From Gillisia limnaea DSM 15749 (GTDB lineage: Bacteria > Bacteroidota > Bacteroidia > Flavobacteriales > Flavobacteriaceae), in the NCBI RefSeq assembly GCF_000243235.1, contig NZ_JH594606.1:62001-126000 (forward strand): a DNA stretch of 64,000 bases. The letters are read 5' to 3'. The notes beneath the pieces are model-generated. The model searched no databases and was not told where the DNA came from. It saw nothing but the letters and a program-made list of their open reading frames with translations. This document shows positions 1 to 64,000 of this stretch, one piece after another; position 1 is the first letter of the stretch; the number at the start of each line of letters is the position of its first letter. The position numbers were made by a program, and so were the translations under genes.

Positions 1-3000
1 TTTATTACAATCAGACCAAACCCTTTCCAGAATCTGAAGTCAGCGATGCGCCCTTGCCATTTTTGATCGTTGACAGAATTCAACTCGAAAATGTTAATGT
101 AAATTACGCTTCTACACCCGATGGAATCCTAAGCGTTCTTGATGTGGGTGAATTTTTAGCGGGATCTGCTGAAATAAATCTGGACAATAATCTCATTGCT
201 ATTGACGAAATTCTGCTCAATAATTCTGAAGTATTAGTTGAAACTACCACAATAGAAAAAGACATTGAGCCAATAGAAGATTCAGCAGAAAATCAGGAAT
301 TTGAATGGCCGAAATGGTCTGTAAATGTAAATACGATCTCACTGGAAAATAATAATTTCAGCTATTTTTCCGATGGGGCCAAAGTTGAGAAGGGGGTTTT
401 AAACCCTGATGCGATTGTGCTTAAGGATCTTAATTTTAATGCGGAAGGTCTCTTTCTTGTGGAAGAAACTGCCGGGATACGTTTAAGTAAATTCAATTTT
501 ATTGAAGCTTCAGGATATGTATTAAAAGAGTTCACACTGGATCTTGAACTTAACGAGAACTCGCTCGATCTTGAAGGTTTAAACGTTTATTTAAATGAAA
601 ATAAGTTAGAGGGCTATTTGGCTTTGGAATATAATTCTGTTGATGAACTCATTAATAATCCCGAAAATGCACAGATAAAAGCAGAATTAAATGAGATTAA
701 TTTCTGGTTAAGAGATTTGTTCCCTTTTCAGCCAGAATTAAAAAAGAACGAATATCTGCTTGAATTGAGCAACAAAGTGCTTACTGGAAATTTAAAAATA
801 GATGGATCTCTTTCATCCCTGGAAATTCCTTCAGCAAATTTTAAATGGGGAAAAAATACATCTTTAACTGCAACTGGAACTGTTGAAAATCCTATGGATC
901 CTGAAAAGCTCTTGTTTAATTTTCCTTCATTCAGATTTTCATCTACAAGATTGGATGTAGTAAGGTTTATTCAGGAAGAGGATCTGGGAATAAAGGTTCC
1001 TGCAAAATTAAGCGTACACGGATCTCTTGAAGGTAGTCCGGAAAATATTAAAACTGTTGCAAAACTGGAAACGTCTCAAGGTGCGATCGCATTTAACGGA
1101 AGCTTTTCCGGAGCCGAAACCATTAGCTATAGCGCAAAGGTGGATGTAATTGAGCTAAATCTTGGAGAACTTTTGCAAAATGAGAATTTGGGTACTTTGA
1201 ATATGGAGTTGAGTTCCCAAGGTTCCGGCGCAAATATAAATGTTTTAAATGCTACTTTAGAATCTACGATAAGCAGTTTAGGGTACAATGAATATAGCAT
1301 TAAAGACTGGAGGATCCAGGGGGAGATAGAAAATGGGGAAGGCAACATCACTTCAGCCTATAAAGATGAAAATCTCGATGCAGCGCTCCAGGCATTTGTT
1401 GAGCTCGATTCCATCGCTCCAAAAGTAACTGCAAACCTTGAAGTAACGGGAGCTGATCTTCAGGCTCTTGGTTTAACCTCAAGAAATATTAAAGGTGCCT
1501 TCCAATTAAATGCAACTTTTCAGGGCAATGCTGAAGATTATGAATTTTCATCCAATATCACCGATGGGGTTGTGGTTTATGATGATCAAACTTATTTACT
1601 GGGAGATTTAGACTTGTCTGCATACGTGCGTGCCGATACTACTTCGCTGAATATCAAAAATAAAATGATAGATCTGCAGCTTCAGTCCAATGCCAGCCCG
1701 GAAAATTTCACCAATGCCATTTACCGTCATTATGAAAGTTACCTCACAGATGAAATACGAACCGACACGGTGAAAAATCCAGTGGAATTAAAGTTACGGG
1801 GCCATATTAATCAGTCTCCAATTATTAATGACGTTTTTATTGCCAATCTAACCGAATTGGATACGGTGGATATCAATGTAGATTTCAGTGAAAAAGACAG
1901 GACGCTTGTTGCAGCCGTGGAACTCCCGTATATTAATTATAACGGAAATATAATAGACAGTTTGTCCTTCAACCTGAATTCAGATAAAGAAAATTTCAAA
2001 TTCAATTTTGGATTTAATGCTTTGGATGCAGGTCCCCTTGCAATTAAAAAGACCTTTCTTGAGGGAAGTATAGAAAACAAAATGTTAAATCTGGATTTCA
2101 ATTCCTATTATGAGGATAAAAAGCTTGTTCATGTTGCATCGGAGATCTCAAAGGAAGATGATATCTTCAGGGTTCACCTGGTTCCGGAAGAATTGATCCT
2201 CAATTATGCCGAATGGAAGATTCCGGAATCGAATGAGATTCTAATCGATGAAAAATCCATTCAATTTAACGATTTCCGAATGAGTCGGAAAAATCAGGAG
2301 ATAGAAATAAGCAATTCTATGCCTGAAGCTCAGAAAGAACATATTGGAATCAGCTTCAAAAACTTTAATCTGGAAGCGGTTTTTAGTTATCTAAATCCTG
2401 AAAAATCCCTTGCCTCAGGAAACCTGAACGGAAATTTCATTATTGAAGAACCTTTTTCCAATACCGGGCTTCTGGCGAATTTGGAAATCCAGGATTTAAA
2501 GGTGATGGATGTTCCCTTAGGAGTATTAAACCTTGAAGCAGTGGCTGAAGGAGCCCAGAATTACAATTTGGATCTCTCCATAAAAGGAGGAAATGCAGAT
2601 CTTGATCTTACCGGAACCTATGTTGCGGCCGAAGCCGGTGCGCAAATAGATATGGACCTTCAAATCAATGAGCTAAAAATGGAAGCCATTGCAGGATTTT
2701 CAGATGGTGCTATCAATAGCAGCAGCGGAAGTATTTCCGGACAAATGAACGTAAACGGTACTATTGCAGAACCTAATTATGTAGGGAATTTCCAATTCAA
2801 CAATGCAGCTTTTACAGTGGCCACTCTCAATGCCCCATTTAGAATTGAGGACGAGATCCTAAAGCTTGATACGGATGGATTATATTTTGATGATTTCAAA
2901 ATAGAGGACACCAAAAATAATTCCTTCGTGGTAAACGGGGAAGTTTTAACCGAAACCTTATTAAATCCTAAATTCAATCTGCAGTTTGAAGCCTCCAATT

Positions 3001-4334
3001 TTAATGTGCTTAATTCTACTGCAGAAGATAATGAGCTTTACTATGGAACAGCAAGCTTTGACGGAACAGCCCGTTTAACCGGAGATCTTAATTTGCCAAA
3101 ACTGGACGTGAATATTACGGTTGGTTCAAATACGGATGTAACGTATGTCATTCCGGAAGAATCTCTGGCAATTCAGGACCGGGATGGAGTCGTTATTTTT
3201 GTAAATCGCGAAAATCCGGATGACATATTAACTAAAACCTCTGAAGAGGAATCGGCAATAATCTCCGGTGTGGATATCCGTGCATTGATTTCCATAGGAG
3301 ACGGAGCTATATTCACCATAGTGTTAGATGAACAAACCGAAGATAATTTTCAGGTAAAAGGGGAAGGAGATCTTAATTTTAACGTGTACCCTAATGGCAG
3401 AACTACATTATCCGGCAGGTATGAAATGAGTGGAGGACATTACGAAATGAGCCTCTATGGTCTTGTAAAAAGGCGCTTCGATATCGCACCCGGAAGTACG
3501 ATTACCTGGGCAGGGGATCCTTTTGATGCCAATCTTGATATACGTGCGATTTATAAGGTAGAGACGTCTGCCTCAGCATTAATGGCAACGCAAACCGCAG
3601 GAGCCGATGCTTCTACAAGGGGAAGGTTTCGACAACAATTACCTTTTCTGGTTTATTTAAATGTCGATGGAGAATTGATGCAACCTAAAATCTCCTTTAA
3701 CCTTGATATGCCGGAGAACGATCAGGGAGCAATTGGAGGCCAGGTTTATGGGAGAATACAGCAACTCAACAACCAGGAACAGGAATTGAACAAACAGGTG
3801 TTTTCCCTTTTAGTTCTTAACAGGTTTTTTCCTGAGACTATGTCTGATGGTAGTGGCGGTGGAACCGTAACAGTGGCCCGTGATAATCTAAATCAAGCCC
3901 TTTCTGATCAATTAAATATATTTTCAGAGAAATTATTGGGTGATACCGGAGTAGAACTGGATTTTGGTGTAGACAGTTTTACAGATTATCAGGGAGAAAG
4001 TCCTCAGGAAAGGACCCAGGTGGAGATCACTGCTCAAAAAAAGCTTTTAGATGACCGTTTAATAGTACGGGTAGGAAGTGACGTGGATATTCAGGGCAGT
4101 AGCCAGGTTCAGGGAGAAGCAAGTCCAATAATAGGAAATGTGAGCATTGAATACCTGCTTACAGAAGATGGAATTTTCCGTTTAAAAGGTTTCAGAAAAA
4201 ATCAATTTGAAAATGTTATAGACGGCCAACTTATCATTAGCGGAATAGCCTTTATTTTTACCAGAGAGTTCAATGAATTCACTGAATTGTGGAAAAATTT
4301 TCTGAAAGAAGAAACTGAAAATACAGAAGAATAA
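1..4334 (+). CDS. tamB: TamB-like translocation/assembly module protein (5' end outside window)
   Basis: The reading frame is open from the left edge, so the start and inner-membrane anchor lie upstream. More than 1,420 residues are visible. Almost all of it is repetitive, low-cysteine beta-strand sequence (AsmA/TamB type), with the conserved DUF490 C-terminal domain over roughly the last 450 residues. It ends in a hydrophobic-aromatic beta segment near FIFTREFNEFTELW. TamB proteins span the periplasm as a lipid-transporting beta-groove that docks on an outer-membrane Omp85 protein. That partner gene starts 12 bases downstream on the same strand, so the two are very probably an operon. The family assignment is firm; the exact cargo (lipid transport or protein assembly) cannot be read from sequence. 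Confidence 0.9.
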   Translation, partial: YYNQTKPFPESEVSDAPLPFLIVDRIQLENVNVNYASTPDGILSVLDVGEFLAGSAEINLDNNLIAIDEILLNNSEVLVETTTIEKDIEPIEDSAENQEFEWPKWSVNVNTISLENNNFSYFSDGAKVEKGVLNPDAIVLKDLNFNAEGLFLVEETAGIRLSKFNFIEASGYVLKEFTLDLELNENSLDLEGLNVYLNENKLEGYLALEYNSVDELINNPENAQIKAELNEINFWLRDLFPFQPELKKNEYLLELSNKVLTGNLKIDGSLSSLEIPSANFKWGKNTSLTATGTVENPMDPEKLLFNFPSFRFSSTRLDVVRFIQEEDLGIKVPAKLSVHGSLEGSPENIKTVAKLETSQGAIAFNGSFSGAETISYSAKVDVIELNLGELLQNENLGTLNMELSSQGSGANINVLNATLESTISSLGYNEYSIKDWRIQGEIENGEGNITSAYKDENLDAALQAFVELDSIAPKVTANLEVTGADLQALGLTSRNIKGAFQLNATFQGNAEDYEFSSNITDGVVVYDDQTYLLGDLDLSAYVRADTTSLNIKNKMIDLQLQSNASPENFTNAIYRHYESYLTDEIRTDTVKNPVELKLRGHINQSPIINDVFIANLTELDTVDINVDFSEKDRTLVAAVELPYINYNGNIIDSLSFNLNSDKENFKFNFGFNALDAGPLAIKKTFLEGSIENKMLNLDFNSYYEDKKLVHVASEISKEDDIFRVHLVPEELILNYAEWKIPESNEILIDEKSIQFNDFRMSRKNQEIEISNSMPEAQKEHIGISFKNFNLEAVFSYLNPEKSLASGNLNGNFIIEEPFSNTGLLANLEIQDLKVMDVPLGVLNLEAVAEGAQNYNLDLSIKGGNADLDLTGTYVAAEAGAQIDMDLQINELKMEAIAGFSDGAINSSSGSISGQMNVNGTIAEPNYVGNFQFNNAAFTVATLNAPFRIEDEILKLDTDGLYFDDFKIEDTKNNSFVVNGEVLTETLLNPKFNLQFEASNFNVLNSTAEDNELYYGTASFDGTARLTGDLNLPKLDVNITVGSNTDVTYVIPEESLAIQDRDGVVIFVNRENPDDILTKTSEEESAIISGVDIRALISIGDGAIFTIVLDEQTEDNFQVKGEGDLNFNVYPNGRTTLSGRYEMSGGHYEMSLYGLVKRRFDIAPGSTITWAGDPFDANLDIRAIYKVETSASALMATQTAGADASTRGRFRQQLPFLVYLNVDGELMQPKISFNLDMPENDQGAIGGQVYGRIQQLNNQEQELNKQVFSLLVLNRFFPETMSDGSGGGTVTVARDNLNQALSDQLNIFSEKLLGDTGVELDFGVDSFTDYQGESPQERTQVEITAQKKLLDDRLIVRVGSDVDIQGSSQVQGEASPIIGNVSIEYLLTEDGIFRLKGFRKNQFENVIDGQLIISGIAFIFTREFNEFTELWKNFLKEETENTEE

Positions 4335-4346
4335 TTTTTAAGATAT

Positions 4347-6620
4347 ATGCCAAAAAAAATACACATATACCTAATTACCGGCTTGATAAGTTTTCTTATG
4401 CTGCAATCCTGCAGCGTTAAAAAATTTATTCCGGAAGGAGAACTGCTATACAGGGGTGCAAATCTTGAAGTAGATACCGTTTCAAATATTAAGGAATTCG
4501 ACCAACTGCGTACGCAGCTTGAAGCGGTAATCCAACCGGAGCCAAACAATAAAATTCTGGGAATGCATCCAGGGCTTTACTTCCATTATAAAGCACAAAA
4601 AGACAAACCAGGTTTTATAAATAAATTTTTAAACGACAAAATAGGGGAGGAACCCGTTTATCTCTCAAATGTAGAAACTATCCTAACCGAGGATTTGCTT
4701 TTAAACAGGCTCGAAAACAGGGGGTTTTTCTATAGTACTGCAACTTCTTCTGTTCAGGAAAATGAAGCTAAAAAAACAGCCAGGGTATCGTATAAAGTGA
4801 GTTTGACAGAACCCTACAGACTTGAAAATTACAAACTAGATTCTGATTCTCTTTTGATCTATAAGGAGATTGGAAAACTCCTTCCAGATACCCCACTCGA
4901 AAAAGGAATGCGATTTGACCTGCCATTACTAAAATTTGAAAGGGAACGATTAGATCGAAAACTGAAAGAAACAGGATACTATAATTTTAACTCAGGTTTT
5001 TTGATCTTTGAAGCAGATACCAACCAATACAGCAATAAACGATTTGATTTATTTTTAAGGTTAAAAAAGGAAGTTCCTGTAAAATCCATTATCCCTTATA
5101 AAATTTCAAAGGTGAACATTTATCCCAATTACGTGATTGGAAATGATAGTATAAAGCAGGACACGCTGCGTTTTGAAGGGAAAAGCTTTATACAGGCAGA
5201 GGAATTCTTTAAACCTAAACATCTCGATCCTTATGTTCTTATTGATGAAGGAGCGTTATACAGCCCGTCTAACTCACGAAATACCAGCAGGCGGCTGGCA
5301 TCCATTGGCGCCTATAAATTTGTGAACATACGTTATGATGAAATTGACACTTTAGCAACCGATAGTCTGGGGATACTGGAGGCTAACATATTTCTTTCGC
5401 CCTTAAATAAGCGGGCAATCCGGGCAGAACTGCAGGCCATTACAAAATCAAATAATTTTGCAGGTCCTAATCTTGCGGTTACATTATCCAACCGGAATCT
5501 TTTTCATGGTGGTGAAACCTTAAATATTTCGGCTAAATTTGGATATGAAGTCCAGATTGCTGGCGGAGACCGAAAAGGATTAAGCAGTATTCAGCTTGGT
5601 TTGGGTGCCGATCTTATCTTTCCGCGCTTGCTTTTTCCAATTTCTTTTGATGAAAATTGGTTTGAATATTCCATTCCAAAAACGAAGATTAGTCTGGAAG
5701 GGGATTATTTAAGCCGAAGTGAACTGTTCAGCTTGGGTTCTGTTTCGGCAAGATTTGGATATTTATGGAATGCAAACAGGTATGTTAGTCACGAATTAAA
5801 CCCAATTTCTCTAAACTATGTTAGTCTAACCAATACAACCCCTGAATTTGAAACTATTCTGGATGAAAATTCGTTTTTAAGAAATAGTTTCGATCAACAA
5901 TTCATCTCCGGGCTTACCTATTCTTTTACCTATAATGGCATGGTAGACCAAAATAAAAAACATCAGTTTTTTCTAAATTCAACGTTGGATATCGCCGGAA
6001 ATACCATTGACCTTATAAGCGGAAATGCAGAGGAAGATCCACAGACCTTTTTTGGATTAGAATATGCACAATATGCGAAAGCAGATGCCGATTTTAGATA
6101 TCATTTTAATTTTGGGAAAGAGCAAAAGATTGCAACCCGATTATTTGCGGGATATGGAATTCCATACGGGAATTCAAATGTGATGCCTTTTAGCAAACAG
6201 TATTTTTCCGGAGGTCCTTATAGCGTTAGAGCCTTCCGCATTCGTTCCCTGGGTCCGGGAACCTATGATCCTGCCGAATCTGGAGATGCCGGTTTTTTTG
6301 ACCAATCCGGAAATATTCGGTTAGAAGCCAATGTAGAATACAGGTTTCCTATAATTTCATTTCTGAAAGGTGCTGCATTTGTGGATGCCGGAAATGTCTG
6401 GAATACAAATGAGTCCCTTCCCGGTGGAAAATTTAGTTCAAATTTCATCGATGAGTTTGGAATAGGTGGAGGGGTTGGATTACGTGTGGATATTCAAAAC
6501 TTTGTAATAAGGTTTGATTTGGCTGCTCCATTTAGAACTCCCTATTTACCCGAAGGAGATCGATGGAACTTTGATTTTGGGAAACCGGTTTTTAATTTTG
6601 CAATTGGATATCCGTTCTAA
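4347..6620 (+). CDS. tamL: TamL-type Omp85 outer-membrane protein (lipoprotein TamA homologue)
   Basis: This 757-residue protein has a lipoprotein signal: a hydrophobic core at residues 8-20 and lipobox LQSC with the acylated Cys at 22. Periplasmic POTRA-like segments follow over roughly residues 30-330. A 16-stranded Omp85 (Bac_surface_Ag) barrel fills the rest, including the FSGGPYSVRAFRIRSLGPG motif of the folded-in loop. It ends in phenylalanine (IGYPF), as expected for a beta-barrel signal. The combination of lipidation and proximity to tamB is the known Bacteroidota TamL arrangement. It should work with the upstream TamB in outer-membrane biogenesis. Its stop overlaps the convergent upp gene by four bases. 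Confidence 0.9.
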   Translation: MPKKIHIYLITGLISFLMLQSCSVKKFIPEGELLYRGANLEVDTVSNIKEFDQLRTQLEAVIQPEPNNKILGMHPGLYFHYKAQKDKPGFINKFLNDKIGEEPVYLSNVETILTEDLLLNRLENRGFFYSTATSSVQENEAKKTARVSYKVSLTEPYRLENYKLDSDSLLIYKEIGKLLPDTPLEKGMRFDLPLLKFERERLDRKLKETGYYNFNSGFLIFEADTNQYSNKRFDLFLRLKKEVPVKSIIPYKISKVNIYPNYVIGNDSIKQDTLRFEGKSFIQAEEFFKPKHLDPYVLIDEGALYSPSNSRNTSRRLASIGAYKFVNIRYDEIDTLATDSLGILEANIFLSPLNKRAIRAELQAITKSNNFAGPNLAVTLSNRNLFHGGETLNISAKFGYEVQIAGGDRKGLSSIQLGLGADLIFPRLLFPISFDENWFEYSIPKTKISLEGDYLSRSELFSLGSVSARFGYLWNANRYVSHELNPISLNYVSLTNTTPEFETILDENSFLRNSFDQQFISGLTYSFTYNGMVDQNKKHQFFLNSTLDIAGNTIDLISGNAEEDPQTFFGLEYAQYAKADADFRYHFNFGKEQKIATRLFAGYGIPYGNSNVMPFSKQYFSGGPYSVRAFRIRSLGPGTYDPAESGDAGFFDQSGNIRLEANVEYRFPIISFLKGAAFVDAGNVWNTNESLPGGKFSSNFIDEFGIGGGVGLRVDIQNFVIRFDLAAPFRTPYLPEGDRWNFDFGKPVFNFAIGYPF

Positions 6621-7273
6621 TGCTGAAGCTTTGTCCCGAAACAAAGATCTCCGGCATCCCCAAGTCCCGGAACAATATATCCGTGTTCGTCAAGATCATT
6701 ATCTACAGTAGCTATCCATAATTTTACGTGATCCGGAAGCTCCTTTTGCAAAGTTTCGATGCCTTGTTTCGAGCCGATTACAGAAACTAAATGAATATTT
6801 TTAGGGGTTCCCATCGCCTTTAAAGCATTAAAAACGTTGATGAAAGAAAGTCCCGTTGCCAACATAGGATCTGCAAGGATTAGCGTTTTTCCTTCCAGGG
6901 AAGGAGAAGCCAGGTATTCCACCTTAATTTCAAATTCAGTCTTAGAGCTATGATGTCTATATGCGGAAATAAAAGAGTTTTCTGCATTGTCAAAATAATT
7001 CAATAAACCGTTGTGAAGTGGCAGGCCTGCACGCAAAATAGAACAGATAACCAGTTCTTCATCCAGTAAGGAAATTTTGGATACTCCAAGGGGCGAAATG
7101 ACGGAAGTTTCCTTGTAAATCAAGGTTTTACTGAGTTCATATCCCAGTATTTCGCCAATCCGTTCAATATTCCTTCGAAATCTCATTTTATCCGATTGCA
7201 TTTTCACATCCCGGACCTCCGCAATAAATTTATTTAAAATCGAATTTTTTTCTTCAAGATTAAAAACTTGCAT
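6617..7273 (-). CDS. upp: Uracil phosphoribosyltransferase
   Basis: This 218-residue cytosolic enzyme converts uracil and PRPP to UMP in pyrimidine salvage. The family landmarks are visible: SILRAGLPLHNG in the substrate-binding region, the PRPP loop ADPMLATGLSF (most homologues have GGS here), and the uracil-binding C-terminal block VPGLGDAGDLCFGT. The length is normal. ATG start at 7273. The gene stands alone, converging on tamL and diverging from the secreted-protein gene at 7447. Confidence 0.95.
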   Translation of the reverse strand: MQVFNLEEKNSILNKFIAEVRDVKMQSDKMRFRRNIERIGEILGYELSKTLIYKETSVISPLGVSKISLLDEELVICSILRAGLPLHNGLLNYFDNAENSFISAYRHHSSKTEFEIKVEYLASPSLEGKTLILADPMLATGLSFINVFNALKAMGTPKNIHLVSVIGSKQGIETLQKELPDHVKLWIATVDNDLDEHGYIVPGLGDAGDLCFGTKLQH

Positions 7274-7387
7274 ATATCTTTTTTATAAAGTTAATCAGAA
7301 ATTTGAGGAATGGAACTACCAGATCAAAATTCATTTTCTAAAAACTCCAAAAACAGAAAAATTGAAACGGGCTTATTTAAAATTCCT

Positions 7388-7395
7388 TATTTTTG
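7388..7395 (+). promoter_or_regulatory. Bacteroidota-type -7 element (TATTTTTG)
   Basis: TATTTTTG matches the TAnnTTTG -7 consensus and lies about 50 bases before the start of the secreted-protein gene at 7447. No clear -33 TTG is seen. Confidence 0.4.
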
Positions 7396-7446
7396 GCTGA
7401 GTTATTGTATTAGTAAGCCGGGAATTAATTTAAAATCACCGATCCT

Positions 7447-8070
7447 ATGAAAACGTTGCTATCAGCATTATTTCTTATATCATTTTCCATAGTTTCCTTT
7501 GCTCAGGTAGAAATTCCTGCTACATCAAATAAGCCGGTATTTGAAGGACCTAAATCCAATTCCGGAGGATTACCTTCAATCCTATTGCGTGAAGCCCCAC
7601 GACCCGACTATAAGTTGAAGGATGATCCTACCAAACCTAAACCCATTGAAATGAGGACGAAAAATGACCTACTTAGCGCAGGTGATTTTATTGAAAATAA
7701 ATGGGCCGAAGATGAAAAGCCGGAAAAAGGTTTTGGAGAGGATCAATATTTAGGTGATTTTAAAACCACCGGAAAATTTGTAGAGCTATATTGTAGGGAC
7801 GATCAATATGTGGATGGGGATAAGATTCGGGTACGGGTGAATGGCGTAGTAATTCAAAATAGCATTACTCTTGGAAGCAATTGGACCCCTATTCTTGTTA
7901 CCCTCGAAAAAGGTTTTAATACCATTGAATTTGAAGCGCTTAATCAGGGATCTTCAGGCCCTAATACAGCAGCTTTTTCTGTAATTAATGAAATGGGAGA
8001 AACTATCAATTCCAATCGTTGGAACTTGCTTACAGGATCCAAAGCCAGTATGATTATTGTAAAAGAATAA
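7447..8070 (+). CDS. Secreted conserved hypothetical protein
   Basis: This 207-residue protein has a clear signal peptide. The hydrophobic stretch LLSALFLISFSIVSFA ends in a signal-peptidase I site just before QVEIP. The mature N-terminus is proline- and lysine-rich and probably unstructured. It is followed by a compact beta-rich domain (about residues 95-207, from VELYCRDDQYVDGDKIRVRV onward) that looks like a carbohydrate-binding or Ig-like sandwich fold. I recognise no named family, though secreted proteins of this look are common in flavobacteria. It has its own upstream -7 element and no obvious operon partner. Confidence 0.75.
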   Translation: MKTLLSALFLISFSIVSFAQVEIPATSNKPVFEGPKSNSGGLPSILLREAPRPDYKLKDDPTKPKPIEMRTKNDLLSAGDFIENKWAEDEKPEKGFGEDQYLGDFKTTGKFVELYCRDDQYVDGDKIRVRVNGVVIQNSITLGSNWTPILVTLEKGFNTIEFEALNQGSSGPNTAAFSVINEMGETINSNRWNLLTGSKASMIIVKE

Positions 8071-8208
8071 TTCTTTATTCCGGTCAATCTGTTCGGGATG
8101 ATCCAACTGCGGCAAATTGAAGAAATTATAACAAGTTGTTAAGGGATCATTACTGTTTTAAAGATTAACTTTAAAAAGTTCTTATTTACAATTTAATCAG
8201 AATCAATT

Positions 8209-8667
8209 ATGAAAAAAGTACTTATAGCAGTTGATTACAGTCCCAGTTCAGAAAAAATAGCAGAGGCAGGATATAAATTGGCTAAAGATATGAATGCCCA
8301 GGTTTGTATCATGCACGTGATTACTGAAATCAAATATTACGGAATGGAATATCCTACATTTATGGGGTACACCGGATACAACATGGAGATTGACGTCAAT
8401 ATGGCCGATGAATTGCACAAAGTGGCACAGGATTTTATGGGAAAAACCAAAGAGCATTTTAATGATCCTGAATTATCCACCTATATTGGGCAAGGGGATA
8501 CCGCGGATACAATTTTAAACTATGCTTCTGAATGGAATGCAGATGTTTTGGTTTTGGGAACGCACAGCCATAGCACTTTGGAAAAAATTTTCGTAGGAGA
8601 TGTAGCTTCTGAAATTTTAAAATCTGCCAAAATTCCATTATATATTATCCCGATAAAAAAGGAGTAG
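8209..8667 (+). CDS. Universal stress protein (UspA family)
   Basis: This single-domain Usp of 152 residues starts with the beta-strand MKKVLIAVDYSPSSEK and ends with LVLGTHSHSTLEKIFVGDVASEI. The second motif corresponds to the ATP-binding G-x2-G-x9-G(S/T) loop but is degenerate (GTHS...VGDV), so it may be of the non-ATP-binding class. Family members are cytosolic dimers induced by starvation and stress. The following gene on the opposite strand (8732-9211) is also a stress-type protein. A shared hairpin separates the two stop codons. Confidence 0.88.
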   Translation: MKKVLIAVDYSPSSEKIAEAGYKLAKDMNAQVCIMHVITEIKYYGMEYPTFMGYTGYNMEIDVNMADELHKVAQDFMGKTKEHFNDPELSTYIGQGDTADTILNYASEWNADVLVLGTHSHSTLEKIFVGDVASEILKSAKIPLYIIPIKKE

Positions 8668-8680
8668 AGGTTTAAAATAA

Positions 8681-8714
8681 AAGTCCTGAGGATGTGCTGC
8701 CTCAGGACTTCTTT
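8681..8714 (-). terminator. Hairpin terminator between convergent genes
   Basis: A ten-base-pair stem, AAGTCCTGAG/CTCAGGACTT, has a ten-base loop. Read on the minus strand it is followed by TTTTATTTT, so it mainly serves the gene ending at 8732. The Usp gene ends just before it. Confidence 0.7.
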
Positions 8715-8731
8715 CAATGTATTACGAAAAT

Positions 8732-9211
8732 CTATTTTTCTTCGAGATCTTCCAACTTTTTAATTTGTTCTACAGTAGTGCTAATCTCACTCAGCTGTCT
8801 TTTTAAAGTTTCAGAAATAGAAGGTGGAAATTTATATTTTTTTAACTTCTCTTCGTATTCTTTTTTACTGGCCTTCTCACCACGGATACATTCTTCCAAA
8901 AGTGCCTCATTTTTATTTGCGCTAAGCATAGTTTTTATGTTCATCCAGGTTCTATGTAAATCCCCTGTTGCGCTACCTTTTTCCTTTGGATGTTCATTCA
9001 AGGAACGGATGATCTTATCAAGTTCTGTAGCAAAATGATTTCTTTGAACGGCCTGTTTTTTCAAAAACCTTCTTAAATTCTCATCTTTGGTGTCTTCCAG
9101 GGCTTTTTTATATCCTTTCTCAGCATCATAATTTTTTTCAAGCAATTCCTGTAAGTTATTTACAAGTTGATTGTGACTTTCTTGTTTGGCAGATTCTCTT
9201 GTGGTTTCCAT
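8732..9211 (-). CDS. PA2169-type four-helix-bundle protein (DUF2383)
   Basis: The protein has about 159 residues from the ATG at 9211. A TTG seven codons earlier is possible but less likely. It is all-helical, rich in Lys/Glu, and carries the ferritin-like DUF2383 pattern: LVNNLQELLEKNYDAEKGYK early, then LRRFLKKQAVQRNHFATEL, then DLHRTWMNIKT. The role is unknown. In other Bacteroidota and proteobacteria such proteins are found with stress genes, and here it faces a universal stress protein gene. No signal peptide. Confidence 0.8.
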   Translation of the reverse strand: METTRESAKQESHNQLVNNLQELLEKNYDAEKGYKKALEDTKDENLRRFLKKQAVQRNHFATELDKIIRSLNEHPKEKGSATGDLHRTWMNIKTMLSANKNEALLEECIRGEKASKKEYEEKLKKYKFPPSISETLKRQLSEISTTVEQIKKLEDLEEK

Positions 9212-9308
9212 AATAATACGATTTAGTTGCAATTAAGGCTAAATATAGAATATAAAATATTTTTAAAAACTGATTTAAGTCAACTTTATCAATGGTTTAA
9301 CAAAAAAA

Positions 9309-9395
9309 ACGAGGAATTCGAAGCATCCCTATAACTCTCGAAACGGAGGACCTGCCCTACGGACAGACGGGTTAAAACCTCAACGAGGGATTAAA
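9309..9395. repeat. Interspersed GC-rich repeat, copy A
   Basis: This degenerate copy of the intergenic repeat family carries CCTGCCCTACGGACAGACGG and the terminal near-palindrome TTAAAACCTCAACGAGGGA-TTAA. Similar sequence occurs near 18.2, 56.5 and 60.0 kb. Confidence 0.6.
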
Positions 9396-9467
9396 TTAAA
9401 ATCAGATCCTAATTATGTAAAAAAATATCCAGACCCTTAAGGATTGGCATTGGGGAATTAAAACCTT

Positions 9468-10325
9468 TCAGTTAAATTTCCACGCAATTATTCTGCTTTT
9501 TTTATTGCCCTGAGTCATTTCAATGCTTTTATGAGGAGCCTTTAATTTGATTAGCTGTTTATAGATCTTAGGAAGGTTTTCTTTTTTTGACACAAGGCAG
9601 GTAAACCAGCCAACCTGTGTTTTAAATGCAAGGCTTTCCCTAATCATTCTTTTTATAAATAGTGTTTCTCCGCCATTGCACCACAATTCATTAGCTTGCC
9701 CTCCAAAATTAAGTGTTGTCCCGGATATTCCAAGATTTTTTAATTTCTTGAGACTCGTTTTTTTTGCTTCTTCTGCGGAAGCGTGAAAAGGAGGATTACA
9801 CATACTGAAATCAAAATATGTTCCCGGAGCAATAATTCCTGTAAAAATATGTGCAGGATCCTGCTGATGTTTAATTTCAATGAAGTCCTTCAGCCCGGAA
9901 TTAGCGTTTACATTTGCTTTGGCGGCATTTACAGAAGTTAAACTAATATCGCACCCGGTCATTTTCCAGTTATAAATCCTGGCCCCTAAAATAGGATAAA
10001 TACAATTCGCTCCAACCCCAATATCAAGTTCTTTAATGCTTTTGGGATCGATTCCTTCTTCCGCAAGGAAATCGGCCAGGTAGTGAATATAATCAGCTCT
10101 TCCGGGAATTGGAGCGCACAAATAATCCTCTGGAATATTCCAGCTGGCAATCTCATAATGATGTTTCAGGAGCGCTTTGTTTAAGTGTAAGATCGCTTTA
10201 GGATTTGAAAAATCTATGGTGGTTTTCCCGAAATCATTCTGAAAAATATACCTGGACAATTCCGGATAAGAGCCGGTTAAGGCCTCCATATCATATTCCT
10301 GATTGTGTACGTTTTTAGGATGCAA
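9468..10325 (-). CDS. rlmF: 23S rRNA (adenine(1618)-N6)-methyltransferase RlmF
   Basis: This 285-residue SAM-dependent methyltransferase makes m6A1618 in 23S rRNA. The family opening LHPKNVHNQEYDMEAL is present. Motif I (LDIGVGANCIYPILG) and the catalytic adenine-N6 motif NPPF (in SMCNPPFHASAEEA) follow. A TTG codon supplies the first residue at 10325, and I find no in-frame ATG upstream, so the start is somewhat uncertain. Single gene; a SAM-binding Rossmann fold in the cytosol is expected. Confidence 0.92.
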   Translation of the reverse strand: MHPKNVHNQEYDMEALTGSYPELSRYIFQNDFGKTTIDFSNPKAILHLNKALLKHHYEIASWNIPEDYLCAPIPGRADYIHYLADFLAEEGIDPKSIKELDIGVGANCIYPILGARIYNWKMTGCDISLTSVNAAKANVNANSGLKDFIEIKHQQDPAHIFTGIIAPGTYFDFSMCNPPFHASAEEAKKTSLKKLKNLGISGTTLNFGGQANELWCNGGETLFIKRMIRESLAFKTQVGWFTCLVSKKENLPKIYKQLIKLKAPHKSIEMTQGNKKSRIIAWKFN

Positions 10326-10474
10326 CCTATATTGTTTTAAGTGAATTTCTGTTTTGTAAAGATACCATGTATTTAAAAACAGAAAAAATCAAATCAGGAA
10401 TCAGCTGGTTCATCAGATTTTTTTTTCAAAAAGTAACTCCGGTTCATTCAGGTCAAAAAATTGGATTTTAAACT

Positions 10475-10482
10475 TATATTTG
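10475..10482 (+). promoter_or_regulatory. -7 promoter element (TATATTTG)
   Basis: A perfect TAnnTTTG match lies 19 bases before the ATG of the SDR gene at 10502. The paralogous gene on the other strand has an equivalent element (TACATTTG at 59825-59832). Confidence 0.55.
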
Positions 10483-10501
10483 CCGACTGAAATTAAGTGA
10501 T

Positions 10502-12049
10502 ATGAATTCCGGAAATGAAGATGTAGCCAAAGCACTAAGCGAGGCAGAAATCCATAAATGTATTTCTGTCTTGGAGCAGTTGGTGGGAGATACCAATCAA
10601 TTGTTTGATTTACCCGAGGAGCAACGCATTGCTCTTATGGCTGCTGCAGGATTACTCACCAGGCCTAATAAAGATGAATTTGCCCGCCGCAGAAAAGATG
10701 CCAAAAAAGCGGCAAAGCGAAAGATGATCGAGCGGGATAAACACGCACGTAAGGAAACAGGAATCAGGAGTGCCCGGGAAGCCGCTGTATTTTCGGCTCC
10801 TAAACTTATAGCGCCAGGCAGTAATCCGGAACGCGATCTGGAATTAAAATCGCCCAGAAACTGCTACGTATGTAAGAAAGTGTACACTAAATTGCACCAT
10901 TTTTATGATACCATGTGTACAGAATGTGGAGATTTCAATTACGCAAAACGGTTTCAAACTACCAATCTCAGCAAGCAGGTCGCTGTAGTTACCGGTTCAA
11001 GATTGAAAATAGGATATCATATAACCCTGATGTTGCTTAGATCTGGTGCAACAGTAATTGCCACTACACGATTCCCGGCAGATTCTGCCCTTAGGTTTTC
11101 TAAAGAAGATGATTTTCAGGAATGGGGACATCGGTTAAAAATTCACGGACTGGATTTGAGACACATTCCCAGCGTGGAAATTTTCTGTAATTATATAGAA
11201 CAAAAATATGAGCGGCTTGATATTTTGATCAATAATGCCGCGCAAACCGTAAGGCGTCCTGCCGGATTTTATCAGCATCTTATGGAAAAGGAATCTATGC
11301 CTGTAACTGCGCTTCCTCTTCAGGCTCAGGACTTGCTTGAGAATCATATTTCCTGTATTCAGGAATTGAAAAACCTTGCTGAAGGCACAGGAAACAATCA
11401 AAATTTACCGGTAACCTGGCACGGACCAGAACCTGGAATAGGATTACGTGCTTCTGCAGAGCTTTCACAAATCCCCTATAGTTTTGATAATTCGTTGTCT
11501 GTAAAAGAGGTTTTTCCAGAAGGTAAACTCGATGCCGATCTTCAGCAGGTAGATCTTAGAAAAACAAATAGCTGGAGATTGAAATTAGGGGAGATAGAAA
11601 CCACTGAAATGGTGGAGGTACAACTGGTAAATGCAGTGGCACCGTTTGTATTGTGTAACCGACTTTCAGCATTGATGAAAAAGGAGAATACAGGTAAAAA
11701 GCATATCATCAATGTATCGGCCATGGAAGGGAAATTCCAGCGGTTCAAGAAAGAAGACAGGCATCCCCATACCAATATGGCCAAGGCTGCTCTTAATATG
11801 ATGACCCATACATCTTCATCTGGTCTGGCCAAAGAAGGAATCTTTATGAATGCCGTAGATACCGGATGGGTAACTGACGAAGATCCAGCAGAATTATCCA
11901 GGAAAAAGGTGGAAGTTCACGATTTTCAGCCACCGCTCGATATTGTAGATGGCGCAGCCAGAGTAATGGATCCTTTAATAGATGGTATCAATACCGGAAA
12001 ACATTGGAGCGGAAAATTTTTGAAGGATTATATGCCTATTGATTGGTAA
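10502..12049 (+). CDS. Large SDR-fold protein with N-terminal zinc ribbon (paralogue A)
   Basis: This 515-residue protein is about twice the size of a classical SDR. Residues 1-115 are helical and basic ([20 protein letters not shown]). Next comes a four-cysteine motif, CxxC-x14-CxxC (CYVC...CTEC, about residues 121-142), probably a zinc ribbon. A Rossmann domain then starts at [14 protein letters not shown]. The nucleotide loop TGSRLKIG has Lys where classical SDRs have Gly. NNAA and NVSAMEG (catalytic Ser) are present. The Tyr of YxxxK is replaced by Thr (TNMAK), so classical SDR chemistry is doubtful. A close paralogue lies at 58220-59770. The substrate is unknown. Confidence 0.85.
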
Positions 12050-12096
12050 GTATTTAAAAAAGGCTACAAATTTAATTTTTTCTTTACTTTTATAAA

Positions 12097-12336
12097 ATGT
12101 CCAAAAATACTGAAAATAAAGATTCCGAAAAGCAACCTAACAATCCGTTGCATGGGTTGAAACTTGCCGCTATTCTTGAATCGCTGTTAGAAAAATATAG
12201 CTGGGAAGAACTTGGCGAACAAATTAATATTCGCTGTTTCACCCACAATCCATCGGTAAATTCTAGTTTAAAATTTCTAAGAAAAACTCCCTGGGCCAGG
12301 GAGAAAGTAGAGCAACTTTACCTTCAAAATTTGTAA
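12097..12336 (+). CDS. VF530 family (DUF2132) small DNA-binding protein
   Basis: This 79-residue protein matches the VF530 family over nearly its whole length. [20 protein letters not shown] is followed by [13 protein letters not shown] and the very conserved [16 protein letters not shown]. The fold is a small helical, double-stranded-DNA-binding domain of unknown role. It starts 47 bases after the SDR gene and may be co-transcribed with it. No signal peptide. Confidence 0.88.
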
Positions 12337-12490
12337 AACTATGGGCTTTTTTATACATTAAGGAGGGTATACCTAGAATCATCTAAAGATAATTCAGGAT
12401 ATCATGCGCTGGAGTCCTGTAGTTATAGATCCTATTTTTTATTTTATTTTCTGAAAAATTTTCTTCAATTCCATAATTATCAAATTATAT

Positions 12491-12506
12491 TACTACATTT
12501 GTAGTA
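12491..12506 (+). promoter_or_regulatory. BlaI/MecI-type operator overlapping the -7 element
   Basis: TACTACATTTGTAGTA is a perfect 7-base inverted repeat (TACTACA/TGTAGTA) around a TT centre. It closely resembles the TACA...TGTA operators of BlaI/MecI repressors. The internal TACATTTG (12494-12501) also matches the TAnnTTTG -7 element. A BlaI dimer bound here would occlude the promoter of its own gene, which starts at 12521. Confidence 0.75.
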
Positions 12507-12520
12507 AAGAAACTATAATT

Positions 12521-12901
12521 GTGGATATAAAACAGCTAAATAAATCGGAACTACAGGTAATGAAGTATTTGTGGAAGATCAAGACAGGTTTTCTTAAAGA
12601 TATTGTAGAACAATTCCCGGAGCCTGCACCTGCTTACACCACAATATCTACATTGGTGGGAAGGATGGTTGATAAAAATTACATAGGCTTTAAAAAATTA
12701 GGCAGGGATAAACAGTATTATCCTATTTTACAGAAGAACGAATACTTTAGTGGACAGGTAAAGGATATGGTCTCCAACTTCTTTAACAATTCCGCTTCGC
12801 AATTTGCTTCTTTCTTTACTAAAAATGCCGACCTGAGTATGGAGGAAATGGAAGAACTACAAAAACTTCTTCAGGAGAAGATTCAAGAAAAGAAAAAATA
12901 G
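12521..12901 (+). CDS. BlaI/MecI/CopY family transcriptional repressor
   Basis: This 126-residue protein opens with LNKSELQVMKYLWKIKTGFL. The winged-helix DNA-binding domain covers roughly residues 5-75 (recognition segment AYTTISTLVGRMVDKNYI). A helical dimerisation tail follows, rich in Glu/Lys. It starts with GTG at 12521, 14 bases after the end of a BlaI-like operator. Two bases separate its stop from the next ATG (the M56-amidase gene), so the pair is an operon. By analogy with BlaI/BlaR1, the membrane protease is expected to trigger loss of repression, probably by cleavage of this protein; that is inference. Confidence 0.92.
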   Translation: MDIKQLNKSELQVMKYLWKIKTGFLKDIVEQFPEPAPAYTTISTLVGRMVDKNYIGFKKLGRDKQYYPILQKNEYFSGQVKDMVSNFFNNSASQFASFFTKNADLSMEEMEELQKLLQEKIQEKKK

Positions 12902-12903
12902 CG

Positions 12904-14343
12904 ATGGCAGATTATCTATTCTATTCCGTTATAGGGCTTGGTATTTCTATAATATTATACAGAAGTTTCCTTAAAAAAGAGAAGCTATTTGTATTTAATA
13001 GATTTTTTCTCCTCAGCTCTCTTTGCCTTTGTCTACTTGCTCCGGTACTTCAAATTGATTATGGTTTTAATTTCGAGCCGGTAAAAAAGATAAAGGTGGG
13101 TGAAATAATTTCTTCAGAAGAAATTGTTGCAGAGGATCCTGAGAAAAGTAGTGTGGAAACAATTTCTGCTCCTATGGTCAACTACAGGAACTTTATCAAC
13201 TATATTTATTGGATAGTAACTGCTGTCTTTCTGGTCCGTTTTGCAAAAAATATTTTGTTACTCCTGTTCCTTATTAAAAGGGAAAGATCCGGGAGGATTG
13301 GTAAGCTTACGACCGTTTTGCTTAAGGAGCGAGGTAACCCTTATAGTTTTTTTAATTACCTGTTCATTCACCCGCAAGATCTTAAGGAGGATAAATACCT
13401 GGACCTGGTGCTGATACATGAAAAGGCTCACAGCCGGCAATTACACTCGGCCGATATTCTTTTCCTGGAATTTCTCGGATGTTTTTTCTGGTACAATCCC
13501 TTCCTGTGGTTATATAAAAAAGAGATCCTGGAGAACCATGAGTACCTGGCAGATGAGGCTGTAATAAAAGCAGGAGGTAACAGGGAAGTATATGCTTCTC
13601 AATTAGTAAAGTCTGGCGGAAAAGTTTTGCAGCCTTTATTAAGCGGCTTTAGTTTCATTCAAACCAAAAACAGATTAAATATGCTACACATTAAAAGATC
13701 ATCCCGAAGCCGTATTGCTTTAAAAGCCGGCATCACATTATTTCTTTTTGCTGCCGTTTTTGCAGTAAGTTCATTTAATACAATAGGTAATCCTGCTCCT
13801 TTTGTAGTCGTTGTAGATGCAGGACATGGAGGAAAAGATTCCGGAAACAATGAAGTTGAATCCCTCGAAAAAGAAATAAACCTGGCAGTTGCAATTAAGC
13901 TACTGGCGCTTGGCAATGAAAAAGAAGTTAGAGTAATCCTTTTAAGGGAAAGGGATGAATTCCTAAGCCTTGAAGAACGGGTAAATTTTGTAAATGCCCA
14001 AGGTGCAGACATGTTTCTGAGTCTCCACTGTAATGCCTCGGGCGACAATCAAAAAAGCGGGGCAGAGGTAATCTTTAGTCCTCAAAGTAATAGTGCATCC
14101 CAGTCTGCAAAATACAGCAGGCTACTGGCGAATCACCTGCTACAAACTGTTGAGACGGCAGAAATTAAGAAATCAAATTTCTTTGTTTTAAAGAATAGTG
14201 ATATTCCGGCCGTGATGATCGAGATGGGATTTATGACCAACACGCGGGATTTTGCCTTACTCCGTGACAATCGCTATCATCAGGAGCTGGCAGAAGGAAT
14301 TTACAACGGTCTCCTCTCCATAAAAAATGAAATTAACGAATAA
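12904..14343 (+). CDS. BlaR1-like M56 metalloprotease fused to N-acetylmuramoyl-L-alanine amidase (Amidase_3)
   Basis: This 479-residue membrane protein has transmembrane helices at about residues 5-20, 33-50 and 100-124. The M56 zinc-protease site HEKAH is at 172-176, with the downstream ligand region ENHEYLADEA at 210-219. A further membrane helix spans about 273-290. A complete Amidase_3 domain then runs from about 299 to 475. Its zinc and catalytic residues are all visible: DAGHGG (His308), EKEINL (Glu322), SLHCNA (His375) and IEMGFMTN (Glu440). The amidase would face the periplasm and takes the place of the beta-lactam sensor of BlaR1. It is co-transcribed with the BlaI repressor. The domain order is clear; a sensing role for the amidase is inference. 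Confidence 0.9.
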   Translation: MADYLFYSVIGLGISIILYRSFLKKEKLFVFNRFFLLSSLCLCLLAPVLQIDYGFNFEPVKKIKVGEIISSEEIVAEDPEKSSVETISAPMVNYRNFINYIYWIVTAVFLVRFAKNILLLLFLIKRERSGRIGKLTTVLLKERGNPYSFFNYLFIHPQDLKEDKYLDLVLIHEKAHSRQLHSADILFLEFLGCFFWYNPFLWLYKKEILENHEYLADEAVIKAGGNREVYASQLVKSGGKVLQPLLSGFSFIQTKNRLNMLHIKRSSRSRIALKAGITLFLFAAVFAVSSFNTIGNPAPFVVVVDAGHGGKDSGNNEVESLEKEINLAVAIKLLALGNEKEVRVILLRERDEFLSLEERVNFVNAQGADMFLSLHCNASGDNQKSGAEVIFSPQSNSASQSAKYSRLLANHLLQTVETAEIKKSNFFVLKNSDIPAVMIEMGFMTNTRDFALLRDNRYHQELAEGIYNGLLSIKNEINE

Positions 14344-14447
14344 TTAGTTATCAATATTTTGATGGTCAAAAATACGTGATTCGACCTATAGTAAAAGAAA
14401 TATGAATTCTCCATTTTTATAGTCTATAAATTCTAAATCTTGAAGAT

Positions 14448-14906
14448 ATGAAAGCAGGATATGAAGTAGTGAGGATTGAAATTATTTTTATATTCTTACT
14501 TTTTATGGCAGCGCCGGGATTACCTGCCCAGGATAAGGCATTGGTAAAAGTTCATAATGATCCCAGCCTTGAATGGGGTGGATGTCCCGATTTTATGCCG
14601 CAAGGCTGTGAAATTGCGGTATTGCATGGAGATCCGGCAGAAAAAAATGTAGACATTTTCTTTAAAGTTCCTGCAAATTCAAAGATTCCAAAGCATTATC
14701 ACACCTCTGTAGAAAGAATGGTTCTTGTAGCAGGAGAACTTGAAGTTACCTACGAAGGAGAAGAGCCTCAAACATTAAAAGTTGGCTCCTATGCGTTTGG
14801 ACCAGCCGGAAAACCACATTCCGCAAAGTGTGGTAATAGTCCTTGCGTATTATTTATAGCCTTTGAAGAACCTTTGGATGCTATCCCGGTTGCAATAAAA
14901 AATTGA
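14448..14906 (+). CDS. Exported cupin-domain protein
   Basis: This 152-residue protein has a hydrophobic segment at residues 11-25 ending near LPAQ, so it is probably exported or membrane-tethered. The cupin fold follows. Motif 1 is KIPKHYHTSVERMVLVAGELEV, giving the HxH...E metal ligands, and motif 2 is around FGPAGKPHSAKC (the distal His). Four cysteines occur in the mature part. Cupins of this kind bind a metal, but the substrate is not predictable. Separated from the M56-amidase gene by about 100 bases; co-regulation is possible but unproven. Confidence 0.8.
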   Translation: MKAGYEVVRIEIIFIFLLFMAAPGLPAQDKALVKVHNDPSLEWGGCPDFMPQGCEIAVLHGDPAEKNVDIFFKVPANSKIPKHYHTSVERMVLVAGELEVTYEGEEPQTLKVGSYAFGPAGKPHSAKCGNSPCVLFIAFEEPLDAIPVAIKN

Positions 14907-15017
14907 ATCAGTAGTTTTCTACTCCTTCAAAATTTACAAAATACACACATTATAATCAGGGGATTCTATACTTTTACAGCTTAACCAGGCCTACCGCTTG
15001 ATCCCTTTTTTAGTCCT

Positions 15018-15587
15018 ATGCAATCTGCTATCTTAAATCATATTTCAAAAGATATTCATCTTACCAAAGAAGAACAGGAGGAATTTCTTAGTATACTTTC
15101 AGAAAAAAAACTCGGAAAAAAGGAACTTTTAATAAAACCGGGAGATAGTGTGACTTCTGAATATTACGTGGTAAGTGGTTGTTTAAAGGCTTATTATCTG
15201 GATGAAAACGGACACAAACATATTATTCAATTTGCGGTTGAAGATTGGTGGATCTCTGACTTTGAGGCATTTTTCAATAATGCTCCTGCACAATTATACC
15301 TTGAAACCATCGAAGAATCTGTTCTTCTTGAAATTCAAAAAGATGCCCTGGAAGTACTATATCAAAGAATTCCCAAATTTGAACGTTTCTTCCGATTAAA
15401 AATCACCGGTGCTTTCGTATCTCTTCGCAGCCGTATCTTATCTTCGTTGCAAATGAACAGCAAACAGCGCTATTTGGAATTTTGTAATTCCTACCCCAAT
15501 ATAGAAAAGCGTGTTCCTAATTACCATATAGCGAATTACCTCGGGATACAACCGGAAAGCCTTAGCCGGATTAGAAAAGAGTTGTGA
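15018..15587 (+). CDS. Crp/Fnr family transcriptional regulator
   Basis: This 189-residue protein has a cyclic-nucleotide-binding-like beta-roll at about residues 25-115 (LLIKPGDSVTSEYYVVSGCLKAY...). A C-terminal helix-turn-helix (PNYHIANYLGIQPESLSRIRKEL) ends almost at the last residue. It lacks Fnr-type cysteine clusters and the canonical cAMP residues, as is usual for this flavobacterial group. It lies directly upstream of the ABM, DJ-1-like and Old Yellow Enzyme genes on the same strand, so it is the likely local regulator (inference). Confidence 0.88.
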   Translation: MQSAILNHISKDIHLTKEEQEEFLSILSEKKLGKKELLIKPGDSVTSEYYVVSGCLKAYYLDENGHKHIIQFAVEDWWISDFEAFFNNAPAQLYLETIEESVLLEIQKDALEVLYQRIPKFERFFRLKITGAFVSLRSRILSSLQMNSKQRYLEFCNSYPNIEKRVPNYHIANYLGIQPESLSRIRKEL

Positions 15588-15650
15588 TAGCTTAACAATT
15601 TTTAACAGCCTTCCCTAACATACATCAAGCAGAATAAGGCCTTTCTCCTT

Positions 15651-15658
15651 TAGCTTTG
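15651..15658 (+). promoter_or_regulatory. -7 promoter element (TAGCTTTG)
   Basis: A TAnnTTTG match lies in the 100-base gap between the Crp/Fnr gene and the ABM gene, 29 bases before the ATG at 15688. It probably drives the ABM/DJ-1/OYE genes. Confidence 0.5.
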
Positions 15659-15687
15659 CTGTACTTAGAAGTTAAAATTATAAAGTC

Positions 15688-15984
15688 ATGAAAAAGTTAG
15701 GATTATTAGCCACCCTGAAGGCAAAAAGCGGGAAAGAAAACGAGGTTGCAACATTTCTTAAAGCTGCTGTAGAATTAGCGAAAACAGAAGAAAAAACACT
15801 TACCTGGTATAGTTTTCAAATTGACAAAAACACCTTCGGTATCATGGATACTTTTGAAACGGAAGATGGAAGGAATGCACATCTTAATGGCGAAATTGCC
15901 AAAAATCTAATGGCAAATGCCAGTACGCTACTATCTGAAGAACCAATAATTCAGAAAATAGACATTCTATCTTCGAAATTGTAG
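15688..15984 (+). CDS. Antibiotic biosynthesis monooxygenase (ABM) domain protein
   Basis: This 98-residue single-domain protein has the dimeric alpha-beta-barrel ABM pattern: LLATLKAKSGKENEVATFL at the start, TWYSFQIDKNTFGIMDTFE in the middle, and AHLNGEIAKNLMANA towards the end. Such proteins act as cofactor-free monooxygenases or small-molecule binding proteins, and many are quinone- or stress-linked. It is the first gene of a run with a DJ-1-like protein and an ene-reductase, suggesting handling of reactive carbonyls or quinones. Confidence 0.85.
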   Translation: MKKLGLLATLKAKSGKENEVATFLKAAVELAKTEEKTLTWYSFQIDKNTFGIMDTFETEDGRNAHLNGEIAKNLMANASTLLSEEPIIQKIDILSSKL

Positions 15985-16027
15985 AAGACCTTTTAATTTA
16001 TAAATCAAAACGTAAAAAAATATAGCT

Positions 16028-16720
16028 ATGAAAAAGATATTATTTGTACTTACCAGCAATGATAAAATGGGAGATACCGGACATAAAACCGGATTTTGGA
16101 TCGAAGAGTTTACAGCTCCTTATTACCATTTAAAGAATCTTGGATTTGATATTACGCTGGCAACTCCAAAGGGCGGGCAACCTCCAATAGATCCTAATAG
16201 TGAATCTAAGGATGCCAGCACTGCAACCACCGAACGATTTGATAAGGATAAAGAAACTCAAAAAGTGCTTGCCAATACCCATAAATTAAGTGAAGTAAGC
16301 ATGGCCGATTATGACGCGGTCTTTTATCCTGGCGGTCACGGATTGCTTTGGGATCTTGTAGAAGATAAAAATTCCATTAAACTCATCGAAGATTTTTATT
16401 CCGCAGGAAAACCTGTAGCTTTTGTATGCCATTCTCCCGCAGTATTGAAAAATGTAAAAGGAACAGATGGGACAGCTCTGGTTCATGGAAAAAACGTGAC
16501 AGGATTTACCAATGGGGAAGAAGCAGCGGTAGAATTATCTAAAGTTGTTCCCTTTTTACTGGAAGATATGCTAAAACAAAACGGTGGAAATTACAGCAAA
16601 ACCGGCGATTGGAAACCTTATGCTGTAGAAGATGGATTATTGATCACAGGGCAAAATCCAGCTTCATCCGAGAAAGTCGCAGCGAAATTAGCCGAAAAGC
16701 TCAATTCTCTAGCAAGCTAA
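16028..16720 (+). CDS. DJ-1/PfpI family protein, Hsp31-like (class I glutamine amidotransferase-like)
   Basis: This 230-residue protein has the Hsp31/HchA-like layout. It opens with ILFVLTSNDKMGDTGHKTGFW, continues with an acidic residue in GFWIEEF, YDAVFYPGGHG and the nucleophile elbow AFVCHSPAVL (Cys followed by His). These are the residues of the DJ-1 glyoxalase/chaperone active site. Members detoxify methylglyoxal or act as general stress proteins in the cytosol. It lies 43 bases after the ABM gene and upstream of an ene-reductase gene, consistent with electrophile defence. Confidence 0.88.
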   Translation: MKKILFVLTSNDKMGDTGHKTGFWIEEFTAPYYHLKNLGFDITLATPKGGQPPIDPNSESKDASTATTERFDKDKETQKVLANTHKLSEVSMADYDAVFYPGGHGLLWDLVEDKNSIKLIEDFYSAGKPVAFVCHSPAVLKNVKGTDGTALVHGKNVTGFTNGEEAAVELSKVVPFLLEDMLKQNGGNYSKTGDWKPYAVEDGLLITGQNPASSEKVAAKLAEKLNSLAS

Positions 16721-16811
16721 CGAGGTATTTAAAAGGAAAAACACCAAGAATTTCGATATAATCACAAAAGAAATAAACCCAAAGTTTGGATTAAAGTAAA
16801 AAAATAATTGA

Positions 16812-17912
16812 ATGAGCAAAGATCAGGCATTATTAAAATCATATAATTTAAACGGACTCGAACTTCCCAATCGTGTAGTAATGGCACCCATGACAAGGAG
16901 CAGGGCCAATAATTCTGAAAATATTCCAACCGGGGAGCTTCAGGGAACCTATTATGAGCAACGTGCATCTGCAGGATTGATTATATCTGAAGGTTCTCAG
17001 GTTTCCAAAAAAGCGGTTGGTTATGTGAATACTCCCGGTATCTATACAAAGGACCAGCTTGAAGCTTGGAAAGTGGTTACCAGGAAAGTTCACGATGCCG
17101 GCGGTCGAATTTTTATACAACTTTGGCATGTAGGGAGAATGTCTCATCCCGATTTTCATAACGGGGAATTGCCATTGGCACCTTCGGCCGTTAATCCTGA
17201 ATCTAAATCCTATACTCCAGAGGGCTTTAAGGATACCGTAACGCCAAAAGCGATGACTATTGAGGAGATTAAGCAAACGGTTCAGGATTTTAAAAACGCT
17301 GCAAAGAATGCGATGGATGCTGGATTTGACGGGATAGAAATACATTCCTCCAATGGATATTTGTTTCACCAGTTCTTTAATGCCACTACTAATTTACGTG
17401 AAGATGAATACGGCGGAAGTATAGAAAATCGTGCTAAGATCCTTTTTGAAGTGATTGAAGCGATAAAGGAGGTGATGCCTGCCAACAAGATTGGATTGCG
17501 ATTAAATCCATCTATGGATGGTATCTTCGGAATGAAAATGGACGAGGAAACTATTCCAACGTTTGATTATATCATAGAGAAATTGAACGATTATAATTTG
17601 GCCTTTTTGCATTTATCAGAACCCTTTACCGATGTATCCGATATTCCGTATGCCGAAACTGAAATCGCAAAACGCTACAGACCTATTTATAAAGGAACAA
17701 TTATAATCAATAGCGGATTTGATCAGGAAAAAGGGAACAAAGTATTGGAAGAAGGCTATGCCGACCTGGTTGCTTTTGGAAAGCCCTATGTTTCAAATCC
17801 TGATCTCGTGGAGCGATTTGCTCAAAATGTTCCATTAACCGAATGGAATGCAGACACATTTTATACCCCGGGAAAAGAGGGGTACCTTGATTATAAAAAG
17901 AAAACCGCATAG
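16812..17912 (+). CDS. Old Yellow Enzyme family alkene reductase (NADH:flavin oxidoreductase)
   Basis: This 366-residue FMN-dependent TIM-barrel enzyme of the NemA/OYE group opens with LKSYNLNGLELPNRVVMAPMTRSRA. It carries the substrate-anchoring pair in GIEIHSSNGYLFHQF and the phosphate-binding C-terminal region around NSGFDQEKGNKVLEEGYADLVAFGKPYVSNPDLVER. It reduces activated C=C bonds, quinones or nitro compounds using NAD(P)H. It is the last gene of the Crp/Fnr-ABM-DJ-1-OYE run and is followed by a strong hairpin terminator. HSSN replaces the more usual HxAN, a common variant. Confidence 0.92.
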   Translation: MSKDQALLKSYNLNGLELPNRVVMAPMTRSRANNSENIPTGELQGTYYEQRASAGLIISEGSQVSKKAVGYVNTPGIYTKDQLEAWKVVTRKVHDAGGRIFIQLWHVGRMSHPDFHNGELPLAPSAVNPESKSYTPEGFKDTVTPKAMTIEEIKQTVQDFKNAAKNAMDAGFDGIEIHSSNGYLFHQFFNATTNLREDEYGGSIENRAKILFEVIEAIKEVMPANKIGLRLNPSMDGIFGMKMDEETIPTFDYIIEKLNDYNLAFLHLSEPFTDVSDIPYAETEIAKRYRPIYKGTIIINSGFDQEKGNKVLEEGYADLVAFGKPYVSNPDLVERFAQNVPLTEWNADTFYTPGKEGYLDYKKKTA

Positions 17913-17945
17913 AAAGCAGCATGCATACCATTTTATTATATTTTT

Positions 17946-17984
17946 AAAGAGAGATTTTCAGTTCCTGAAGGTCTCTCTTTTTTT
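17946..17984 (+). terminator. Rho-independent terminator after the ene-reductase gene
   Basis: The stem AAAGAGAGA/TCTCTCTTT has a 17-base loop and is followed by more T residues. Confidence 0.75.
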
Positions 17985-18045
17985 AATCGGTTTTCTCGGG
18001 CAAACACACGAGCTATGTGAAAGAAATAAATATCCTGAATTTTGT

Positions 18046-18284
18046 TGAAATCCCTCCCTTACCGTTCGGGCAGGCCCGCCCGTGACGTTCGGGCAGGCCC
18101 TCCAGAACTGGACGGACAGAAATCTTGGAATTAAAACTGCTAGTGTTAATCAAAAACCTCGGGCAAGGCTCAGAAGCTATGAATTGGAAAATCCTTGTAA
18201 AAATTCAATGTATCCCGATAGAATATCAGGAAAAGGAACCTGCCCGACGGTTAGGCGGAGTAAACCCTCAATGAGGAATTAACT
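18046..18284. repeat. Interspersed GC-rich repeat, composite copy B
   Basis: This fills most of the 466-base gap before the DUF1080 gene. The left half holds two GTTCGGGCAGGC palindrome-like arms. The right half (about 18148-18284) runs AAAACCTCGGGCAAG, then AAGCTATGAATTGGAAAAT, then CCTGCCCGACGG and the end TAAACCCTCAATGAGG-AATTAA. It is closely matched by copies near 56.4-56.6 and 59.9-60.0 kb. Short open frames across it are not credible genes. Confidence 0.75.
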
Positions 18285-18378
18285 CAAAAATTCTCTTCGT
18301 TAAAGGTCGCTCCGGTAAAATAATTTTAGCATATATTAGTCAGGATTCCTAATTTTATTTTAAACAAAAGTAATATCC

Positions 18379-19002
18379 ATGAAAACAGTTTTAATCATTT
18401 TGTTATATACTTTCACTGGAAACCTATGTGCCCAGGAATGGATCCCGCTGTTCAACGGAGAAAATATGGAAGGATGGGAGCAGGTGGGTAATGGTAATTT
18501 TATTCTGGAAAACGGAATGCTTAAATCCAGCGGCGGCATGGGATTGCTTTGGTTTACAGAAAAAAAGTTTGAAAATGCAAGGATTAAGGTGGTTTACAAA
18601 GGAGCTGATGAAAATAATGCAGGCGTTTTTATACGGATTCCGGAAAAACCTACAGAAGCATGGATGCCCGTAAATAAAGGATTTGAAGTCCAAATAGATG
18701 ATCGAGGAGACGAGTATCATAAAACAGGGGTTTTATATTCCTTTACCAAAGCAAAGGCAAACCCGGAAATTCCGGGAGAATGGAATACTATGGAAATCAC
18801 ACTGGATGAAAACCGAACCCTGGTCCATATAAATGGAATTTTGGTTACCGATTTTACCGAAGGTGATCCAGTTCCTGAAAAAGTAAAATCCTATGAGCCA
18901 GCAAGAGGGCCTCGACCGGAGTCTGGGTACATAGGATTGCAAAATCATGGTGGTGATGATGTGGTTTATTTTAAGGAAATAAGTTACCAGGAACTCGATT
19001 AA
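18379..19002 (+). CDS. Secreted DUF1080 (3-keto-disaccharide hydrolase-like) protein
   Basis: This 207-residue protein has a signal peptide cleaved near LCAQ. One DUF1080 beta-jelly-roll domain follows, beginning WIPLFNGENMEGWEQVGNG. The family signatures GVFIRIPEK, GFEVQIDDRG and GYIGLQNHGGDDVVYFKEI are visible. DUF1080 proteins bind or hydrolyse glycosides, including 3-keto-glucosides, in the periplasm. A PfkB-type sugar kinase gene follows after 39 bases on the same strand, suggesting a small sugar-utilisation unit. Confidence 0.88.
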   Translation: MKTVLIILLYTFTGNLCAQEWIPLFNGENMEGWEQVGNGNFILENGMLKSSGGMGLLWFTEKKFENARIKVVYKGADENNAGVFIRIPEKPTEAWMPVNKGFEVQIDDRGDEYHKTGVLYSFTKAKANPEIPGEWNTMEITLDENRTLVHINGILVTDFTEGDPVPEKVKSYEPARGPRPESGYIGLQNHGGDDVVYFKEISYQELD

Positions 19003-19041
19003 AATTTTAAATCCCAACGCTGAACCAAAAAAAAGAAAAAA

Positions 19042-19956
19042 ATGAAATATGATGTAGCCGTAGTGGCCGATCTTTGTTTGGATATTTTGCTCTCCGGAAA
19101 AGTAAAACCTATTTATGGTCAGGTGGAACAATATATAGACGATTATGCTATTGAATTAGGAGGCTCGTCAGCAATTTTTGCTTCTCAGTTTACTAAGCTA
19201 GGAGGAAAAGTTGGGTTAATTGGTTCGGTTGGGGAAGATGCTTTTGGAGATATTCTGCTTCAGAAATTAAAACACCTCGATATTTCTACAGAACATATTA
19301 TTACCAAACCTGAAATAAAAACTTCTGTTGGGGTTGGACTTTCTTATTTTGACGATAGAGCAATGCTCACCTTTCAAGGTTCTATGGCTACACTTTCTGC
19401 TGAAGATATATTGAATTCAAAAGTATTGGATCAAACCTGCCATTTACATATTGCAGGATACTTTCTACTGGATCAATTGTTCGATTTTTGGCCAGATGTG
19501 GTCATAAAGCTTCAAAGCAAGGGAATTACGACCTCACTGGATACGAACTGGGCGCCAAAAAATGACTGGAATAAGGTTATGGAGCTTTTACCTTATATCA
19601 ACGTCTTTCTACCCAATGAAGAAGAAGCTAAAAAAATTTCAAACAAAACGGATGTCATAGAGGCGGGAGAATGGCTGGCAAAGTTATGCCAAATAGTAGT
19701 GATTAAAAGAGGAAAGGACGGTGCTACCATATTTAAAGATAAATTTCATTTTCATACAGATGTTCCCCTGGAAATCAGTAAAAATTTAAATATAGCCGAT
19801 ACCACCGGTGCAGGGGATAATTTTAATGCAGGTTTTTTACGGGAATGGCTTCAGGGGAAACCATTAAAAGTTTGTGGAATGACCGCGGTTAAATGCGGTA
19901 CGCTTAGCCTTTCCGAAATAGGTGGAATAGGGGGGCAATTACAGGAAAACCTATAA
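19042..19956 (+). CDS. PfkB/ribokinase family carbohydrate kinase
   Basis: This 304-residue protein carries signature 1 (GGSSAIFASQFTKLGGKVGLIG) early and signature 2 (DTTGAGDNFNAGF) near the C-terminus, where the second Asp is the catalytic base. It phosphorylates a sugar or nucleoside using ATP in the cytosol; the substrate is not readable. It probably shares a transcript with the DUF1080 gene 39 bases upstream, so a glycoside-derived sugar is plausible. No terminator separates it from the convergent RidA gene, only 14 bases away. Confidence 0.9.
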   Translation: MKYDVAVVADLCLDILLSGKVKPIYGQVEQYIDDYAIELGGSSAIFASQFTKLGGKVGLIGSVGEDAFGDILLQKLKHLDISTEHIITKPEIKTSVGVGLSYFDDRAMLTFQGSMATLSAEDILNSKVLDQTCHLHIAGYFLLDQLFDFWPDVVIKLQSKGITTSLDTNWAPKNDWNKVMELLPYINVFLPNEEEAKKISNKTDVIEAGEWLAKLCQIVVIKRGKDGATIFKDKFHFHTDVPLEISKNLNIADTTGAGDNFNAGFLREWLQGKPLKVCGMTAVKCGTLSLSEIGGIGGQLQENL

Positions 19957-19970
19957 TTTTATTATTGGTT

Positions 19971-20474
19971 TCACTTTTTTACTTCAACAATAACTTCAAT
20001 CTCAATAGCGATATTAGATGGTAAGGTTGCATGACCTACAGCGGCTCTTGCGTGTTTACCTTTTTCACCAAAAACTTCTACCATAAGGTCGGAAAAACCA
20101 TTGATTACTGCCGGCTGTTCGTAAAAATTGGGTGTAGAATTAACCATTCCCCGTACTTTTACAAACTGTTTAATATTGTCAAGGGTTCCACAAGCGGCCT
20201 TTAAACTTGCCAATATGTCGATGCCGGTTAAACGTGCAGCTTGATAACCTTCTTCCACAGAAAGATCTTTCCCAAGCTTCCCCTTCATTTTTGAGCCTGT
20301 TCCTGCCAGAAAAATAAGATTATCAACTCTACGCCATTTCACGAAATTAGCAGAAGGCTGACTCACTTCCGGCAAACTAATTCCAAGTTCCACCAAACGC
20401 TCTTCAGGAGTTTGCGCGCTTGCTCCGGCGATAATAAAAAAAGCCGGGAACAATAAGAGTAAAATATTTTTCAT
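19971..20474 (-). CDS. Exported RidA (YjgF/YER057c/UK114) family protein
   Basis: This 167-residue protein joins a cleavable signal peptide (LLLLFPAFFIIAGASA, cleavage before QTPEER) to a RidA-like domain. RidA landmarks include LIFLAGTGSKMKGKLG, ARLTGIDILASLKAACG and the C-terminal ARAAVGHATLPSNIAIEIEVI. The last has no Arg of the classical enamine-deaminase signature (usually RxxV near IE). An exported RidA cannot quench cytosolic 2-aminoacrylate, so it likely has another function. Confidence 0.85.
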   Translation of the reverse strand: MKNILLLLFPAFFIIAGASAQTPEERLVELGISLPEVSQPSANFVKWRRVDNLIFLAGTGSKMKGKLGKDLSVEEGYQAARLTGIDILASLKAACGTLDNIKQFVKVRGMVNSTPNFYEQPAVINGFSDLMVEVFGEKGKHARAAVGHATLPSNIAIEIEVIVEVKK

Positions 20475-20634
20475 GATACGATAGTTTTATTCAGTGTACA
20501 AATTAAGAATTTTTCATTTATTTTGAGTAAAGATTAAAATTATGGGATTCATCTAAAAAAATGGTGTTCCCTATCGGTTTTTATAGCTGATAAACAGCAA
20601 GCATTAAAATTTATTTAAATCAAATAAAAAGGTG

Positions 20635-20661
20635 TAAATTCGCCGCTTATTTAAAATAAGC
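20635..20661 (+). promoter_or_regulatory. -7-like element followed by a perfect palindrome
   Basis: TAAATTCG (20635-20642) is a near match to TAnnTTTG. It is followed at 20645-20661 by GCTTATTT-A-AAATAAGC, a perfect eight-base inverted repeat. The repeat ends four bases before the ATG of the J-domain gene, so it would lie at the transcript 5' end as an operator or a hairpin. Confidence 0.45.
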
Positions 20662-20665
20662 ATAG

Positions 20666-21121
20666 ATGAAGCGTGTTAATGAATACAAGAAACTATTTAA
20701 TGTTGAAAAGGACATTGATCTGAAACAACTTAAAACTTCTTACAGAAATTTGGTGAAAGAATGGCATCCAGATAAATTTCAGGAAACCGATGAAATGCAC
20801 GCGGAGGCTGAAATTAAAAGCAAGCAAATTATAGATGGCTACCATTTTCTTGTGAGCATTGCTCCGGAAACAAAAGCTGCAAATCTTGAAGAATATATTA
20901 TCACAACTTCTGAAGCCGGAATTGCAGATTTTCAGCATAAAGGAAATCTTTTGGAGATCTCTTTTACAGATGGCACTACTTACGAATACTTCGGCGTTAA
21001 TAAACCGCTTTTTCAGAAATTCGTAAATTCCGACAGACAATTTCGTTTTGCTAAAAGGAATATTTTTACCTCATTCCTTTACAGAAAATCAAAGAAAGAT
21101 CTCGCACTTCAAGAAGCTTAG
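20666..21121 (+). CDS. J-domain protein with C-terminal KTSC domain
   Basis: This 151-residue protein has an N-terminal DnaJ-like domain (residues 1-70; VEKDIDLKQLKTSYRNLV then the invariant HPD in WHPDKF). A KTSC-type domain of about 60 residues follows (LLEISFTDGTTYEYFGVNKPLFQKFVNS). The J-domain should stimulate a DnaK-type Hsp70. KTSC domains are small beta folds linked to nucleic-acid or lysyl-tRNA-synthetase-like proteins, and their role is unclear. A palindrome precedes the start and a terminator follows, so it is a single-gene unit. Confidence 0.85.
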   Translation: MKRVNEYKKLFNVEKDIDLKQLKTSYRNLVKEWHPDKFQETDEMHAEAEIKSKQIIDGYHFLVSIAPETKAANLEEYIITTSEAGIADFQHKGNLLEISFTDGTTYEYFGVNKPLFQKFVNSDRQFRFAKRNIFTSFLYRKSKKDLALQEA

Positions 21122-21147
21122 AAATAAAACTATAGGTTTTTATATAC

Positions 21148-21180
21148 TTCCAAAGGCCTTCGGGCTTTTGGAATTTTTTT
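21148..21180 (+). terminator. Rho-independent terminator after the J-domain gene
   Basis: The hairpin TTCCAAAGGCC...GGCTTTTGGAA has a TTCG-type loop and is followed by seven T residues. Confidence 0.8.
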
Positions 21181-21249
21181 GTTCAATTTTTCAGGGATTC
21201 TGGAGTGATCTCATTAGCTATGTCAAAGAAGAAAAATTCAGAACTTCGA

Positions 21250-21306
21250 TGAGATCCCGCCCGTTCCGTCCGGGCATCGGGAAATCAAACCCATTGGAGG
21301 GCTTAA
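21250..21306. repeat. Interspersed GC-rich repeat, variant copy C
   Basis: GATCCCGCCCGTTCCGTCCGGGCATCGGG-type arms are followed by the end AAACCCATTGGAGGG-CTTAA. It is a variant of the TTAAACCC...GGG-TTAA terminus seen in other copies. Confidence 0.5.
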
Positions 21307-21414
21307 AGTTGTTAAATAAGTCGTTTCCGGAAGAATCAAATTAACGAATCCACGGATTACAACCGCAAGATTATTCCTATTATTGCAATTTATAAGTAGA
21401 AGCATACAATCATT

Positions 21415-22380
21415 ATGAAGGGATCCACAAATACCGCGCTTGTTATTGCTGCGTTTTTTTCAATTTATGTTATCTGGGGCTCGACCTATCTTTTAAACAA
21501 AATTGCCGTTTCCGAATTACCTCCTTTTATGTTGGCCTCTATTCGTTTTATTACCGCGGGTATTTTAATATTTATTTTAAGTCTGATGCTGGGAAAAAGT
21601 CTGGCGATCTCAAAAAAGCAACTGCTCAATACGGTAATTGCAGGATTTCTGTTCCTCGCATTTGGAAATGGAATAGTGGTATGGGCATTAAAATATGTGG
21701 ATAGCGGTTTTGCAGCGCTTCAAATTTCTGCCCAACCCCTGGTCGTTCTTTTGTTAATGAGGGTTATTGACAATAAAAAAATTAAAGCAATGTCCATCGT
21801 AGGAGTTATCCTGGGTGTTATTGGAATTTACTTACTGGTAAGTCAAAAACAAATAACAGAACAGGAAAATTCTGTTCTGGGAATGGTATTGATTTTTCTG
21901 GCACTATTAAGCTGGGCCTCCGGAAGCCTTTTTGTAGGTAGGGCCAATTTGCCTTCTAATTATTTGGTGAATACAGGATATCAAATGTTTACCGGAGGGA
22001 TCTTACTGCTCATCGCCAGTGTATTATTTGGAGAAAGCTGGTCCTATCCTACATCCTGGAGTTCCCCAACTCAATATTCTATGATTCTTTTGATACTGTT
22101 TGGAAGTATTGTAGCTTTTACCTCCTTCAATTATTTATTAAAAACGGTTTCTCCTGAAAAAGTGGCAACTTCAACCTACGTTAACCCTATTATTGCACTT
22201 TTGCTGGGCTGGTATTTTTTAAACGAACAAATTACCACTCAATCTATCGTTGCTGCAATTGTGCTTCTTACCGGTGTTTATTTTATAAATACCAGGAAAC
22301 AATTGGTGATCTTTGCAAGATTTTCAAGCAGAATAGGTAGAAAAGCAAACCAGGGAAATTCCGAAAATCAACCTGATTAG
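21415..22380 (+). CDS. EamA/DMT family transporter
   Basis: This 321-residue inner-membrane protein has ten predicted helices in two EamA repeats. The first begins FSIYVIWGSTYLLNKIAVSELPP and the second begins MVLIFLALLSWASGSLF. The conserved repeat end SPEKVATSTYVNPIIALLLGWY is present. Family members export amino acids or other metabolites; no specific substrate can be read. The last 30 or so residues are a basic cytosolic tail. Single gene with its own promoter region. Confidence 0.9.
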   Translation: MKGSTNTALVIAAFFSIYVIWGSTYLLNKIAVSELPPFMLASIRFITAGILIFILSLMLGKSLAISKKQLLNTVIAGFLFLAFGNGIVVWALKYVDSGFAALQISAQPLVVLLLMRVIDNKKIKAMSIVGVILGVIGIYLLVSQKQITEQENSVLGMVLIFLALLSWASGSLFVGRANLPSNYLVNTGYQMFTGGILLLIASVLFGESWSYPTSWSSPTQYSMILLILFGSIVAFTSFNYLLKTVSPEKVATSTYVNPIIALLLGWYFLNEQITTQSIVAAIVLLTGVYFINTRKQLVIFARFSSRIGRKANQGNSENQPD

Positions 22381-22429
22381 TTCCTGAACATTATTTAATA
22401 TGAATAATTTCTGCTGAAATATCTACTGT

Positions 22430-23713
22430 CTAATACTCTTTTTTTCGGGAGAAAATTTTATAAATTCCAAATAACGCTAGTCCGATTAATACCGTGACCA
22501 AAACATCTACAAACTCGGTTAAGTCAGAACTCAGCAATAGTCCCACAGAAGCAAGGATCCCTGCTATTGCGAAAAAGTTTCCGAACCGCAGTTTGAAATA
22601 ATCAGCTTCTTTTTCGGGTTTTTGGCGCAGTTTGATCATAGCGGCACACACCAATAAAAAGATAAATATTTTGCTTATTACGCTTATTGAGACCGCATAA
22701 ATGAAGGATCCTGTGAGGGATGCCAACAGGGTAACAGCCGTAAATATAAATAAGGAATATACCGGCGTACGGTTTTTTGGATTTAGGACGGAAAATAGTT
22801 TGGGAAATTGTTTTTCCTCACTCAGTGCATAAGGAACTCTGGAGCCTATTAACATTACAGCATTTAATGTTCCACCAATGGAAATAACCGCTCCAAGAGT
22901 GATCAAGGCTGCTCCGGTTGACCCCATAAACAATTGAGCGGCATCTGTGATGGGTTTGTCTGAGGATATCAAATTTGGAAAAGTTCCAATACTTACAAAT
23001 TGGATTAGCCCGTAAAAAATTGCAACAAAGGATAGCGAAGTAATTAGGGCAAAGGGAATATTCTTCCTGGGATCCCTGATCTCCCCGGTGTTTACAAGCA
23101 CCGCTTCAAAACCGGTGAATGCGAAGATAAGGATTAGTACCGAAGATGAGAAATCGGAAAAATCAGGCAGTGCCTGAGTGGTATCTATAAGTTCCGGTTT
23201 TATATAAAACAGGCCAATTACCACAAATGCCAGTAACGGTAGTATTTTAGCAATTGCGAGGGTGTTGCTAAGAATAGTTGAGTTGCGAACACCAAGATAA
23301 TTCACCCAGGTAAACAAAAAGGTAATACCGCTTATGAGGCTTATTTTATAAACCGGTTCAATAAACAGCGGATTAAAATAACTTAAATAAGTTACCATTA
23401 AATTGATGAGTGCGGCATAGGTGGATACCCTGGTAATAAGAATAAGCCAGCCAATTATAAAGGCAGGAATCTTTCCGAAAGCAGCCAAAATATAAAGATA
23501 GGGGCCACCGGTTTTCTTAAACCTGCTGGCTACTTCTGCAAAAACAAGTACCAGGACAAAAACAATCAGAGCACATAAAAACAGGGCGGGAAGACTATAG
23601 ATACCGGATAATTTAAATATTTGGGAGGGTAAACCAAATATTCCTGCACCAATGGTACTGTTGATTAATAGTAAAACCAGATCCCATCTGGAAATTTCTC
23701 TCTTAAGCTTCAA
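22430..23713 (-). CDS. APC family amino acid/polyamine permease
   Basis: This 427-residue integral membrane protein has about 12 helices. The APC helix-1 signature is clear (LVLLLINSTIGAGIFGLPSQIF), as is the helix-6 region FAFTGFEAVLVNTGEIRDPRKNIPFA. It starts with TTG at 23713. Amino acid uptake or exchange is the likely role; the substrate is unknown. No co-directional neighbour is close enough to suggest an operon. Confidence 0.9.
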   Translation of the reverse strand: MKLKREISRWDLVLLLINSTIGAGIFGLPSQIFKLSGIYSLPALFLCALIVFVLVLVFAEVASRFKKTGGPYLYILAAFGKIPAFIIGWLILITRVSTYAALINLMVTYLSYFNPLFIEPVYKISLISGITFLFTWVNYLGVRNSTILSNTLAIAKILPLLAFVVIGLFYIKPELIDTTQALPDFSDFSSSVLILIFAFTGFEAVLVNTGEIRDPRKNIPFALITSLSFVAIFYGLIQFVSIGTFPNLISSDKPITDAAQLFMGSTGAALITLGAVISIGGTLNAVMLIGSRVPYALSEEKQFPKLFSVLNPKNRTPVYSLFIFTAVTLLASLTGSFIYAVSISVISKIFIFLLVCAAMIKLRQKPEKEADYFKLRFGNFFAIAGILASVGLLLSSDLTEFVDVLVTVLIGLALFGIYKIFSRKKEY

Positions 23714-23843
23714 TACTAACTAATTTCAAAAAATTTTGTTTAAAGATAAAATGGGGTCATTTGTTTTTGTGTTTATTTTAATCCCGGATTATACATTTTT
23801 TCCAAAGCGTAATACTTTGAAAAAGATGCTTCTATAATTTGGG

Positions 23844-25466
23844 TTATTTTCTTTCTCTTTCAGCCTTAAATTCGCTTCCTTCATTCCATTTCGGGAAAGA
23901 ATCCTCATTGGATAATTTCAGTCCAACTTCATAAAAAAGTTGCACATCAAACTGCACCCCGCTTAAATCTGTGGTTTCAGGATCATATTCATCTGAAGGT
24001 TGGTGATACTTGTTTTTACTGTATTCCTCATTCAATTTCTTTATAGAATCCACTCCAATCTCAAAACCTTCATAAGACCCTGAAGCATAGAGTGCAGGAA
24101 TACCTATTTTCGCAAAATTAAAATGATCAGATCTGTAGAAATAACCCTTTTCCGGCACAGGATCTGGAATGACATAACGTCCTTGTTTTTCAGCAATTTC
24201 TGTAGCGTATTGATCCATTTCAGAATGGCCAAACCCGGTAATAGTAAGGTCTTTCATTTTCCCCGGACTTTTCAAAGCATCCATATTGATAATAGCTACG
24301 GTATTTTCCGGTGGAAAAACGGGGTTTTCCGCATAATAGGCAGAGCCCAATAATCCTTGTTCCTCTGCAGTTACCGCAATAAAAACAATGGATCTTTCCG
24401 GTTGCGGTCCTTTCTTAAAAGCTTCAGCAATGGCAAGAAGTGCAGCAGTACCGGAGGCATTATCAACGGCTCCGTTATAAATTGAATCTCCATCTACCGG
24501 CCGGCCAATTCCTAAGTGATCCCAATGGGCAGAATAAATAATATACTCATCTTTTCTTGTAGATCCCTCAAAAAGAGCAATCACGTTTTTGGATGTATTC
24601 CTTTCAATTTCATTTTTTATACCTACAGAAGCTTTAATACCCATTGGCATTGGTTTAAAATCCTTTTGTAGGGCCAGTTCCTTGTAGTTCTTATTTTCGA
24701 TTAATGAGGCTTCAAATAATTTCTCTGCAGCGTCCTGTGACACCCAGCCCTGAACATCGGCAACCGGGGCGTCGCTTTCCAGATTCAATTTTGCTCCCGT
24801 CCAGCTAGATTGTACCACATTCCAACCGTAGGATGCCGGTTCGGTTTCGTGAATAATAATAACTCCGGCGGCACCCTGGCGACCGGCTTCCTCATATTTA
24901 TAGGTCCATCGACCGTAATAGGTCATCTCATTTCCTTTAAACAAGGTAGAATCCTTGGTTGCAAATCCGGGATCATTGATTAAAACAACCGCAGTTTTTC
25001 CTTCCCAGTCAATCCCTTCATAGTCGTTCCAGCCATATTCCGGCGCAACAATTCCGTAGCCTGCAAATACAAGTTCAGAGTTTTCAAGCGCTACAGAGTC
25101 TTCAGGTTTTAAGGTAAGCGCCACGAAATCTTCGAAAAAGCTAAGATCAAAATCTCCCTGAGGGGCAGATATCTTCATCTCTTTTGATACAGTTTCTGTA
25201 ATTTCTACAAGAGGAACCTTCTGAAAATAACTTTCTCCATTTCCGGGAGAAAGTCCGAGTTTTGAGAACTCTTCCTCTAAATAAAGAACCGTCTTCTCTT
25301 CTCCTTCTGAAAAAGGCATTCTGCCCATAAATTCATCCGAAGCTAATTGCTCTATATGTTTAGCCAGGGTTTCCTGACTGACGTCTGCTACCGTATTAGT
25401 TTCCTCACCACCGGTTTTACATCCTAAAGATGCTACTAAAAGAAGAACTCCAAAATACTTATTCAT
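23844..25466 (-). CDS. Lipoprotein M28 family zinc peptidase with PA domain
   Basis: This 540-residue lipoprotein has the lipobox SLGC with Cys16. A protease-associated (PA) insert lies at about residues 140-260 (GAAGVIIIHETEPASYG). The M28 di-zinc catalytic core follows: SAHWDHLG, DNASGTAALL, the catalytic pair in TAEEQGLLGS, INMDALKSPG and the last His in YRSDHFNFAKIGIPA. All metal ligands appear present, so it is an active aminopeptidase-like enzyme on the periplasmic or outer-membrane face, digesting peptides. Confidence 0.92.
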   Translation of the reverse strand: MNKYFGVLLLVASLGCKTGGEETNTVADVSQETLAKHIEQLASDEFMGRMPFSEGEEKTVLYLEEEFSKLGLSPGNGESYFQKVPLVEITETVSKEMKISAPQGDFDLSFFEDFVALTLKPEDSVALENSELVFAGYGIVAPEYGWNDYEGIDWEGKTAVVLINDPGFATKDSTLFKGNEMTYYGRWTYKYEEAGRQGAAGVIIIHETEPASYGWNVVQSSWTGAKLNLESDAPVADVQGWVSQDAAEKLFEASLIENKNYKELALQKDFKPMPMGIKASVGIKNEIERNTSKNVIALFEGSTRKDEYIIYSAHWDHLGIGRPVDGDSIYNGAVDNASGTAALLAIAEAFKKGPQPERSIVFIAVTAEEQGLLGSAYYAENPVFPPENTVAIINMDALKSPGKMKDLTITGFGHSEMDQYATEIAEKQGRYVIPDPVPEKGYFYRSDHFNFAKIGIPALYASGSYEGFEIGVDSIKKLNEEYSKNKYHQPSDEYDPETTDLSGVQFDVQLFYEVGLKLSNEDSFPKWNEGSEFKAERERK

Positions 25467-25720
25467 ACAATTTTATTTATTAACCCTATTAATATTGGTT
25501 TAGATAGGTGCCTAAAGTATTGAATATTTGTGAATAAAAGTCTACTTCTAATATTTCCAAAGAGAATGAAATAGGATTATTTTTTTATGGAAGCGAAAAA
25601 AGTTTTGGAGAAAAAAGGTTTATTCAATAAAAGTCACGGGGGCAATCCAGAAGATTTGATCTTGATTCGATTATAAAGAACGAAACAGATTTATTGCACT
25701 ACAGCTATTCTTAAACGTAC

Positions 25721-26338
25721 TTAAACCATTTCAAAAATTACAAGGGCATAAAGGTAAAAGCGCACAAACCGAAGAAGGGCAAACAAAAGGAAACTTGAAA
25801 ATGGGAAGCGTATAATTCCTGCAGCAATACTGGTCATTGCGAATGGAATAGGGAGTAAGGCACCAACAATAATTAGAAAACCACCCCATTTACGGGTGTT
25901 TTTAATATGTTTTGCCAGGTTTGTTTCAATCTGGTTTTTAAATGCAGGTATTTTGGTAATCCCAACACCTATAAAATAAGAAACAATACCACCCAAATAG
26001 GATGCTGTAGCCAAAAGTGTAAGAAAAAAAATAGGATATAAAGATTTTCCCGCCCAGGCAATGAATAGCTCCGGAGGCACCAGTCCTAATAAGGATTCTG
26101 AAATAAAAAAAACACCAAGAATACCAATCGGAGAAAAGGTTTCAGTAACAGTAACCAATAATTTATTTAAATCAAGAACAAAATAATCTACGGCTAATAC
26201 TCCGGCAATTACAAGGATTATTGGAATAATTGCTTTTTTTACACTTTTCCCTACAAATTTGTAGAACCCCGTATAACTGTAATACTGGTGCAGCAATTTT
26301 ATGCGCGACTTCTTTTTAGATTTCGCATCCTTCTTCAT
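25721..26338 (-). CDS. VTT-domain (DedA/YqaA-like) membrane protein
   Basis: This 205-residue protein has a basic N-terminus (KKDAKSKKKSR) and four to five hydrophobic segments. The VTT-like core runs through FFISESLLGLVPPELFIAWAGK and GGFLIIVGALLPIPFAMTSIAAG. Such proteins are linked to lipid scrambling or flippase activity in the inner membrane. A striking 19-base-pair perfect hairpin lies between this gene and the upstream co-directional gene (26426-26803). Confidence 0.8.
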   Translation of the reverse strand: MKKDAKSKKKSRIKLLHQYYSYTGFYKFVGKSVKKAIIPIILVIAGVLAVDYFVLDLNKLLVTVTETFSPIGILGVFFISESLLGLVPPELFIAWAGKSLYPIFFLTLLATASYLGGIVSYFIGVGITKIPAFKNQIETNLAKHIKNTRKWGGFLIIVGALLPIPFAMTSIAAGIIRFPFSSFLLFALLRFVRFYLYALVIFEMV

Positions 26339-26367
26339 TAAGTTCTTTATTTATTGGATTCCAGGGT

Positions 26368-26409
26368 CTACTGGTTTTGTTTTGAAATGCTTCAAAACAA
26401 AACCAGTAG
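26368..26409. repeat. Perfect 19-bp inverted repeat (intergenic hairpin)
   Basis: The arm CTACTGGTTTTGTTTTGAA (26368-26386) is the exact complement of 26391-26409, around a four-base ATGC loop. It sits between two minus-strand genes, 30 bases before the VTT start and 17 bases after the upstream stop. No T-tract follows on either strand, so it is not a standard terminator. Confidence 0.85.
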
Positions 26410-26425
26410 GTTAGAGGGAATGTAT

Positions 26426-26803
26426 TTAATTTTCTTCTTCATATTCCTGAAGATCCCGGCTGTATTCTCTTAAATCCATTTCATTATTTTTAATGGTTGT
26501 ATCATTCATTAATGATAGAAGATAATCAAGACTTTCTTCAGGGGTAACAGATGTTTCAGATTCGTTTTCATCTCCCAGTTCATCAACGGGCTCATCCTCG
26601 GGAATAGAAATGGCGAATGTTTGGTAATTTTCTATATGTTCGTAGGTTAAACGTATCACTTTAGCAAGTAGAGGATCTTCCTCTTCTACTGCATAAAGTC
26701 TTAATTCCTTTAAATCGCTAACAATAGTATTTACAACAATTCCGTTTCGCATTAAATCGCGTTGAATCTTATCGAGTAATTTTTGAGCTTTTGTATTATT
26801 CAA
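26426..26803 (-). CDS. Conserved hypothetical acidic helical protein
   Basis: This 125-residue cytosolic protein starts with TTG at 26803. The first 75 residues are helical (AQKLLDKIQRDLMRNGIVVNTIVSDLKELR...). An acidic linker (DELGDENESETSV) follows, then a second helical part with LDYLLSLMNDTTIKNNEMDL. I do not recognise the family. It lies upstream of the VTT gene on the same strand, separated by the perfect hairpin. Confidence 0.65.
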   Translation of the reverse strand: MNNTKAQKLLDKIQRDLMRNGIVVNTIVSDLKELRLYAVEEEDPLLAKVIRLTYEHIENYQTFAISIPEDEPVDELGDENESETSVTPEESLDYLLSLMNDTTIKNNEMDLREYSRDLQEYEEEN

Positions 26804-27071
26804 TTTTTTTGATTTTATAGTACGTTACACTTATATTTTAACCTTCAGCATATGCGATATGCGCGGTTTTCAATGATAGCAAAGTTAGTGCTTTAAAGTT
26901 TTTTCAAAACAATTTTAGCTAATATTTATAAAAGAATTAAATTTTAATTCTTTCTCTCTCATTACCTGTACTATGGCTATAGACTAGATATTATTAACAA
27001 TTAATTAGAACTAAAAATTTTAAAGGGAGCTGCTTCTTTAGTAGTTTTAAACTCATTAAAAATTAGACAAA

Positions 27072-27788
27072 ATGGATTTCAAATCAAAAGTAGCACTTAT
27101 AACAGGTGGAAGTAAAGGAATAGGATACGGAGTTGCCGAAGCATTGATAAAATTGGGCATGAACGTAGCTATTACAAGTCGCTCAAAAGATGCTGCAGAA
27201 AAAGCAGCCAATAAGCTTTCAAAAGTCGGTAGCGGAGAGGCATTAGGTCTTGAAGCTGATGTAAGAGATTATGAAAGTCAGCAAAAGGCCGTAAAAAAAG
27301 TTACAGATACCTGGGGGCAACTGGATGTTCTGGTGGCCAATGCCGGGGTAGGTCATTTTGCTTCAATAGAAGATCTCTCAGTAGAGGACTGGAAACAAAC
27401 TATAGACACTAACCTTAGCGGGGTTTTTTATAGTATAAAAGCTTCCCTGGAGGGATTAAAAAAATCTAAAGGCTATGTAATTACCATTTCCAGTCTTGCA
27501 GGAACAAATTTCTTTGCCGGAGGATCTGCATACAATGCGAGTAAATTTGGGGTTACCGGAATGACGCAATCGGTTATGTTGGATTTGAGAAATCTTGGAA
27601 TCAATGTGAGCACGATCATGCCGGGATCTGTAGCAACACATTTTAACGACCATGAACCTTCAGAAAAAGATTCCTGGAAAATCCAGATCGAAGATATAGG
27701 AGAATTGGTAGTAGATTTGTTAAAGATGAATCCCCGTACCTTGCCTAGTAAAATTGAAGTTAGACCTTCTCAACCACCATCTAAATAG
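27072..27788 (+). CDS. Short-chain dehydrogenase/reductase (classical SDR)
   Basis: This 238-residue protein has a complete classical SDR set. It has TGGSKGIGYG (nucleotide loop), NAGVGHF (NNAG-type), catalytic Ser in TISSLAG, and YNASK (Tyr-Lys pair) followed by the PGSVATHF loop. It is an NAD(P)-dependent oxidoreductase of unknown substrate. The best-placed start is the ATG at 27072. A terminator follows at 27809. In contrast to the two large SDR-like proteins in this window, its active site is intact. Confidence 0.92.
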   Translation: MDFKSKVALITGGSKGIGYGVAEALIKLGMNVAITSRSKDAAEKAANKLSKVGSGEALGLEADVRDYESQQKAVKKVTDTWGQLDVLVANAGVGHFASIEDLSVEDWKQTIDTNLSGVFYSIKASLEGLKKSKGYVITISSLAGTNFFAGGSAYNASKFGVTGMTQSVMLDLRNLGINVSTIMPGSVATHFNDHEPSEKDSWKIQIEDIGELVVDLLKMNPRTLPSKIEVRPSQPPSK

Positions 27789-27808
27789 AGGTGTTATTAT
27801 CTTTCCTG

Positions 27809-27841
27809 AAAGGCAGCACTATAAATCGCTGCCTTTTTTTA
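27809..27841 (+). terminator. Rho-independent terminator after the SDR gene
   Basis: The stem AAAGGCAGC/GCTGCCTTT has a ten-base loop and runs into a T-tract. Confidence 0.85.
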
Positions 27842-27994
27842 TAAAATTTATGGGATTTTAAAAACCGGTTAAAACTGTTTTAAATAGAATAAATATTAAT
27901 AAAATTTTGGCTTTACAGGCGTAATTAGTTGAGAAGAAATGGTTATCATGCGCAAAACTGTAAATTAATTTATACAACCGAATAAAAATTGAAG

Positions 27995-28100
27995 ATGAAA
28001 CATCCATTAGAAAATTTTTCTCACACAGGGGAATGTTTGTTTGGATGTCGCATATGACCATTAAAAAACAATAAAATAAACTTATGAAATACAAAATAAA
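27995..28100 (+). repeat. Minigene/leader module, copy 1
   Basis: An ATG at 27995 opens a 20-codon frame whose product begins MKHPLENFSHTGE and stops at 28057. A second ATG (28084), which starts the next gene, follows 89 bases after the first, preceded by AACAATAAAATAAAC. The layout and sequence match the copies at 51545 and 52115. Homology starts abruptly at the first ATG and extends into ATGAAATAC of the downstream gene. Confidence 0.6.
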
Positions 28101-28755
28101 GATAGATGACATCCATACAGTTGATGAAATCAAGGAATATTGGACAAATGAAGATTATGTTCAGTTGCTGGAAAAATTCAATTATCCCGATGCGGAAGAT
28201 TCCAAATCTGAAAATTTAAGGGAATTATTGTTTATGGCCATTACCGATTTTGAACCTTCTGAAGCTGCCAGGATAGTTCTGGATTACAAACTAGGAGAAC
28301 ATCTATCAGAAGGGCAGATTGAGCAGATCTCTAATGATATGTTGATAGATACGGTTTGCGAGGAATATCCGGAAATGGAATTGCAATCCACATTATTCCA
28401 TATCAATCAATTGTTATTTAAAGCTTACAATGGGAAATTCCCAAGCTCCAGTGCTACTATCATCGATTGCTCAATAACCTCTTTAGATAAAAATAACGAT
28501 GCCAACCTAACTAAGGAAATGCTGTTACGATTATTTAATGATGGTCTTTCCGACAGGAATATTATTAAAAGATTATTTGAGGAGCAAATGAATGGAAGTG
28601 TGGAATTTCCCGAAGCAGAAAATATTATCTGGGATTTACAAATTTCAAATAACAACCATTTTAAATTAACCATATCAGGAAACCTTATCAAAAAAGAAGA
28701 GGTTATAGCTTCAGAATGGGAAGGCGATATAGAAGAAACCGAAGATGATTCCTAA
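28084..28755 (+). CDS. Conserved hypothetical protein
   Basis: This 223-residue acidic, cytosolic protein has no signal peptide or membrane segment. Its N-terminus (KYKIKIDDIHTVDEIKEYW) is followed by helices with FEPSEAARIVLDYKLGEHLSE. A C-terminal beta-rich part follows (ENIIWDLQISNNNHFKLTISG), ending in an acidic tail. I recognise no named domain. The first codons (ATGAAATAC) belong to the repeated leader module found again in front of the 52202 gene, so the extreme N-terminus may not be ancestral. A strong terminator follows. Confidence 0.7.
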   Translation: MKYKIKIDDIHTVDEIKEYWTNEDYVQLLEKFNYPDAEDSKSENLRELLFMAITDFEPSEAARIVLDYKLGEHLSEGQIEQISNDMLIDTVCEEYPEMELQSTLFHINQLLFKAYNGKFPSSSATIIDCSITSLDKNNDANLTKEMLLRLFNDGLSDRNIIKRLFEEQMNGSVEFPEAENIIWDLQISNNNHFKLTISGNLIKKEEVIASEWEGDIEETEDDS

Positions 28756-28784
28756 GGAATTGTTGATTTAAAACTAAGATCTAA

Positions 28785-28816
28785 AAATGCTGCTAAAACA
28801 ATTAGCAGCATTTTTT
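28785..28816 (+). terminator. Strong Rho-independent terminator
   Basis: The 12-base-pair stem AAATGCTGCTAA/TTAGCAGCATTT has a five-base loop and six T residues. Confidence 0.9.
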
Positions 28817-29170
28817 GTTTCTAACCCTTTTGCAGCGAATAAACTTGTATTAAAAAAGAAGGTTAAACAGAAATCTATTAGTTTGAAGCTTGCTCACCAG
28901 ATATGTAAAAAATCCGAATCTTGGGTAAAAATTCAATTATAATCGGTAAAATAAACCAACTATTAATGCCAACACTATCCCAATTTCCCTTCCCCTTCCT
29001 TAAATAGTCTTAGGTTTGAACCGTTAACAATCAGCTTATGCGTACGAAAATTCTTTCATTTATCTTTTTTATTATTTACGGTAATTTTAATTTTTAATAA
29101 ACATTTATTGTAAATAAATACGTTGTGGTAATTAGTTTGAAGAATTAAAATACAGACTTAAAAAATTAAT
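28817..29170. other. Intergenic region without a recognisable gene
   Basis: AT-rich sequence between a terminator and the AraC-type gene. I see no coding frame of interest. It presumably contains the promoter of the AraC-type regulator, but no convincing TAnnTTTG element is close to its start. Confidence 0.5.
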
Positions 29171-29740
29171 ATGAAATTATATATTAAAAATATGATCAGT
29201 TTGCGATGTATAATTCTTGTTAAAGAAGAGTTGAAAAGACTTGGGATCCCATTTGGATTTATCGATTTGGGAGAGGTTGAACTTCTTGAAGAAATATCTA
29301 ATGTGCATAGGAATGAACTGAAAAAGAATCTTTTAAAGTTTGGCCTAAAACTACACAAGGATAAAAAGGCCATCCTTATTGAAAAAATAAAAAACACAAT
29401 TCTTGAGATGATCCAATATGCCGATGGTTGTCCTAAAATGAATTATTCAGAATATATCAGCGAAAAATTAAACTATGACTATACCTATTTGGCTAATACG
29501 TTTTCAGAAGTAAAGGGTATTACCATACAGCAGTATATTATCTTCAATAAAATTGAAAGGGTAAAGGAATTGCTTTTATATAATGAACTTAATCTTACAG
29601 AGATCTCCTATAAACTTCATTATAGCAGCATGGCACATTTATCTGGTCAGTTTAAAAAAGTTACCGGATATTCTCCATCTTGTTATAAAGAAATGAAACT
29701 AAATCAGGAAGATCTAAAACTGAGCATACTTACCATTTAA
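29171..29740 (+). CDS. AraC family regulator with degenerate HMA-like N-terminal domain
   Basis: This 189-residue protein has an N-terminal 75 residues with the beta-alpha-beta look of a heavy-metal-associated domain. The opening MKLYIKNMISLRC resembles MxCxxC-type metal loops but keeps only one cysteine. Residues 95-185 form an AraC/XylS DNA-binding domain with two helix-turn-helix units (TYLANTFSEVKGITIQQYI; LTEISYKLHYSSMAHLSGQF). Proteins of this layout are frequent in flavobacteria. It lies upstream of the ice-binding protein gene on the same strand, which it may control (inference). Confidence 0.82.
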   Translation: MKLYIKNMISLRCIILVKEELKRLGIPFGFIDLGEVELLEEISNVHRNELKKNLLKFGLKLHKDKKAILIEKIKNTILEMIQYADGCPKMNYSEYISEKLNYDYTYLANTFSEVKGITIQQYIIFNKIERVKELLLYNELNLTEISYKLHYSSMAHLSGQFKKVTGYSPSCYKEMKLNQEDLKLSILTI

Positions 29741-29996
29741 AAAGAAATATTAATGGTGATGGATGATTAAAGTTCTCATAATTAAAGACGTAAAAGGTCA
29801 TAATCTCACTTTCAATATCCCGCTTCGTATTGCTAATTTCAAAATTTTCAGCTCTTTTCCTTGCTATTCACCGCTTACTATCTTAACAAATGTGGGAATT
29901 ATATAACATACTTCAATAATTATGTAACACGATCCATCATCCAAAAGTTGACTTTTACCAAGTGATAATGAAGTCGCGAAATAATTGTAATTATTT

Positions 29997-30812
29997 ATGA
30001 AACTTAAAATAATAGTACCAGCCTTAGCAATCGTATTTGTTGGATTAGTGTCCAGTTGTGAAAAGGATGAATTGAATGACAATTCAGCTGATATGAATGC
30101 ATCAATAGAAAATACGGCAGATTTATCTTCAAATAAGCAATCTGATAACACTAAACCACAGGGAACATTGAAAGTTGTAGATCTTGGTGTTGCTGGGAAT
30201 TTTGCAATTCTTTCAAAAACAGGAATTACCAGTGTCTATAAATCTTCTATTACCGGTGATATTGGTACAAGTCCAATTACGGGTGCAGCGATGGTTTTAG
30301 AATGTGGAGAAGTGACAGGGAATGTTTACTCCGTAGATGCTGCTGGTCCTGCTTGTATCACCACCAGCGCAAACATGTTAACAACAGCAATAAGTAATAT
30401 GCAAACCGCATATACTGACGCAGCCGGACGTAAGACCCCGGATTTTGTAAATTTAGGAGCCGGAAATATTGGAGGAAAAACTCTAACCCCCGGACTTTAT
30501 AAATTTACAAGTTCAGTTGTTATCCCAACTGATATTACACTGGAAGGTGGACCAGACGATGTTTGGATATTCCAGGTTTCCGGAACTCTTGATATGAGTT
30601 CTGCAGTGAGAGTTACCTTGAGTGGTGGTGCACAAGCCAAGAATATCTTCTGGCAAGTTGCCGGTGCGGTTACTTTTGGAACTACCAGCCATTTTGAAGG
30701 AAATATTTTAGGTCAGACTGGAATTAATTTGAAGACTGGCGCTTCAATAAACGGAAGGTTATTGGCACAAACTGCTGCAACTCTTCAAATGAATACTGTT
30801 ACCCAACCATAA
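29997..30812 (+). CDS. Ice-binding family protein (DUF3494) lipoprotein
   Basis: This 271-residue protein has a lipoprotein signal with lipobox VSSC (Cys21) and an acidic, Ser/Asn-rich linker. A complete DUF3494 beta-solenoid follows from about residue 60: LGVAGNFAILSKTGIT, GDIGTSPITGAAM, GAGNIGGKTLTPGLYKF, DDVWIFQVSGTL, AKNIFWQVAGAVT and FEGNILGQTGINLKTGASINGRLLAQ. These fold as right-handed beta-helices with a flat face that can bind ice. Some members are adhesins without ice activity. Lipidation would anchor it to the cell envelope. A strong terminator follows. Confidence 0.92.
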   Translation: MKLKIIVPALAIVFVGLVSSCEKDELNDNSADMNASIENTADLSSNKQSDNTKPQGTLKVVDLGVAGNFAILSKTGITSVYKSSITGDIGTSPITGAAMVLECGEVTGNVYSVDAAGPACITTSANMLTTAISNMQTAYTDAAGRKTPDFVNLGAGNIGGKTLTPGLYKFTSSVVIPTDITLEGGPDDVWIFQVSGTLDMSSAVRVTLSGGAQAKNIFWQVAGAVTFGTTSHFEGNILGQTGINLKTGASINGRLLAQTAATLQMNTVTQP

Positions 30813-30897
30813 TAAAATTCCTAAGTACTGAAATTCAGGCTGAAAGAACAACTTCGAAACCAGTTTAATTCAGTATTCTATTTTAATTCAGAAAAAG

Positions 30898-30928
30898 GAT
30901 TTGGTCTAAAAACCAGATCTTTTTTTTT
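30898..30928 (+). terminator. Rho-independent terminator after the ice-binding gene
   Basis: The stem GATTTGGT/ACCAGATC (one G-T pair) has a short loop and nine T residues. Confidence 0.8.
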
Positions 30929-31029
30929 GTTTAAAAACTTCAATAATTTAAATGAAATTCCGGAATAGCAAAAATTTTTAATAATCCATTTTTTATCTCT
31001 ATTATGAATAATGATAGCAATGACGGTAA

Positions 31030-31571
31030 CAGCTTATAATAGAACAAATAACTTCTGCCACATTTGAAATAGCTGAACGCAAAGGCATGGGCATCCCGAT
31101 ACGATTTGCGATTTAATCATCGAACAGATCTCCATAGAACTCTCCAAATATTATTTGAAAGAGTCTGGGGCGATCATTCACCAAGAAAATCAAAGTAGGA
31201 AGTAAAAAACTAGTCTAATTGTTCAGCAGGTTTGGAAAAGGGGAGACCCCATTAGCGAAAGACACTTCCTTTGGAGAAGGATATTATCCAACTACAATTC
31301 TGGAGAAAAAAATTATTTAAATGGAAGCTCTTTTGAACAATCCGGGAACTAAAATAAAATTCCCTTTTGGTGGAGAGTATATCAAGGTTATGGGTGTGAA
31401 AAATCTTCTGCAATTCAATTTTCCTATCGAGATTGCCATGATCGATAAATTAGCTCCAATTACTTCATATCAAATATTAAACTGAAAAACATAAAAGTGG
31501 ATCATGAAAAGATCAGGGATTTGGTACTGGAACAATTGAAGGAAGTTTCCCAATATTGGAAAAAATTATAG
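31030..31571 (+). pseudogene. Decayed archaeal-type methionine adenosyltransferase (PF01941-like)
   Basis: No intact frame exists, but joined frames give clear pieces of the archaeal MAT family. After ATFEIAERKGMG a one-base shift leads to HPDTICDLIIEQISIELS and YYLKESGAIIH. After a large internal gap come GDPIAKDTSFGEGYYPTTIL, an in-frame stop, then MEALLNNPGTKIKFPF, IKVMGVKNLLQFNF and finally NIKVDHEKIRDLVLEQLKEV. The intact enzyme is about 400 residues and fewer than half remain, with at least two frameshifts and one stop. It is therefore non-functional. The start is approximate. Confidence 0.8.
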
Positions 31572-31724
31572 GAGCTTAAGAATATTTTACTTCAGATTAT
31601 TCCAATTATTTTTTGGCAGATTTTTATGATGTCTTTATAGATAAGTTTCACACTTTCAAGCATTCTTTATCCACTGATTTTTAGTAAATTAATAGAACTT
31701 TTTAAGCACATAAATTCCTTCGGG

Positions 31725-32132
31725 ATGAAGCCAAAAACTCAAATTTTTCTTTTAATTCTGATGCTCATTACAGCTTGTTCGCCGGTTGGAACCAGTGCAA
31801 GACAAAACATGCTTCAGAACAAAAGCTTTGCTCATCTTTATTTTGAAACGGAAGAAGAATGTTTGGCTGCCCAGCCGGAACCTGACTTTTTCCAAAACTG
31901 CCATCAACAAATTGATTTTATGAAAGATAAAAAAGTCCGAATCATGCTGACGGATATCCTTTGGGATGGAAATTACAAAACTCAGGGAAATCTTATAATA
32001 TTGACTTTTGAACCAAATTTTGAAATTCCTACCGGAGAAATCCTATTTGAAATTGTAAACCCTTCCCGATTAATAAAAACCGATGATAATACCATCTGGA
32101 AAAAGATATCTGGTGATTCGATCTGGAAATAA
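31725..32132 (+). CDS. Small hypothetical lipoprotein
   Basis: This 135-residue protein has a clear lipobox (LITACSPVG, Cys18). The mature part is about 118 residues, with two cysteines (EEECLAAQPEPDFFQNCH) that could form a disulfide. A beta-rich C-terminal half (DILWDGNYKTQGNLIILTFEP) resembles small META/lipocalin-like barrels, but I cannot assign a family. It stands alone downstream of the MAT pseudogene. Confidence 0.65.
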   Translation: MKPKTQIFLLILMLITACSPVGTSARQNMLQNKSFAHLYFETEEECLAAQPEPDFFQNCHQQIDFMKDKKVRIMLTDILWDGNYKTQGNLIILTFEPNFEIPTGEILFEIVNPSRLIKTDDNTIWKKISGDSIWK

Positions 32133-32178
32133 ACAATAATAATGATGATATATTCAAATCTCTCATAGAGGATTTATT

Positions 32179-32285
32179 TCCCCGTCCCTTAGCTATCGGG
32201 ATGACCGAAATGATTTTAATCCAGCCGGGCCCGCCCTTACCGCTCGGGCGGGCGGCTTGCCCGAACTTTACGGGCGGGATTTCAT
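32179..32285. repeat. Interspersed GC-rich repeat, copy D
   Basis: A GC-rich block of nested palindromic arms: AGCCGGGCCCGCCC, GCTCGGGCGGGCGGC, and TTGCCCGAACTTTACGGGCG. It includes CCCTTAGCTATCGGG and stands out sharply from the AT-rich surroundings. Long frames across it are not credible genes. Confidence 0.7.
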
Positions 32286-32343
32286 AAAAATTCTGGATAT
32301 TTCTTCCTTGGACAATACTTTGAGCTTGCTTAAATCACTTATT

Positions 32344-33339
32344 TTATACCTTAACGATCATTTTCCCTTTGTTCTTTCCTTCAAAAAGATCCAGAAAAGC
32401 CTGCGGAATATTCTCAAAACCTTCCACGATGGTTTCAGAATATGTGAGTTTACCATCTTTTAACCAAGTTGAAAGTTGATTTATTGCCGGCCCAAAATCC
32501 TTTACATAATCCATAATAGTGAAACCTTGCATCAAAACGCTTTTCTTGATGAGCGTACCCTCATGCCTTGGACCTACAGGCTTTTTTTCTTCGTTATACA
32601 AAGAAATGGCACCGCAGTTTATCACCCTTCCAAATTTATTGATATTGGCCATTGCGGCATCAAGGATCTCTCCTCCTACGTTGTCAAAATAAACATCAAC
32701 TCCCTTTGGGCAGGCTGCACCAATTGCCTTTTTCATATCATTGGCAGTTTTATAATTGATTCCGTCATCAAAACCGAATTTTTCTTTTATCCGCTCAATT
32801 TTTTCATCACTGCCTGCAATTCCAACCAGGTTGCAGCCCATGATTTTTCCAATTTGACCAACAACACTTCCTACAGCACCTGCAGCTCCTGAAACAAGAA
32901 GTGTCTCGCCCCCTTTTAAATCACCTATTTTCTTAAGGCCGAGGTAAGCGGTGATTCCCGTTAAACCCAAAACACCTAAATAAGCGGTAAGCGGAGCTGC
33001 CTCTTTGTTTACTTTATTAAGTCCGTTTCCGGCGGCAGTTTGATATTCCTTCCATTTAAGCAATCCGCTCACAAATTCTCCTTTTTTAAAATTTGAATTT
33101 TTTGATTCTATCACTTCAGCAATTATTGAAGATTCTAAAGGTTGGTCAAGCTTAAAAGGAGGGATGTAGGATTCCTCATCACGCATTCTTCCCCGTAAAT
33201 AAGGATCGACAGATACATACAACGTCTTTAATAAAATCTCACCATCTTTCGGAGTTGGTTTTTCTTCTTCTGAAAATTTAAAATCTTCTAAAGTGGGTTT
33301 TCCTGACGGTCTGTGTTTAAGTAGAATTATTTTATTCAT
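32344..33339 (-). CDS. NADP-dependent medium-chain oxidoreductase (leukotriene B4 dehydrogenase/CurA-like)
   Basis: This 331-residue protein has the MDR fold of the zinc-free LTB4DH/CurA group. It has YVSVDPYLRGRMRDEESY in the substrate domain, and LGLTGITAYLGLKKIG before the nucleotide loop SGAAGAVGSVVGQIGKIMG. It also has YFDNVGGEILDAAM and EGFENIPQAFLDLFEGKNKGK at the end. It reduces alpha,beta-unsaturated ketones or aldehydes with NADPH. It may complement the Old Yellow Enzyme in this window. Flanked on both sides by GC-rich repeat copies. Confidence 0.92.
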   Translation of the reverse strand: MNKIILLKHRPSGKPTLEDFKFSEEEKPTPKDGEILLKTLYVSVDPYLRGRMRDEESYIPPFKLDQPLESSIIAEVIESKNSNFKKGEFVSGLLKWKEYQTAAGNGLNKVNKEAAPLTAYLGVLGLTGITAYLGLKKIGDLKGGETLLVSGAAGAVGSVVGQIGKIMGCNLVGIAGSDEKIERIKEKFGFDDGINYKTANDMKKAIGAACPKGVDVYFDNVGGEILDAAMANINKFGRVINCGAISLYNEEKKPVGPRHEGTLIKKSVLMQGFTIMDYVKDFGPAINQLSTWLKDGKLTYSETIVEGFENIPQAFLDLFEGKNKGKMIVKV

Positions 33340-33423
33340 GTTTTAACTTTTTTCTAATTATGATCTGAATTTACATTATTCTGCCCAATTTTAAAAGCTG
33401 GAGGAATTATATTTTAAATCAAC

Positions 33424-33580
33424 TGCCTCGGGCGGGCCTGCCCGAACGTTAAGGGCGGGCCCGCCTGAGTCAAAAATCATTTCGGGCCAGTCCCTGCGGA
33501 ATGGATTGGAATATTATTTCTTCATTCGATTCATTCCGATATCCAAACGGGCAATGAAACCCACGGTGGAATTAAAAATC
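33424..33580. repeat. Interspersed GC-rich repeat, copy E
   Basis: It begins CCTCGGGCGGGCCTGCCCGAACG, partly palindromic with CGTTAAGGGCGGGCCCGCC, and ends GAAACCCACGGTGG-AATTAA. A further fragment (CCCTTACGGGATGATCGGGC) lies near 33668-33690. Together these occupy most of the 442-base gap before the FUSC gene. Confidence 0.7.
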
Positions 33581-33776
33581 AAATTTTCAACTGTGAGTCA
33601 ATTATCCCGGAACAGCCCATCCAGATACGTAAACCGCAGAAATATATAATATTTCTTTGAAATATAGCCCTTACGGGATGATCGGGCAACAGGGGACTTG
33701 TGCCACAAGACCAATTAAAGGCTGCTTATTTTATATAATTTCAGAAAAGATTAACGTAGATAGAGCCGTAGGCTCT

Positions 33777-33784
33777 TAACTTTG
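33777..33784 (+). promoter_or_regulatory. -7 promoter element (TAACTTTG)
   Basis: A perfect TAnnTTTG match overlaps the first possible TTG codon (33782) of the FUSC gene. Transcription should begin around 33790, so the true start codon is probably the in-frame TTG at 33815. Confidence 0.5.
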
Positions 33785-36052
33785 CAAAAATTATGTAATC
33801 AATTTTTAACTAATTTGAATTTTAAACCCTCCAAAATTTTTAAAGGCTTACCGGGATTTTTAAAAAGTGCCGACTTTGCCAAGGCATCCATACTTGCACT
33901 GGCCATTAGCCTGCCTATATTGGTAGGAGTGGAATTTGGCAGGTTTGAAATTGGCCTGGCCATTGCACTTGGAGCTTTGCTTAGTTCTCCCAGCGACGTT
34001 AGCGGTAGTTTGAGACATAAAAATTTCGGGATTGCTTTATCTGCATTTCTTGCTGTGCTGGCAAGTTTAATTGGAGGATATCTTATAGCAGACTCCTGGA
34101 TAGGTTTGCCTGTTCTTGGCGTCACGATTTTCGTACTATCTTATCTGGCCGTTTTTGGATTTAGAGCTTCTCTTATTAGCTTCTCCGGATTATTTGCTCT
34201 GGTGCTTAGTTTTGCCAATATCTCCAATATTCTTGAAATCTATGAAAGAGCATTTCTTATTGGAATAGGTGGATTATGGTATCTGGCCTTAACGGTTCTT
34301 TGGCAGCGAATAAACCCTAAAGGTCAAACAGATCAATTCCTTGCCCAAAGCCTTGAACTTACATCCGAGTACCTGGAAACCAGAGGTAGATTGATTATCG
34401 GGGAAGACAAGAGGGAAATTTTATTGCCGCGATTGCTGAAACTTCAAAGTGAACTTAACGAAAAACACGAAACTTTAAGAGATATATTGATATCTTCCAG
34501 AAAGACCACTGGAAATTCAAATTATGAACGAAAGAGACTGCTCATTCTTATTCAGCTGGTCGATATTCTTGAGCTTGCAATGGCCAATCCAGTGAATTAT
34601 GATAAGATGGACAGTTTACTAAAAGATCATCCTGGCCAAATTCTGGTTTTCCAAAAATTGATCTTTGCAATGGCGGAAAGATTGAAAACCATTTCAGGGT
34701 CGCTTCATAAAATATCTAAAAAAAGTACGCTAAAAACAAGTCTAAACGAGGTTAAAGAAAGCCTAAAGACTTATCATTCAGAAGGTAGTAAGTATGCCAA
34801 TGAAGGATTCCTTATGCTAAAGAATCTTTATGATTATCAGGAAGAACAAATTCAAAAAATCGATAAAATAGAAAGACTTCTTGGAAATGAGGAACTGCAG
34901 GAAACAGGTTTTGCGAAAAAAGATGAAATTCTGGGATTCATCACCCGGCAGGAATTTGATCCCAAAATCCTTTTAGAGAATTTTAATTTAAAATCGGTAA
35001 TCTTCAAGCATTCCCTTCGCATTGCTATGGTAGTAATAGTAGGTTATGCTATAGGGGCCTATTTTTCGGTTCAAAATGCGTATTGGATCCTTTTGACCAT
35101 CGTGGTTATCATGAGGCCAAATTATGGACTTACTAAAACCCGTTCAAAACAACGAACCCTTGGAACCCTCATTGGTGCTGCAATAGCTGTGGGAATTGTT
35201 TTTATTACTCAAAATTTAACCTTATATGCGATCCTGGCCATAATTTCCCTGGTGCTGGCCTTTGCGACTGTTCAAAAGAATTACAAAACTTCCGCGGTAT
35301 TTGTAACCCTTAGTGTGGTGTTTGTTTACGCACTTCTGGAACCCAATGTTATAAATGTTATTCAGTTTAGAGTGGTAGATACTTTGATAGGTGCAGGATT
35401 GGCCACGCTTGGAAATTTGATACTTTGGCCTTCCTGGGAATTCTTCGCAATCAAATCTGTGATCATTGAAAGTATCGAGGCTAACAAAAAATATTTTAGG
35501 GAAGTAACCCAGTTTTACGAAAAAAAGGGAAAACTTCCAACCTCCTATAAACTATGCCGGAAAGAGGCATTTTTGGGAATAGGAAACCTGAATACCGCCT
35601 TTCAACGTATGACCCAGGAGCCAAAAAGCAAACAGCAAAATTTGAAGGAGATTTATGAGCTTACCGTGCTCAATCACAGTTTTCTATCTTCTCTGGCATC
35701 TATGGGGACTTATATCCAGAATCATAGAACGACAGAAGCCAGTACTCATTTTAAGGCTTTTTCCCGGGGGATAGAAGAAAATCTGGAAATTTCCCTTGCA
35801 CTTTTAAATTCTAAAGATTCTCCTATTCCCATTATTAAAGAGAAACAGCTTGCTGCAATGAATTTCTTCGACAAAAATTACCGCAGTCTTACAAGGGTAA
35901 AAGAAAATGAAGCCAACTCTAATTTTGATGAAATATCTGGCGGAGAATTACAAGAGGCTCAATTGATCTATGAGCAATTGAGGTGGCTAATGGATCTTTC
36001 GGTTAAACTTGAAATGAAAATAAGGGAAACAAAATTCCTAAATAATGAGTAA
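33782..36052 (+). CDS. FUSC family (YccS/aromatic-acid-exporter-like) membrane protein
   Basis: The protein has up to 756 residues. An N-terminal membrane block of six helices (about residues 35-175) is followed by a long cytosolic helical region. A second membrane block (about 405-530) contains the FUSC core (AYWILLTIVVIMRPNYGLTKTRSKQRTLGTLIG). A cytosolic tail follows. This is the two-block YccS/YhfK architecture, thought to export aromatic or hydroxylated acids. No ATG exists near the start. A promoter -7 element overlaps the TTG at 33782, so translation may begin at the TTG at 33815 instead. The stop overlaps the start of a broken DUF6155 gene by eight bases. Confidence 0.88.
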   Translation: MQKLCNQFLTNLNFKPSKIFKGLPGFLKSADFAKASILALAISLPILVGVEFGRFEIGLAIALGALLSSPSDVSGSLRHKNFGIALSAFLAVLASLIGGYLIADSWIGLPVLGVTIFVLSYLAVFGFRASLISFSGLFALVLSFANISNILEIYERAFLIGIGGLWYLALTVLWQRINPKGQTDQFLAQSLELTSEYLETRGRLIIGEDKREILLPRLLKLQSELNEKHETLRDILISSRKTTGNSNYERKRLLILIQLVDILELAMANPVNYDKMDSLLKDHPGQILVFQKLIFAMAERLKTISGSLHKISKKSTLKTSLNEVKESLKTYHSEGSKYANEGFLMLKNLYDYQEEQIQKIDKIERLLGNEELQETGFAKKDEILGFITRQEFDPKILLENFNLKSVIFKHSLRIAMVVIVGYAIGAYFSVQNAYWILLTIVVIMRPNYGLTKTRSKQRTLGTLIGAAIAVGIVFITQNLTLYAILAIISLVLAFATVQKNYKTSAVFVTLSVVFVYALLEPNVINVIQFRVVDTLIGAGLATLGNLILWPSWEFFAIKSVIIESIEANKKYFREVTQFYEKKGKLPTSYKLCRKEAFLGIGNLNTAFQRMTQEPKSKQQNLKEIYELTVLNHSFLSSLASMGTYIQNHRTTEASTHFKAFSRGIEENLEISLALLNSKDSPIPIIKEKQLAAMNFFDKNYRSLTRVKENEANSNFDEISGGELQEAQLIYEQLRWLMDLSVKLEMKIRETKFLNNE

Positions 36053-36556
36053 AAAGGCGCTGAAGAATATTTGAATTCTTTAAAAAAGCAGCAGCTCGAG
36101 GAACAAATCCTGGATCTTTATCAAAGATTCTATGAGGTACGAATTTTTTACAATATCATTTTTAATACCGGGGAGATTAAGCTCCTTGGGGAGGCTAAAT
36201 TTTTAAATATCAAAAGAGTATTTTCCTCCCGTCAACAAAAAGCTAAAAGCCAGAAGATCTATCGCTCATAAACAAATCAAACATTTCATCACGCTTGGAG
36301 TAGATGTCCATTTGGTAGGGGAACTTGTGCTCTTTAATATTGAAATTACACAGGCTTACAGTAGCCATAATAGCAGGAATACCGAGGTATTTGAAAAAAC
36401 ATGTTCAGGTCTTTTGAACAGGCGGTAACCTATATCATTCAAAATGGTCTCACCGGAGAATTTGTGGAGCGAATCCTTAAAATAAAGGATGAGACAAAAA
36501 TCCAGAAATGGTCAAATTCTGAAAGATTTGAGAGCATTATGGACAGGTTTAAATAA
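36045..36556 (+). pseudogene. DUF6155 family gene, broken by frameshifts
   Basis: The ATG at 36045 overlaps the FUSC stop (ATGAGTAA), as in a translationally coupled pair. The frame opens MSKKA and soon hits a stop. In other frames the product continues: YLNSLKKQQLEEQILDLYQR, EIKLLGEAKFL, then KQIKHFITLGVDVHLVGELV, ELVLFNIEITQAYSSHN, RSFEQAVTYIIQNGLTGEF and finally IMDRFK with a stop at 36554-36556. These match the DUF6155 pattern as I know it from flavobacteria. At least three frameshifts make it a pseudogene. Confidence 0.75.
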
Positions 36557-36658
36557 AATATTTCCTAGCAGGTTTACGCTATCTCTAAGGAAAAATTATT
36601 CCGAATTATGATAAAATCCTTCCTTCGGGAATAAGATTAATATTTCTATTCGATTCCT

Positions 36659-36666
36659 TACATTTG
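36659..36666 (+). promoter_or_regulatory. -7 promoter element (TACATTTG) almost abutting the start codon
   Basis: A perfect TAnnTTTG match ends five bases before the ATG at 36672. With the usual spacing the transcript would start at or next to the ATG, so the mRNA may be leaderless. Confidence 0.5.
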
Positions 36667-36671
36667 GTAAA

Positions 36672-38546
36672 ATGAAAAACTGGCTATTACTTTTTCTACT
36701 TCTTAATTCTTTTCAAATTTTTGCACAACTGGGATTTTGTAAGGGAAGTAAGGGAGATCCAATTTTTCATGAAACTTTTGGGGCTGGCACTTCTACCGGA
36801 TCCCCGCTTTCTCCCGGAACGACCAATTACGTATTTGTTTCCCAGGACCCACAGGATGGGGAATATACTATTTCAGATGAAATTTCATTAACTATTCAAG
36901 GCTGGCATCCCTTTTTACCGGAAACGGTTATTTCAAACGGAAGAGCTCTCATCGTGAATGCAGGCTTTTCTGCCGGAAAATTTCATCAAACCACCATAAC
37001 AGGGCTTTGTGAGAATACAACCTACGAATTTTCAGCCTATTTAATGAATATATATAATAGAGCCAGTATGGATTGTGAAAATGGCGGTATTCCAATAAAT
37101 GTAAAGTTTGAGATCTGGGATGAAACCGATACAATCCTCTTAAAGCAAGGGAATACCGGCCCTATAAATTCTACAAATTCCGCTGAATGGGAGCAGTATG
37201 CACTCACTTTCCAAACACAAGTAGGACAGGAATCTGTTATTCTTAAAATGTTCAATAATGGGGAGGGAGGTTGTGGGAATGACCTGGCAATAGATGATAT
37301 CATCTTCAGGTCTTGTGGAGATTTAACCGAAATTATAGCCAAAGATAATCCCGCAAATCCTTACAGGGTTTGTGAGGAAAATACTCCTGTAAGTGTTGTA
37401 CTAAAAGCCACTCCCGATTTTTCGGTTTATACAGGGCATGAGTATCAATGGCAGGTAAGCGATGATAACGAGACCTGGAGTGATATCGCAGGCGAAACCG
37501 GGGAAAACTTTAGTACACCGCTGCTTACTTCCTCTACCTACTATCGGGTCAAGGTTGCTGAAGATGCAGTAAACCTTAACAATAATCTTTGTAGTTCTGC
37601 CTCCGAAGCTTTTTTTATAAAGATTATTCTTACTCCTGAAGCACCGCGGAGTTTGGGTAACATTAGTATTTGCAGTAACGAGGATCCTCAAACTTTACGG
37701 GTTGAAGCAAAACCGGATGAAACCGTAAATTGGTACGACGCTCTTGAAGGTGGAAATTTACTGGCCGAAGGATCTTTATCCTTTTTACCTCCAGAGGCAG
37801 GAACATTTTATGCCGAGGCGGTAAAAAATGAATTTTCCTGCACTCCCGGTCCACGCACTCCGGTATCATTGGAAATATTTGAAGTTCCCAATATTGTAGA
37901 TGAAGTTTTACAGCTTTGCCCGGATGCTGTATTGCAACTTGACGCAGGAGTGGACGTTATGCAGTATTTGTGGAATACCGGAGAAATTACCAGCACGATC
38001 AATACATCTATTCCGGGGAATTTCAGTGTGACTATTACCACTCAAAATGGATGTAGCGAAGTTAAAAACTTCGAAGTCAATGCTGTGGAAGAAGCTTTGA
38101 TAGCTGGGATCAATTCCGAAGAAAATAGAGTGATTATCAACACTATAAATCCAGGAACATTTGAATATTCCCTGGACGGAGTTAATTTTCAGGGTTCCAA
38201 TATATTTGAAATGGTGCCCGGCGGCATTTATACGAGTTATGTTCGGGATCTTCAGCAATGTTTTACTGCTACACTAGAATTTCCGCATATCGTAGTTCCA
38301 CGCTTTATAACTCCCAATAATGATGGATATAACGATTATTTTCAGCTGAATGGGGTTTCCTATTTTGAAGCTTCAGAAACCAGGATCTTCAACAGGTATG
38401 GAAAACTTATACTGGCCGCAAAAGGAGAGACCTTTAAATGGGACGGAACTTTAAACGGAAGGCCCCTGCCGGCAGATGATTATTGGTATTGGATTTTTAT
38501 AGAGGGATTTGAACCGATAAAAGGAAATTTCAGCTTAGTTAGATAA
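36672..38546 (+). CDS. T9SS type B sorting-domain surface protein (gliding-motility C-terminal domain)
   Basis: This 624-residue protein has a signal peptide (LLLFLLLNSFQIFA, cleavage before QLGFC). The N-terminal half is a lectin-like/PKD-like region of about 200 residues (STGSPLSPGTTNY, NTTYEFSAYLMN, GNDLAIDDIIFRSCG). Ig-like repeats follow (EYQWQVSDDNETWSDIAG; NWYDALEGGNLL). The C-terminal CHU_C domain (FITPNNDGYNDYFQLNG, TRIFNRYGKLI, WDGTLNGRPLPADDYWYWI) is the type B signal for the type IX secretion system. It is expected at the cell surface or released. The end overlaps the convergent MFS gene by 12 bases. Confidence 0.92.
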   Translation: MKNWLLLFLLLNSFQIFAQLGFCKGSKGDPIFHETFGAGTSTGSPLSPGTTNYVFVSQDPQDGEYTISDEISLTIQGWHPFLPETVISNGRALIVNAGFSAGKFHQTTITGLCENTTYEFSAYLMNIYNRASMDCENGGIPINVKFEIWDETDTILLKQGNTGPINSTNSAEWEQYALTFQTQVGQESVILKMFNNGEGGCGNDLAIDDIIFRSCGDLTEIIAKDNPANPYRVCEENTPVSVVLKATPDFSVYTGHEYQWQVSDDNETWSDIAGETGENFSTPLLTSSTYYRVKVAEDAVNLNNNLCSSASEAFFIKIILTPEAPRSLGNISICSNEDPQTLRVEAKPDETVNWYDALEGGNLLAEGSLSFLPPEAGTFYAEAVKNEFSCTPGPRTPVSLEIFEVPNIVDEVLQLCPDAVLQLDAGVDVMQYLWNTGEITSTINTSIPGNFSVTITTQNGCSEVKNFEVNAVEEALIAGINSEENRVIINTINPGTFEYSLDGVNFQGSNIFEMVPGGIYTSYVRDLQQCFTATLEFPHIVVPRFITPNNDGYNDYFQLNGVSYFEASETRIFNRYGKLILAAKGETFKWDGTLNGRPLPADDYWYWIFIEGFEPIKGNFSLVR

Positions 38547-39743
38547 ATATTTCTCATTCTTTATTCTTAGACTATTGAGGCATATCAAAGCCATCAATCC
38601 AAACAAGATGAGCATAATGGTGGAAAATGGAATTTTCAGATCTATTAAAAATCCTACCAGCAATGGTCCTAAGGCAGTACTTAATACCATAAACATCGTA
38701 AAAACGCTGCGTATAGCACCCATTTTTGCGGTCCCATACATTTCAGCGATCAAAGCGGTTTGAACGGTACCACTCATTCCTACAGTAATTCCGGCCATAA
38801 TCAATAATAGCAAGGCCCCAATAATGCTTTCCATAAAAGCAAATGGCAGAATTCCCAATGTGAGCGGGATCAAAAAATACCGAAATAAAACCTTGGCGGT
38901 GTATTTATCTACCCACATGCCACCAAAAAGTGAGAATAAGAATCTTGTGACCGCATACACAGTAAAAAAGGTAGCATAGAGTTGAACAGACCAGTTCTTA
39001 TCTTCTACAAATACATATTGATAAAAGAAAATAGCCGTTATCGTAAAACTCAGCGCAAAACTTGCGGGCATCATGATCCCGAATTTTTTCTGGAATACAA
39101 CATTCTTATAATCCTTTAATAAGGATAGGGTGGAGGGTCTTCCTTCTCCGGATAGTTGCTTGTCAAAATCGGCAAGGTTGGTGAATTTTAACCGTATCAG
39201 GTAGATCAATAAAGCACAACCACTTGCTATAGATGCAATTCGCCAGTCGAACCAGCCAATTAATAAGACGATGATCACCGGCAAAATAGCTTCTCCCATG
39301 GAATAACCAAGGGATGAAATGCTTAAAGCCTTTCCGCGATTTTTATCAAAATATTTCGAAATAACCGTCATGCTTATATGGCTCATCAAACCCTGCCCGG
39401 TTAACCTAAGCCCAATGAGCGCAATAAATAACAATCCAATATGATAGGAAAAACCCAGTAATATACTGGAGAATGCGAGGCTAAAAATTGTAAAGGCCGT
39501 TACTTTTTTTACAGGTTTGTGATCTACTGTGTGGCCTACCGTAAGCATAACTATTGAAGAAATCACCGTGCAACCTGCATAGATGGCACCAAAAGTACCT
39601 TCCGTGATCTGGAAATCCCTTACGATTTCAGGAACATACAGGGATATGAGAAAAGTTTGACCAAAGCTGGAAAAAAAAGTTAACAACCAACCAAAACCCA
39701 CTTTTCTAAAGTTATTCTTGAAAAAATAATAGAGATCTGTCAA
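38535..39743 (-). CDS. MFS transporter
   Basis: This 402-residue inner-membrane protein has 12 predicted helices and a short central loop (about residues 190-210, NLADFDKQLSGEGRPS). It starts with TTG at 39743. Helix 1-2 shows YVPEIVRDFQITEGTFGAIYAG, and the loop 2-3 motif has the form GHTVDHKPVKK. The RGKALSISSLGYSMGEAILP segment is typical of oxalate/monocarboxylate-type MFS transporters, but the substrate is unknown. A -7 promoter element is present upstream. Confidence 0.88.
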   Translation of the reverse strand: MTDLYYFFKNNFRKVGFGWLLTFFSSFGQTFLISLYVPEIVRDFQITEGTFGAIYAGCTVISSIVMLTVGHTVDHKPVKKVTAFTIFSLAFSSILLGFSYHIGLLFIALIGLRLTGQGLMSHISMTVISKYFDKNRGKALSISSLGYSMGEAILPVIIVLLIGWFDWRIASIASGCALLIYLIRLKFTNLADFDKQLSGEGRPSTLSLLKDYKNVVFQKKFGIMMPASFALSFTITAIFFYQYVFVEDKNWSVQLYATFFTVYAVTRFLFSLFGGMWVDKYTAKVLFRYFLIPLTLGILPFAFMESIIGALLLLIMAGITVGMSGTVQTALIAEMYGTAKMGAIRSVFTMFMVLSTALGPLLVGFLIDLKIPFSTIMLILFGLMALICLNSLRIKNEKYLSN

Positions 39744-39766
39744 AGTTTTACTTAATTTAAAATTTG

Positions 39767-39774
39767 CAAATATA
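39767..39774 (-). promoter_or_regulatory. -7 promoter element for the MFS gene (TATATTTG on minus strand)
   Basis: The plus strand reads CAAATATA, a perfect TAnnTTTG on the minus strand, about 23 bases upstream of the TTG start at 39743. Confidence 0.5.
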
Positions 39775-39930
39775 GGCTGGTGTTTGAGAAAACTAAATTT
39801 ATTTGGTATAAATGTATTTCATCCGGAAAAAGCACAGAAAGTATATCAAAATAGATATATGCAAATTTCTTTGAAAAACTTCCCAAACGGGACAGGAGGG
39901 CCTAAAGGAATTAAGTTTGGTGCCGGGATT

Positions 39931-39958
39931 AAAAAAGCCACTCTTTGGGAGTGGCTTT
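39931..39958 (-). terminator. Rho-independent terminator for the microprotein gene
   Basis: The stem AAAGCCACTC/GAGTGGCTTT has a five-base loop. On the minus strand it is followed by further T residues. It lies 32 bases beyond the stop of the 31-codon gene at 39991. Confidence 0.85.
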
Positions 39959-39990
39959 AAAGGAGTTCAAAAAAAATCCAGTTTAAAAGA

Positions 39991-40086
39991 TTATTTCTTC
40001 ATCTTTTTTGGATCGGCTTTTTTCGGATCAGACTTTTTCGGGGCTTGCTTTGGTTGGTCCTTCCCCGGTTTTTTTTGTTCTGCCAT
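39991..40086 (-). CDS. 31-residue lysine/proline-rich microprotein
   Basis: ATG at 40086, stop at 39991. The product starts MAEQKKPGKDQPKQAPKKSD, then repeats DPKK twice and ends KKMKK. It is extremely basic and disordered, with no signal or membrane segment. Support for a real gene is its own downstream terminator (39931-39958), placement in an otherwise empty 600-base gap, and regular amino-acid repeats that need the frame. The opposite-strand frame here is a Gly/Phe-rich mirror of this repeat. A nucleic-acid-binding role is only a guess from charge. Confidence 0.65.
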   Translation of the reverse strand: MAEQKKPGKDQPKQAPKKSDPKKADPKKMKK

Positions 40087-40368
40087 GATTTCTTTATTGT
40101 TAAGGTTAATACGAATCTAATTTACAGAATATTGCATTTCAAAAACAGATGTTAGTATAATTTTAACGTCGCTAAAAAGTTAATTTTTTCGAATGTCTAA
40201 AAGGATAAATCAGGGCTGTTTCATTTAAAAATTATTTCTGAAAAATGTTGGAGTTCAACGATTTTTTCTTCTAGAATTTAGTTGTTAGTATTCGTATTTT
40301 TATGTTAAGTTTTAACATTCCTCCCGACTTATTTCTTAATTTCACCTTCAAAATAGAAAGCAGAAAAA

Positions 40369-41160
40369 ATGGATATTAATCAGATCATACACAATATTCA
40401 GAATCAAAAAAAATTACCGAATTTAAAATATGAAATTCGGGAGAAAACCACCGCTTTCACCTGGCGACTTTTTTATACCCTTTTTGATAGTGCCACTCCG
40501 GTAGAAGAAAATATCAAAGGATTGGGAAAAGATTTTCAGGAATTGGTAAAACTTGTATGTTGGGAACCAGAGCAGCCTTGCAGCGAATTATGGGACAGCT
40601 ATTGCAAAAAACTTCCGGAGATTCTTGAAAAATTAAGTCTGGACGCAAAGGCCATCACAGAAAACGATCCTGCAGCCAATTCTCTTGAAGAGGTTTATTT
40701 GGCCTATCCCGGGTTTTATGCCATTGCGATTTTTAGGTTAAGCCATGAACTCAATAAAAGTAATCTCCCGCTGGTTCCCAGATTGATGACAGAATGCGCT
40801 CACAGGGAGACCGGAGTGGATATTAACCCCGGGGCCCATATTGGAGTTCCATTTTTTATAGATCATGCCACAGGAGTTGTAATTGGAGAAACCACTGTAA
40901 TAAAAAGCAATGTAAAAATTTATCAGGGAGTTACTTTAGGAGCCTTATCTGTAGACCGGAAATTGCGAAATATCAAGCGGCATCCTACTATTGAAGATAA
41001 TGTTACTATTTATGCGAACGCCACGATTTTGGGTGGTGATACCATAATAGGAGCGAACAGTGTCATTGGAGGAAACGTCTGGCTTACCAGATCTGTTCCT
41101 GAAAATTCCATGGTTTCCCACACCCCTCAAATAAATATTAAAAAAAACGGCAAGAAATGA
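40369..41160 (+). CDS. cysE: Serine O-acetyltransferase
   Basis: This 263-residue enzyme has an N-terminal helical domain of about 150 residues (PGFYAIAIFRLSHELN, LMTECAHRETGVDINPGAHIG). The left-handed beta-helix of hexapeptide repeats follows (FFIDHATGVVIGETTVI, GVTLGA, ATILGGDTIIGANSVIGGNVW). It makes O-acetyl-L-serine from serine and acetyl-CoA, the first step of cysteine synthesis. It overlaps the next gene, cysteine synthase, by four bases (ATGA), so the two are translationally coupled. It lacks an obvious C-terminal Ile tail, so tight complex formation with the synthase is uncertain. Confidence 0.93.
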   Translation: MDINQIIHNIQNQKKLPNLKYEIREKTTAFTWRLFYTLFDSATPVEENIKGLGKDFQELVKLVCWEPEQPCSELWDSYCKKLPEILEKLSLDAKAITENDPAANSLEEVYLAYPGFYAIAIFRLSHELNKSNLPLVPRLMTECAHRETGVDINPGAHIGVPFFIDHATGVVIGETTVIKSNVKIYQGVTLGALSVDRKLRNIKRHPTIEDNVTIYANATILGGDTIIGANSVIGGNVWLTRSVPENSMVSHTPQINIKKNGKK

Positions 41161-42047
41161 GCACTACTATACTTGATATTATTGGAAATACCCCTTTGGT
41201 AGAAACCCGTAGCCTGATTAAAAATCCGAAGGTGAAGCTTTTGTTGAAGCTTGAAGGTCAAAACCCTGGCGGGAGTGTTAAGGACAGGGCTGCCTATAAT
41301 ATGATTAAAAGTGCGCTGGACAGAGGTGATATCGATAAAAATTCTAAATTGATAGAAGCTACCAGCGGAAATACAGGGATTGCCCTGGCCATGATCGCAG
41401 GGATTTTCGGGTTGGATATTGAACTGGTAATGCCGGAAAACTCGACAATTGAAAGAGTTCAAACAATGCGGGCCTATGGCGCAAAAGTGACCTTAACCAG
41501 CGCTGAAAGTGGAATTGAAGGAGCAAGGGATTTTGCGGAAGAAAAAATGAAAAAGGGAGCATATTTTATGATCAACCAATTTAGCAACAATGATAACTGG
41601 CAGGCACATTATAAAACCACAGGACCAGAAATTTGGAGGGATACCAACCAGCAAGTAACCCATTTTGTTTCTTCTATGGGAACCACAGGTACTATAATGG
41701 GGACTTCAACATTTTTAAAGGAAAAAAACAAAAAAATTCAAATCGTAGGAGTTCAGCCAAGCGATGATGCAAAAATCCCAGGAATTAGAAAATGGCCTGA
41801 AGCTTATTTACCTAAAATATTTAATCCAGATAAAGTAGACCGTATTCTCGAAGTCAATGAAGACGAAGCCAAAAAAATGACGCGTTACTTAGCCGAAAAA
41901 GAAGGGATTTTTGCGGGGATGAGTAGTGGAGGAGCTACAGCTGCAGCGGTAAAACTTTGTGAAGAACTGGAAGAAGGAGTGGTTGTGAGCATTATTTGTG
42001 ACCGCGGAGATCGATATTTGTCTTCAGATCTTTTTGATGAAAAATAA
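41157..42047 (+). CDS. cysM: Cysteine synthase (O-acetylserine sulfhydrylase, CysM type)
   Basis: This 296-residue PLP enzyme makes cysteine from O-acetylserine and sulfide or thiosulfate. PLP attaches to Lys42 in PGGSVKDRAAYNMI. The substrate loop TSGNTGIALA and the phosphate loop GTTGTIMGTSTFLKE follow. The near-C-terminal SSGGATAAAVKL segment is present. The short length and GSVKDR favour CysM over CysK, but the sub-type is not certain. The ATG overlaps the cysE stop by four bases, forming a two-gene cysteine operon. Confidence 0.92.
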   Translation: MSTTILDIIGNTPLVETRSLIKNPKVKLLLKLEGQNPGGSVKDRAAYNMIKSALDRGDIDKNSKLIEATSGNTGIALAMIAGIFGLDIELVMPENSTIERVQTMRAYGAKVTLTSAESGIEGARDFAEEKMKKGAYFMINQFSNNDNWQAHYKTTGPEIWRDTNQQVTHFVSSMGTTGTIMGTSTFLKEKNKKIQIVGVQPSDDAKIPGIRKWPEAYLPKIFNPDKVDRILEVNEDEAKKMTRYLAEKEGIFAGMSSGGATAAAVKLCEELEEGVVVSIICDRGDRYLSSDLFDEK

Positions 42048-42091
42048 ATTTATTACCTGGATGATCCATGCCAAATTTTTGAAATAAATAA

Positions 42092-42122
42092 AAAGACGAA
42101 GGACTATTGACCCTTCGTCTTT
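42092..42122 (-). terminator. Hairpin terminator between cysM and the convergent secreted-protein gene
   Basis: The stem AAAGACGAAGG/CCTTCGTCTTT has a short loop. The T-run lies on the minus strand (TTTTTATTTATTTC), so it serves mainly the gene ending at 42147; it may also stop cysM. Confidence 0.8.
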
Positions 42123-42146
42123 CCAATCGTATTCTCATGTTTTTGT

Positions 42147-42698
42147 TTAATTACTTGCTACTCTACCTCCCTCGGCTAAAGCAGGAATTATGGTTATGTT
42201 TTTCTTTTGTTTACCATTACTAAGGCCAATACGGTATTTCTCTTTTTGGATCATGTCACTTTTTCCGCTAGCTACATATTTGTTTTTTGTCATAGACCAT
42301 CCTCTGTTTTCTTTATACAACTGTTCTTGAATATTTCTTGGTAAGGCTATGTTTTTGAACTGTTGAAAGGTATTTACCAAATTCCCGTTTTTATCAAAAG
42401 TGGCTCTTAAATATCCTTTACGATTGATAAAACTTACCTGAATTTCATCAAAATCTTCAGTGTCAATAGCATTTAAAAACTCATCAATATCAAAATTTTC
42501 CTGCATAAATCGTATTGGATTTTCAGTAAAATGACCAGCATAACTTTCTTTTAGTTTAAATTCTACATTATCCAGATTTGTTACTATACTAACCTCCGGG
42601 GAATAGGTTACTCTTGCCTCTTCGAGTTGGGTAACTACTTGAGCTTCTGTATTGCCAATCCAGCATAGAATTAACAATAAAATCATCATTGGTTTCAT
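42147..42698 (-). CDS. Secreted hypothetical protein
   Basis: This 183-residue protein has a signal peptide (MMILLLILCWIGNTEA, cleavage before QVVTQ). A mature domain of about 160 residues contains INRKGYLRATFDKNGNLVNT and a C-terminal basic stretch (NGKQKKNITIIPALAEGG). The beta pattern around residues 95-125 resembles PepSY-like folds, but I cannot assign a family. It lies next to a Crp/Fnr gene on the same strand, about 100 bases downstream of it, and could be controlled by it. Confidence 0.65.
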   Translation of the reverse strand: MKPMMILLLILCWIGNTEAQVVTQLEEARVTYSPEVSIVTNLDNVEFKLKESYAGHFTENPIRFMQENFDIDEFLNAIDTEDFDEIQVSFINRKGYLRATFDKNGNLVNTFQQFKNIALPRNIQEQLYKENRGWSMTKNKYVASGKSDMIQKEKYRIGLSNGKQKKNITIIPALAEGGRVASN

Positions 42699-42801
42699 AA
42701 TACATTGTTTTTATAGGTTTATATATCTCAAATATACTATGAGTTTAATAATACTGTTTCTACTTAAGTAGCACATATTAAAAATTTATAATAATAGCAT
42801 T

Positions 42802-43524
42802 TTACTTCTCATTCATAATTTTTTTCTGACATTCTAATAAATGGATAAGGATCCCCAAGTCTTTAATTTCCATTCTATTTCTTGATAACCTTATAGATCC
42901 CTTTTTCTTGAGTTTCTGTAAATGCCTATTTATTACCGCTCTGGTTGATCCTAATAAATTTGCAATTTCTTTGTTTGGGAGATCATCAATTAATTCGAGA
43001 TCACGGGAATTTGCATTAACGTTTCTAATTAGCAGTTTTAATAAGCGGGTAGAGATATTGGTAAAGGTCATATCTGAAACCGAATTCTCCAACATTCTCA
43101 ATTGCTTTCCGGCATAGGGAAGTAGAATTTTATAGTTTTTCGGATTATTTTTTAACCAGCTTCTTAATTTAGGCATAGGAGTGGAAAGCACCGTAACATC
43201 ATCCAGGCATTCATAATAAACTGTATGCTCTTGCTCGTCTAAAAGACAAAAAATATCAAAAACATCGCCTTTAATTAACAGAAAAAGGGTTAATTCCTTC
43301 CCGGTAAAGGGGTCTACCTGATACATTTTCACCCTTCCGGAAAGGATGATATGGAATTTATAATTTAATTTTTCATGATTGAGGATACATGTGTTTTTTG
43401 ACCAGTTTTCTTCTTTAAACAAAGACAGGAAAGAATTGGAAGATTCCTTATCCATCTCTTTGAGAAAATCACAACCATCTAACATCTGTCGATATTTATG
43501 GATTAATAACATTCCCCTTTTCAT
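42802..43524 (-). CDS. Crp/Fnr family transcriptional regulator
   Basis: The protein has about 240 residues from the ATG at 43524; an upstream ATG at 43593 would add 23 residues. The cNMP-binding domain covers roughly residues 30-140 (KFHIILSGRVKMYQVDPFTG, DVFDIFCLLDEQEHTVYYE). A Crp-type winged HTH follows (LPNKEIANLLGSTRAVINRHLQKLKKKGSIRL). FDIFCLLDEQ replaces the cAMP phosphate cassette, so the ligand is probably not cAMP. Single-cysteine oxygen or redox sensing is possible but not shown. Confidence 0.88.
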   Translation of the reverse strand: MKRGMLLIHKYRQMLDGCDFLKEMDKESSNSFLSLFKEENWSKNTCILNHEKLNYKFHIILSGRVKMYQVDPFTGKELTLFLLIKGDVFDIFCLLDEQEHTVYYECLDDVTVLSTPMPKLRSWLKNNPKNYKILLPYAGKQLRMLENSVSDMTFTNISTRLLKLLIRNVNANSRDLELIDDLPNKEIANLLGSTRAVINRHLQKLKKKGSIRLSRNRMEIKDLGILIHLLECQKKIMNEK

Positions 43525-43735
43525 AATGTAGCTATAAAGTATATTGACGGAGGGGAATAGGGCAGTTGGAGAAGAATTCCTGGATGTATTCAATAATCAG
43601 GAATTCCAAGAGATATTTGAAATTACCTTGTTTGTATATCAGTAATTTCAATAAAGCGGTAATACAGTAGCCTCGCCTATTGGGGTAAATAATTTAGGAT
43701 GTATAAAAATAGCGATTATTCATAGTACCCAAATA

Positions 43736-45040
43736 CTACTGATGCGTTAATAATTAGTTGTCAAATAAATTTTTTTGTTCATTGAAATTTTGATTTGAAA
43801 ATTCTTCTGTAAGCAATTCTTTTATGGAGGATTTATCCATCGCCGATATACTTAGTATTTGTATGATCTCATATATGGATAGGCTGCTGCGTAACGAATG
43901 TTTTATGTGAGCTACGATTAAGTAAGTGCAAATTGCCATCCATACGTGGATGTTTACTGCATTTTCAGAATGCCCCCATAGTTTTTTATGGTCAGGTTTT
44001 GTTTTATCCACTTGAAGAACACCTCTATTTGCCACCTGTTTCTATACAGTTTTGTTATCTCTAGAGCGGACACTTCTTGATTGTTGGTCAAGAAGTACAA
44101 TGTAATATCTTTCTCTACATCGTGGTATTCTACCAACCTAAGTGGCTCTGGATATAACCTTTTGGATTTATATCCATTGAGCAGTATGGTCTTGTCACTT
44201 TTTAAACCTGTCACGGGGTTTATATTGTAATTCTGGCCAGTGACCGTGTAGTCCATATTGGATTTGGCCCTTGAGATAAAAGAAGCCCCTGCAAGATGTA
44301 TGCGGTAGAGCGCTTCAAAGTCTATATAAGCTTTGTCCATCAGATAGATTGCTCCTGATACCGGCACCAATACATCCAGTACGTTACTGTCGTGGTATTT
44401 CCCATCGGTGATCAACACAAAAGATGGTATGCTACCCCTGAGATCGAGCAGGGTATGGATCTTTACGGCTCCCCGGGAATACTTTCCCGGCGCCCATTGA
44501 AAAAGGACAAGGCTAAGGGAGATCGTGGTCGAGTCCAACGCAAAAACCTCATTTTCCAACCTGATGTTGGGTATGGGATGATCGGTGTACAGAGGACGCA
44601 CCTGACCGATCAAGTATTCTCCAAAGTCTGCGAATATCCTCCAGTCCCTACCCTCATTGGCACGGGACAATGAGGACTGATTGACATAACCGTTCATTCC
44701 CAAATGATATAGCTTGCTTTTGTGTGCCCTGAGGCAGGTAGCGATGTCCCTTAGGGAATTGCGGGAGGTCAACTGGCCAAAAAACAACTGAACGAACTGA
44801 TTCCAACAATTGAAATCACGGGTTCTGTAGTCGCCATTGTACCGTTTTACGCACTTCCCGAACTCATACCTGTTCACATAGTCCAGTGTTTGGGCAAAAA
44901 CGTATTTTCCAGAATTCATAGCGGTCTAGTTTTAGACTACTAAGCTAGAATTCATTTCAAATCAAAAAATCAAAGAACGCTTTCAAAATCCCCTGGATAG
45001 AGGTTTTAGTTGAAAAATAAAAAAGTTAACGCATCACTAG
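43736..45040. mobile_element. Complete IS4-family insertion sequence (1,305 bp)
   Basis: The terminal inverted repeats are CTACTGATGCGTTAA (43736-43750) and, on the other strand, CTAGTGATGCGTTAA (45026-45040), 14 of 15 identical. A target duplication flanks the element: TAGTACCCAAATA (43723-43735) and TAGTACCCAAAAA (45041-45053), 12 of 13 identical. A 13-base duplication fits the IS4 family. The single transposase gene on the minus strand is split by a -1 frameshift. The element landed between a Crp/Fnr gene and a helicase gene and appears not to interrupt a gene. Confidence 0.9.
43754..44919 (-). pseudogene. IS4-family transposase, split by a -1 frameshift
   Basis: The first frame runs from the ATG at 44919 to a stop at 43954. 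The second frame, read in -1, continues LWGHSENAVNIHVWMAICTY and ends at 43754. The DDE core is intact in the first frame: ALDSTTISLS (first Asp), VLITDGKYHDSN (second Asp), and the exact IS4 Y-x2-R-x3-E-x6-K motif in LYRNRWQIEVFFKWIKQ. The frame change falls at A_AAA_AAC (complement of 43981-43987). This heptamer matches a canonical slippery site, but it could also be a simple one-base loss in a homopolymer. Only the last 75 or so residues are affected. Confidence 0.85.
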
Positions 45041-45107
45041 TAGTACCCAAAAATTAAAATAGTTAATTTTAATTTCGCCAAAGATTTTAGTTTAGCCTAA
45101 AAATCTG

Positions 45108-45115
45108 CTATTTTT
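45108..45115 (+). promoter_or_regulatory. -7 promoter element (TATTTTTG)
   Basis: A perfect TAnnTTTG match lies 24 bases before the ATG at 45140 and 68 bases beyond the IS end, so the promoter is intact despite the insertion. Confidence 0.5.
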
Positions 45116-45139
45116 GCAAAATTGAAGATAACACGAGAT

Positions 45140-46654
45140 ATGACGGTTGAAACATTTGGACTTGAAGAAAAGAAGAACGATAAAAAACTTTATGACTACC
45201 AACAGGTTGATATAGATAAGATTTTTAACGTAATAGATAAACATCCCAATCATTATAATTTATTATATCAATTGCCAACGGGGGGTGGAAAAACGGTTAT
45301 TTTTTCCCAAATAGTGCGGGAATATATTCAGCGTACCAATAAAAAAGTACTTATTTTAACACACCGTATAGAGCTTTGCAAGCAAACTTCTAAAATGCTT
45401 TCTGAATTTGGGGTGCTTAACAAAATTATAAACAGCAAGGTAAAGGAACTTCCAGACCAGGAAGATTATATGTGCTTTGTGGCGATGGTAGAAACCCTTA
45501 ACAACAGACTGAATGACGAAAAACTGAAAATTGAGGACATTGGCCTTGTAATTATAGATGAGGCGCATTATAATTCGTTCCGGAAATTATTCAGGTTTTT
45601 TGAAAAATGCTTTATCCTTGGGGTAACAGCAACTCCATTGAGTTCCAATATTAAACTTCCAATGAAGGATAATTACAGGGAACTTATCGTAGGAGATTCT
45701 ATCAATTCCCTAATTGCGAAAGGTTTTTTGGCTCGGGCAAAGGTTTTTAGTTATGATGTGGGATTGCAAACTCTGAAAGTTGGAATAAACGGAGATTATA
45801 CCGTAAAGTCTTCTGAAGAACTTTACTCCAATCTTTCCATGCAGGAAAAATTGCTCAACTCGTATCTTGAGAGATCGAAAGGAAAAAAGACACTCATCTT
45901 TAACAATGGAATAAATACTTCAAAAGAGGTATATGAGACTTTTAAAAATGCCGGCTATCCAGTTCGTCATCTCGATAATACCACCAGCAAAAAGGACAGA
46001 AAACATATTTTAAAGTGGTTTAAACATACTCCGAATGCCATTGTAACTTCGGTAAGTATATTGACCACCGGTTTTGATGAACCTTCGGTAGAAACCATTA
46101 TTTTAAACCGTGCAACCAAATCCCTGACGCTATACTTCCAGATGATAGGTCGTGGCTCACGCGTATTGCCTACTAAATCTGAATTTACGGTAATTGATTT
46201 GGGAAATAATATGGTAAGATTTGGAGACTGGAGTGCTCCGGTAGACTGGAAACAACTCTTCCGAGCTCCCGATTTCTATTTTGAAAACCTCCTGAGCGAC
46301 GAAGAAATAGAACGGGAATTCCGCTATAAAATGCCACCAGATCTCCGGAAGCAGTTTGCAAATTCTGAAGAAGTTGATTTTGATATGGAGGAAGCTTATG
46401 ATACTGTAATTAAAAAGGGTTTAAAATCTAAAGATGTCTTGGAATGGTCTTTAGCACAACATGTGAAAATGTGTGTAGAAAACAGCGAAGATGTTTTTGA
46501 TGCCCGAATCCTTGCAAAGGAATTAAAGGACGATATCTCCTCCAGGATCAAACAATATTCCTATTGCATAAGCAAAAGCACTAAAAACTACCGCGATTGG
46601 CTGGAAGAGGATTATTCCAGAAGACTAAGATTGCTAATCAATAAGGAATATTAG
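45140..46654 (+). CDS. DEAD/DEAH-box helicase (type III restriction Res-like, superfamily 2)
   Basis: The protein has about 504 residues from the ATG at 45140; a TTG six codons earlier is too close to the -7 element. SF2 motifs: Q/I region LYDYQQVDIDKIF, Walker A LPTGGGKT, Ia LILTHRIELCKQT, DEAH in LVIIDEAHYNS, III TATP (VTATPLSS), IV KTLIFNNGI, V TTGFDEPSVE and VI QMIGRGSR. The C-terminal 130 residues are helical and unassigned. It is a nucleic-acid-dependent ATPase in the cytosol. No methyltransferase is adjacent, so it is not a restriction system component here. Confidence 0.9.
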   Translation: MTVETFGLEEKKNDKKLYDYQQVDIDKIFNVIDKHPNHYNLLYQLPTGGGKTVIFSQIVREYIQRTNKKVLILTHRIELCKQTSKMLSEFGVLNKIINSKVKELPDQEDYMCFVAMVETLNNRLNDEKLKIEDIGLVIIDEAHYNSFRKLFRFFEKCFILGVTATPLSSNIKLPMKDNYRELIVGDSINSLIAKGFLARAKVFSYDVGLQTLKVGINGDYTVKSSEELYSNLSMQEKLLNSYLERSKGKKTLIFNNGINTSKEVYETFKNAGYPVRHLDNTTSKKDRKHILKWFKHTPNAIVTSVSILTTGFDEPSVETIILNRATKSLTLYFQMIGRGSRVLPTKSEFTVIDLGNNMVRFGDWSAPVDWKQLFRAPDFYFENLLSDEEIEREFRYKMPPDLRKQFANSEEVDFDMEEAYDTVIKKGLKSKDVLEWSLAQHVKMCVENSEDVFDARILAKELKDDISSRIKQYSYCISKSTKNYRDWLEEDYSRRLRLLINKEY

Positions 46655-46699
46655 GCCGCAAATATTCCTTATTGCTCAAATTTAAAATAAATTCTAATG

Positions 46700-46740
46700 A
46701 ATCCCCGAAACTGCTTTTATTATTCGTTTTGGGGATTTTC
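46700..46740 (+). terminator. Probable terminator after the helicase gene
   Basis: The stem AATCCCCGAAA/TTTTGGGGATT (one G-T pair) has a 16-base loop and is followed by TTC. Confidence 0.5.
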
Positions 46741-46814
46741 ATTGAACATATCGAAAGACTGAATATTTTTTACTTTATATTACCGCCAGGACTGTTGCCG
46801 AGCATTTCCATTGC

Positions 46815-47297
46815 TTATTGAGAATCTGCCGATTTCACATTTGTTTCCACCAGTTCCTTTTCTCTTAAAGTTCCACCTACAACAATTGCGGCACTAATCA
46901 AGATCAGGTTTTTGATGATGTATTGTCCTTCCATGGTGAGTTCCAGTGGGAAATTTTCAAAACAAACTTCAGGAAAAAGGATCAATGGTAAAAATGTTCC
47001 CGGCATTTGAAGGAACAGGAGCAAAATAGCAACGCGTATCAAAGGTTTAAAACATAGAAATAATCCTATCAACATTTCCCAAATACCTAACACTACAATA
47101 AAAATATCCGCATCAAACCAAAAAGCGGTCTTTGCCACTAATTCCTGTGCAGGACTGGCATCAATAACTTTTAGATAACCAAACCAGAAAAATGTAATGG
47201 CCAGGGAATATCTTAAAAGTGGTTTTCCATATTTATACATCCATTTGGATATTTTATAATCCATTTTTTTCAGGTTCTTTTTATCTAAAGCAGCCAT
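46815..47297 (-). CDS. DoxX/DUF417-like membrane protein
   Basis: This 160-residue protein has four hydrophobic segments: YSLAITFFWFGYLKV, IFIVVLGIWEMLIGLFLCF, VAILLLFLQMPGTFLPLILF and NLILISAAIVVGGT. FWFGYLKVIDASP and the EGQYIIKNLILIS segment are typical of DoxX/YkgB (DUF417) proteins. The family is linked to redox or quinone metabolism in the membrane, with no confirmed reaction. It stands alone between the helicase terminator and the TruA-like gene. Confidence 0.8.
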   Translation of the reverse strand: MAALDKKNLKKMDYKISKWMYKYGKPLLRYSLAITFFWFGYLKVIDASPAQELVAKTAFWFDADIFIVVLGIWEMLIGLFLCFKPLIRVAILLLFLQMPGTFLPLILFPEVCFENFPLELTMEGQYIIKNLILISAAIVVGGTLREKELVETNVKSADSQ

Positions 47298-47475
47298 AAT
47301 TTTTGATTTAATAGTATTCTGCTAAAATAATCCTGAAAGTTCAGAACTAGCAACCTAAAAATAGGTTGTGAAATATTTAACTTTATCCGGTCTCGTCCCC
47401 GATTTTAAAAGATAGAGGCTGGCAAAGATTTTTATTTGTAAAAATTTATTCCCCGGGATCCAAAGTTCTTTTCCG

Positions 47476-47483
47476 TAATTTTG
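47476..47483 (+). promoter_or_regulatory. -7 promoter element (TAATTTTG)
   Basis: A perfect TAnnTTTG match lies 16 bases before the TTG start of the TruA-like gene at 47500. Confidence 0.45.
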
Positions 47484-47499
47484 GGATAAACTATTTCAA

Positions 47500-48285
47500 T
47501 TGAACCGAACACGTTATTATTACCTGTTTAAACTGCAATTTTTGGGTTACAGGCTTCACGGATGGCAACGGCAACCAAACCTTAAAACCGTTGAAAGCCT
47601 GCTGAAGAAAACCTTTAAATTCATCCTGCAGGATCAAAAATTCAAGATCCTTGGCTCCAGCCGTACCGATGCGATGGTCTCTGCAAATGATGCTGCTTTT
47701 GAGTTGTTTTTATATGACAGCCCAATACTAGATTTTGATGATTTTCTAAATCTTCTCAATCTAAATCTCCCACCGGATATTAAAGCAACAGGAATTCTGG
47801 AAGTAGATGAAAAGTTTAATATCATTCAGCATCCAAAGATCAAGGAATACTTATACCTGTTTTCTTTTGGACAAAAGAATCATCCCTTTTGTGCGCCATT
47901 AATGGCCAATTTTCAAAAAGATCTTGATATTGAATCGATGATAAAAGCTGCCAAACTTTTCCAGGGGACTCATAATTTTAAAAATTACTGTTCTGGAGCT
48001 ACAGAGAAAACAAGGTTTGAAAGGAAGGTGATCACTTCTGAAATCGTTGAAAACACAATTTATAAGGCTAACTTTTTTCCCGAAGAAAGTTTTGTTTTTC
48101 ATGTTCATGGTTCAGGATTTTTGAGATATCAAATCCGACTTATGATGGGAACATTGATTCAGCTCGGCCTGGGAGAGATGTGCCTGAAGGATATCGAAGA
48201 GAGCCTCCTGCCCGGGAATGAGATGGTGATGAAAAATATCGCTCCCGCATCCGGCCTGATCCTTAATAAAGTGGAGTTTGAATAA
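47500..48285 (+). CDS. TruA-like tRNA pseudouridine synthase (divergent)
   Basis: The protein has 261 residues, starting at TTG 47500 right after a promoter. The TruA fold is recognisable: FKLQFLGYRLHGWQRQPN, the catalytic Asp57 in SSRTDAMVSANDAAFEL, LNLNLPPDIKATGILEV, and HPFCAPLMA. The C-terminal SGFLRYQIRLMMGTLIQLGLG corresponds to the conserved FLRxMVR segment. Compared with standard TruA, GRTDAGVHA is changed to SSRTDAMVSA. The enzyme should isomerise uridine in tRNA, but this looks like a second, divergent paralogue, so its target may differ. Confidence 0.8.
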   Translation: MNRTRYYYLFKLQFLGYRLHGWQRQPNLKTVESLLKKTFKFILQDQKFKILGSSRTDAMVSANDAAFELFLYDSPILDFDDFLNLLNLNLPPDIKATGILEVDEKFNIIQHPKIKEYLYLFSFGQKNHPFCAPLMANFQKDLDIESMIKAAKLFQGTHNFKNYCSGATEKTRFERKVITSEIVENTIYKANFFPEESFVFHVHGSGFLRYQIRLMMGTLIQLGLGEMCLKDIEESLLPGNEMVMKNIAPASGLILNKVEFE

Positions 48286-48387
48286 CGGTCAAATGCCGGT
48301 TTAAGTTTTCAAATCAAAATCTACACGAACTACGGATGTGTGCTATGAATGATAAAGGTTGAAAGGATTGCATGCCGTAAACCAGGA

Positions 48388-50493
48388 TTAGGTTTCTTTT
48401 TCCAAAACCGTCAACGCCATCCTAATAGTCCAGTAATCCATGCTTTCTTCAAAATGTTCATAATAAGCTTTGAGGGTTTCAGGATCTCCAAGTGCTGATT
48501 TTGCTTTCTTAACTACTTCCAAATCTGATGTTGATATAAATTGCATCAAATCAATATGCTCGCCATCGGCATATAATTTTGCGATGTGAGAATAGATTGT
48601 GGTAGCTGCAAGTTTTCGTTCCTTTGAGATCTCTTCCACGCTTAAACCATTATTATAGAGCTCCAGCGTAATTTTATGGGTATTTGCCTTGATGGATTTT
48701 TTCTTAACCCTTTTTTCCTTGCTGAAAGCAATGATCTCCTTGATAAACTGATATCCATAGTCCTGCATTTTTTTCCTTCCCACTCCGTTTATCGCGATAA
48801 AAGCATCATCGGTCATTGGGCGTTCCCTTTCCATTTCCTTCAGCGTTGCATCATTGAAGATTAAATACGCGGGAATCCCTTCATCCCTGGACAGTTTAAG
48901 CCGAAGCTGGCGCAACTTTTCAAAAAGGGAGTTATCTTTAAATTTAACAGTTTTTTCTTCCTCTTGTTCCCGGAGCTCCTTTTCGTCAAGAATTTTGGCG
49001 AGCTGTACTTTTCCAGCTTCAAAAAGGACCTCTTTTGCCAGCAAAGTGAGCTGTAAATGATTGTTTTTATGAAAAGCGATCTCGATATATCCCAGGTTGA
49101 TAAACTGGATGATGTATTGCTGCCAATCCCGCCAGGATATTTCCCTGCCAATTCCGTATGTTTTTAGCTGATTATAATTCTTTTCCAGGACAGCTTCATT
49201 CTGTGCTCCGCGTAAAACATCTATAAGCAGGGTAATGGGTTCTTTTCCTTTTAAGCGGTAAATACAGGAAAGGGCTTTTTGTGCGAGAATAGTTCCATCA
49301 AAGAAAGTGGGCGGATTTCTGCAAATATCACAATTACCGCAATCTTCAATTTTTAATTCCCCAAAATAATTAAGAAGGATCTTTCTACGGCAAGTGAGGG
49401 CTTCAGAATATTGTTTCATCCTATCCAGTTTTGCCAGCTGAACGGCTTCATTCCCAGAGTTGGTAGCAAATTTTTGCAGCTGTACCACATCCGCATAACT
49501 GTGAAACAACATGGTGTCCGATGGCAATCCATCTCGTCCTGCACGGCCAATTTCCTGGTAATATCCTTCCAGATTTTTTGGCATATTGTAATGGATCACC
49601 CAGCGGATGTTGGATTTGTCAATCCCCATTCCAAATGCGATGGTAGCACAAATAATCTGTTTTGTATCATTGATAAAATCATCCTGAATTTTGGTGCGTT
49701 CCAAATGGCTTAATCCTGCGTGGTAAGCTTCTGCCTGTAACCCATTCGCCTTCAATTTAGCGGCGATATCTTCGGTGTTTTTCCTGCTTAAACAATAGAT
49801 GATCCCGCTTTCATTCTTCCGGGCCTTTATAAAATCAACTATTTGGTCAAAACGCTTTGTTCCCGGCCGTACTTCCAGGCTTAGGTTCTTCCTGTCGAAA
49901 GAAGCCACGTGTTTTTTAGCCCCGGGAATATTTAACTGATTGCAAATATCTTTTCTGGTAGCTTTATCCGCCGTGGCGGTAAGTGCAATGAGTGGAGTAG
50001 AGGGAAAGCGGTTTTTTAAATATCCCAACTGTGTGTAGGCCGGTCTAAAATCATGGCCCCAGCTGGAAATACAATGGGCCTCATCTATAGCGATCAAACT
50101 TACTTTTCCATCGCTTAAAAACCGGTCGATGACTTGTAGACTTTCCGGAGCGACATATAAAAGTTTTAATTTATTCTCATCGATTTGCTGAAAAATGGCT
50201 TGTTGGTCTTCAAAAGCCTGACTACTGTTTAGAAAAGCAGCCGAAATTCCATTAGCGGTCAATCCGTCTACCTGATCTTTCATTAGTGCGATCAAAGGCG
50301 AGATCACCAGGGTGATTTTTGGAAGCAGGATTGCCGGAAGCTGGAAACAAATGGATTTACCTCCGCCGGTTGGCATGATCACTAAATTATCGTCCCCGGC
50401 AAATACCGAATCAATGATTTTACGTTGTAGCGGCCTGAAGCTTTCAAATCCAAAATATTCTTTTAAGGTGCTTAAAAGTTGCATTTCTTCCAT
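48388..50493 (-). CDS. recQ: ATP-dependent DNA helicase RecQ
   Basis: This 701-residue protein has the helicase core at residues 1-340 (FRPLQRKIIDSV, Walker A MPTGGGKS, DEAHCISSWGHDFRPAY, GIIYCLSRKN, YYQEIGRAGRDGLPS). The zinc-binding cysteines lie in CRRKILLNYF...CGNCDIC. The RQC winged helix follows. An HRDC domain covers about 520-600 (LRQLRLKLSRDEGIPAYLIF). A C-terminal helix-turn-helix extension (LELYNNGLSVEEISKERKLA) is typical of Bacteroidota RecQ. It unwinds 3'-5' in recombination and repair. Length and motifs are complete. Confidence 0.95.
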   Translation of the reverse strand: MEEMQLLSTLKEYFGFESFRPLQRKIIDSVFAGDDNLVIMPTGGGKSICFQLPAILLPKITLVISPLIALMKDQVDGLTANGISAAFLNSSQAFEDQQAIFQQIDENKLKLLYVAPESLQVIDRFLSDGKVSLIAIDEAHCISSWGHDFRPAYTQLGYLKNRFPSTPLIALTATADKATRKDICNQLNIPGAKKHVASFDRKNLSLEVRPGTKRFDQIVDFIKARKNESGIIYCLSRKNTEDIAAKLKANGLQAEAYHAGLSHLERTKIQDDFINDTKQIICATIAFGMGIDKSNIRWVIHYNMPKNLEGYYQEIGRAGRDGLPSDTMLFHSYADVVQLQKFATNSGNEAVQLAKLDRMKQYSEALTCRRKILLNYFGELKIEDCGNCDICRNPPTFFDGTILAQKALSCIYRLKGKEPITLLIDVLRGAQNEAVLEKNYNQLKTYGIGREISWRDWQQYIIQFINLGYIEIAFHKNNHLQLTLLAKEVLFEAGKVQLAKILDEKELREQEEEKTVKFKDNSLFEKLRQLRLKLSRDEGIPAYLIFNDATLKEMERERPMTDDAFIAINGVGRKKMQDYGYQFIKEIIAFSKEKRVKKKSIKANTHKITLELYNNGLSVEEISKERKLAATTIYSHIAKLYADGEHIDLMQFISTSDLEVVKKAKSALGDPETLKAYYEHFEESMDYWTIRMALTVLEKET

Positions 50494-50723
50494 CCTGCAA
50501 AGTTATGCTTTCACACTTAAAACTTGAAGCCTGGATCCGGAAACTTAATTTTTTTAGTTTATTTTATTTGAGATTTTTATAATCACCGGTCTCGTATATT
50601 CGTCAGTTGTGGTCATTGACAAACGGATTAGTCCGCTTAGATTTTAAATTATTGATTTCTAAAATTAATATTTTATCTAAAATAGCCACAATTGCGAATA
50701 TGCGTTGTAAGCCACTGGCAATA

Positions 50724-51137
50724 TTATATCGTAGCTAAATATTCTTTTGCTGTCAATACCGGTAATTTTGAATTTTTGAAATCCTTTTTATTTCGTGTAA
50801 TTATAATATCAATTTCATTCTCAATCGCAGAATAGTATTGTAATCCAACTTCAAAATCGGGAAAACTTTCATCACTCAATGATAATTCTGTAATCTTATC
50901 CTCTAAACTCAATAACTCAACAAGAACCTTAAATTTTCTCAAAATTTCTCTCGCTTCTTTAGCTGATTTTAATTTTTTGAGTATATAATTGGTATTTGCA
51001 AATGTTAAGGATGAAATTGCCAGTTTTAGTTCTTTTTTATCGGCTAGAGAAAATAAATTAGCAGCATCATTATAAAAATCCTTTCTTTTTGAAAGTAGGT
51101 CTATTACGATGTTTGTATCAATCAATATTCTTTTCAT
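50724..51137 (-). CDS. PIN-domain toxin (VapC-like)
   Basis: This 137-residue protein has the PIN nuclease acidic residues. Asp7 is in ILIDTNIVIDLL, then come SLTFANTNYIL, the FEVGLQYYSAIENEIDIIITRN segment (second acidic cluster), and NKKDF near the end. It should be an Mg-dependent RNase. It overlaps the upstream antitoxin gene by four bases (ATGA), the classic VapBC layout with the antitoxin first. Downstream, 50494-50723 is a gene-free 230-base gap before recQ. Confidence 0.88.
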   Translation of the reverse strand: MKRILIDTNIVIDLLSKRKDFYNDAANLFSLADKKELKLAISSLTFANTNYILKKLKSAKEAREILRKFKVLVELLSLEDKITELSLSDESFPDFEVGLQYYSAIENEIDIIITRNKKDFKNSKLPVLTAKEYLATI

Positions 51138-51382
51138 TTATATTTTTCAATTAAATATTGAGTGTAGTCATCTTTCACATCAAAATCATCATCAATTGAA
51201 ATAACTCCACTAAGACTTTCAACCAGCGGTGTTATTTGATTTTCTTTTTTCTGTTCTTTTTTAGTCAGAGAACCTAAATAGGATTCGATTAATTTTGATA
51301 AACTAATATTATTAGATTTTGCATAATGTTTTGCAGTTTCTATAATATTGTCATTTAAACTTAATGTCAATTTTTTATCCAT
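51134..51382 (-). CDS. VapB-type antitoxin (DUF6364/RHH-like)
   Basis: The protein has 82 residues from the ATG at 51382; a GTG just before it at 51385 is also possible. The N-terminal ribbon-helix-helix-like part MDKKLTLSLNDNIIETAKHY is followed by NNISLSKLIESYLGSL. An acidic C-terminal tail (VISIDDDFDVKDDYTQYLIEKYK) probably wraps the toxin active site. It would neutralise the PIN toxin and repress the pair's promoter. The toxin gene follows with a four-base overlap. Confidence 0.85.
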   Translation of the reverse strand: MDKKLTLSLNDNIIETAKHYAKSNNISLSKLIESYLGSLTKKEQKKENQITPLVESLSGVISIDDDFDVKDDYTQYLIEKYK

Positions 51383-51544
51383 CACTTTTATTTTACGTAC
51401 AAATATACTAATTAACTACGTGAAACAAATGAATTTTTCTAAACTTTGCTTGTGGCAAACTGAGCGATGGTGGGCTCCCTATGTTTGATCTCTGTCCGGA
51501 GGCTTTCTATTGTTTTTTTCTACCTGCAAGCGAAAATTAGAAAA

Positions 51545-51645
51545 ATGAAACATGCATTAGAAGGGTTTTATCACCTAATTGGATGAGATATGTCGGTTGG
51601 CACCAATCTTTACAATAAGCCGAACTTAAAAATGAAATGTAATAA
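51545..51645 (+). repeat. Minigene/leader module, copy 2
   Basis: The ATG at 51545 opens a 13-codon frame (MKHALEGFYHLIG, stop at 51586). A second ATG at 51632 follows exactly 87 bases later but gives only five codons (MKCNK). Spacing and sequence match the copies at 27995 and 52115. It lies just upstream of the orphan antitoxin gene at 51669. Confidence 0.55.
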
Positions 51646-51668
51646 GTAAATTTGAGAAAAAGGGAAAA

Positions 51669-51878
51669 ATGATGGTTGAAAGAAAAAATAATGAAATTCT
51701 AGTGCGATTTTCAGCGGGCACAAAGGCTTATAAAATTCGGTCAATTTTAGATTACTTAAGATATGAGGAACTTACATCAAAATCTCAAGCAACGGAAAAA
51801 GCTATAGATATCTTAACAAAAGAATCAAAAACTGTACGTTGGGAAAAAATCAAAAAAGAAATCGGATTAGATGACTAA
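51669..51878 (+). CDS. Orphan antitoxin-like protein of a PIN toxin-antitoxin unit
   Basis: This 69-residue protein is basic, starting MMVERKNNEILVRFSAGTKA, then YLRYEELTSKSQATEKAIDIL and ending KKEIGLDD. This layout is typical of small flavobacterial antitoxins that precede a PIN-domain gene. The next frame, overlapping by eight bases (ATGACTAA), begins like a PIN toxin but stops after 23 codons. The antitoxin is therefore left without a working partner, and may be a remnant. The family assignment is from context plus general resemblance. Confidence 0.65.
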   Translation: MMVERKNNEILVRFSAGTKAYKIRSILDYLRYEELTSKSQATEKAIDILTKESKTVRWEKIKKEIGLDD

Positions 51879-51942
51879 ACTAATCGTTGACTCAAACATA
51901 ATTTTTAGTGCTATTCTTAATGTAAACAGTCGAATAGGATAG
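51871..51942 (+). pseudogene. Truncated PIN-domain toxin remnant
   Basis: The start MTKLIVDSNIIFSAILNVNS carries the first PIN Asp (Asp7) and a downstream Arg-Ile-Gly, then TAG at codon 24. The frame after the stop continues ILMTGE before a second stop, suggesting a nonsense change in an originally longer gene. Beyond about 51960 no further PIN sequence is seen. The antitoxin gene overlaps its start. Confidence 0.65.
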
Positions 51943-52114
51943 ATTTTAATGACAGGAGAAGACATAGATCCTTCTTATTAAATTCGGAAAAAAGCAATGC
52001 AATTCCTCTAAAGTTCGTATCTTAATAAAGATTCTAATCCAATAGAAATTAATAAGTTACATTTCAGCTCCTGGTTAATTGACAGATCAAAACTAAATCC
52101 AACAAAATAAAGCA

Positions 52115-52218
52115 ATGAAACAAGCATTAAAAAAATTTTCTTTCACCGGTGGATGATGTTATGGACATTACATATCTCGGCTAAAACAATAAAATAAACA
52201 AATGAAATACCATATAAA
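52115..52218 (+). repeat. Minigene/leader module, copy 3
   Basis: The ATG at 52115 opens a 13-codon frame (MKQALKKFSFTGG, stop at 52156). The second ATG (52202) follows 87 bases later, after AACAATAAAATAAAC shared with copy 1, and serves as the start of the DUF4251 gene. The match with copy 1 continues through ATGAAATAC and a few bases further. Confidence 0.65.
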
Positions 52219-52750
52219 ACCTGCTTTAAAAAAACAAAGATTCGGAATGGGTGTTAAGCTGTTAGCTCCTTTTATCGTTCTTTTTATCCTGGCTTGTGGA
52301 GGTACAAAAAAATCAGGTTCAGAAGAAGCTACAAAAGATTTTCAAAAACTTTCGGAACTGGTTAACAACCGTGAATTTGAAATTGAGAATGAATGGCTCA
52401 CTCCCCTTGGTGGACCTGCGATCAATTTGATAGGAAATCCCAATTATATCCGGTTTGAAGGAGATAGTGTGGATGTGTTTTTACCTTATTATGGAGTGAG
52501 GCATTCCGGTGGGGGATATGGAACTAATGGAGGTATAAAATATAAAGGACCTGCTAAAAATCTTAATATCAGTAAGGATCCCGCTAAAAACAGTATTCTC
52601 CTGAATTTTGAAGGCAATGATGGCAATGAAAACCTTGAATTTTTTATCACGTTGTTCCAGGGAGGAAGTGCAACGACCTCTGTAAGCAGTTCACAGCGGG
52701 AGTCGATCTCATATCGTGGAGATGTAAAGGCTTTGCCGGAGGAAAATTAA
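52202..52750 (+). CDS. DUF4251 family lipoprotein
   Basis: The protein has 182 residues from the ATG at 52202. The lipobox LFILAC is at about residue 32. Residues 1-15 precede a perfectly good signal peptide that begins at the ATG at 52247 (MGVKLLAPFIVLF). Those extra residues come from the repeated leader module, so 52247 may be the ancestral start. The mature domain shows the DUF4251 pattern: FEIENEWLTPLGGPAINLIG, NYIRFEGDSVDVFLPYYGVR and GGYGTNGGIKYKGPAKNL. Members are periplasmic or outer-membrane proteins of unknown function. Confidence 0.82.
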   Translation: MKYHIKPALKKQRFGMGVKLLAPFIVLFILACGGTKKSGSEEATKDFQKLSELVNNREFEIENEWLTPLGGPAINLIGNPNYIRFEGDSVDVFLPYYGVRHSGGGYGTNGGIKYKGPAKNLNISKDPAKNSILLNFEGNDGNENLEFFITLFQGGSATTSVSSSQRESISYRGDVKALPEEN

Positions 52751-52818
52751 TAAATAAAATTGATTTGTTTGTTTGTTTTATAAATCAAAGTTCTAAGTTC
52801 AATTTTAAATGGAGCGTT

Positions 52819-53646
52819 ATGATAAGATTTATTAGCATCGTTTTGCTGCTTTTTACTTTTTCCCTTATGTTTTCTCAGAAAACACAAAAAATTAAAGGGG
52901 ATAGAGAAGTACTCTCGGTTACACAAAGCCTGAATCAAAATTTTAAGGCACTTGAAATAACCGATAATATTTCGGTGAGAATAACTCCCGGAAAGGTCAA
53001 CAGCTATTCCTTAACGGCAGACCAAAACCTGCACGATCTTGTAGCGTTTGTAATTGATAATAATGTTTTGAGAATTTCAACTTCCGCTGAAATTACCAGA
53101 AATAAGAAGCTGGAAGTAAATTTAACGGTAAAAGACCTGGAAAGAATCACTCTTAAAGATGATGCAAGTCTAAAAACAGCAAAGAAGCTTCGATTTGATA
53201 AAATTATTATCGACGCTGATAATTCTTCAAAATTTGATCTGGACCTGGATGTAAAGGAAATCCAGATACGAATGCATGAAAAGGCATCGGGAAAAATCGG
53301 TTTAAAAGCAAAAGACCTGCAGATTGAAATGAATGATAAGACCAGGTTAAATGGCAAGCTAAATGTAAATTCAACGATGGCTACCATAAATGATAGATCA
53401 AGTCTTAACCTCAATGGTAATTCCGGTAATAGTTCTTTTAAGTTGAAGAGTTCTGCAGATGTTGATGCCAAAAACCTAAAATCTACCACCGCTGAAATTG
53501 AATCTTCAAATTCAGCAAAGATTACTTTAAAAGTTTCCAGAAAACTCGAAATAAATGCGGCAGACAAAAGCAGGGTGTATATTTATGGAAATCCAGATAT
53601 CCAGTTAAAAGGTTTCACCAATAAAGCTCAGGTTATAAAAAAGTAG
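52819..53646 (+). CDS. GIN-domain (DUF2807) envelope protein
   Basis: The protein has 275 residues from the ATG at 52819, which begins a signal peptide (MIRFISIVLLLFTFSLMFS, cleavage before QKTQ). Upstream codons give no good start. The body is a right-handed beta-helix-like DUF2807 domain with short repeated turns: FKALEITDNISVRITPG, LERITLKDDASLKTAKKL, KIIIDADNSSKFDLDLDV and SSLNLNGNSGNSSFKLKSSA. Such domains are common in Bacteroidota envelope proteins, with unknown function. It lies 68 bases after the DUF4251 gene and may be co-transcribed. Confidence 0.85.
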   Translation: MIRFISIVLLLFTFSLMFSQKTQKIKGDREVLSVTQSLNQNFKALEITDNISVRITPGKVNSYSLTADQNLHDLVAFVIDNNVLRISTSAEITRNKKLEVNLTVKDLERITLKDDASLKTAKKLRFDKIIIDADNSSKFDLDLDVKEIQIRMHEKASGKIGLKAKDLQIEMNDKTRLNGKLNVNSTMATINDRSSLNLNGNSGNSSFKLKSSADVDAKNLKSTTAEIESSNSAKITLKVSRKLEINAADKSRVYIYGNPDIQLKGFTNKAQVIKK

Positions 53647-53989
53647 AAGTGACCATTCTAAGGAAATATGAAATACCGCTATTTGATATATTCTATTTTA
53701 CATAATATAAATTATAGGACAAATGTTATTATAAGTAAAATAGTGAATAGAACTTTTTCTGTTCTATTTTACGACCTACAAATTGTTAAACATTCGTAAG
53801 CCATAATTCAAAAACAATGGGAAGTATCTCAGAAGCTGTATTTCTTCTGGATTAGAGATTTTAGTTTAAGAAGGAAATCATTTTTATCTATACTTTGCAG
53901 TTATTAAAAATTGCTTCGTTAATTTAAAAAGTTATTGTTTTATTGTAAACTTGTTATAAAATATAATTATTTAATTTAAACAATTTTTT
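53647..53989. other. Intergenic region, no convincing gene
   Basis: A very AT-rich gap of 343 bases. An ATG at 53668 opens a 43-codon frame rich in Ile/Tyr/Asn, but nothing else supports it. No clear hairpin, repeat copy or TAnnTTTG element is seen. Confidence 0.4.
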
Positions 53990-54340
53990 TTGGATTTACT
54001 ATCAGTATTAACTTGGTTTTCAAGTTTGGCATTTATTTATTTCGGAATTAACTGTTTTTACTCTGAATTCATTATTTCAGAGTTTAAGCGATATAAGTTA
54101 CCAAACTATAGAAAACTAACAGGGTTTCTTCAATTAATAGGTGCCATAGGTTTATTAATTGGTCTTTACTTTAATCCAATATTACTACTATTAGCTTCGG
54201 TAGGTTTATGCATATTAATGCTTATTGGTTTTATAGTTAGGCTAAAAATTAAAGATAATTTTATTAAATCTTCTCCTGCATTAACTTTTGCGGCTATAAA
54301 TTTATTTATAGCATTTAAAACCTATTATAAATACTTTTAA
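53990..54340 (+). CDS. Small DoxX-like membrane protein
   Basis: The protein has 116 residues, starting with TTG at 53990. It has four hydrophobic segments: SVLTWFSSLAFIYFGINCFY, LTGFLQLIGAIGLLIGLYF, PILLLLASVGLCILMLIGFI and ALTFAAINLFIAF. It is of the DoxX-like type, inner membrane, function unknown. It converges on a second small DoxX-like gene, and their stop codons overlap on the shared TTAA at 54337-54340. Its codons are even more AT-rich than those of the surrounding genes. Confidence 0.7.
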   Translation: MDLLSVLTWFSSLAFIYFGINCFYSEFIISEFKRYKLPNYRKLTGFLQLIGAIGLLIGLYFNPILLLLASVGLCILMLIGFIVRLKIKDNFIKSSPALTFAAINLFIAFKTYYKYF

Positions 54341-54714
54341 ATAGATTCAAAGGCAATAATTAAATTCATAACAATAAATAAAAATGCTGGAAATGACTTA
54401 TACAATTCGTCTTTTACTTTAATATGCATAATTATTGACCCTAATAACAGACCGGTTAACCCCAAACTTCCAATTAAAGTTAAAGCCTCAAATTGTATTG
54501 AAGCTAATAATATTAAAGCCAGACCTACTTTTAAAAAGCCTATGACGTAACAAAATGACTTCGATAAACCATATACTTTAAATTCTTCAACAATAGTTTT
54601 AGCGTTACCACCTCTCCATTTTGTAGGTTTTTTTGGCTGAATTAACCATACATTTAAAATACTTAAACCCACAATTACTTTTAATACAATGATTATATAG
54701 TCGATTACATCCAT
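54337..54714 (-). CDS. Small DoxX-like membrane protein
   Basis: This 125-residue protein has four hydrophobic segments. A short cytosolic loop with KKPTKWRGGNAKTIVEEFKV is followed by FCYVIGFLKVGLALILLASI, LTLIGSLGLTGLLLGSIIMH and a KVKDELYKSFPAFLFIVMNL end. The last part resembles the opposite-strand neighbour (KIKDNFIKSSPALTFAAINL), so the two are distant homologues facing each other. ATG at 54714. Function unknown. Confidence 0.75.
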   Translation of the reverse strand: MDVIDYIIIVLKVIVGLSILNVWLIQPKKPTKWRGGNAKTIVEEFKVYGLSKSFCYVIGFLKVGLALILLASIQFEALTLIGSLGLTGLLLGSIIMHIKVKDELYKSFPAFLFIVMNLIIAFESI

Positions 54715-55192
54715 TAATTTCTATTTTAGTTATGTTCAATTTTAACTAATTTATAAAAATAATCTAACTAAAACCTATTATAAAAGGTATTTTCAGCATT
54801 GTTTATTCTAAATATATTTTAATTTTCTATGAGTGTTTATATATATATGATTATATTATTCTATTCTTAGAATGGAGTATAAATATCTGTCAAATAACGT
54901 TTAATCACATTTCATACACAATACCCCTTCGCTCCTATCCTACGGCACGCTCAGTACCGTTTCGGACAAAGCGTAATTACTCAACCCTCACCTACTTCAT
55001 AAATAGAAGTTCGTGAACCCTAATGGTTTCAATACATTTTCAAAGAAGCATTGGAGAAGAAAAAAAAGAAAAAATGAGGTAAGAACTTCGCTTCTACCCA
55101 AGCAAAGTTACATAACGCAAAATACCATTGGACAAATTCATTATTTAAGAATACACTACAACCAAAAGTATTGAGATAAAAAAACCCTTAAA
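54715..55192. other. Intergenic region with a GC-rich island, no convincing gene
   Basis: A 478-base gap. It is AT-rich apart from about 54925-54985, which has CTCCTATCCTACGGCACGC and CAGTACCGTTTCGGACAAAG. These may be remnants of a mobile or cassette-type insertion. No frame of note and no named repeat match. Confidence 0.4.
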
Positions 55193-55594
55193 TCAATCGA
55201 TTTTTACCGAATCATATACCTTTACCTTATTCCACAAATGGGAAGATTCTTCAATAAAAACCTTATGCGCGGGTTCTTCCTGATATTTATCCTGAATTTC
55301 TTTGGAGGGAAAAGTCAGGATTAGTGTATAGGTATATTCATTGTCCACAACATCCCTGGGAGTTTTCGCCGGGATTCCAATGAAATTGGTTTTAGCATAT
55401 TCACTTTTAGCCAGGAATTTTTTAAGGGATGTTTCAAATGCATTCCTGTCCTTAGGGTTATCAGGATTGTTCAAATAAAAATAAACCACGTGTGTGAAAT
55501 TCTTATCAAATTCTACAACTTGTTCCTGCGCCCTAAGATTAGAAGTACCAATTAAAATTGTAAAAATTACCAGGAGTTTTAAAAACTTGATCAT
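55193..55594 (-). CDS. Exported Dabb-domain (stress-responsive alpha/beta barrel) protein
   Basis: This 133-residue protein has a signal peptide (LKLLVIFTILIGTSNLRA, cleavage before QEQVV). A Dabb domain follows: NFTHVVYFYLNNPDNPKDRN, FIGIPAKTPRDVVDNEYTYT, LILTFPSKEIQDKYQEEPAH and FIEESSHLWNKVKVYD. Dabb domains form dimeric alpha-beta barrels that bind small hydrophobic molecules. Export to the periplasm is unusual but common in flavobacteria. Single gene. Confidence 0.85.
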   Translation of the reverse strand: MIKFLKLLVIFTILIGTSNLRAQEQVVEFDKNFTHVVYFYLNNPDNPKDRNAFETSLKKFLAKSEYAKTNFIGIPAKTPRDVVDNEYTYTLILTFPSKEIQDKYQEEPAHKVFIEESSHLWNKVKVYDSVKID

Positions 55595-55787
55595 AGCTAT
55601 AAATTTAAGAATTCAAAGTACGATAAAAATTCAGCTTTGAAGATGTCGGGGACAAATTCGAATTTGAATAATTTAATACGATTGTTCATTAGTTTTTTTT
55701 TAATATATATCACTAAATTGCCACTTATACAGAGCAGGTCACACAAATTCAAGGCTTCGGCTCTTAATCTAACTTTATGTTGAAATA

Positions 55788-56387
55788 ATGATGAAATACC
55801 TATATATTTTTCTCCTCCTGCTTTTTACAGTAAGCCTTCAATCCTGCAAAGAAAACAATGAAAGCGATAATGCCCGGGAACGCATCGGGAACGGCATTGA
55901 GATTAATCCCAAAGAATTAAAGTTCAATAAACAAACAGGTTCCATTGCGAATTATACTCAATCTGTTGAAATTTCTCTTGTTGTAACGAATAATACCCCG
56001 GAGCCGTTTATCTTCAATTTTGCAAACATAACCGGCAGATCTAAAGCTTCTTTTAATCCGGGTTTAAAGCGCCCCGGCAGCATTGTAGAGCTGGGTCTTG
56101 TTGAAAGACCAAACATGAAAAAGATTTTAGAGCCAACAGACTCTACCACGCTGGGTTTGCGGATACGAACAGACCTTCAGGCAAATAATTTAGAAGAAAT
56201 GCTTGAGGAATTCAGTTCTAAATTTTCAGGCAAATATGAGCTTTACCTTATCAATCTTGGGGTGAATAAAACCTTTAGAACTGAGCTCGATTTTGCCAGG
56301 ATTCAAAAAAGTTTCTATTTAGATTCTGAAAAAGTGGCTCCACAGGATTCTCTTCAAATGCAGAAAACAGCTTTTAAAGTGCAATAG
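55788..56387 (+). CDS. Hypothetical lipoprotein
   Basis: This 199-residue protein has a double-Met start and a lipoprotein signal with lipobox SLQSC (Cys20). The mature part is rich in beta strand (SIANYTQSVEISLVVTNNTP, EPFIFNFANITGRSKASFNP, GSIVELGLVERPNMK). It then has LEPTDSTTLGLRIRTDLQAN and a helical LEEMLEEFSSKFSG segment. It looks like an immunoglobulin-like domain of the intracellular-protein-inhibitor or chaperone-adaptor kind; no family is recognised. The gap that follows holds repeat copies F and G. Confidence 0.65.
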   Translation: MMKYLYIFLLLLFTVSLQSCKENNESDNARERIGNGIEINPKELKFNKQTGSIANYTQSVEISLVVTNNTPEPFIFNFANITGRSKASFNPGLKRPGSIVELGLVERPNMKKILEPTDSTTLGLRIRTDLQANNLEEMLEEFSSKFSGKYELYLINLGVNKTFRTELDFARIQKSFYLDSEKVAPQDSLQMQKTAFKVQ

Positions 56388-56418
56388 TCATATTTTTTTT
56401 AAAAACCAATACCGGTTG

Positions 56419-56562
56419 AATATCAAGAACCTCGGTGAAAGAGCTATGTCCCGGTTGCTATCGGGAGGAAAATTCTTTTGAAAATAGGAGGCATCCTGAT
56501 AGCTATCGTGACTGGGAACCTGCCCAACGGTCAGGCGGGTTAAACCCTCATGAGTAATTTAA
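56419..56562. repeat. Interspersed GC-rich repeat, copy F
   Basis: It runs ATCAAGAACCTCGGTG, CCCGGTTGCTATCGGGA, GATAGCTATCG, then GGAACCTGCCCAACGGTCAG and GCGGGTTAAACCCTCATGAG, ending TAATTT. It closely parallels copies B and H and lies in the 516-base gap before 56904. Confidence 0.75.
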
Positions 56563-56707
56563 AAAGCAGGCTCCCTCCTACCATAACCCAATTAATTCTC
56601 TAGAAACTTCGCAACCAGCATTGTTAAATGCGGTAGGGAATTGTTGATGTATTTTAGGTTTCAATAAATCAATTGCTATTTTAAGAATGGATGATTTAAT
56701 CAATTAG

Positions 56708-56772
56708 CTCGCGGAAAGCCCGCCCGAACGGGACGGGGAATTAAACCCACCGGTGGGATTTAAGTATTCTGA
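56708..56772. repeat. Interspersed GC-rich repeat, short copy G
   Basis: It has CTCGCGGAAAGCCCGCCCG, AACGGGACGGGGAATTAAAC and the perfect centre CCCACCGGTGGG followed by ATTTAAG. It is a short form of the terminus TTAAACCC...GGG-TTAA. Confidence 0.65.
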
Positions 56773-56903
56773 AGATAATAATGAGGGTTTCTACATATTT
56801 TAGTACTCAATTAACAATATTTTACAAAAACCTTTATTATAAATAGGATTCGTTAAGCCTAATTTTGATGTATTCATTTTAAATCTAACCAAAAAATTGA
56901 ATT

Positions 56904-57137
56904 ATGGCAGAAATTAAAATAAAAAAGAAAAGTCCGATATGGCCCTGGATCCTTTTATTAATCCTAATAATAGCCGGGGTATTATATTATTTATATTATA
57001 TGGGTGATGATACCTACGACACAGATGATGCGACCTTAGAACAATTGGAAGATGAATCTTACGATTCCTCTTCGGAAAACAGTAATTGGGATGACAATGC
57101 AGAAGATACCATTATGGTAAATTCCGTAGAAAATTAA
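56904..57137 (+). CDS. Small single-pass membrane protein with acidic tail
   Basis: This 77-residue protein has a basic N-terminus (AEIKIKKKSPI) and one membrane helix (WPWILLLILIIAGVLYYLYY). The external tail is strongly acidic (DDTYDTDDATLEQLEDESYD). It lies 163 bases upstream of a PRC-barrel gene on the same strand, and such small proteins often precede PRC-barrel proteins in Bacteroidota. The intervening gap (57138-57299) has no other clear gene. Function unknown. Confidence 0.7.
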   Translation: MAEIKIKKKSPIWPWILLLILIIAGVLYYLYYMGDDTYDTDDATLEQLEDESYDSSSENSNWDDNAEDTIMVNSVEN

Positions 57138-57299
57138 TAATCAAATATTCCGGAACTAAATCCTGAGCTTTTAACAGGACTTATCATGGGGTATGGGATA
57201 ATAGCAAGCTCTATAGGGACTAGCGAAATAAAAGAATGAAAGCGTTTATCACTAGAAAATGAGTGTATAAAATTAGAAGAACGAAAAAATTAAATCATT

Positions 57300-58124
57300 A
57301 TGAAAGACGATAAAAAACATTTGTATTACCTCGAAGAATTATCAGATTATAAGGTCGACAGCCATTATACAAATGTTAGCGGATGGCCGGTAAGAGACAA
57401 TGATAACAGGGTAATAGGTAAGGTTTCGAACCTATTGGTAAACCTCAATTTGGAAAAAGTGGTATACCTGGATGTAGAAGTAGATAATACCATAATAGAT
57501 GCAAACCATGATCCTTATGCAAGCCCGGCAAATAAGGGAGTGCGGGAGTTTGTCAACAAAAAGGGAGAAAATCATATTATTATTCCAATAGGGATGGTAA
57601 CTATAGACGACAAACAGAAGTTTGTGTTTACAGATAGCATAGACTATCAAACCTTTGCAGGGACCAAACGTATGACCTCCGGTGCCAATATAGACCGGGA
57701 TTACGAAATGATGGTTTTAAATTCATATAACCGCGATCGCAGGACAAGGTATGACGAGGATTTTGAAGGAAATCGTGAACATAAAAAAGATTCTGCTTAT
57801 GCCGCCGATCGCAGAAAAGAGGGAGATGCAGGTTACGACAAGGCAAATGACAATATTGAAAATATCAGAGAAGAATTGACAGCAGAAAGAAAGCAACTAG
57901 AAGAGGAAAGAAGCAAACTTGAGGCAGAAAGAAATGCTTTAAGGGAAGAAAGAAAAAAACTTGAAACCGAAAGAAAAAGACATATTCAGGATGAAACAGC
58001 TCCCGAAAATATAGAAACGGAATATGAGGAACCCGGTGAATTTCGAAATAAGGAAAACCAGTATCCCGATGACGATTCGTTTTATAAGAGAAGGGAATTT
58101 GATAGATCCAACGACTTAGATTAA
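57300..58124 (+). CDS. PRC-barrel domain protein with coiled-coil and disordered C-terminus
   Basis: This 274-residue protein has a PRC-barrel beta domain at residues 10-125 (NVSGWPVRDNDNRVIGKVSN, LEKVVYLDVEVDNTIID, ENHIIIPIGMVTIDDKQKFV). A charged linker follows. A long coiled coil (ENIREELTAERKQLEEERSK) and an acidic/aromatic disordered tail come last. PRC-barrel proteins act in stress or RNA metabolism; the role here is unknown. No signal peptide, so it is probably cytosolic, although the preceding small gene encodes a membrane protein. Confidence 0.85.
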   Translation: MKDDKKHLYYLEELSDYKVDSHYTNVSGWPVRDNDNRVIGKVSNLLVNLNLEKVVYLDVEVDNTIIDANHDPYASPANKGVREFVNKKGENHIIIPIGMVTIDDKQKFVFTDSIDYQTFAGTKRMTSGANIDRDYEMMVLNSYNRDRRTRYDEDFEGNREHKKDSAYAADRRKEGDAGYDKANDNIENIREELTAERKQLEEERSKLEAERNALREERKKLETERKRHIQDETAPENIETEYEEPGEFRNKENQYPDDDSFYKRREFDRSNDLD

Positions 58125-58219
58125 ATCCTTCTGTTTTTAGGGGTTTTCTATTTTATTTTATTTTGGGTTCGTAAGCTACTTAAATGATTTTAGGTGATTT
58201 ACGAACTCTTTTAAAATAT

Positions 58220-59770
58220 CTACCAACTTATTGGCCGGTAATCCTTCAGGAATTTACCACACCAGTGTTTTCCGGTATTGATCCCATCGAATAAAGGATC
58301 CATAACCCGTGCGGCACCATCTACTATATCTAAAGGAGGCTGAAAATCGTCTCTTTCCTGTTTTAATTTAGCCAAAGCCGCTGGATCTTCATCGGTAACC
58401 CAACCGGTATCTACCGCATTCATAAAGATCCCCTCCTTAGCCAAAGTTCCTGCAGAAGTATGTGTGAGCATGTTCAAAGCTGCTTTTGCCATATTGGTGT
58501 GCGGGTGCCTGTCTTCCTTGAAAACAGGGTGAAACTTCCCTTCCATCGCCGATACGTTGATGATATGTTTTTGTCCTGTAGGTTCCTTTTTCATGATTTC
58601 TGAAAGCCGGTTGCACAATACAAAGGGCGCTACTGCATTTACCAGTTGCACTTCCAGCATTTCTGTAGTTTCAATTTCCCCGAGTCTCAGACGCCAGGAA
58701 TTGGTTTTCCTAAGGTCCACTTGCTGAAGATCGGCGTCCAACTCCCCTACCGGAAATACTTCTTTTGCCACCAGCGTATTGTCAAAGCTATAAGGAATCT
58801 GGGATAATTTTGCCGAAGCCCGTAACCCTATTCCCGGTTCGGGTCCGTGCCAGGTAACCGGCATATTTTGGTTAGGCGATGTTCCGGTAGATAAGACCTT
58901 TAGCTCCTGTAAACAGTTCCTATGATCTTCTAAAAGATCTCGGGCGTATTCCGGCAAAGAAGCCATTGGGCGTTCTTCACTTCCCATTAAATGCTGATAG
59001 AATCCCGAAGGGCGCCTTACTGTTTGCGCTGCATTATTGATAAGGATATCTAATCGCTCATATTTTTGCTCTATAAAATTACAGAAGATTTCTACACTTG
59101 GAATATGCCGGAGATCGAGTCCATGGATCTTTAATCGGTGTCCCCAGTCGCAAAAATCTTCCTCCCTGGAAAACCTCAAAGCCGAATCTACGGGAAAACG
59201 GGTAGTTGCGATCACGGTGGCTCCCCCACGTAAAAGCATCAAACTTATATGATATCCAATTTTTAAACGGGAGCCGGTAATAACGGCCACCTGCCCTTTT
59301 ACATTCGCGGTCTGGAAACGCTTGGCATAATTATAATCCCCACATTCAGTACACATGGTATCGTAAAAGTGATGCATTAAAGTAAATTCTGTTTTGCAGA
59401 CATAACATTTACGGGGTATTTTTAGCTCCTGTTGTACTTTATTGGCAAGTGCTTCCAAATGAAGCATTTTAGGAGCGACAAAAATGCTGGTTTCTCTGGC
59501 ATTTCGGATCCCGGTTTCCTTTCGTGCTGTTTTATCCCTGGCTTCCAGTTTACGCTTTGCAGCCTTCCTGCCATCTTTTATTCGTCTGGAAAATTCGTCG
59601 CGGTTGGGTCTGGAAAACATTCCGGAAACTTTTAAAAGTTCTGTTCTTTGTTCCCTGGGAATATCGAAGATCTGATCTGTATCTTCAACCAATCGAGCCA
59701 ATACAGCTATGCAGCTTTCAATTTCTTCGGAAGTGATCGCTGTTTTAATCTCTGTTTCATTCTTTTCCAT
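58220..59770 (-). CDS. Large SDR-fold protein with N-terminal zinc ribbon (paralogue B)
   Basis: This 516-residue protein is very similar to the 10502-12049 gene product along its full length, roughly three quarters identical by eye. The same features appear: basic helical N-terminus, CxxC-x14-CxxC (CYVC...CTEC), [25 protein letters not shown] and TNMAK with no Tyr at the catalytic position. The C-terminal [11 protein letters not shown] is shared. ATG at 59770, with a -7 element TACATTTG at 59825-59832 on the minus strand. The two copies probably arose by duplication. Function unknown. Confidence 0.85.
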
Positions 59771-59824
59771 AAACTACATCCTATCGGGTAATTAGCAGAA
59801 ACCCATTACTTAATTTTTGAAGCA

Positions 59825-59832
59825 CAAATGTA
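59825..59832 (-). promoter_or_regulatory. -7 promoter element for SDR paralogue B (TACATTTG on minus strand)
   Basis: The plus strand reads CAAATGTA. It lies 54 bases upstream of the ATG at 59770. Confidence 0.5.
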
Positions 59833-59915
59833 GTTTTAAAAACAGTATTGTAGGATAAAACTGAAGTCATAAAAATGACTTGTTTAAATGGATGGTAACT
59901 TAGGATTGAAGAGGA

Positions 59916-60038
59916 ATCAAGAACCTCGGGGCAAGCCCGCCAGAACGGTACGGGCAGGCGCATAAGGTATGAATTGGAAAATATTTTTAAAAACTCGATG
60001 CAAACCCCGGGGAATTAAACCCTCAATGAGGGATTAAA
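59916..60038. repeat. Interspersed GC-rich repeat, copy H
   Basis: This near-complete copy has ATCAAGAACCTCGGGGCAAG, CGCCAGAACGGTACGGGCAG, TATGAATTGGAAAATATTTT and AATTAAACCCTCAATGAGGG followed by ATTAA. It is the clearest example of the terminal near-palindrome TTAAACCCTCA-A-TGAGGGATTAA. Confidence 0.8.
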
Positions 60039-60115
60039 TACAACGGCCGAAAGCAATTATTTTTAGCAAGGCTAGGCTGCTCTAATAGAAGTAATGAAAG
60101 GGCTCACAACAAAAT

Positions 60116-60143
60116 ATAAAAAACCCCGACAAAAGCCGGGGTT
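60116..60143 (-). terminator. Rho-independent terminator after lon
   Basis: The stem AACCCCG/CGGGGTT has an eight-base loop. On the minus strand it is followed by a T-run. It lies ten bases beyond the lon stop. Confidence 0.9.
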
Positions 60144-60152
60144 GGTATTCTT

Positions 60153-62603
60153 CTACAGTGTCTTTGCGTTCTTCACCTTTTCATCGGTGAGAGCAAGCTT
60201 TATTACCTCATCCATATCATTTACGTAATGGAACGTAAGTCCCGATAGATATTCTGCTTTTATTTCTTTAATATCACGTTCGTTCTCTACACAAAGAATG
60301 ATCTCTGTAATTCTGGCGCGTTTAGCTGCCAGGATCTTCTCTTTGATACCTCCTACCGGTAGCACTTTTCCGCGTAATGTAATCTCCCCGGTCATAGCCA
60401 GATTTTTCTTCACTTTTCTCTGTGTAAATAAAGAGATAAGCGAGGTTAACATGGTAACCCCTGCGCTTGGACCGTCTTTTGGTGTTGCTCCTTCCGGTAC
60501 GTGAATGTGAACATTGTAATTTCCAAATATATCTGGATTAATCCCAAAGGATTCTGCATTGGATTTTATGTATTCCAGGGCTATGGTAGCCGATTCTTTC
60601 ATCACCTTACCTAAATTCCCGGTAATATTAAGGGTGCCTTTTCCTTTGGATAAAATAGATTCAATAAAAAGGATATCACCTCCTACCTGTGTCCAGGCAA
60701 GTCCTGTAACCACTCCCGCAACATCGTTGCTTTCATATTTATCGCGTTCCAATCTTGGACTCTTCAAAACATCAACCACATCCTGATTGCTTATCTTGAT
60801 ATGGTATGCTTCATCCATAGCAATGTTTTTGGCAGCATAGCGTACCATTTTTGCTATTTGTTTTTCAAGGATTCGAACTCCGGACTCTCTGGTATATCCT
60901 TCAATGATCTTTTCCAACTGAGCTTTTCCTATTTTCAAATGTTCTTTAGTTAAGCCGTGTTCTTTTAACTGCTTAGGCAACAAATGCTGTTTTGCAATTT
61001 CTATTTTTTCTTCGGTGGTATATCCGGTAACATTGATTATTTCCATTCGGTCCCTTAATGCAGGCTGAATAGAATTCAATGTATTTGCCGTAGCTATGAA
61101 CATCACCTTGGAAAGATCAAATCCCATTTCAAGGAAATTATCGTGAAATTCACTGTTTTGTTCAGGATCCAGAACTTCCAGCAATGCTGAAGACGGATCT
61201 CCCTGATTTCCGCTGGCCAGTTTATCTATCTCATCCAGCACAAAAACAGGATTGCTTGTTCCTGCCTTTTTTAAACTTTGAATGATCCTTCCCGGCATGG
61301 CTCCTATGTAGGTTTTTCGATGTCCGCGTATTTCAGCTTCATCCCGTAATCCACCTAAAGAAATTCGAACGTATTCGCGGCCCAATGCTTCAGCCACAGA
61401 CTTACCCAAAGATGTTTTTCCAACCCCGGGAGGTCCGTAAAGGCATAAAATTGGAGATTTCATATCATTCCGAAGTTTTAAAACCGCGAGATATTCAATA
61501 ATTCGCTCTTTTACATCTTCCAGCCCGTAATGATCCCGGTCTAAAATACGTTGCGCCCTTTTTAGATCAAATTTATCTTTGCTGAATTCATCCCAGGGAA
61601 GATCCAGAAATAAGTCCAGATAATTTCTTTGAATAGAATATTCTGCAACCTGCGGATTCATGCGCTGCATCTTGGAAAGTTCCTTGTTAAAATGCTTCTT
61701 TACGGTCTCATTCCATTTCTTTTTCTTACCGCGAGCCTTCATTTCCTCCATTTCATCTTCCTGAGAAACCCCTCCAAGTTCTTCCTGTATGGTTTTCATT
61801 TGCTGATGTAGAAAATATTCGCGTTGCTGCTGGCTCATATCGCTTTGCACCTTGCTCTGGATATCATTTTTCAATTCCAGTTTCTGGAACTCCACATTCA
61901 TATATTTCAATGTAGCAAGCGCCCGGTCTTTTAGATCGTTGGTTTCCAGCAATTCTTGTTTTTCCGCAACGCTAAGATTCATGTTGGAAGAAACAAAATT
62001 GATCAAAAAGGAAGGACTTTCAATATTTTTTATAGCGAAAGAAGCTTCCGAAGGAATGTTTGGACTTCCTTTTATAATTTGTAAGGCAAGATCTTTTATT
62101 GAATCAATAATCGCATCAAATTCAGGATTTTTTGCTTCCGGTCTTAACTCTGAAACTTCTTTAATCGATGCTGTTAAATAGGGTTTTTCAGAGATCACTT
62201 CATTAATCTCAAAACGTTTTTTACCCTGGATGATCACGGTGGTATTCCCGTCAGGCATTTTTAGAACCCTCAAAATCCGGGCTACAACACCGGTTTGATG
62301 AATATCCTTAGGTTCCGGATTTTCCACTTCCTCATCCTTTTGAGCCACTACTCCAATAACTTTGCTGCCATTATTGGCATCATTGATAAGTTTAATAGAG
62401 GTATCCCTCCCCGCTGTAATAGGAATTACAACACCAGGGAATAATACGGTGTTTCTTAGTGGTAAAATTGGTAAAACTTCAGGAAGTTCCTCCTTATTTA
62501 TTTCTTCTTCATCTTCGGGAGTCATGAGGGGAATTAACTCTGCATCTTCATCGATTCCCTGAAATGACAAACTGTCCATATTCATTAATTTTGATTTAGC
62601 CAT
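60153..62603 (-). CDS. lon: ATP-dependent protease Lon (endopeptidase La)
   Basis: This 816-residue soluble AAA+ protease has the LON substrate-binding N-domain (LPILPLRNTVLFPGVVIPIT) and a helical region. The ATPase has Walker A GPPGVGKT and Walker B VFVLDEIDKL, with RGHRKTYIGAMPGRI. The protease domain has the Ser-Lys dyad (DGPSAGVTM and GGIKEKILAAKRA). Length and motifs are normal. It degrades misfolded and regulatory proteins in the cytosol. ATG at 62603 (MAKSKLMNMDSLSFQG). A terminator follows the stop. It diverges from the ECF sigma operon. Confidence 0.97.
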   Translation of the reverse strand: MAKSKLMNMDSLSFQGIDEDAELIPLMTPEDEEEINKEELPEVLPILPLRNTVLFPGVVIPITAGRDTSIKLINDANNGSKVIGVVAQKDEEVENPEPKDIHQTGVVARILRVLKMPDGNTTVIIQGKKRFEINEVISEKPYLTASIKEVSELRPEAKNPEFDAIIDSIKDLALQIIKGSPNIPSEASFAIKNIESPSFLINFVSSNMNLSVAEKQELLETNDLKDRALATLKYMNVEFQKLELKNDIQSKVQSDMSQQQREYFLHQQMKTIQEELGGVSQEDEMEEMKARGKKKKWNETVKKHFNKELSKMQRMNPQVAEYSIQRNYLDLFLDLPWDEFSKDKFDLKRAQRILDRDHYGLEDVKERIIEYLAVLKLRNDMKSPILCLYGPPGVGKTSLGKSVAEALGREYVRISLGGLRDEAEIRGHRKTYIGAMPGRIIQSLKKAGTSNPVFVLDEIDKLASGNQGDPSSALLEVLDPEQNSEFHDNFLEMGFDLSKVMFIATANTLNSIQPALRDRMEIINVTGYTTEEKIEIAKQHLLPKQLKEHGLTKEHLKIGKAQLEKIIEGYTRESGVRILEKQIAKMVRYAAKNIAMDEAYHIKISNQDVVDVLKSPRLERDKYESNDVAGVVTGLAWTQVGGDILFIESILSKGKGTLNITGNLGKVMKESATIALEYIKSNAESFGINPDIFGNYNVHIHVPEGATPKDGPSAGVTMLTSLISLFTQRKVKKNLAMTGEITLRGKVLPVGGIKEKILAAKRARITEIILCVENERDIKEIKAEYLSGLTFHYVNDMDEVIKLALTDEKVKNAKTL

Positions 62604-62819
62604 ATATTATTTTAAGTCAAACTGTCACAACAGTTATTTATTATTATCTTTCTAAAACCTTGAGTTTCTTCAGCATTTCCTAAAGGTAGTGCATTAAAGG
62701 CTCTATTACCAGTACTCAATTCAATTCCTGTGCCAGCAGGGCTAACAAAAATATTTTTTACTGAAACTGTAACAAATTAAAATCACACATATCTTTATAA
62801 TAGAGCAAAGGTTTATTTT

Positions 62820-63380
62820 TTGACAACAACCATCAATTATTCAGACGATTTAGTAGCACGTTGCCGCCAAGGTGAGCAGCGGGCACAGCTGGAAATTTAT
62901 AACAAGTATTATAAAGCAATGTACAACACAGCACTAAGAATTGTGAATGATGCTCCCGAAGCTGAAGATGTGATGCAGGAAGCTTTTATAAAAGCATTCT
63001 CAAAACTTCACACCTTTGAAGAGAAATCCACTTTTGGTGCCTGGTTAAAAAAAATCGTTGTGAATTTAAGTATTAATTCGTTTAATAAAAAATCAAAGTA
63101 TACAGAGGTTTCTTATCAGGATCAATTCAAGAATGAACTACAGGAAGAGGATGGAATAGATCTGGAGGAAAACACAAAGAATGCCCAGGTGCAACAAATC
63201 CTCCTTGCGATGAAGGAACTAAAAGAAAATTACAGGATCATGTTAAGCTTGCATCTCATTGAAGGATATGATTATGATGAGATTTGTGAAGTACTTGATA
63301 TAACTCCTGCAAATTGCAGGACCACCATATCAAGAGCTAAAGAAAGCTTGCGAACAAAATTACTACACTATGGAAATTAA
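62820..63380 (+). CDS. ECF-type RNA polymerase sigma factor (sigma-70 family)
   Basis: The protein has 186 residues, starting with TTG at 62820. Region 2 shows AQLEIYNKYYKAMYNTALRI and DVMQEAFIKAFSKLHTFEEK. Region 4 shows IMLSLHLIEGYDYDEICEVL and the recognition helix ITPANCRTTISRAKESLR. It matches the Bacteroidota RpoE-like ECF group. The next gene overlaps its end by 11 bases and encodes a single-pass membrane protein, so the pair resembles an ECF/anti-sigma arrangement; that is inference. Confidence 0.92.
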   Translation: MTTTINYSDDLVARCRQGEQRAQLEIYNKYYKAMYNTALRIVNDAPEAEDVMQEAFIKAFSKLHTFEEKSTFGAWLKKIVVNLSINSFNKKSKYTEVSYQDQFKNELQEEDGIDLEENTKNAQVQQILLAMKELKENYRIMLSLHLIEGYDYDEICEVLDITPANCRTTISRAKESLRTKLLHYGN

Positions 63381-63927
63381 AGATATAGAAAACCTTTTCA
63401 GAAATCAGGATCTTGATATCGCAGAACCTGCACTCGGACATCAGGAACGGTTTTTAGAAAAACTTAGAGAGCAAAGTCCTCATTCAAATAATGGGAAATT
63501 AAGAGCGCTTTGGACTCCTATTTTAGCCGTAGCAGCAGGATTGCTATTGATTATAATGCTTGCGGGGAATTTGACCGGTTTTGGAATCACAAATAATCCC
63601 GGGGACCTGGCAAATGTATCTCCGGAAATGAAAGAAACCCAGCTGTTTTATGCCAGCCTCATCAAAACAGAGCTTGCCAGGCTAAACGATTTGAAATCGC
63701 CCGAAACTGAAGCTATTGTTAAGGATGCTCTGGCCCAAATGGAAAAGCTGGACCTGGATTATGAAAAATTAAAGAAAGATCTGGTTAAAAGCGGCCAGGA
63801 TAAACGGGTAATCTTTGCGATGGTTTCCAACCTCCAGCAGCGTATCGATATTTTGAACAACGTATTATCAAAAATAGAAGAAATAAATCAACTTAAAAAC
63901 CCTAAAAATGAAAACAACTATATATAA
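63370..63927 (+). CDS. Single-pass membrane protein, possible anti-sigma factor
   Basis: This 185-residue protein has a short cytosolic N-terminal helix (IKDIENLFRNQDLDIAEPAL) and one membrane helix (TPILAVAAGLLLIIMLAG). The extracytoplasmic helical domain contains SPEMKETQLFYASLIKTEL and a coiled-coil end (FAMVSNLQQRIDILNNVLSK). It overlaps the ECF sigma gene by 11 bases and the next gene by 20. The layout suits an anti-sigma factor, but the classic zinc-binding HxxxCxxC motif is absent, so this is uncertain. Confidence 0.75.
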   Translation: MEIKDIENLFRNQDLDIAEPALGHQERFLEKLREQSPHSNNGKLRALWTPILAVAAGLLLIIMLAGNLTGFGITNNPGDLANVSPEMKETQLFYASLIKTELARLNDLKSPETEAIVKDALAQMEKLDLDYEKLKKDLVKSGQDKRVIFAMVSNLQQRIDILNNVLSKIEEINQLKNPKNENNYI

Positions 63928-64000
63928 ACTGGTATTTTTAATTGTATTAAGCCCTACAATCGCTTTTTGCAACAATCCCGGGCATAACAGTGACATTGAA
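63908..64000 (+). CDS. Exported protein, N-terminus only (3' end outside window)
   Basis: The ATG at 63908 overlaps the preceding gene by 20 bases and opens MKTTIYKLVFLIVLSPTIAF, a signal peptide. It continues CNNPGHNSDIE to the window edge. The hydrophobic core is followed by a single Cys (IAFC), which could be a lipobox or a signal-peptidase I site. It is probably the third gene of the sigma-factor operon, so an envelope protein under its control is plausible. Only 31 codons are visible, so no family can be given. Confidence 0.6.
   Translation, partial: MKTTIYKLVFLIVLSPTIAFCNNPGHNSDIE

Follow-up and report, generated by a model that had tools for sequence, protein, structure and literature searches.

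A BlaI-type repressor gene and an M56 protease–Amidase_3 fusion as a recurring gene pair in Bacteroidota: a possible autoregulated switch

The locus and its products

The window (the whole 64,000-nucleotide stretch of Gillisia limnaea DSM 15749 DNA that was analysed) contains a gene for a BlaI-type repressor that is followed, after a gap of only 2 nt, by a gene encoding an M56 zinc protease fused to an Amidase_3 domain (Table 1). A preliminary description of the locus had claimed this arrangement, together with the HEKAH protease motif, a single membrane helix between protease and amidase, an amidase with all its catalytic residues and a perfect operator dyad upstream, and the present analysis confirms each of these features. 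Pfam identifies Peptidase_M56 at residues 163–260 of the fusion (3.8e-13; 49.7 bits against a cut-off of 31) and Amidase_3 at residues 302–470 (2.3e-46; 158.4 bits against a cut-off of 27).

Table 1. Coordinates of the gene pair and of its sites, motifs and domains in the window
Feature	Position	Strand	Details
Operator TACTACATTTGTAGTA, perfect dyad TACTACA-TT-TGTAGTA	12491..12506	.	Covers TACATTTG; putative BlaI site
Second, degenerate operator-like dyad AACTATAATTGTGGAT	12511..12526	.	5 mismatches; offset of exactly +20 bp from the first
BlaI/MecI-type repressor	12521..12901	+	126 aa, GTG start; Pfam Penicillinase_R 7.3e-28
M56 protease–Amidase_3 fusion	12904..14343	+	479 aa; Pfam, residue conservation, model, fold, profile
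HEKAH, zinc protease motif	13417..13431	+	Residues 172–176
EYLAD, matches ExxxD part of BlaR1 gluzincin signature	13540..13554	+	Residues 213–217
Fourth membrane helix	13705..13773	+	Residues 268–290; AlphaFold helix, hydropathy peak
Amidase_3 domain	13801..14334	+	Residues 300–477; His308, Glu322, His375, Glu440

The membrane domain carries both HExxH and ExxxD, the two parts of the gluzincin signature given for BlaR1 (H201EXXH/E242XXXD; available part of PMC9834060), and both are kept among the fusions described below. The penicillin-binding sensor is absent from the C-terminal part of the window protein, where Pfam shows Amidase_3 alone. By analogy with the family, His308, Glu322 and His375 are taken to be zinc ligands and Glu440 the catalytic residue; with its fold, these residues mark the domain as a putative enzyme. 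For comparison, the residues named for CwlD are His49, Glu65 and Glu199 (PMC8496864, in part). The more specific NCBIfam models are not reached: the best amidase model, CwlD, scores 113.5 bits (cut-off 221.55) and blaR1_generic 18.6 bits (cut-off 400).

The repressor matches Pfam Penicillinase_R well above the cut-off (97.7 against 22.6 bits) and its residues 5–120 align with those of MecI (1okr; E 4.4e-9). Since it falls below the cut-offs of the NCBIfam BlaI, MecI and CopY models alike (the best being CopY/TcrY with 51.1 bits against 121.95, followed by BlaI with 44.7 against 180), we name it a repressor of the BlaI/MecI/CopY superfamily, for short BlaI. Phe99 of this protein aligns with Phe102, the P1' residue of the cleavage site in Staphylococcus aureus BlaI (PMC9834060, in part), and a phenylalanine occupies this position in 39 of 44 distinct BlaI sequences from fusion loci, although its conservation is only suggestive of BlaI cleavage.

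Distribution and conservation of the fusion

A survey of M56–Amidase_3 architectures, proposed in the preliminary description, yielded at least 46 distinct fusion proteins, of which 44 have a BlaI gene directly upstream (−44 to +10 nt). The two outside this count are an interrupted copy (L148) and one at a contig edge (L097). The collection combines fusions from a contig scan with those from genome surveys, loci L218–L221 entering no count. In the contig scan the best 80 of at least 507 stretches encoding a relative were taken, and 39 of the 80 hold fusions, including two that repeat L008 and L011. The samples of the genome surveys overlap, and scoring in the family, order and phylum covered 3 to 5 candidates from each genome (the 3 best in the phylum), so that the resulting counts are lower bounds: full-length fusion relatives occur in at least five of 299 family genomes (G000, G157, G262, G040 and, in two pieces, G117) and at least three of 395 order genomes (G000, G157, G544), and fusions in at least six of 395 phylum genomes (G000, G157, G808, G787, G1017, G756). 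Within the genus sample the fusion is present in four of 16 genomes (G000, G662, G668 and, interrupted, G670) and absent from the other 12. Sources include Winogradskyella, Psychroserpens, Gelidibacter, Mangrovimonas, Lacinutrix, Zunongwangia, Pustulibacterium, Marinigracilibium, a Crocinitomicaceae MAG, Niastella, Longitalea and Mucilaginibacter, amongst others; the fusions of G262 and G117 are the same proteins as those on the Mangrovimonas xylaniphaga and Pustulibacterium marinum contigs. The possibility that the fusion is an isolated case or an assembly artefact, named beforehand as a reason to abandon the idea, is thus rejected by its homologues in many genera.

In the 38-row alignment the fusions are 24–41% identical to the window protein. 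The zinc ligands His308, Glu322 and His375 are kept in all 46, as are E213, D217 and the Glu and second His of HExxH; the first His is kept in 45, the exception being the interrupted L148. In the first five fusions aligned, HEKAH (its KA excepted) and the four amidase residues are invariant. Glu440 is kept in 42 of the 46. The remaining four (L097, L102, L103 and L108) read LGN where the others read E(L/M)GF, which implies that catalysis is not needed everywhere. Nor does the fusion appear to be essential, since it is interrupted in G670 and was not seen in 12 of 16 congeners or, among the candidates scored, in most genomes of the phylum sample. The interrupted copy in G670, a congener, has stops and a split frame and lies behind a BlaI gene with a 1-mismatch operator.

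The presence of BlaI beside an M56 gene is the usual state in the collected loci: of 106 distinct M56 ORFs that are not fused and have at least 250 aa, 97 have BlaI beside them, and it is missing from eight of the 104 whose upstream sequence exceeds 420 nt. The pairing alone is therefore unremarkable; it is the amidase that is remarkable.

Operator and target range

TACTACATTTGTAGTA is the sole perfect match to the operator in the window. Only this site stands out there, because matches with up to three mismatches are no more frequent than chance would give (2 against 1.82 expected). TACATTTG, which the dyad covers, fits what we take to be the −7 element of Bacteroidota promoters (consensus TAnnTTTG), so bound BlaI should block the promoter. 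At the 45 distinct fusion loci with BlaI, the best dyad has no mismatch in 28, one in four, two in two, three in three and four or more in eight; in other words, an operator with at most two mismatches is present in 34 and lacking in 11. The 11 comprise L093–L096, L098–L102 and L108, from Chitinophagaceae, Mucilaginibacter and one uncultured Bacteroidetes, and L038 of G544. A TACA/TGTA dyad, a candidate binding site, is thus kept at BlaI's own promoter across fusion loci.

The second dyad overlaps the GTG start codon of BlaI. In the 34 upstream regions with operators of at most two mismatches, the sequence at offset +20 shows a mean of 4.97 mismatches, as against 9.79 (sd 1.39) at other offsets, and the second dyad has only 2–4 in L103, L086, L087 and L091 (two in L103). 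This putative operator element is thus conserved in relatives.

How far does the operator extend beyond this operon? In the 3.97-Mb genome of the window strain the perfect dyad occurs once, at the fusion operon. The one site with a single mismatch falls within an ORF, and a dyad with two mismatches is found where another BlaI gene starts. With up to two mismatches there are 27 sites, the perfect one included, as against 31 for a reversed-pattern control, and accordingly no wider regulon is visible. Five of eight other fusion genomes have exactly one perfect site, adjoining the fusion operon, and three (G670, G117, G544) have none, the control pattern matching once in one of the eight and not at all in seven. 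There is accordingly no sign of a wider regulon of perfect sites. Judged from these site counts, the operon most probably controls mainly itself and, since the perfect operator is found only here, its own product would be the main output. Weaker BlaI sites of an unrecognised kind may exist.

In 17 loci from Winogradskyella, Psychroserpens, Gelidibacter, Mangrovimonas and their kin, a homologous upstream gene is divergent and starts just 28–119 bp from the operator, a proximity that makes co-regulation possible, and this gene may be a second BlaI target in the Winogradskyella lineage. In the example at L066:3958-5532, Pfam gives SnoaL-like domains alone, one of them C-terminal. No divergent neighbour of that kind lies beside the operator in the window. 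Among 40 next-downstream genes (39 loci and the window), 14 are on the same strand, 10 of those within 150 nt, and no third operon gene common to the fusion loci was found. Seventeen loci share a downstream family (acyl-CoA-dehydrogenase-like by eye) and 17 share the upstream family; both are best read as synteny, and the neighbourhood comparison revealed no neighbour common to all fusion lineages.

Structure, topology and comparison with known systems

An AlphaFold monomer built on the 38-row alignment (mean pLDDT 85.4, pTM 0.66, residues 54–92 below 50) predicts three N-terminal helices, the protease, the fourth helix and a compact amidase, the last beginning with a strand at residues 300–306, some 10 residues beyond the helix. 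Hydropathy gives four peaks and the charge pattern fits an N-out/C-out topology, which is that of BlaR1 (PMC9834060, in part, where BlaR1 is also described as a domain-swapped dimer; further background in part of PMC7593790). The stretch between the fourth helix and the amidase (aligned to residues 290–301) spans 10–25 residues in 45 of 46 fusions and 69 in L011, and such a short linker suggests a membrane-proximal substrate.

Measured by target length, Foldseek TM scores for the amidase part are 0.87 for CwlV (1jwq), 0.85 for LytH and 0.79 for CwlD, and these compact enzymes share its fold and its zinc and catalytic residues. They differ in that the window amidase is built into the M56 protease of a repressor switch. 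The E. coli amidase AmiC differs in another respect: its amidase region contains an insert of about 44 residues with no counterpart in the fusion profile. These extra residues presumably hold the autoinhibitory element. Such a loop is carried by AmiA, AmiB and AmiC (PMC8496864, in part), and the divisome trait of these enzymes, an autoinhibitory element relieved by EnvC or NlpD, does not appear in the fusion profile, which is without the AmiC residues.

The fold match to BlaR1 in the model is modest: the transmembrane and protease chain 8exr scores 0.62 and full BlaR1 chains 0.30–0.31, at ranks 35–39, also by target length. By sequence, the fusion profile matches BlaR1 across profile positions 8–294 (E 3.6e-13). 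In common with BlaI–BlaR1 and MecI–MecR1, a BlaI-type repressor adjoins a four-helix M56 gluzincin with HExxH and ExxxD whose C-terminal domain is predicted to lie outside. There are two differences: that domain is Amidase_3 rather than a penicillin-binding, lactamase-like sensor, and the visible target of the window system is its own operon rather than a lactamase or PBP gene.

Evolution of the fusion

Two further sets of M56 proteins come close to the fusion in architecture. The BlaI–M56–TonB_C proteins of Bacteroidota share the N-terminal M56 domain and, mostly, the upstream BlaI gene, but end in another domain, though one Chitinophagaceae protein (L093) has M56, Amidase_3 and then TonB_C. 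When 98 of the 106 distinct other M56 proteins were scanned with Pfam (the eight truncated ones being dropped), TonB_C was found in 39 and Peptidase_M23 in one, L092:6001-7347 from the contig scan, where an M56 protein with BlaI present ends in an M23 endopeptidase domain. With L092 as the query, 395 order genomes yielded four more full-length M56–M23 proteins (G539, G491, G475 and G367; L228–L230 and L232). Pfam gives M56 and M23 in all four, and M23 in all five with L092, and the M23 motifs were judged by eye to be complete. BlaI lies upstream in each of the four, with a candidate dyad (3–4 mismatches) within 600 nt. The M23 endopeptidase has a fold unrelated to that of the amidase yet sits in the same place behind BlaI; M56 has thus acquired wall hydrolases of two unrelated kinds. 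Single M56 proteins match ExbD/TolR or POTRA and four match Plug, which indicates that the C-terminal part of these M56 proteins is highly exchangeable.

A single origin of all fusions was rejected, both by a tree of the M56 domains of 45 fusions (all but L148) and 104 other M56 proteins (AU p 0.008) and by the amidase tree, in which 45 fused domains group together (95/90) to the exclusion of the 17 stand-alone amidases fetched, whereas the fused domain of G544 pairs with a stand-alone amidase (99/92). These trees require that fusions arose at least twice independently. More than two origins are unsupported, since the deep branches of the M56 tree are weak and several are long. That M56 has repeatedly been joined to wall hydrolases, Amidase_3 at least twice and M23 as well, suggests design rather than chance fusion.

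A possible mechanism and its alternatives

Starting from the two genes, their architecture, the complete catalytic residues, the conservation of the fusion and the conserved and unique operator, we favour, at a probability of about 0.45, an autoregulated BlaR1-like switch, the most economical model, in which a periplasmic amidase is both the input and the main output. The matches to BlaR1 in profile, fold and predicted topology, the Phe99 alignment and the repeated joining of M56 to wall hydrolases also speak for it. Points that tell against it are the divergent gene at 17 loci, which lowered our confidence, the four fusions without Glu440, the patchy occurrence of the fusion, the 11 loci whose best dyad exceeds two mismatches, the modest fold match, and a model that is a monomer where BlaR1 is a domain-swapped dimer. 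We infer the following chain of events. BlaI on the dyad over the promoter would repress its own gene and that of the fusion. The latter would be an inner-membrane protein with both termini outside, its M56 zinc protease in the cytosol and its Amidase_3 domain held in the periplasm on a short tether beyond the last helix. The substrate, probably uncrosslinked peptidoglycan or muropeptides, would lie close to the membrane; once the amidase engages it, a conformational change passed through the last helix would activate the protease, which would then cut BlaI near Phe99 and derepress the operon. As the main response product would be more membrane-tethered amidase, the domain could serve as input and output at once.

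Another account, which we consider unlikely though still the strongest competitor, is that BlaI and M56 answer some other cue and that the amidase does no sensing but is a wall enzyme, inducible and anchored in the membrane, perhaps gated by the M56 membrane part in the way that LytH depends on ActH and CwlD on GerS. Catalytic residues kept in 42 of 46 members, the operon as sole perfect-site target and an M23 enzyme in the same place all speak for an effector, as do the need of LytH and CwlD for a partner protein (PMC8496864, in part) and the rank of both among the near folds. Against it stand the position of the amidase, which is precisely that of the sensor in BlaR1, and the four members without the catalytic Glu, which keep both fusion and zinc ligands. 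The same four members, with that same position, suit the opposite view, that the domain merely binds peptidoglycan or muropeptides and turnover is irrelevant, much as BlaR1 uses a lactamase-like fold for binding. We regard this as improbable: binding alone would not require the full catalytic set seen in 42 of 46 proteins at 24–41% identity, and independent fusions have also taken up enzymes with complete motifs (the G544 amidase and, by eye, M23).

Amidases release stem peptides. The product of the fused domain might therefore act as the signal itself, a cytosolic breakdown product inactivating BlaI directly, with M56 trimming the peptide or cutting BlaI; one operon would then both produce and read the signal. 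This alternative is a live one since BlaI and MecI are inactivated by the stem-peptide dipeptide gamma-D-Glu-m-A2pm or its -L-Lys counterpart, and the authors of that work proposed BlaR as the peptidase that makes the BlaI-inactivating dipeptide (PMC3305447, in part). The peptide would still need to be taken up, however, and no neighbour common to all lineages was seen, and we think it no more probable than a domain that only binds.

Relative to the wall-sensing switch put forward in the preliminary description, the favoured switch retains the BlaR1-like architecture, the complete amidase, the conserved operator and the homologues. The emphasis on the amidase as sensor has shifted: as the operator survey points to the operon's own product as the main output, the domain may act as an effector no less than as a sensor. 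More broadly, Bacteroidota might possess a receptor class in which an intact wall hydrolase (Amidase_3 at least twice, M23 separately) is joined to an M56 protease that cuts the repressor, so that the signal would be the act of engaging or cleaving the wall and the induced product the same enzyme; in the amidase form a freed stem peptide may inactivate BlaI. This generalisation is tentative, and we would sooner doubt it than assume it.

The BlaI, M56 and Amidase_3 families are known, and what seems new, as far as the literature showed, is their combination as one switch. No description of an M56–Amidase_3 protein was found among open-licence papers, judged from listings, although absence there carries little weight. 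The earlier view that such a system is undescribed stands to that extent, but M56 in company with a wall hydrolase is not itself new: M56 is named in a review of M23 enzymes as one of the catalytic domains that occur together with them (PMC9662197, in part). The system is compact enough for testing how M56 proteases, with no beta-lactam involved, relay an event in the periplasm to a repressor in the cytosol, and it bears both on the direct readout of wall hydrolysis and on whether peptidoglycan fragments control BlaI.

Related genes in the genome and genus

The genome of the window strain holds three further BlaI–M56 pairs (L179, L180 and L181), one of which (L181) has the dyad TTCTACAAATGTAGAA at the start of its BlaI gene. 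Elsewhere in this genome (C2:201207-202901), seven operator-like 2-mismatch matches follow one another in steps of about 240 bp, one step doubled, and are probably a repeat array. Short stand-alone Amidase_3 genes also occur in the genus (L182, L183, L197 and L206–L210), two of them in the genome of the window strain, and these are divergent from a recurring run of genes that, with labels assigned by eye, resembles a conjugation (Tra) module.
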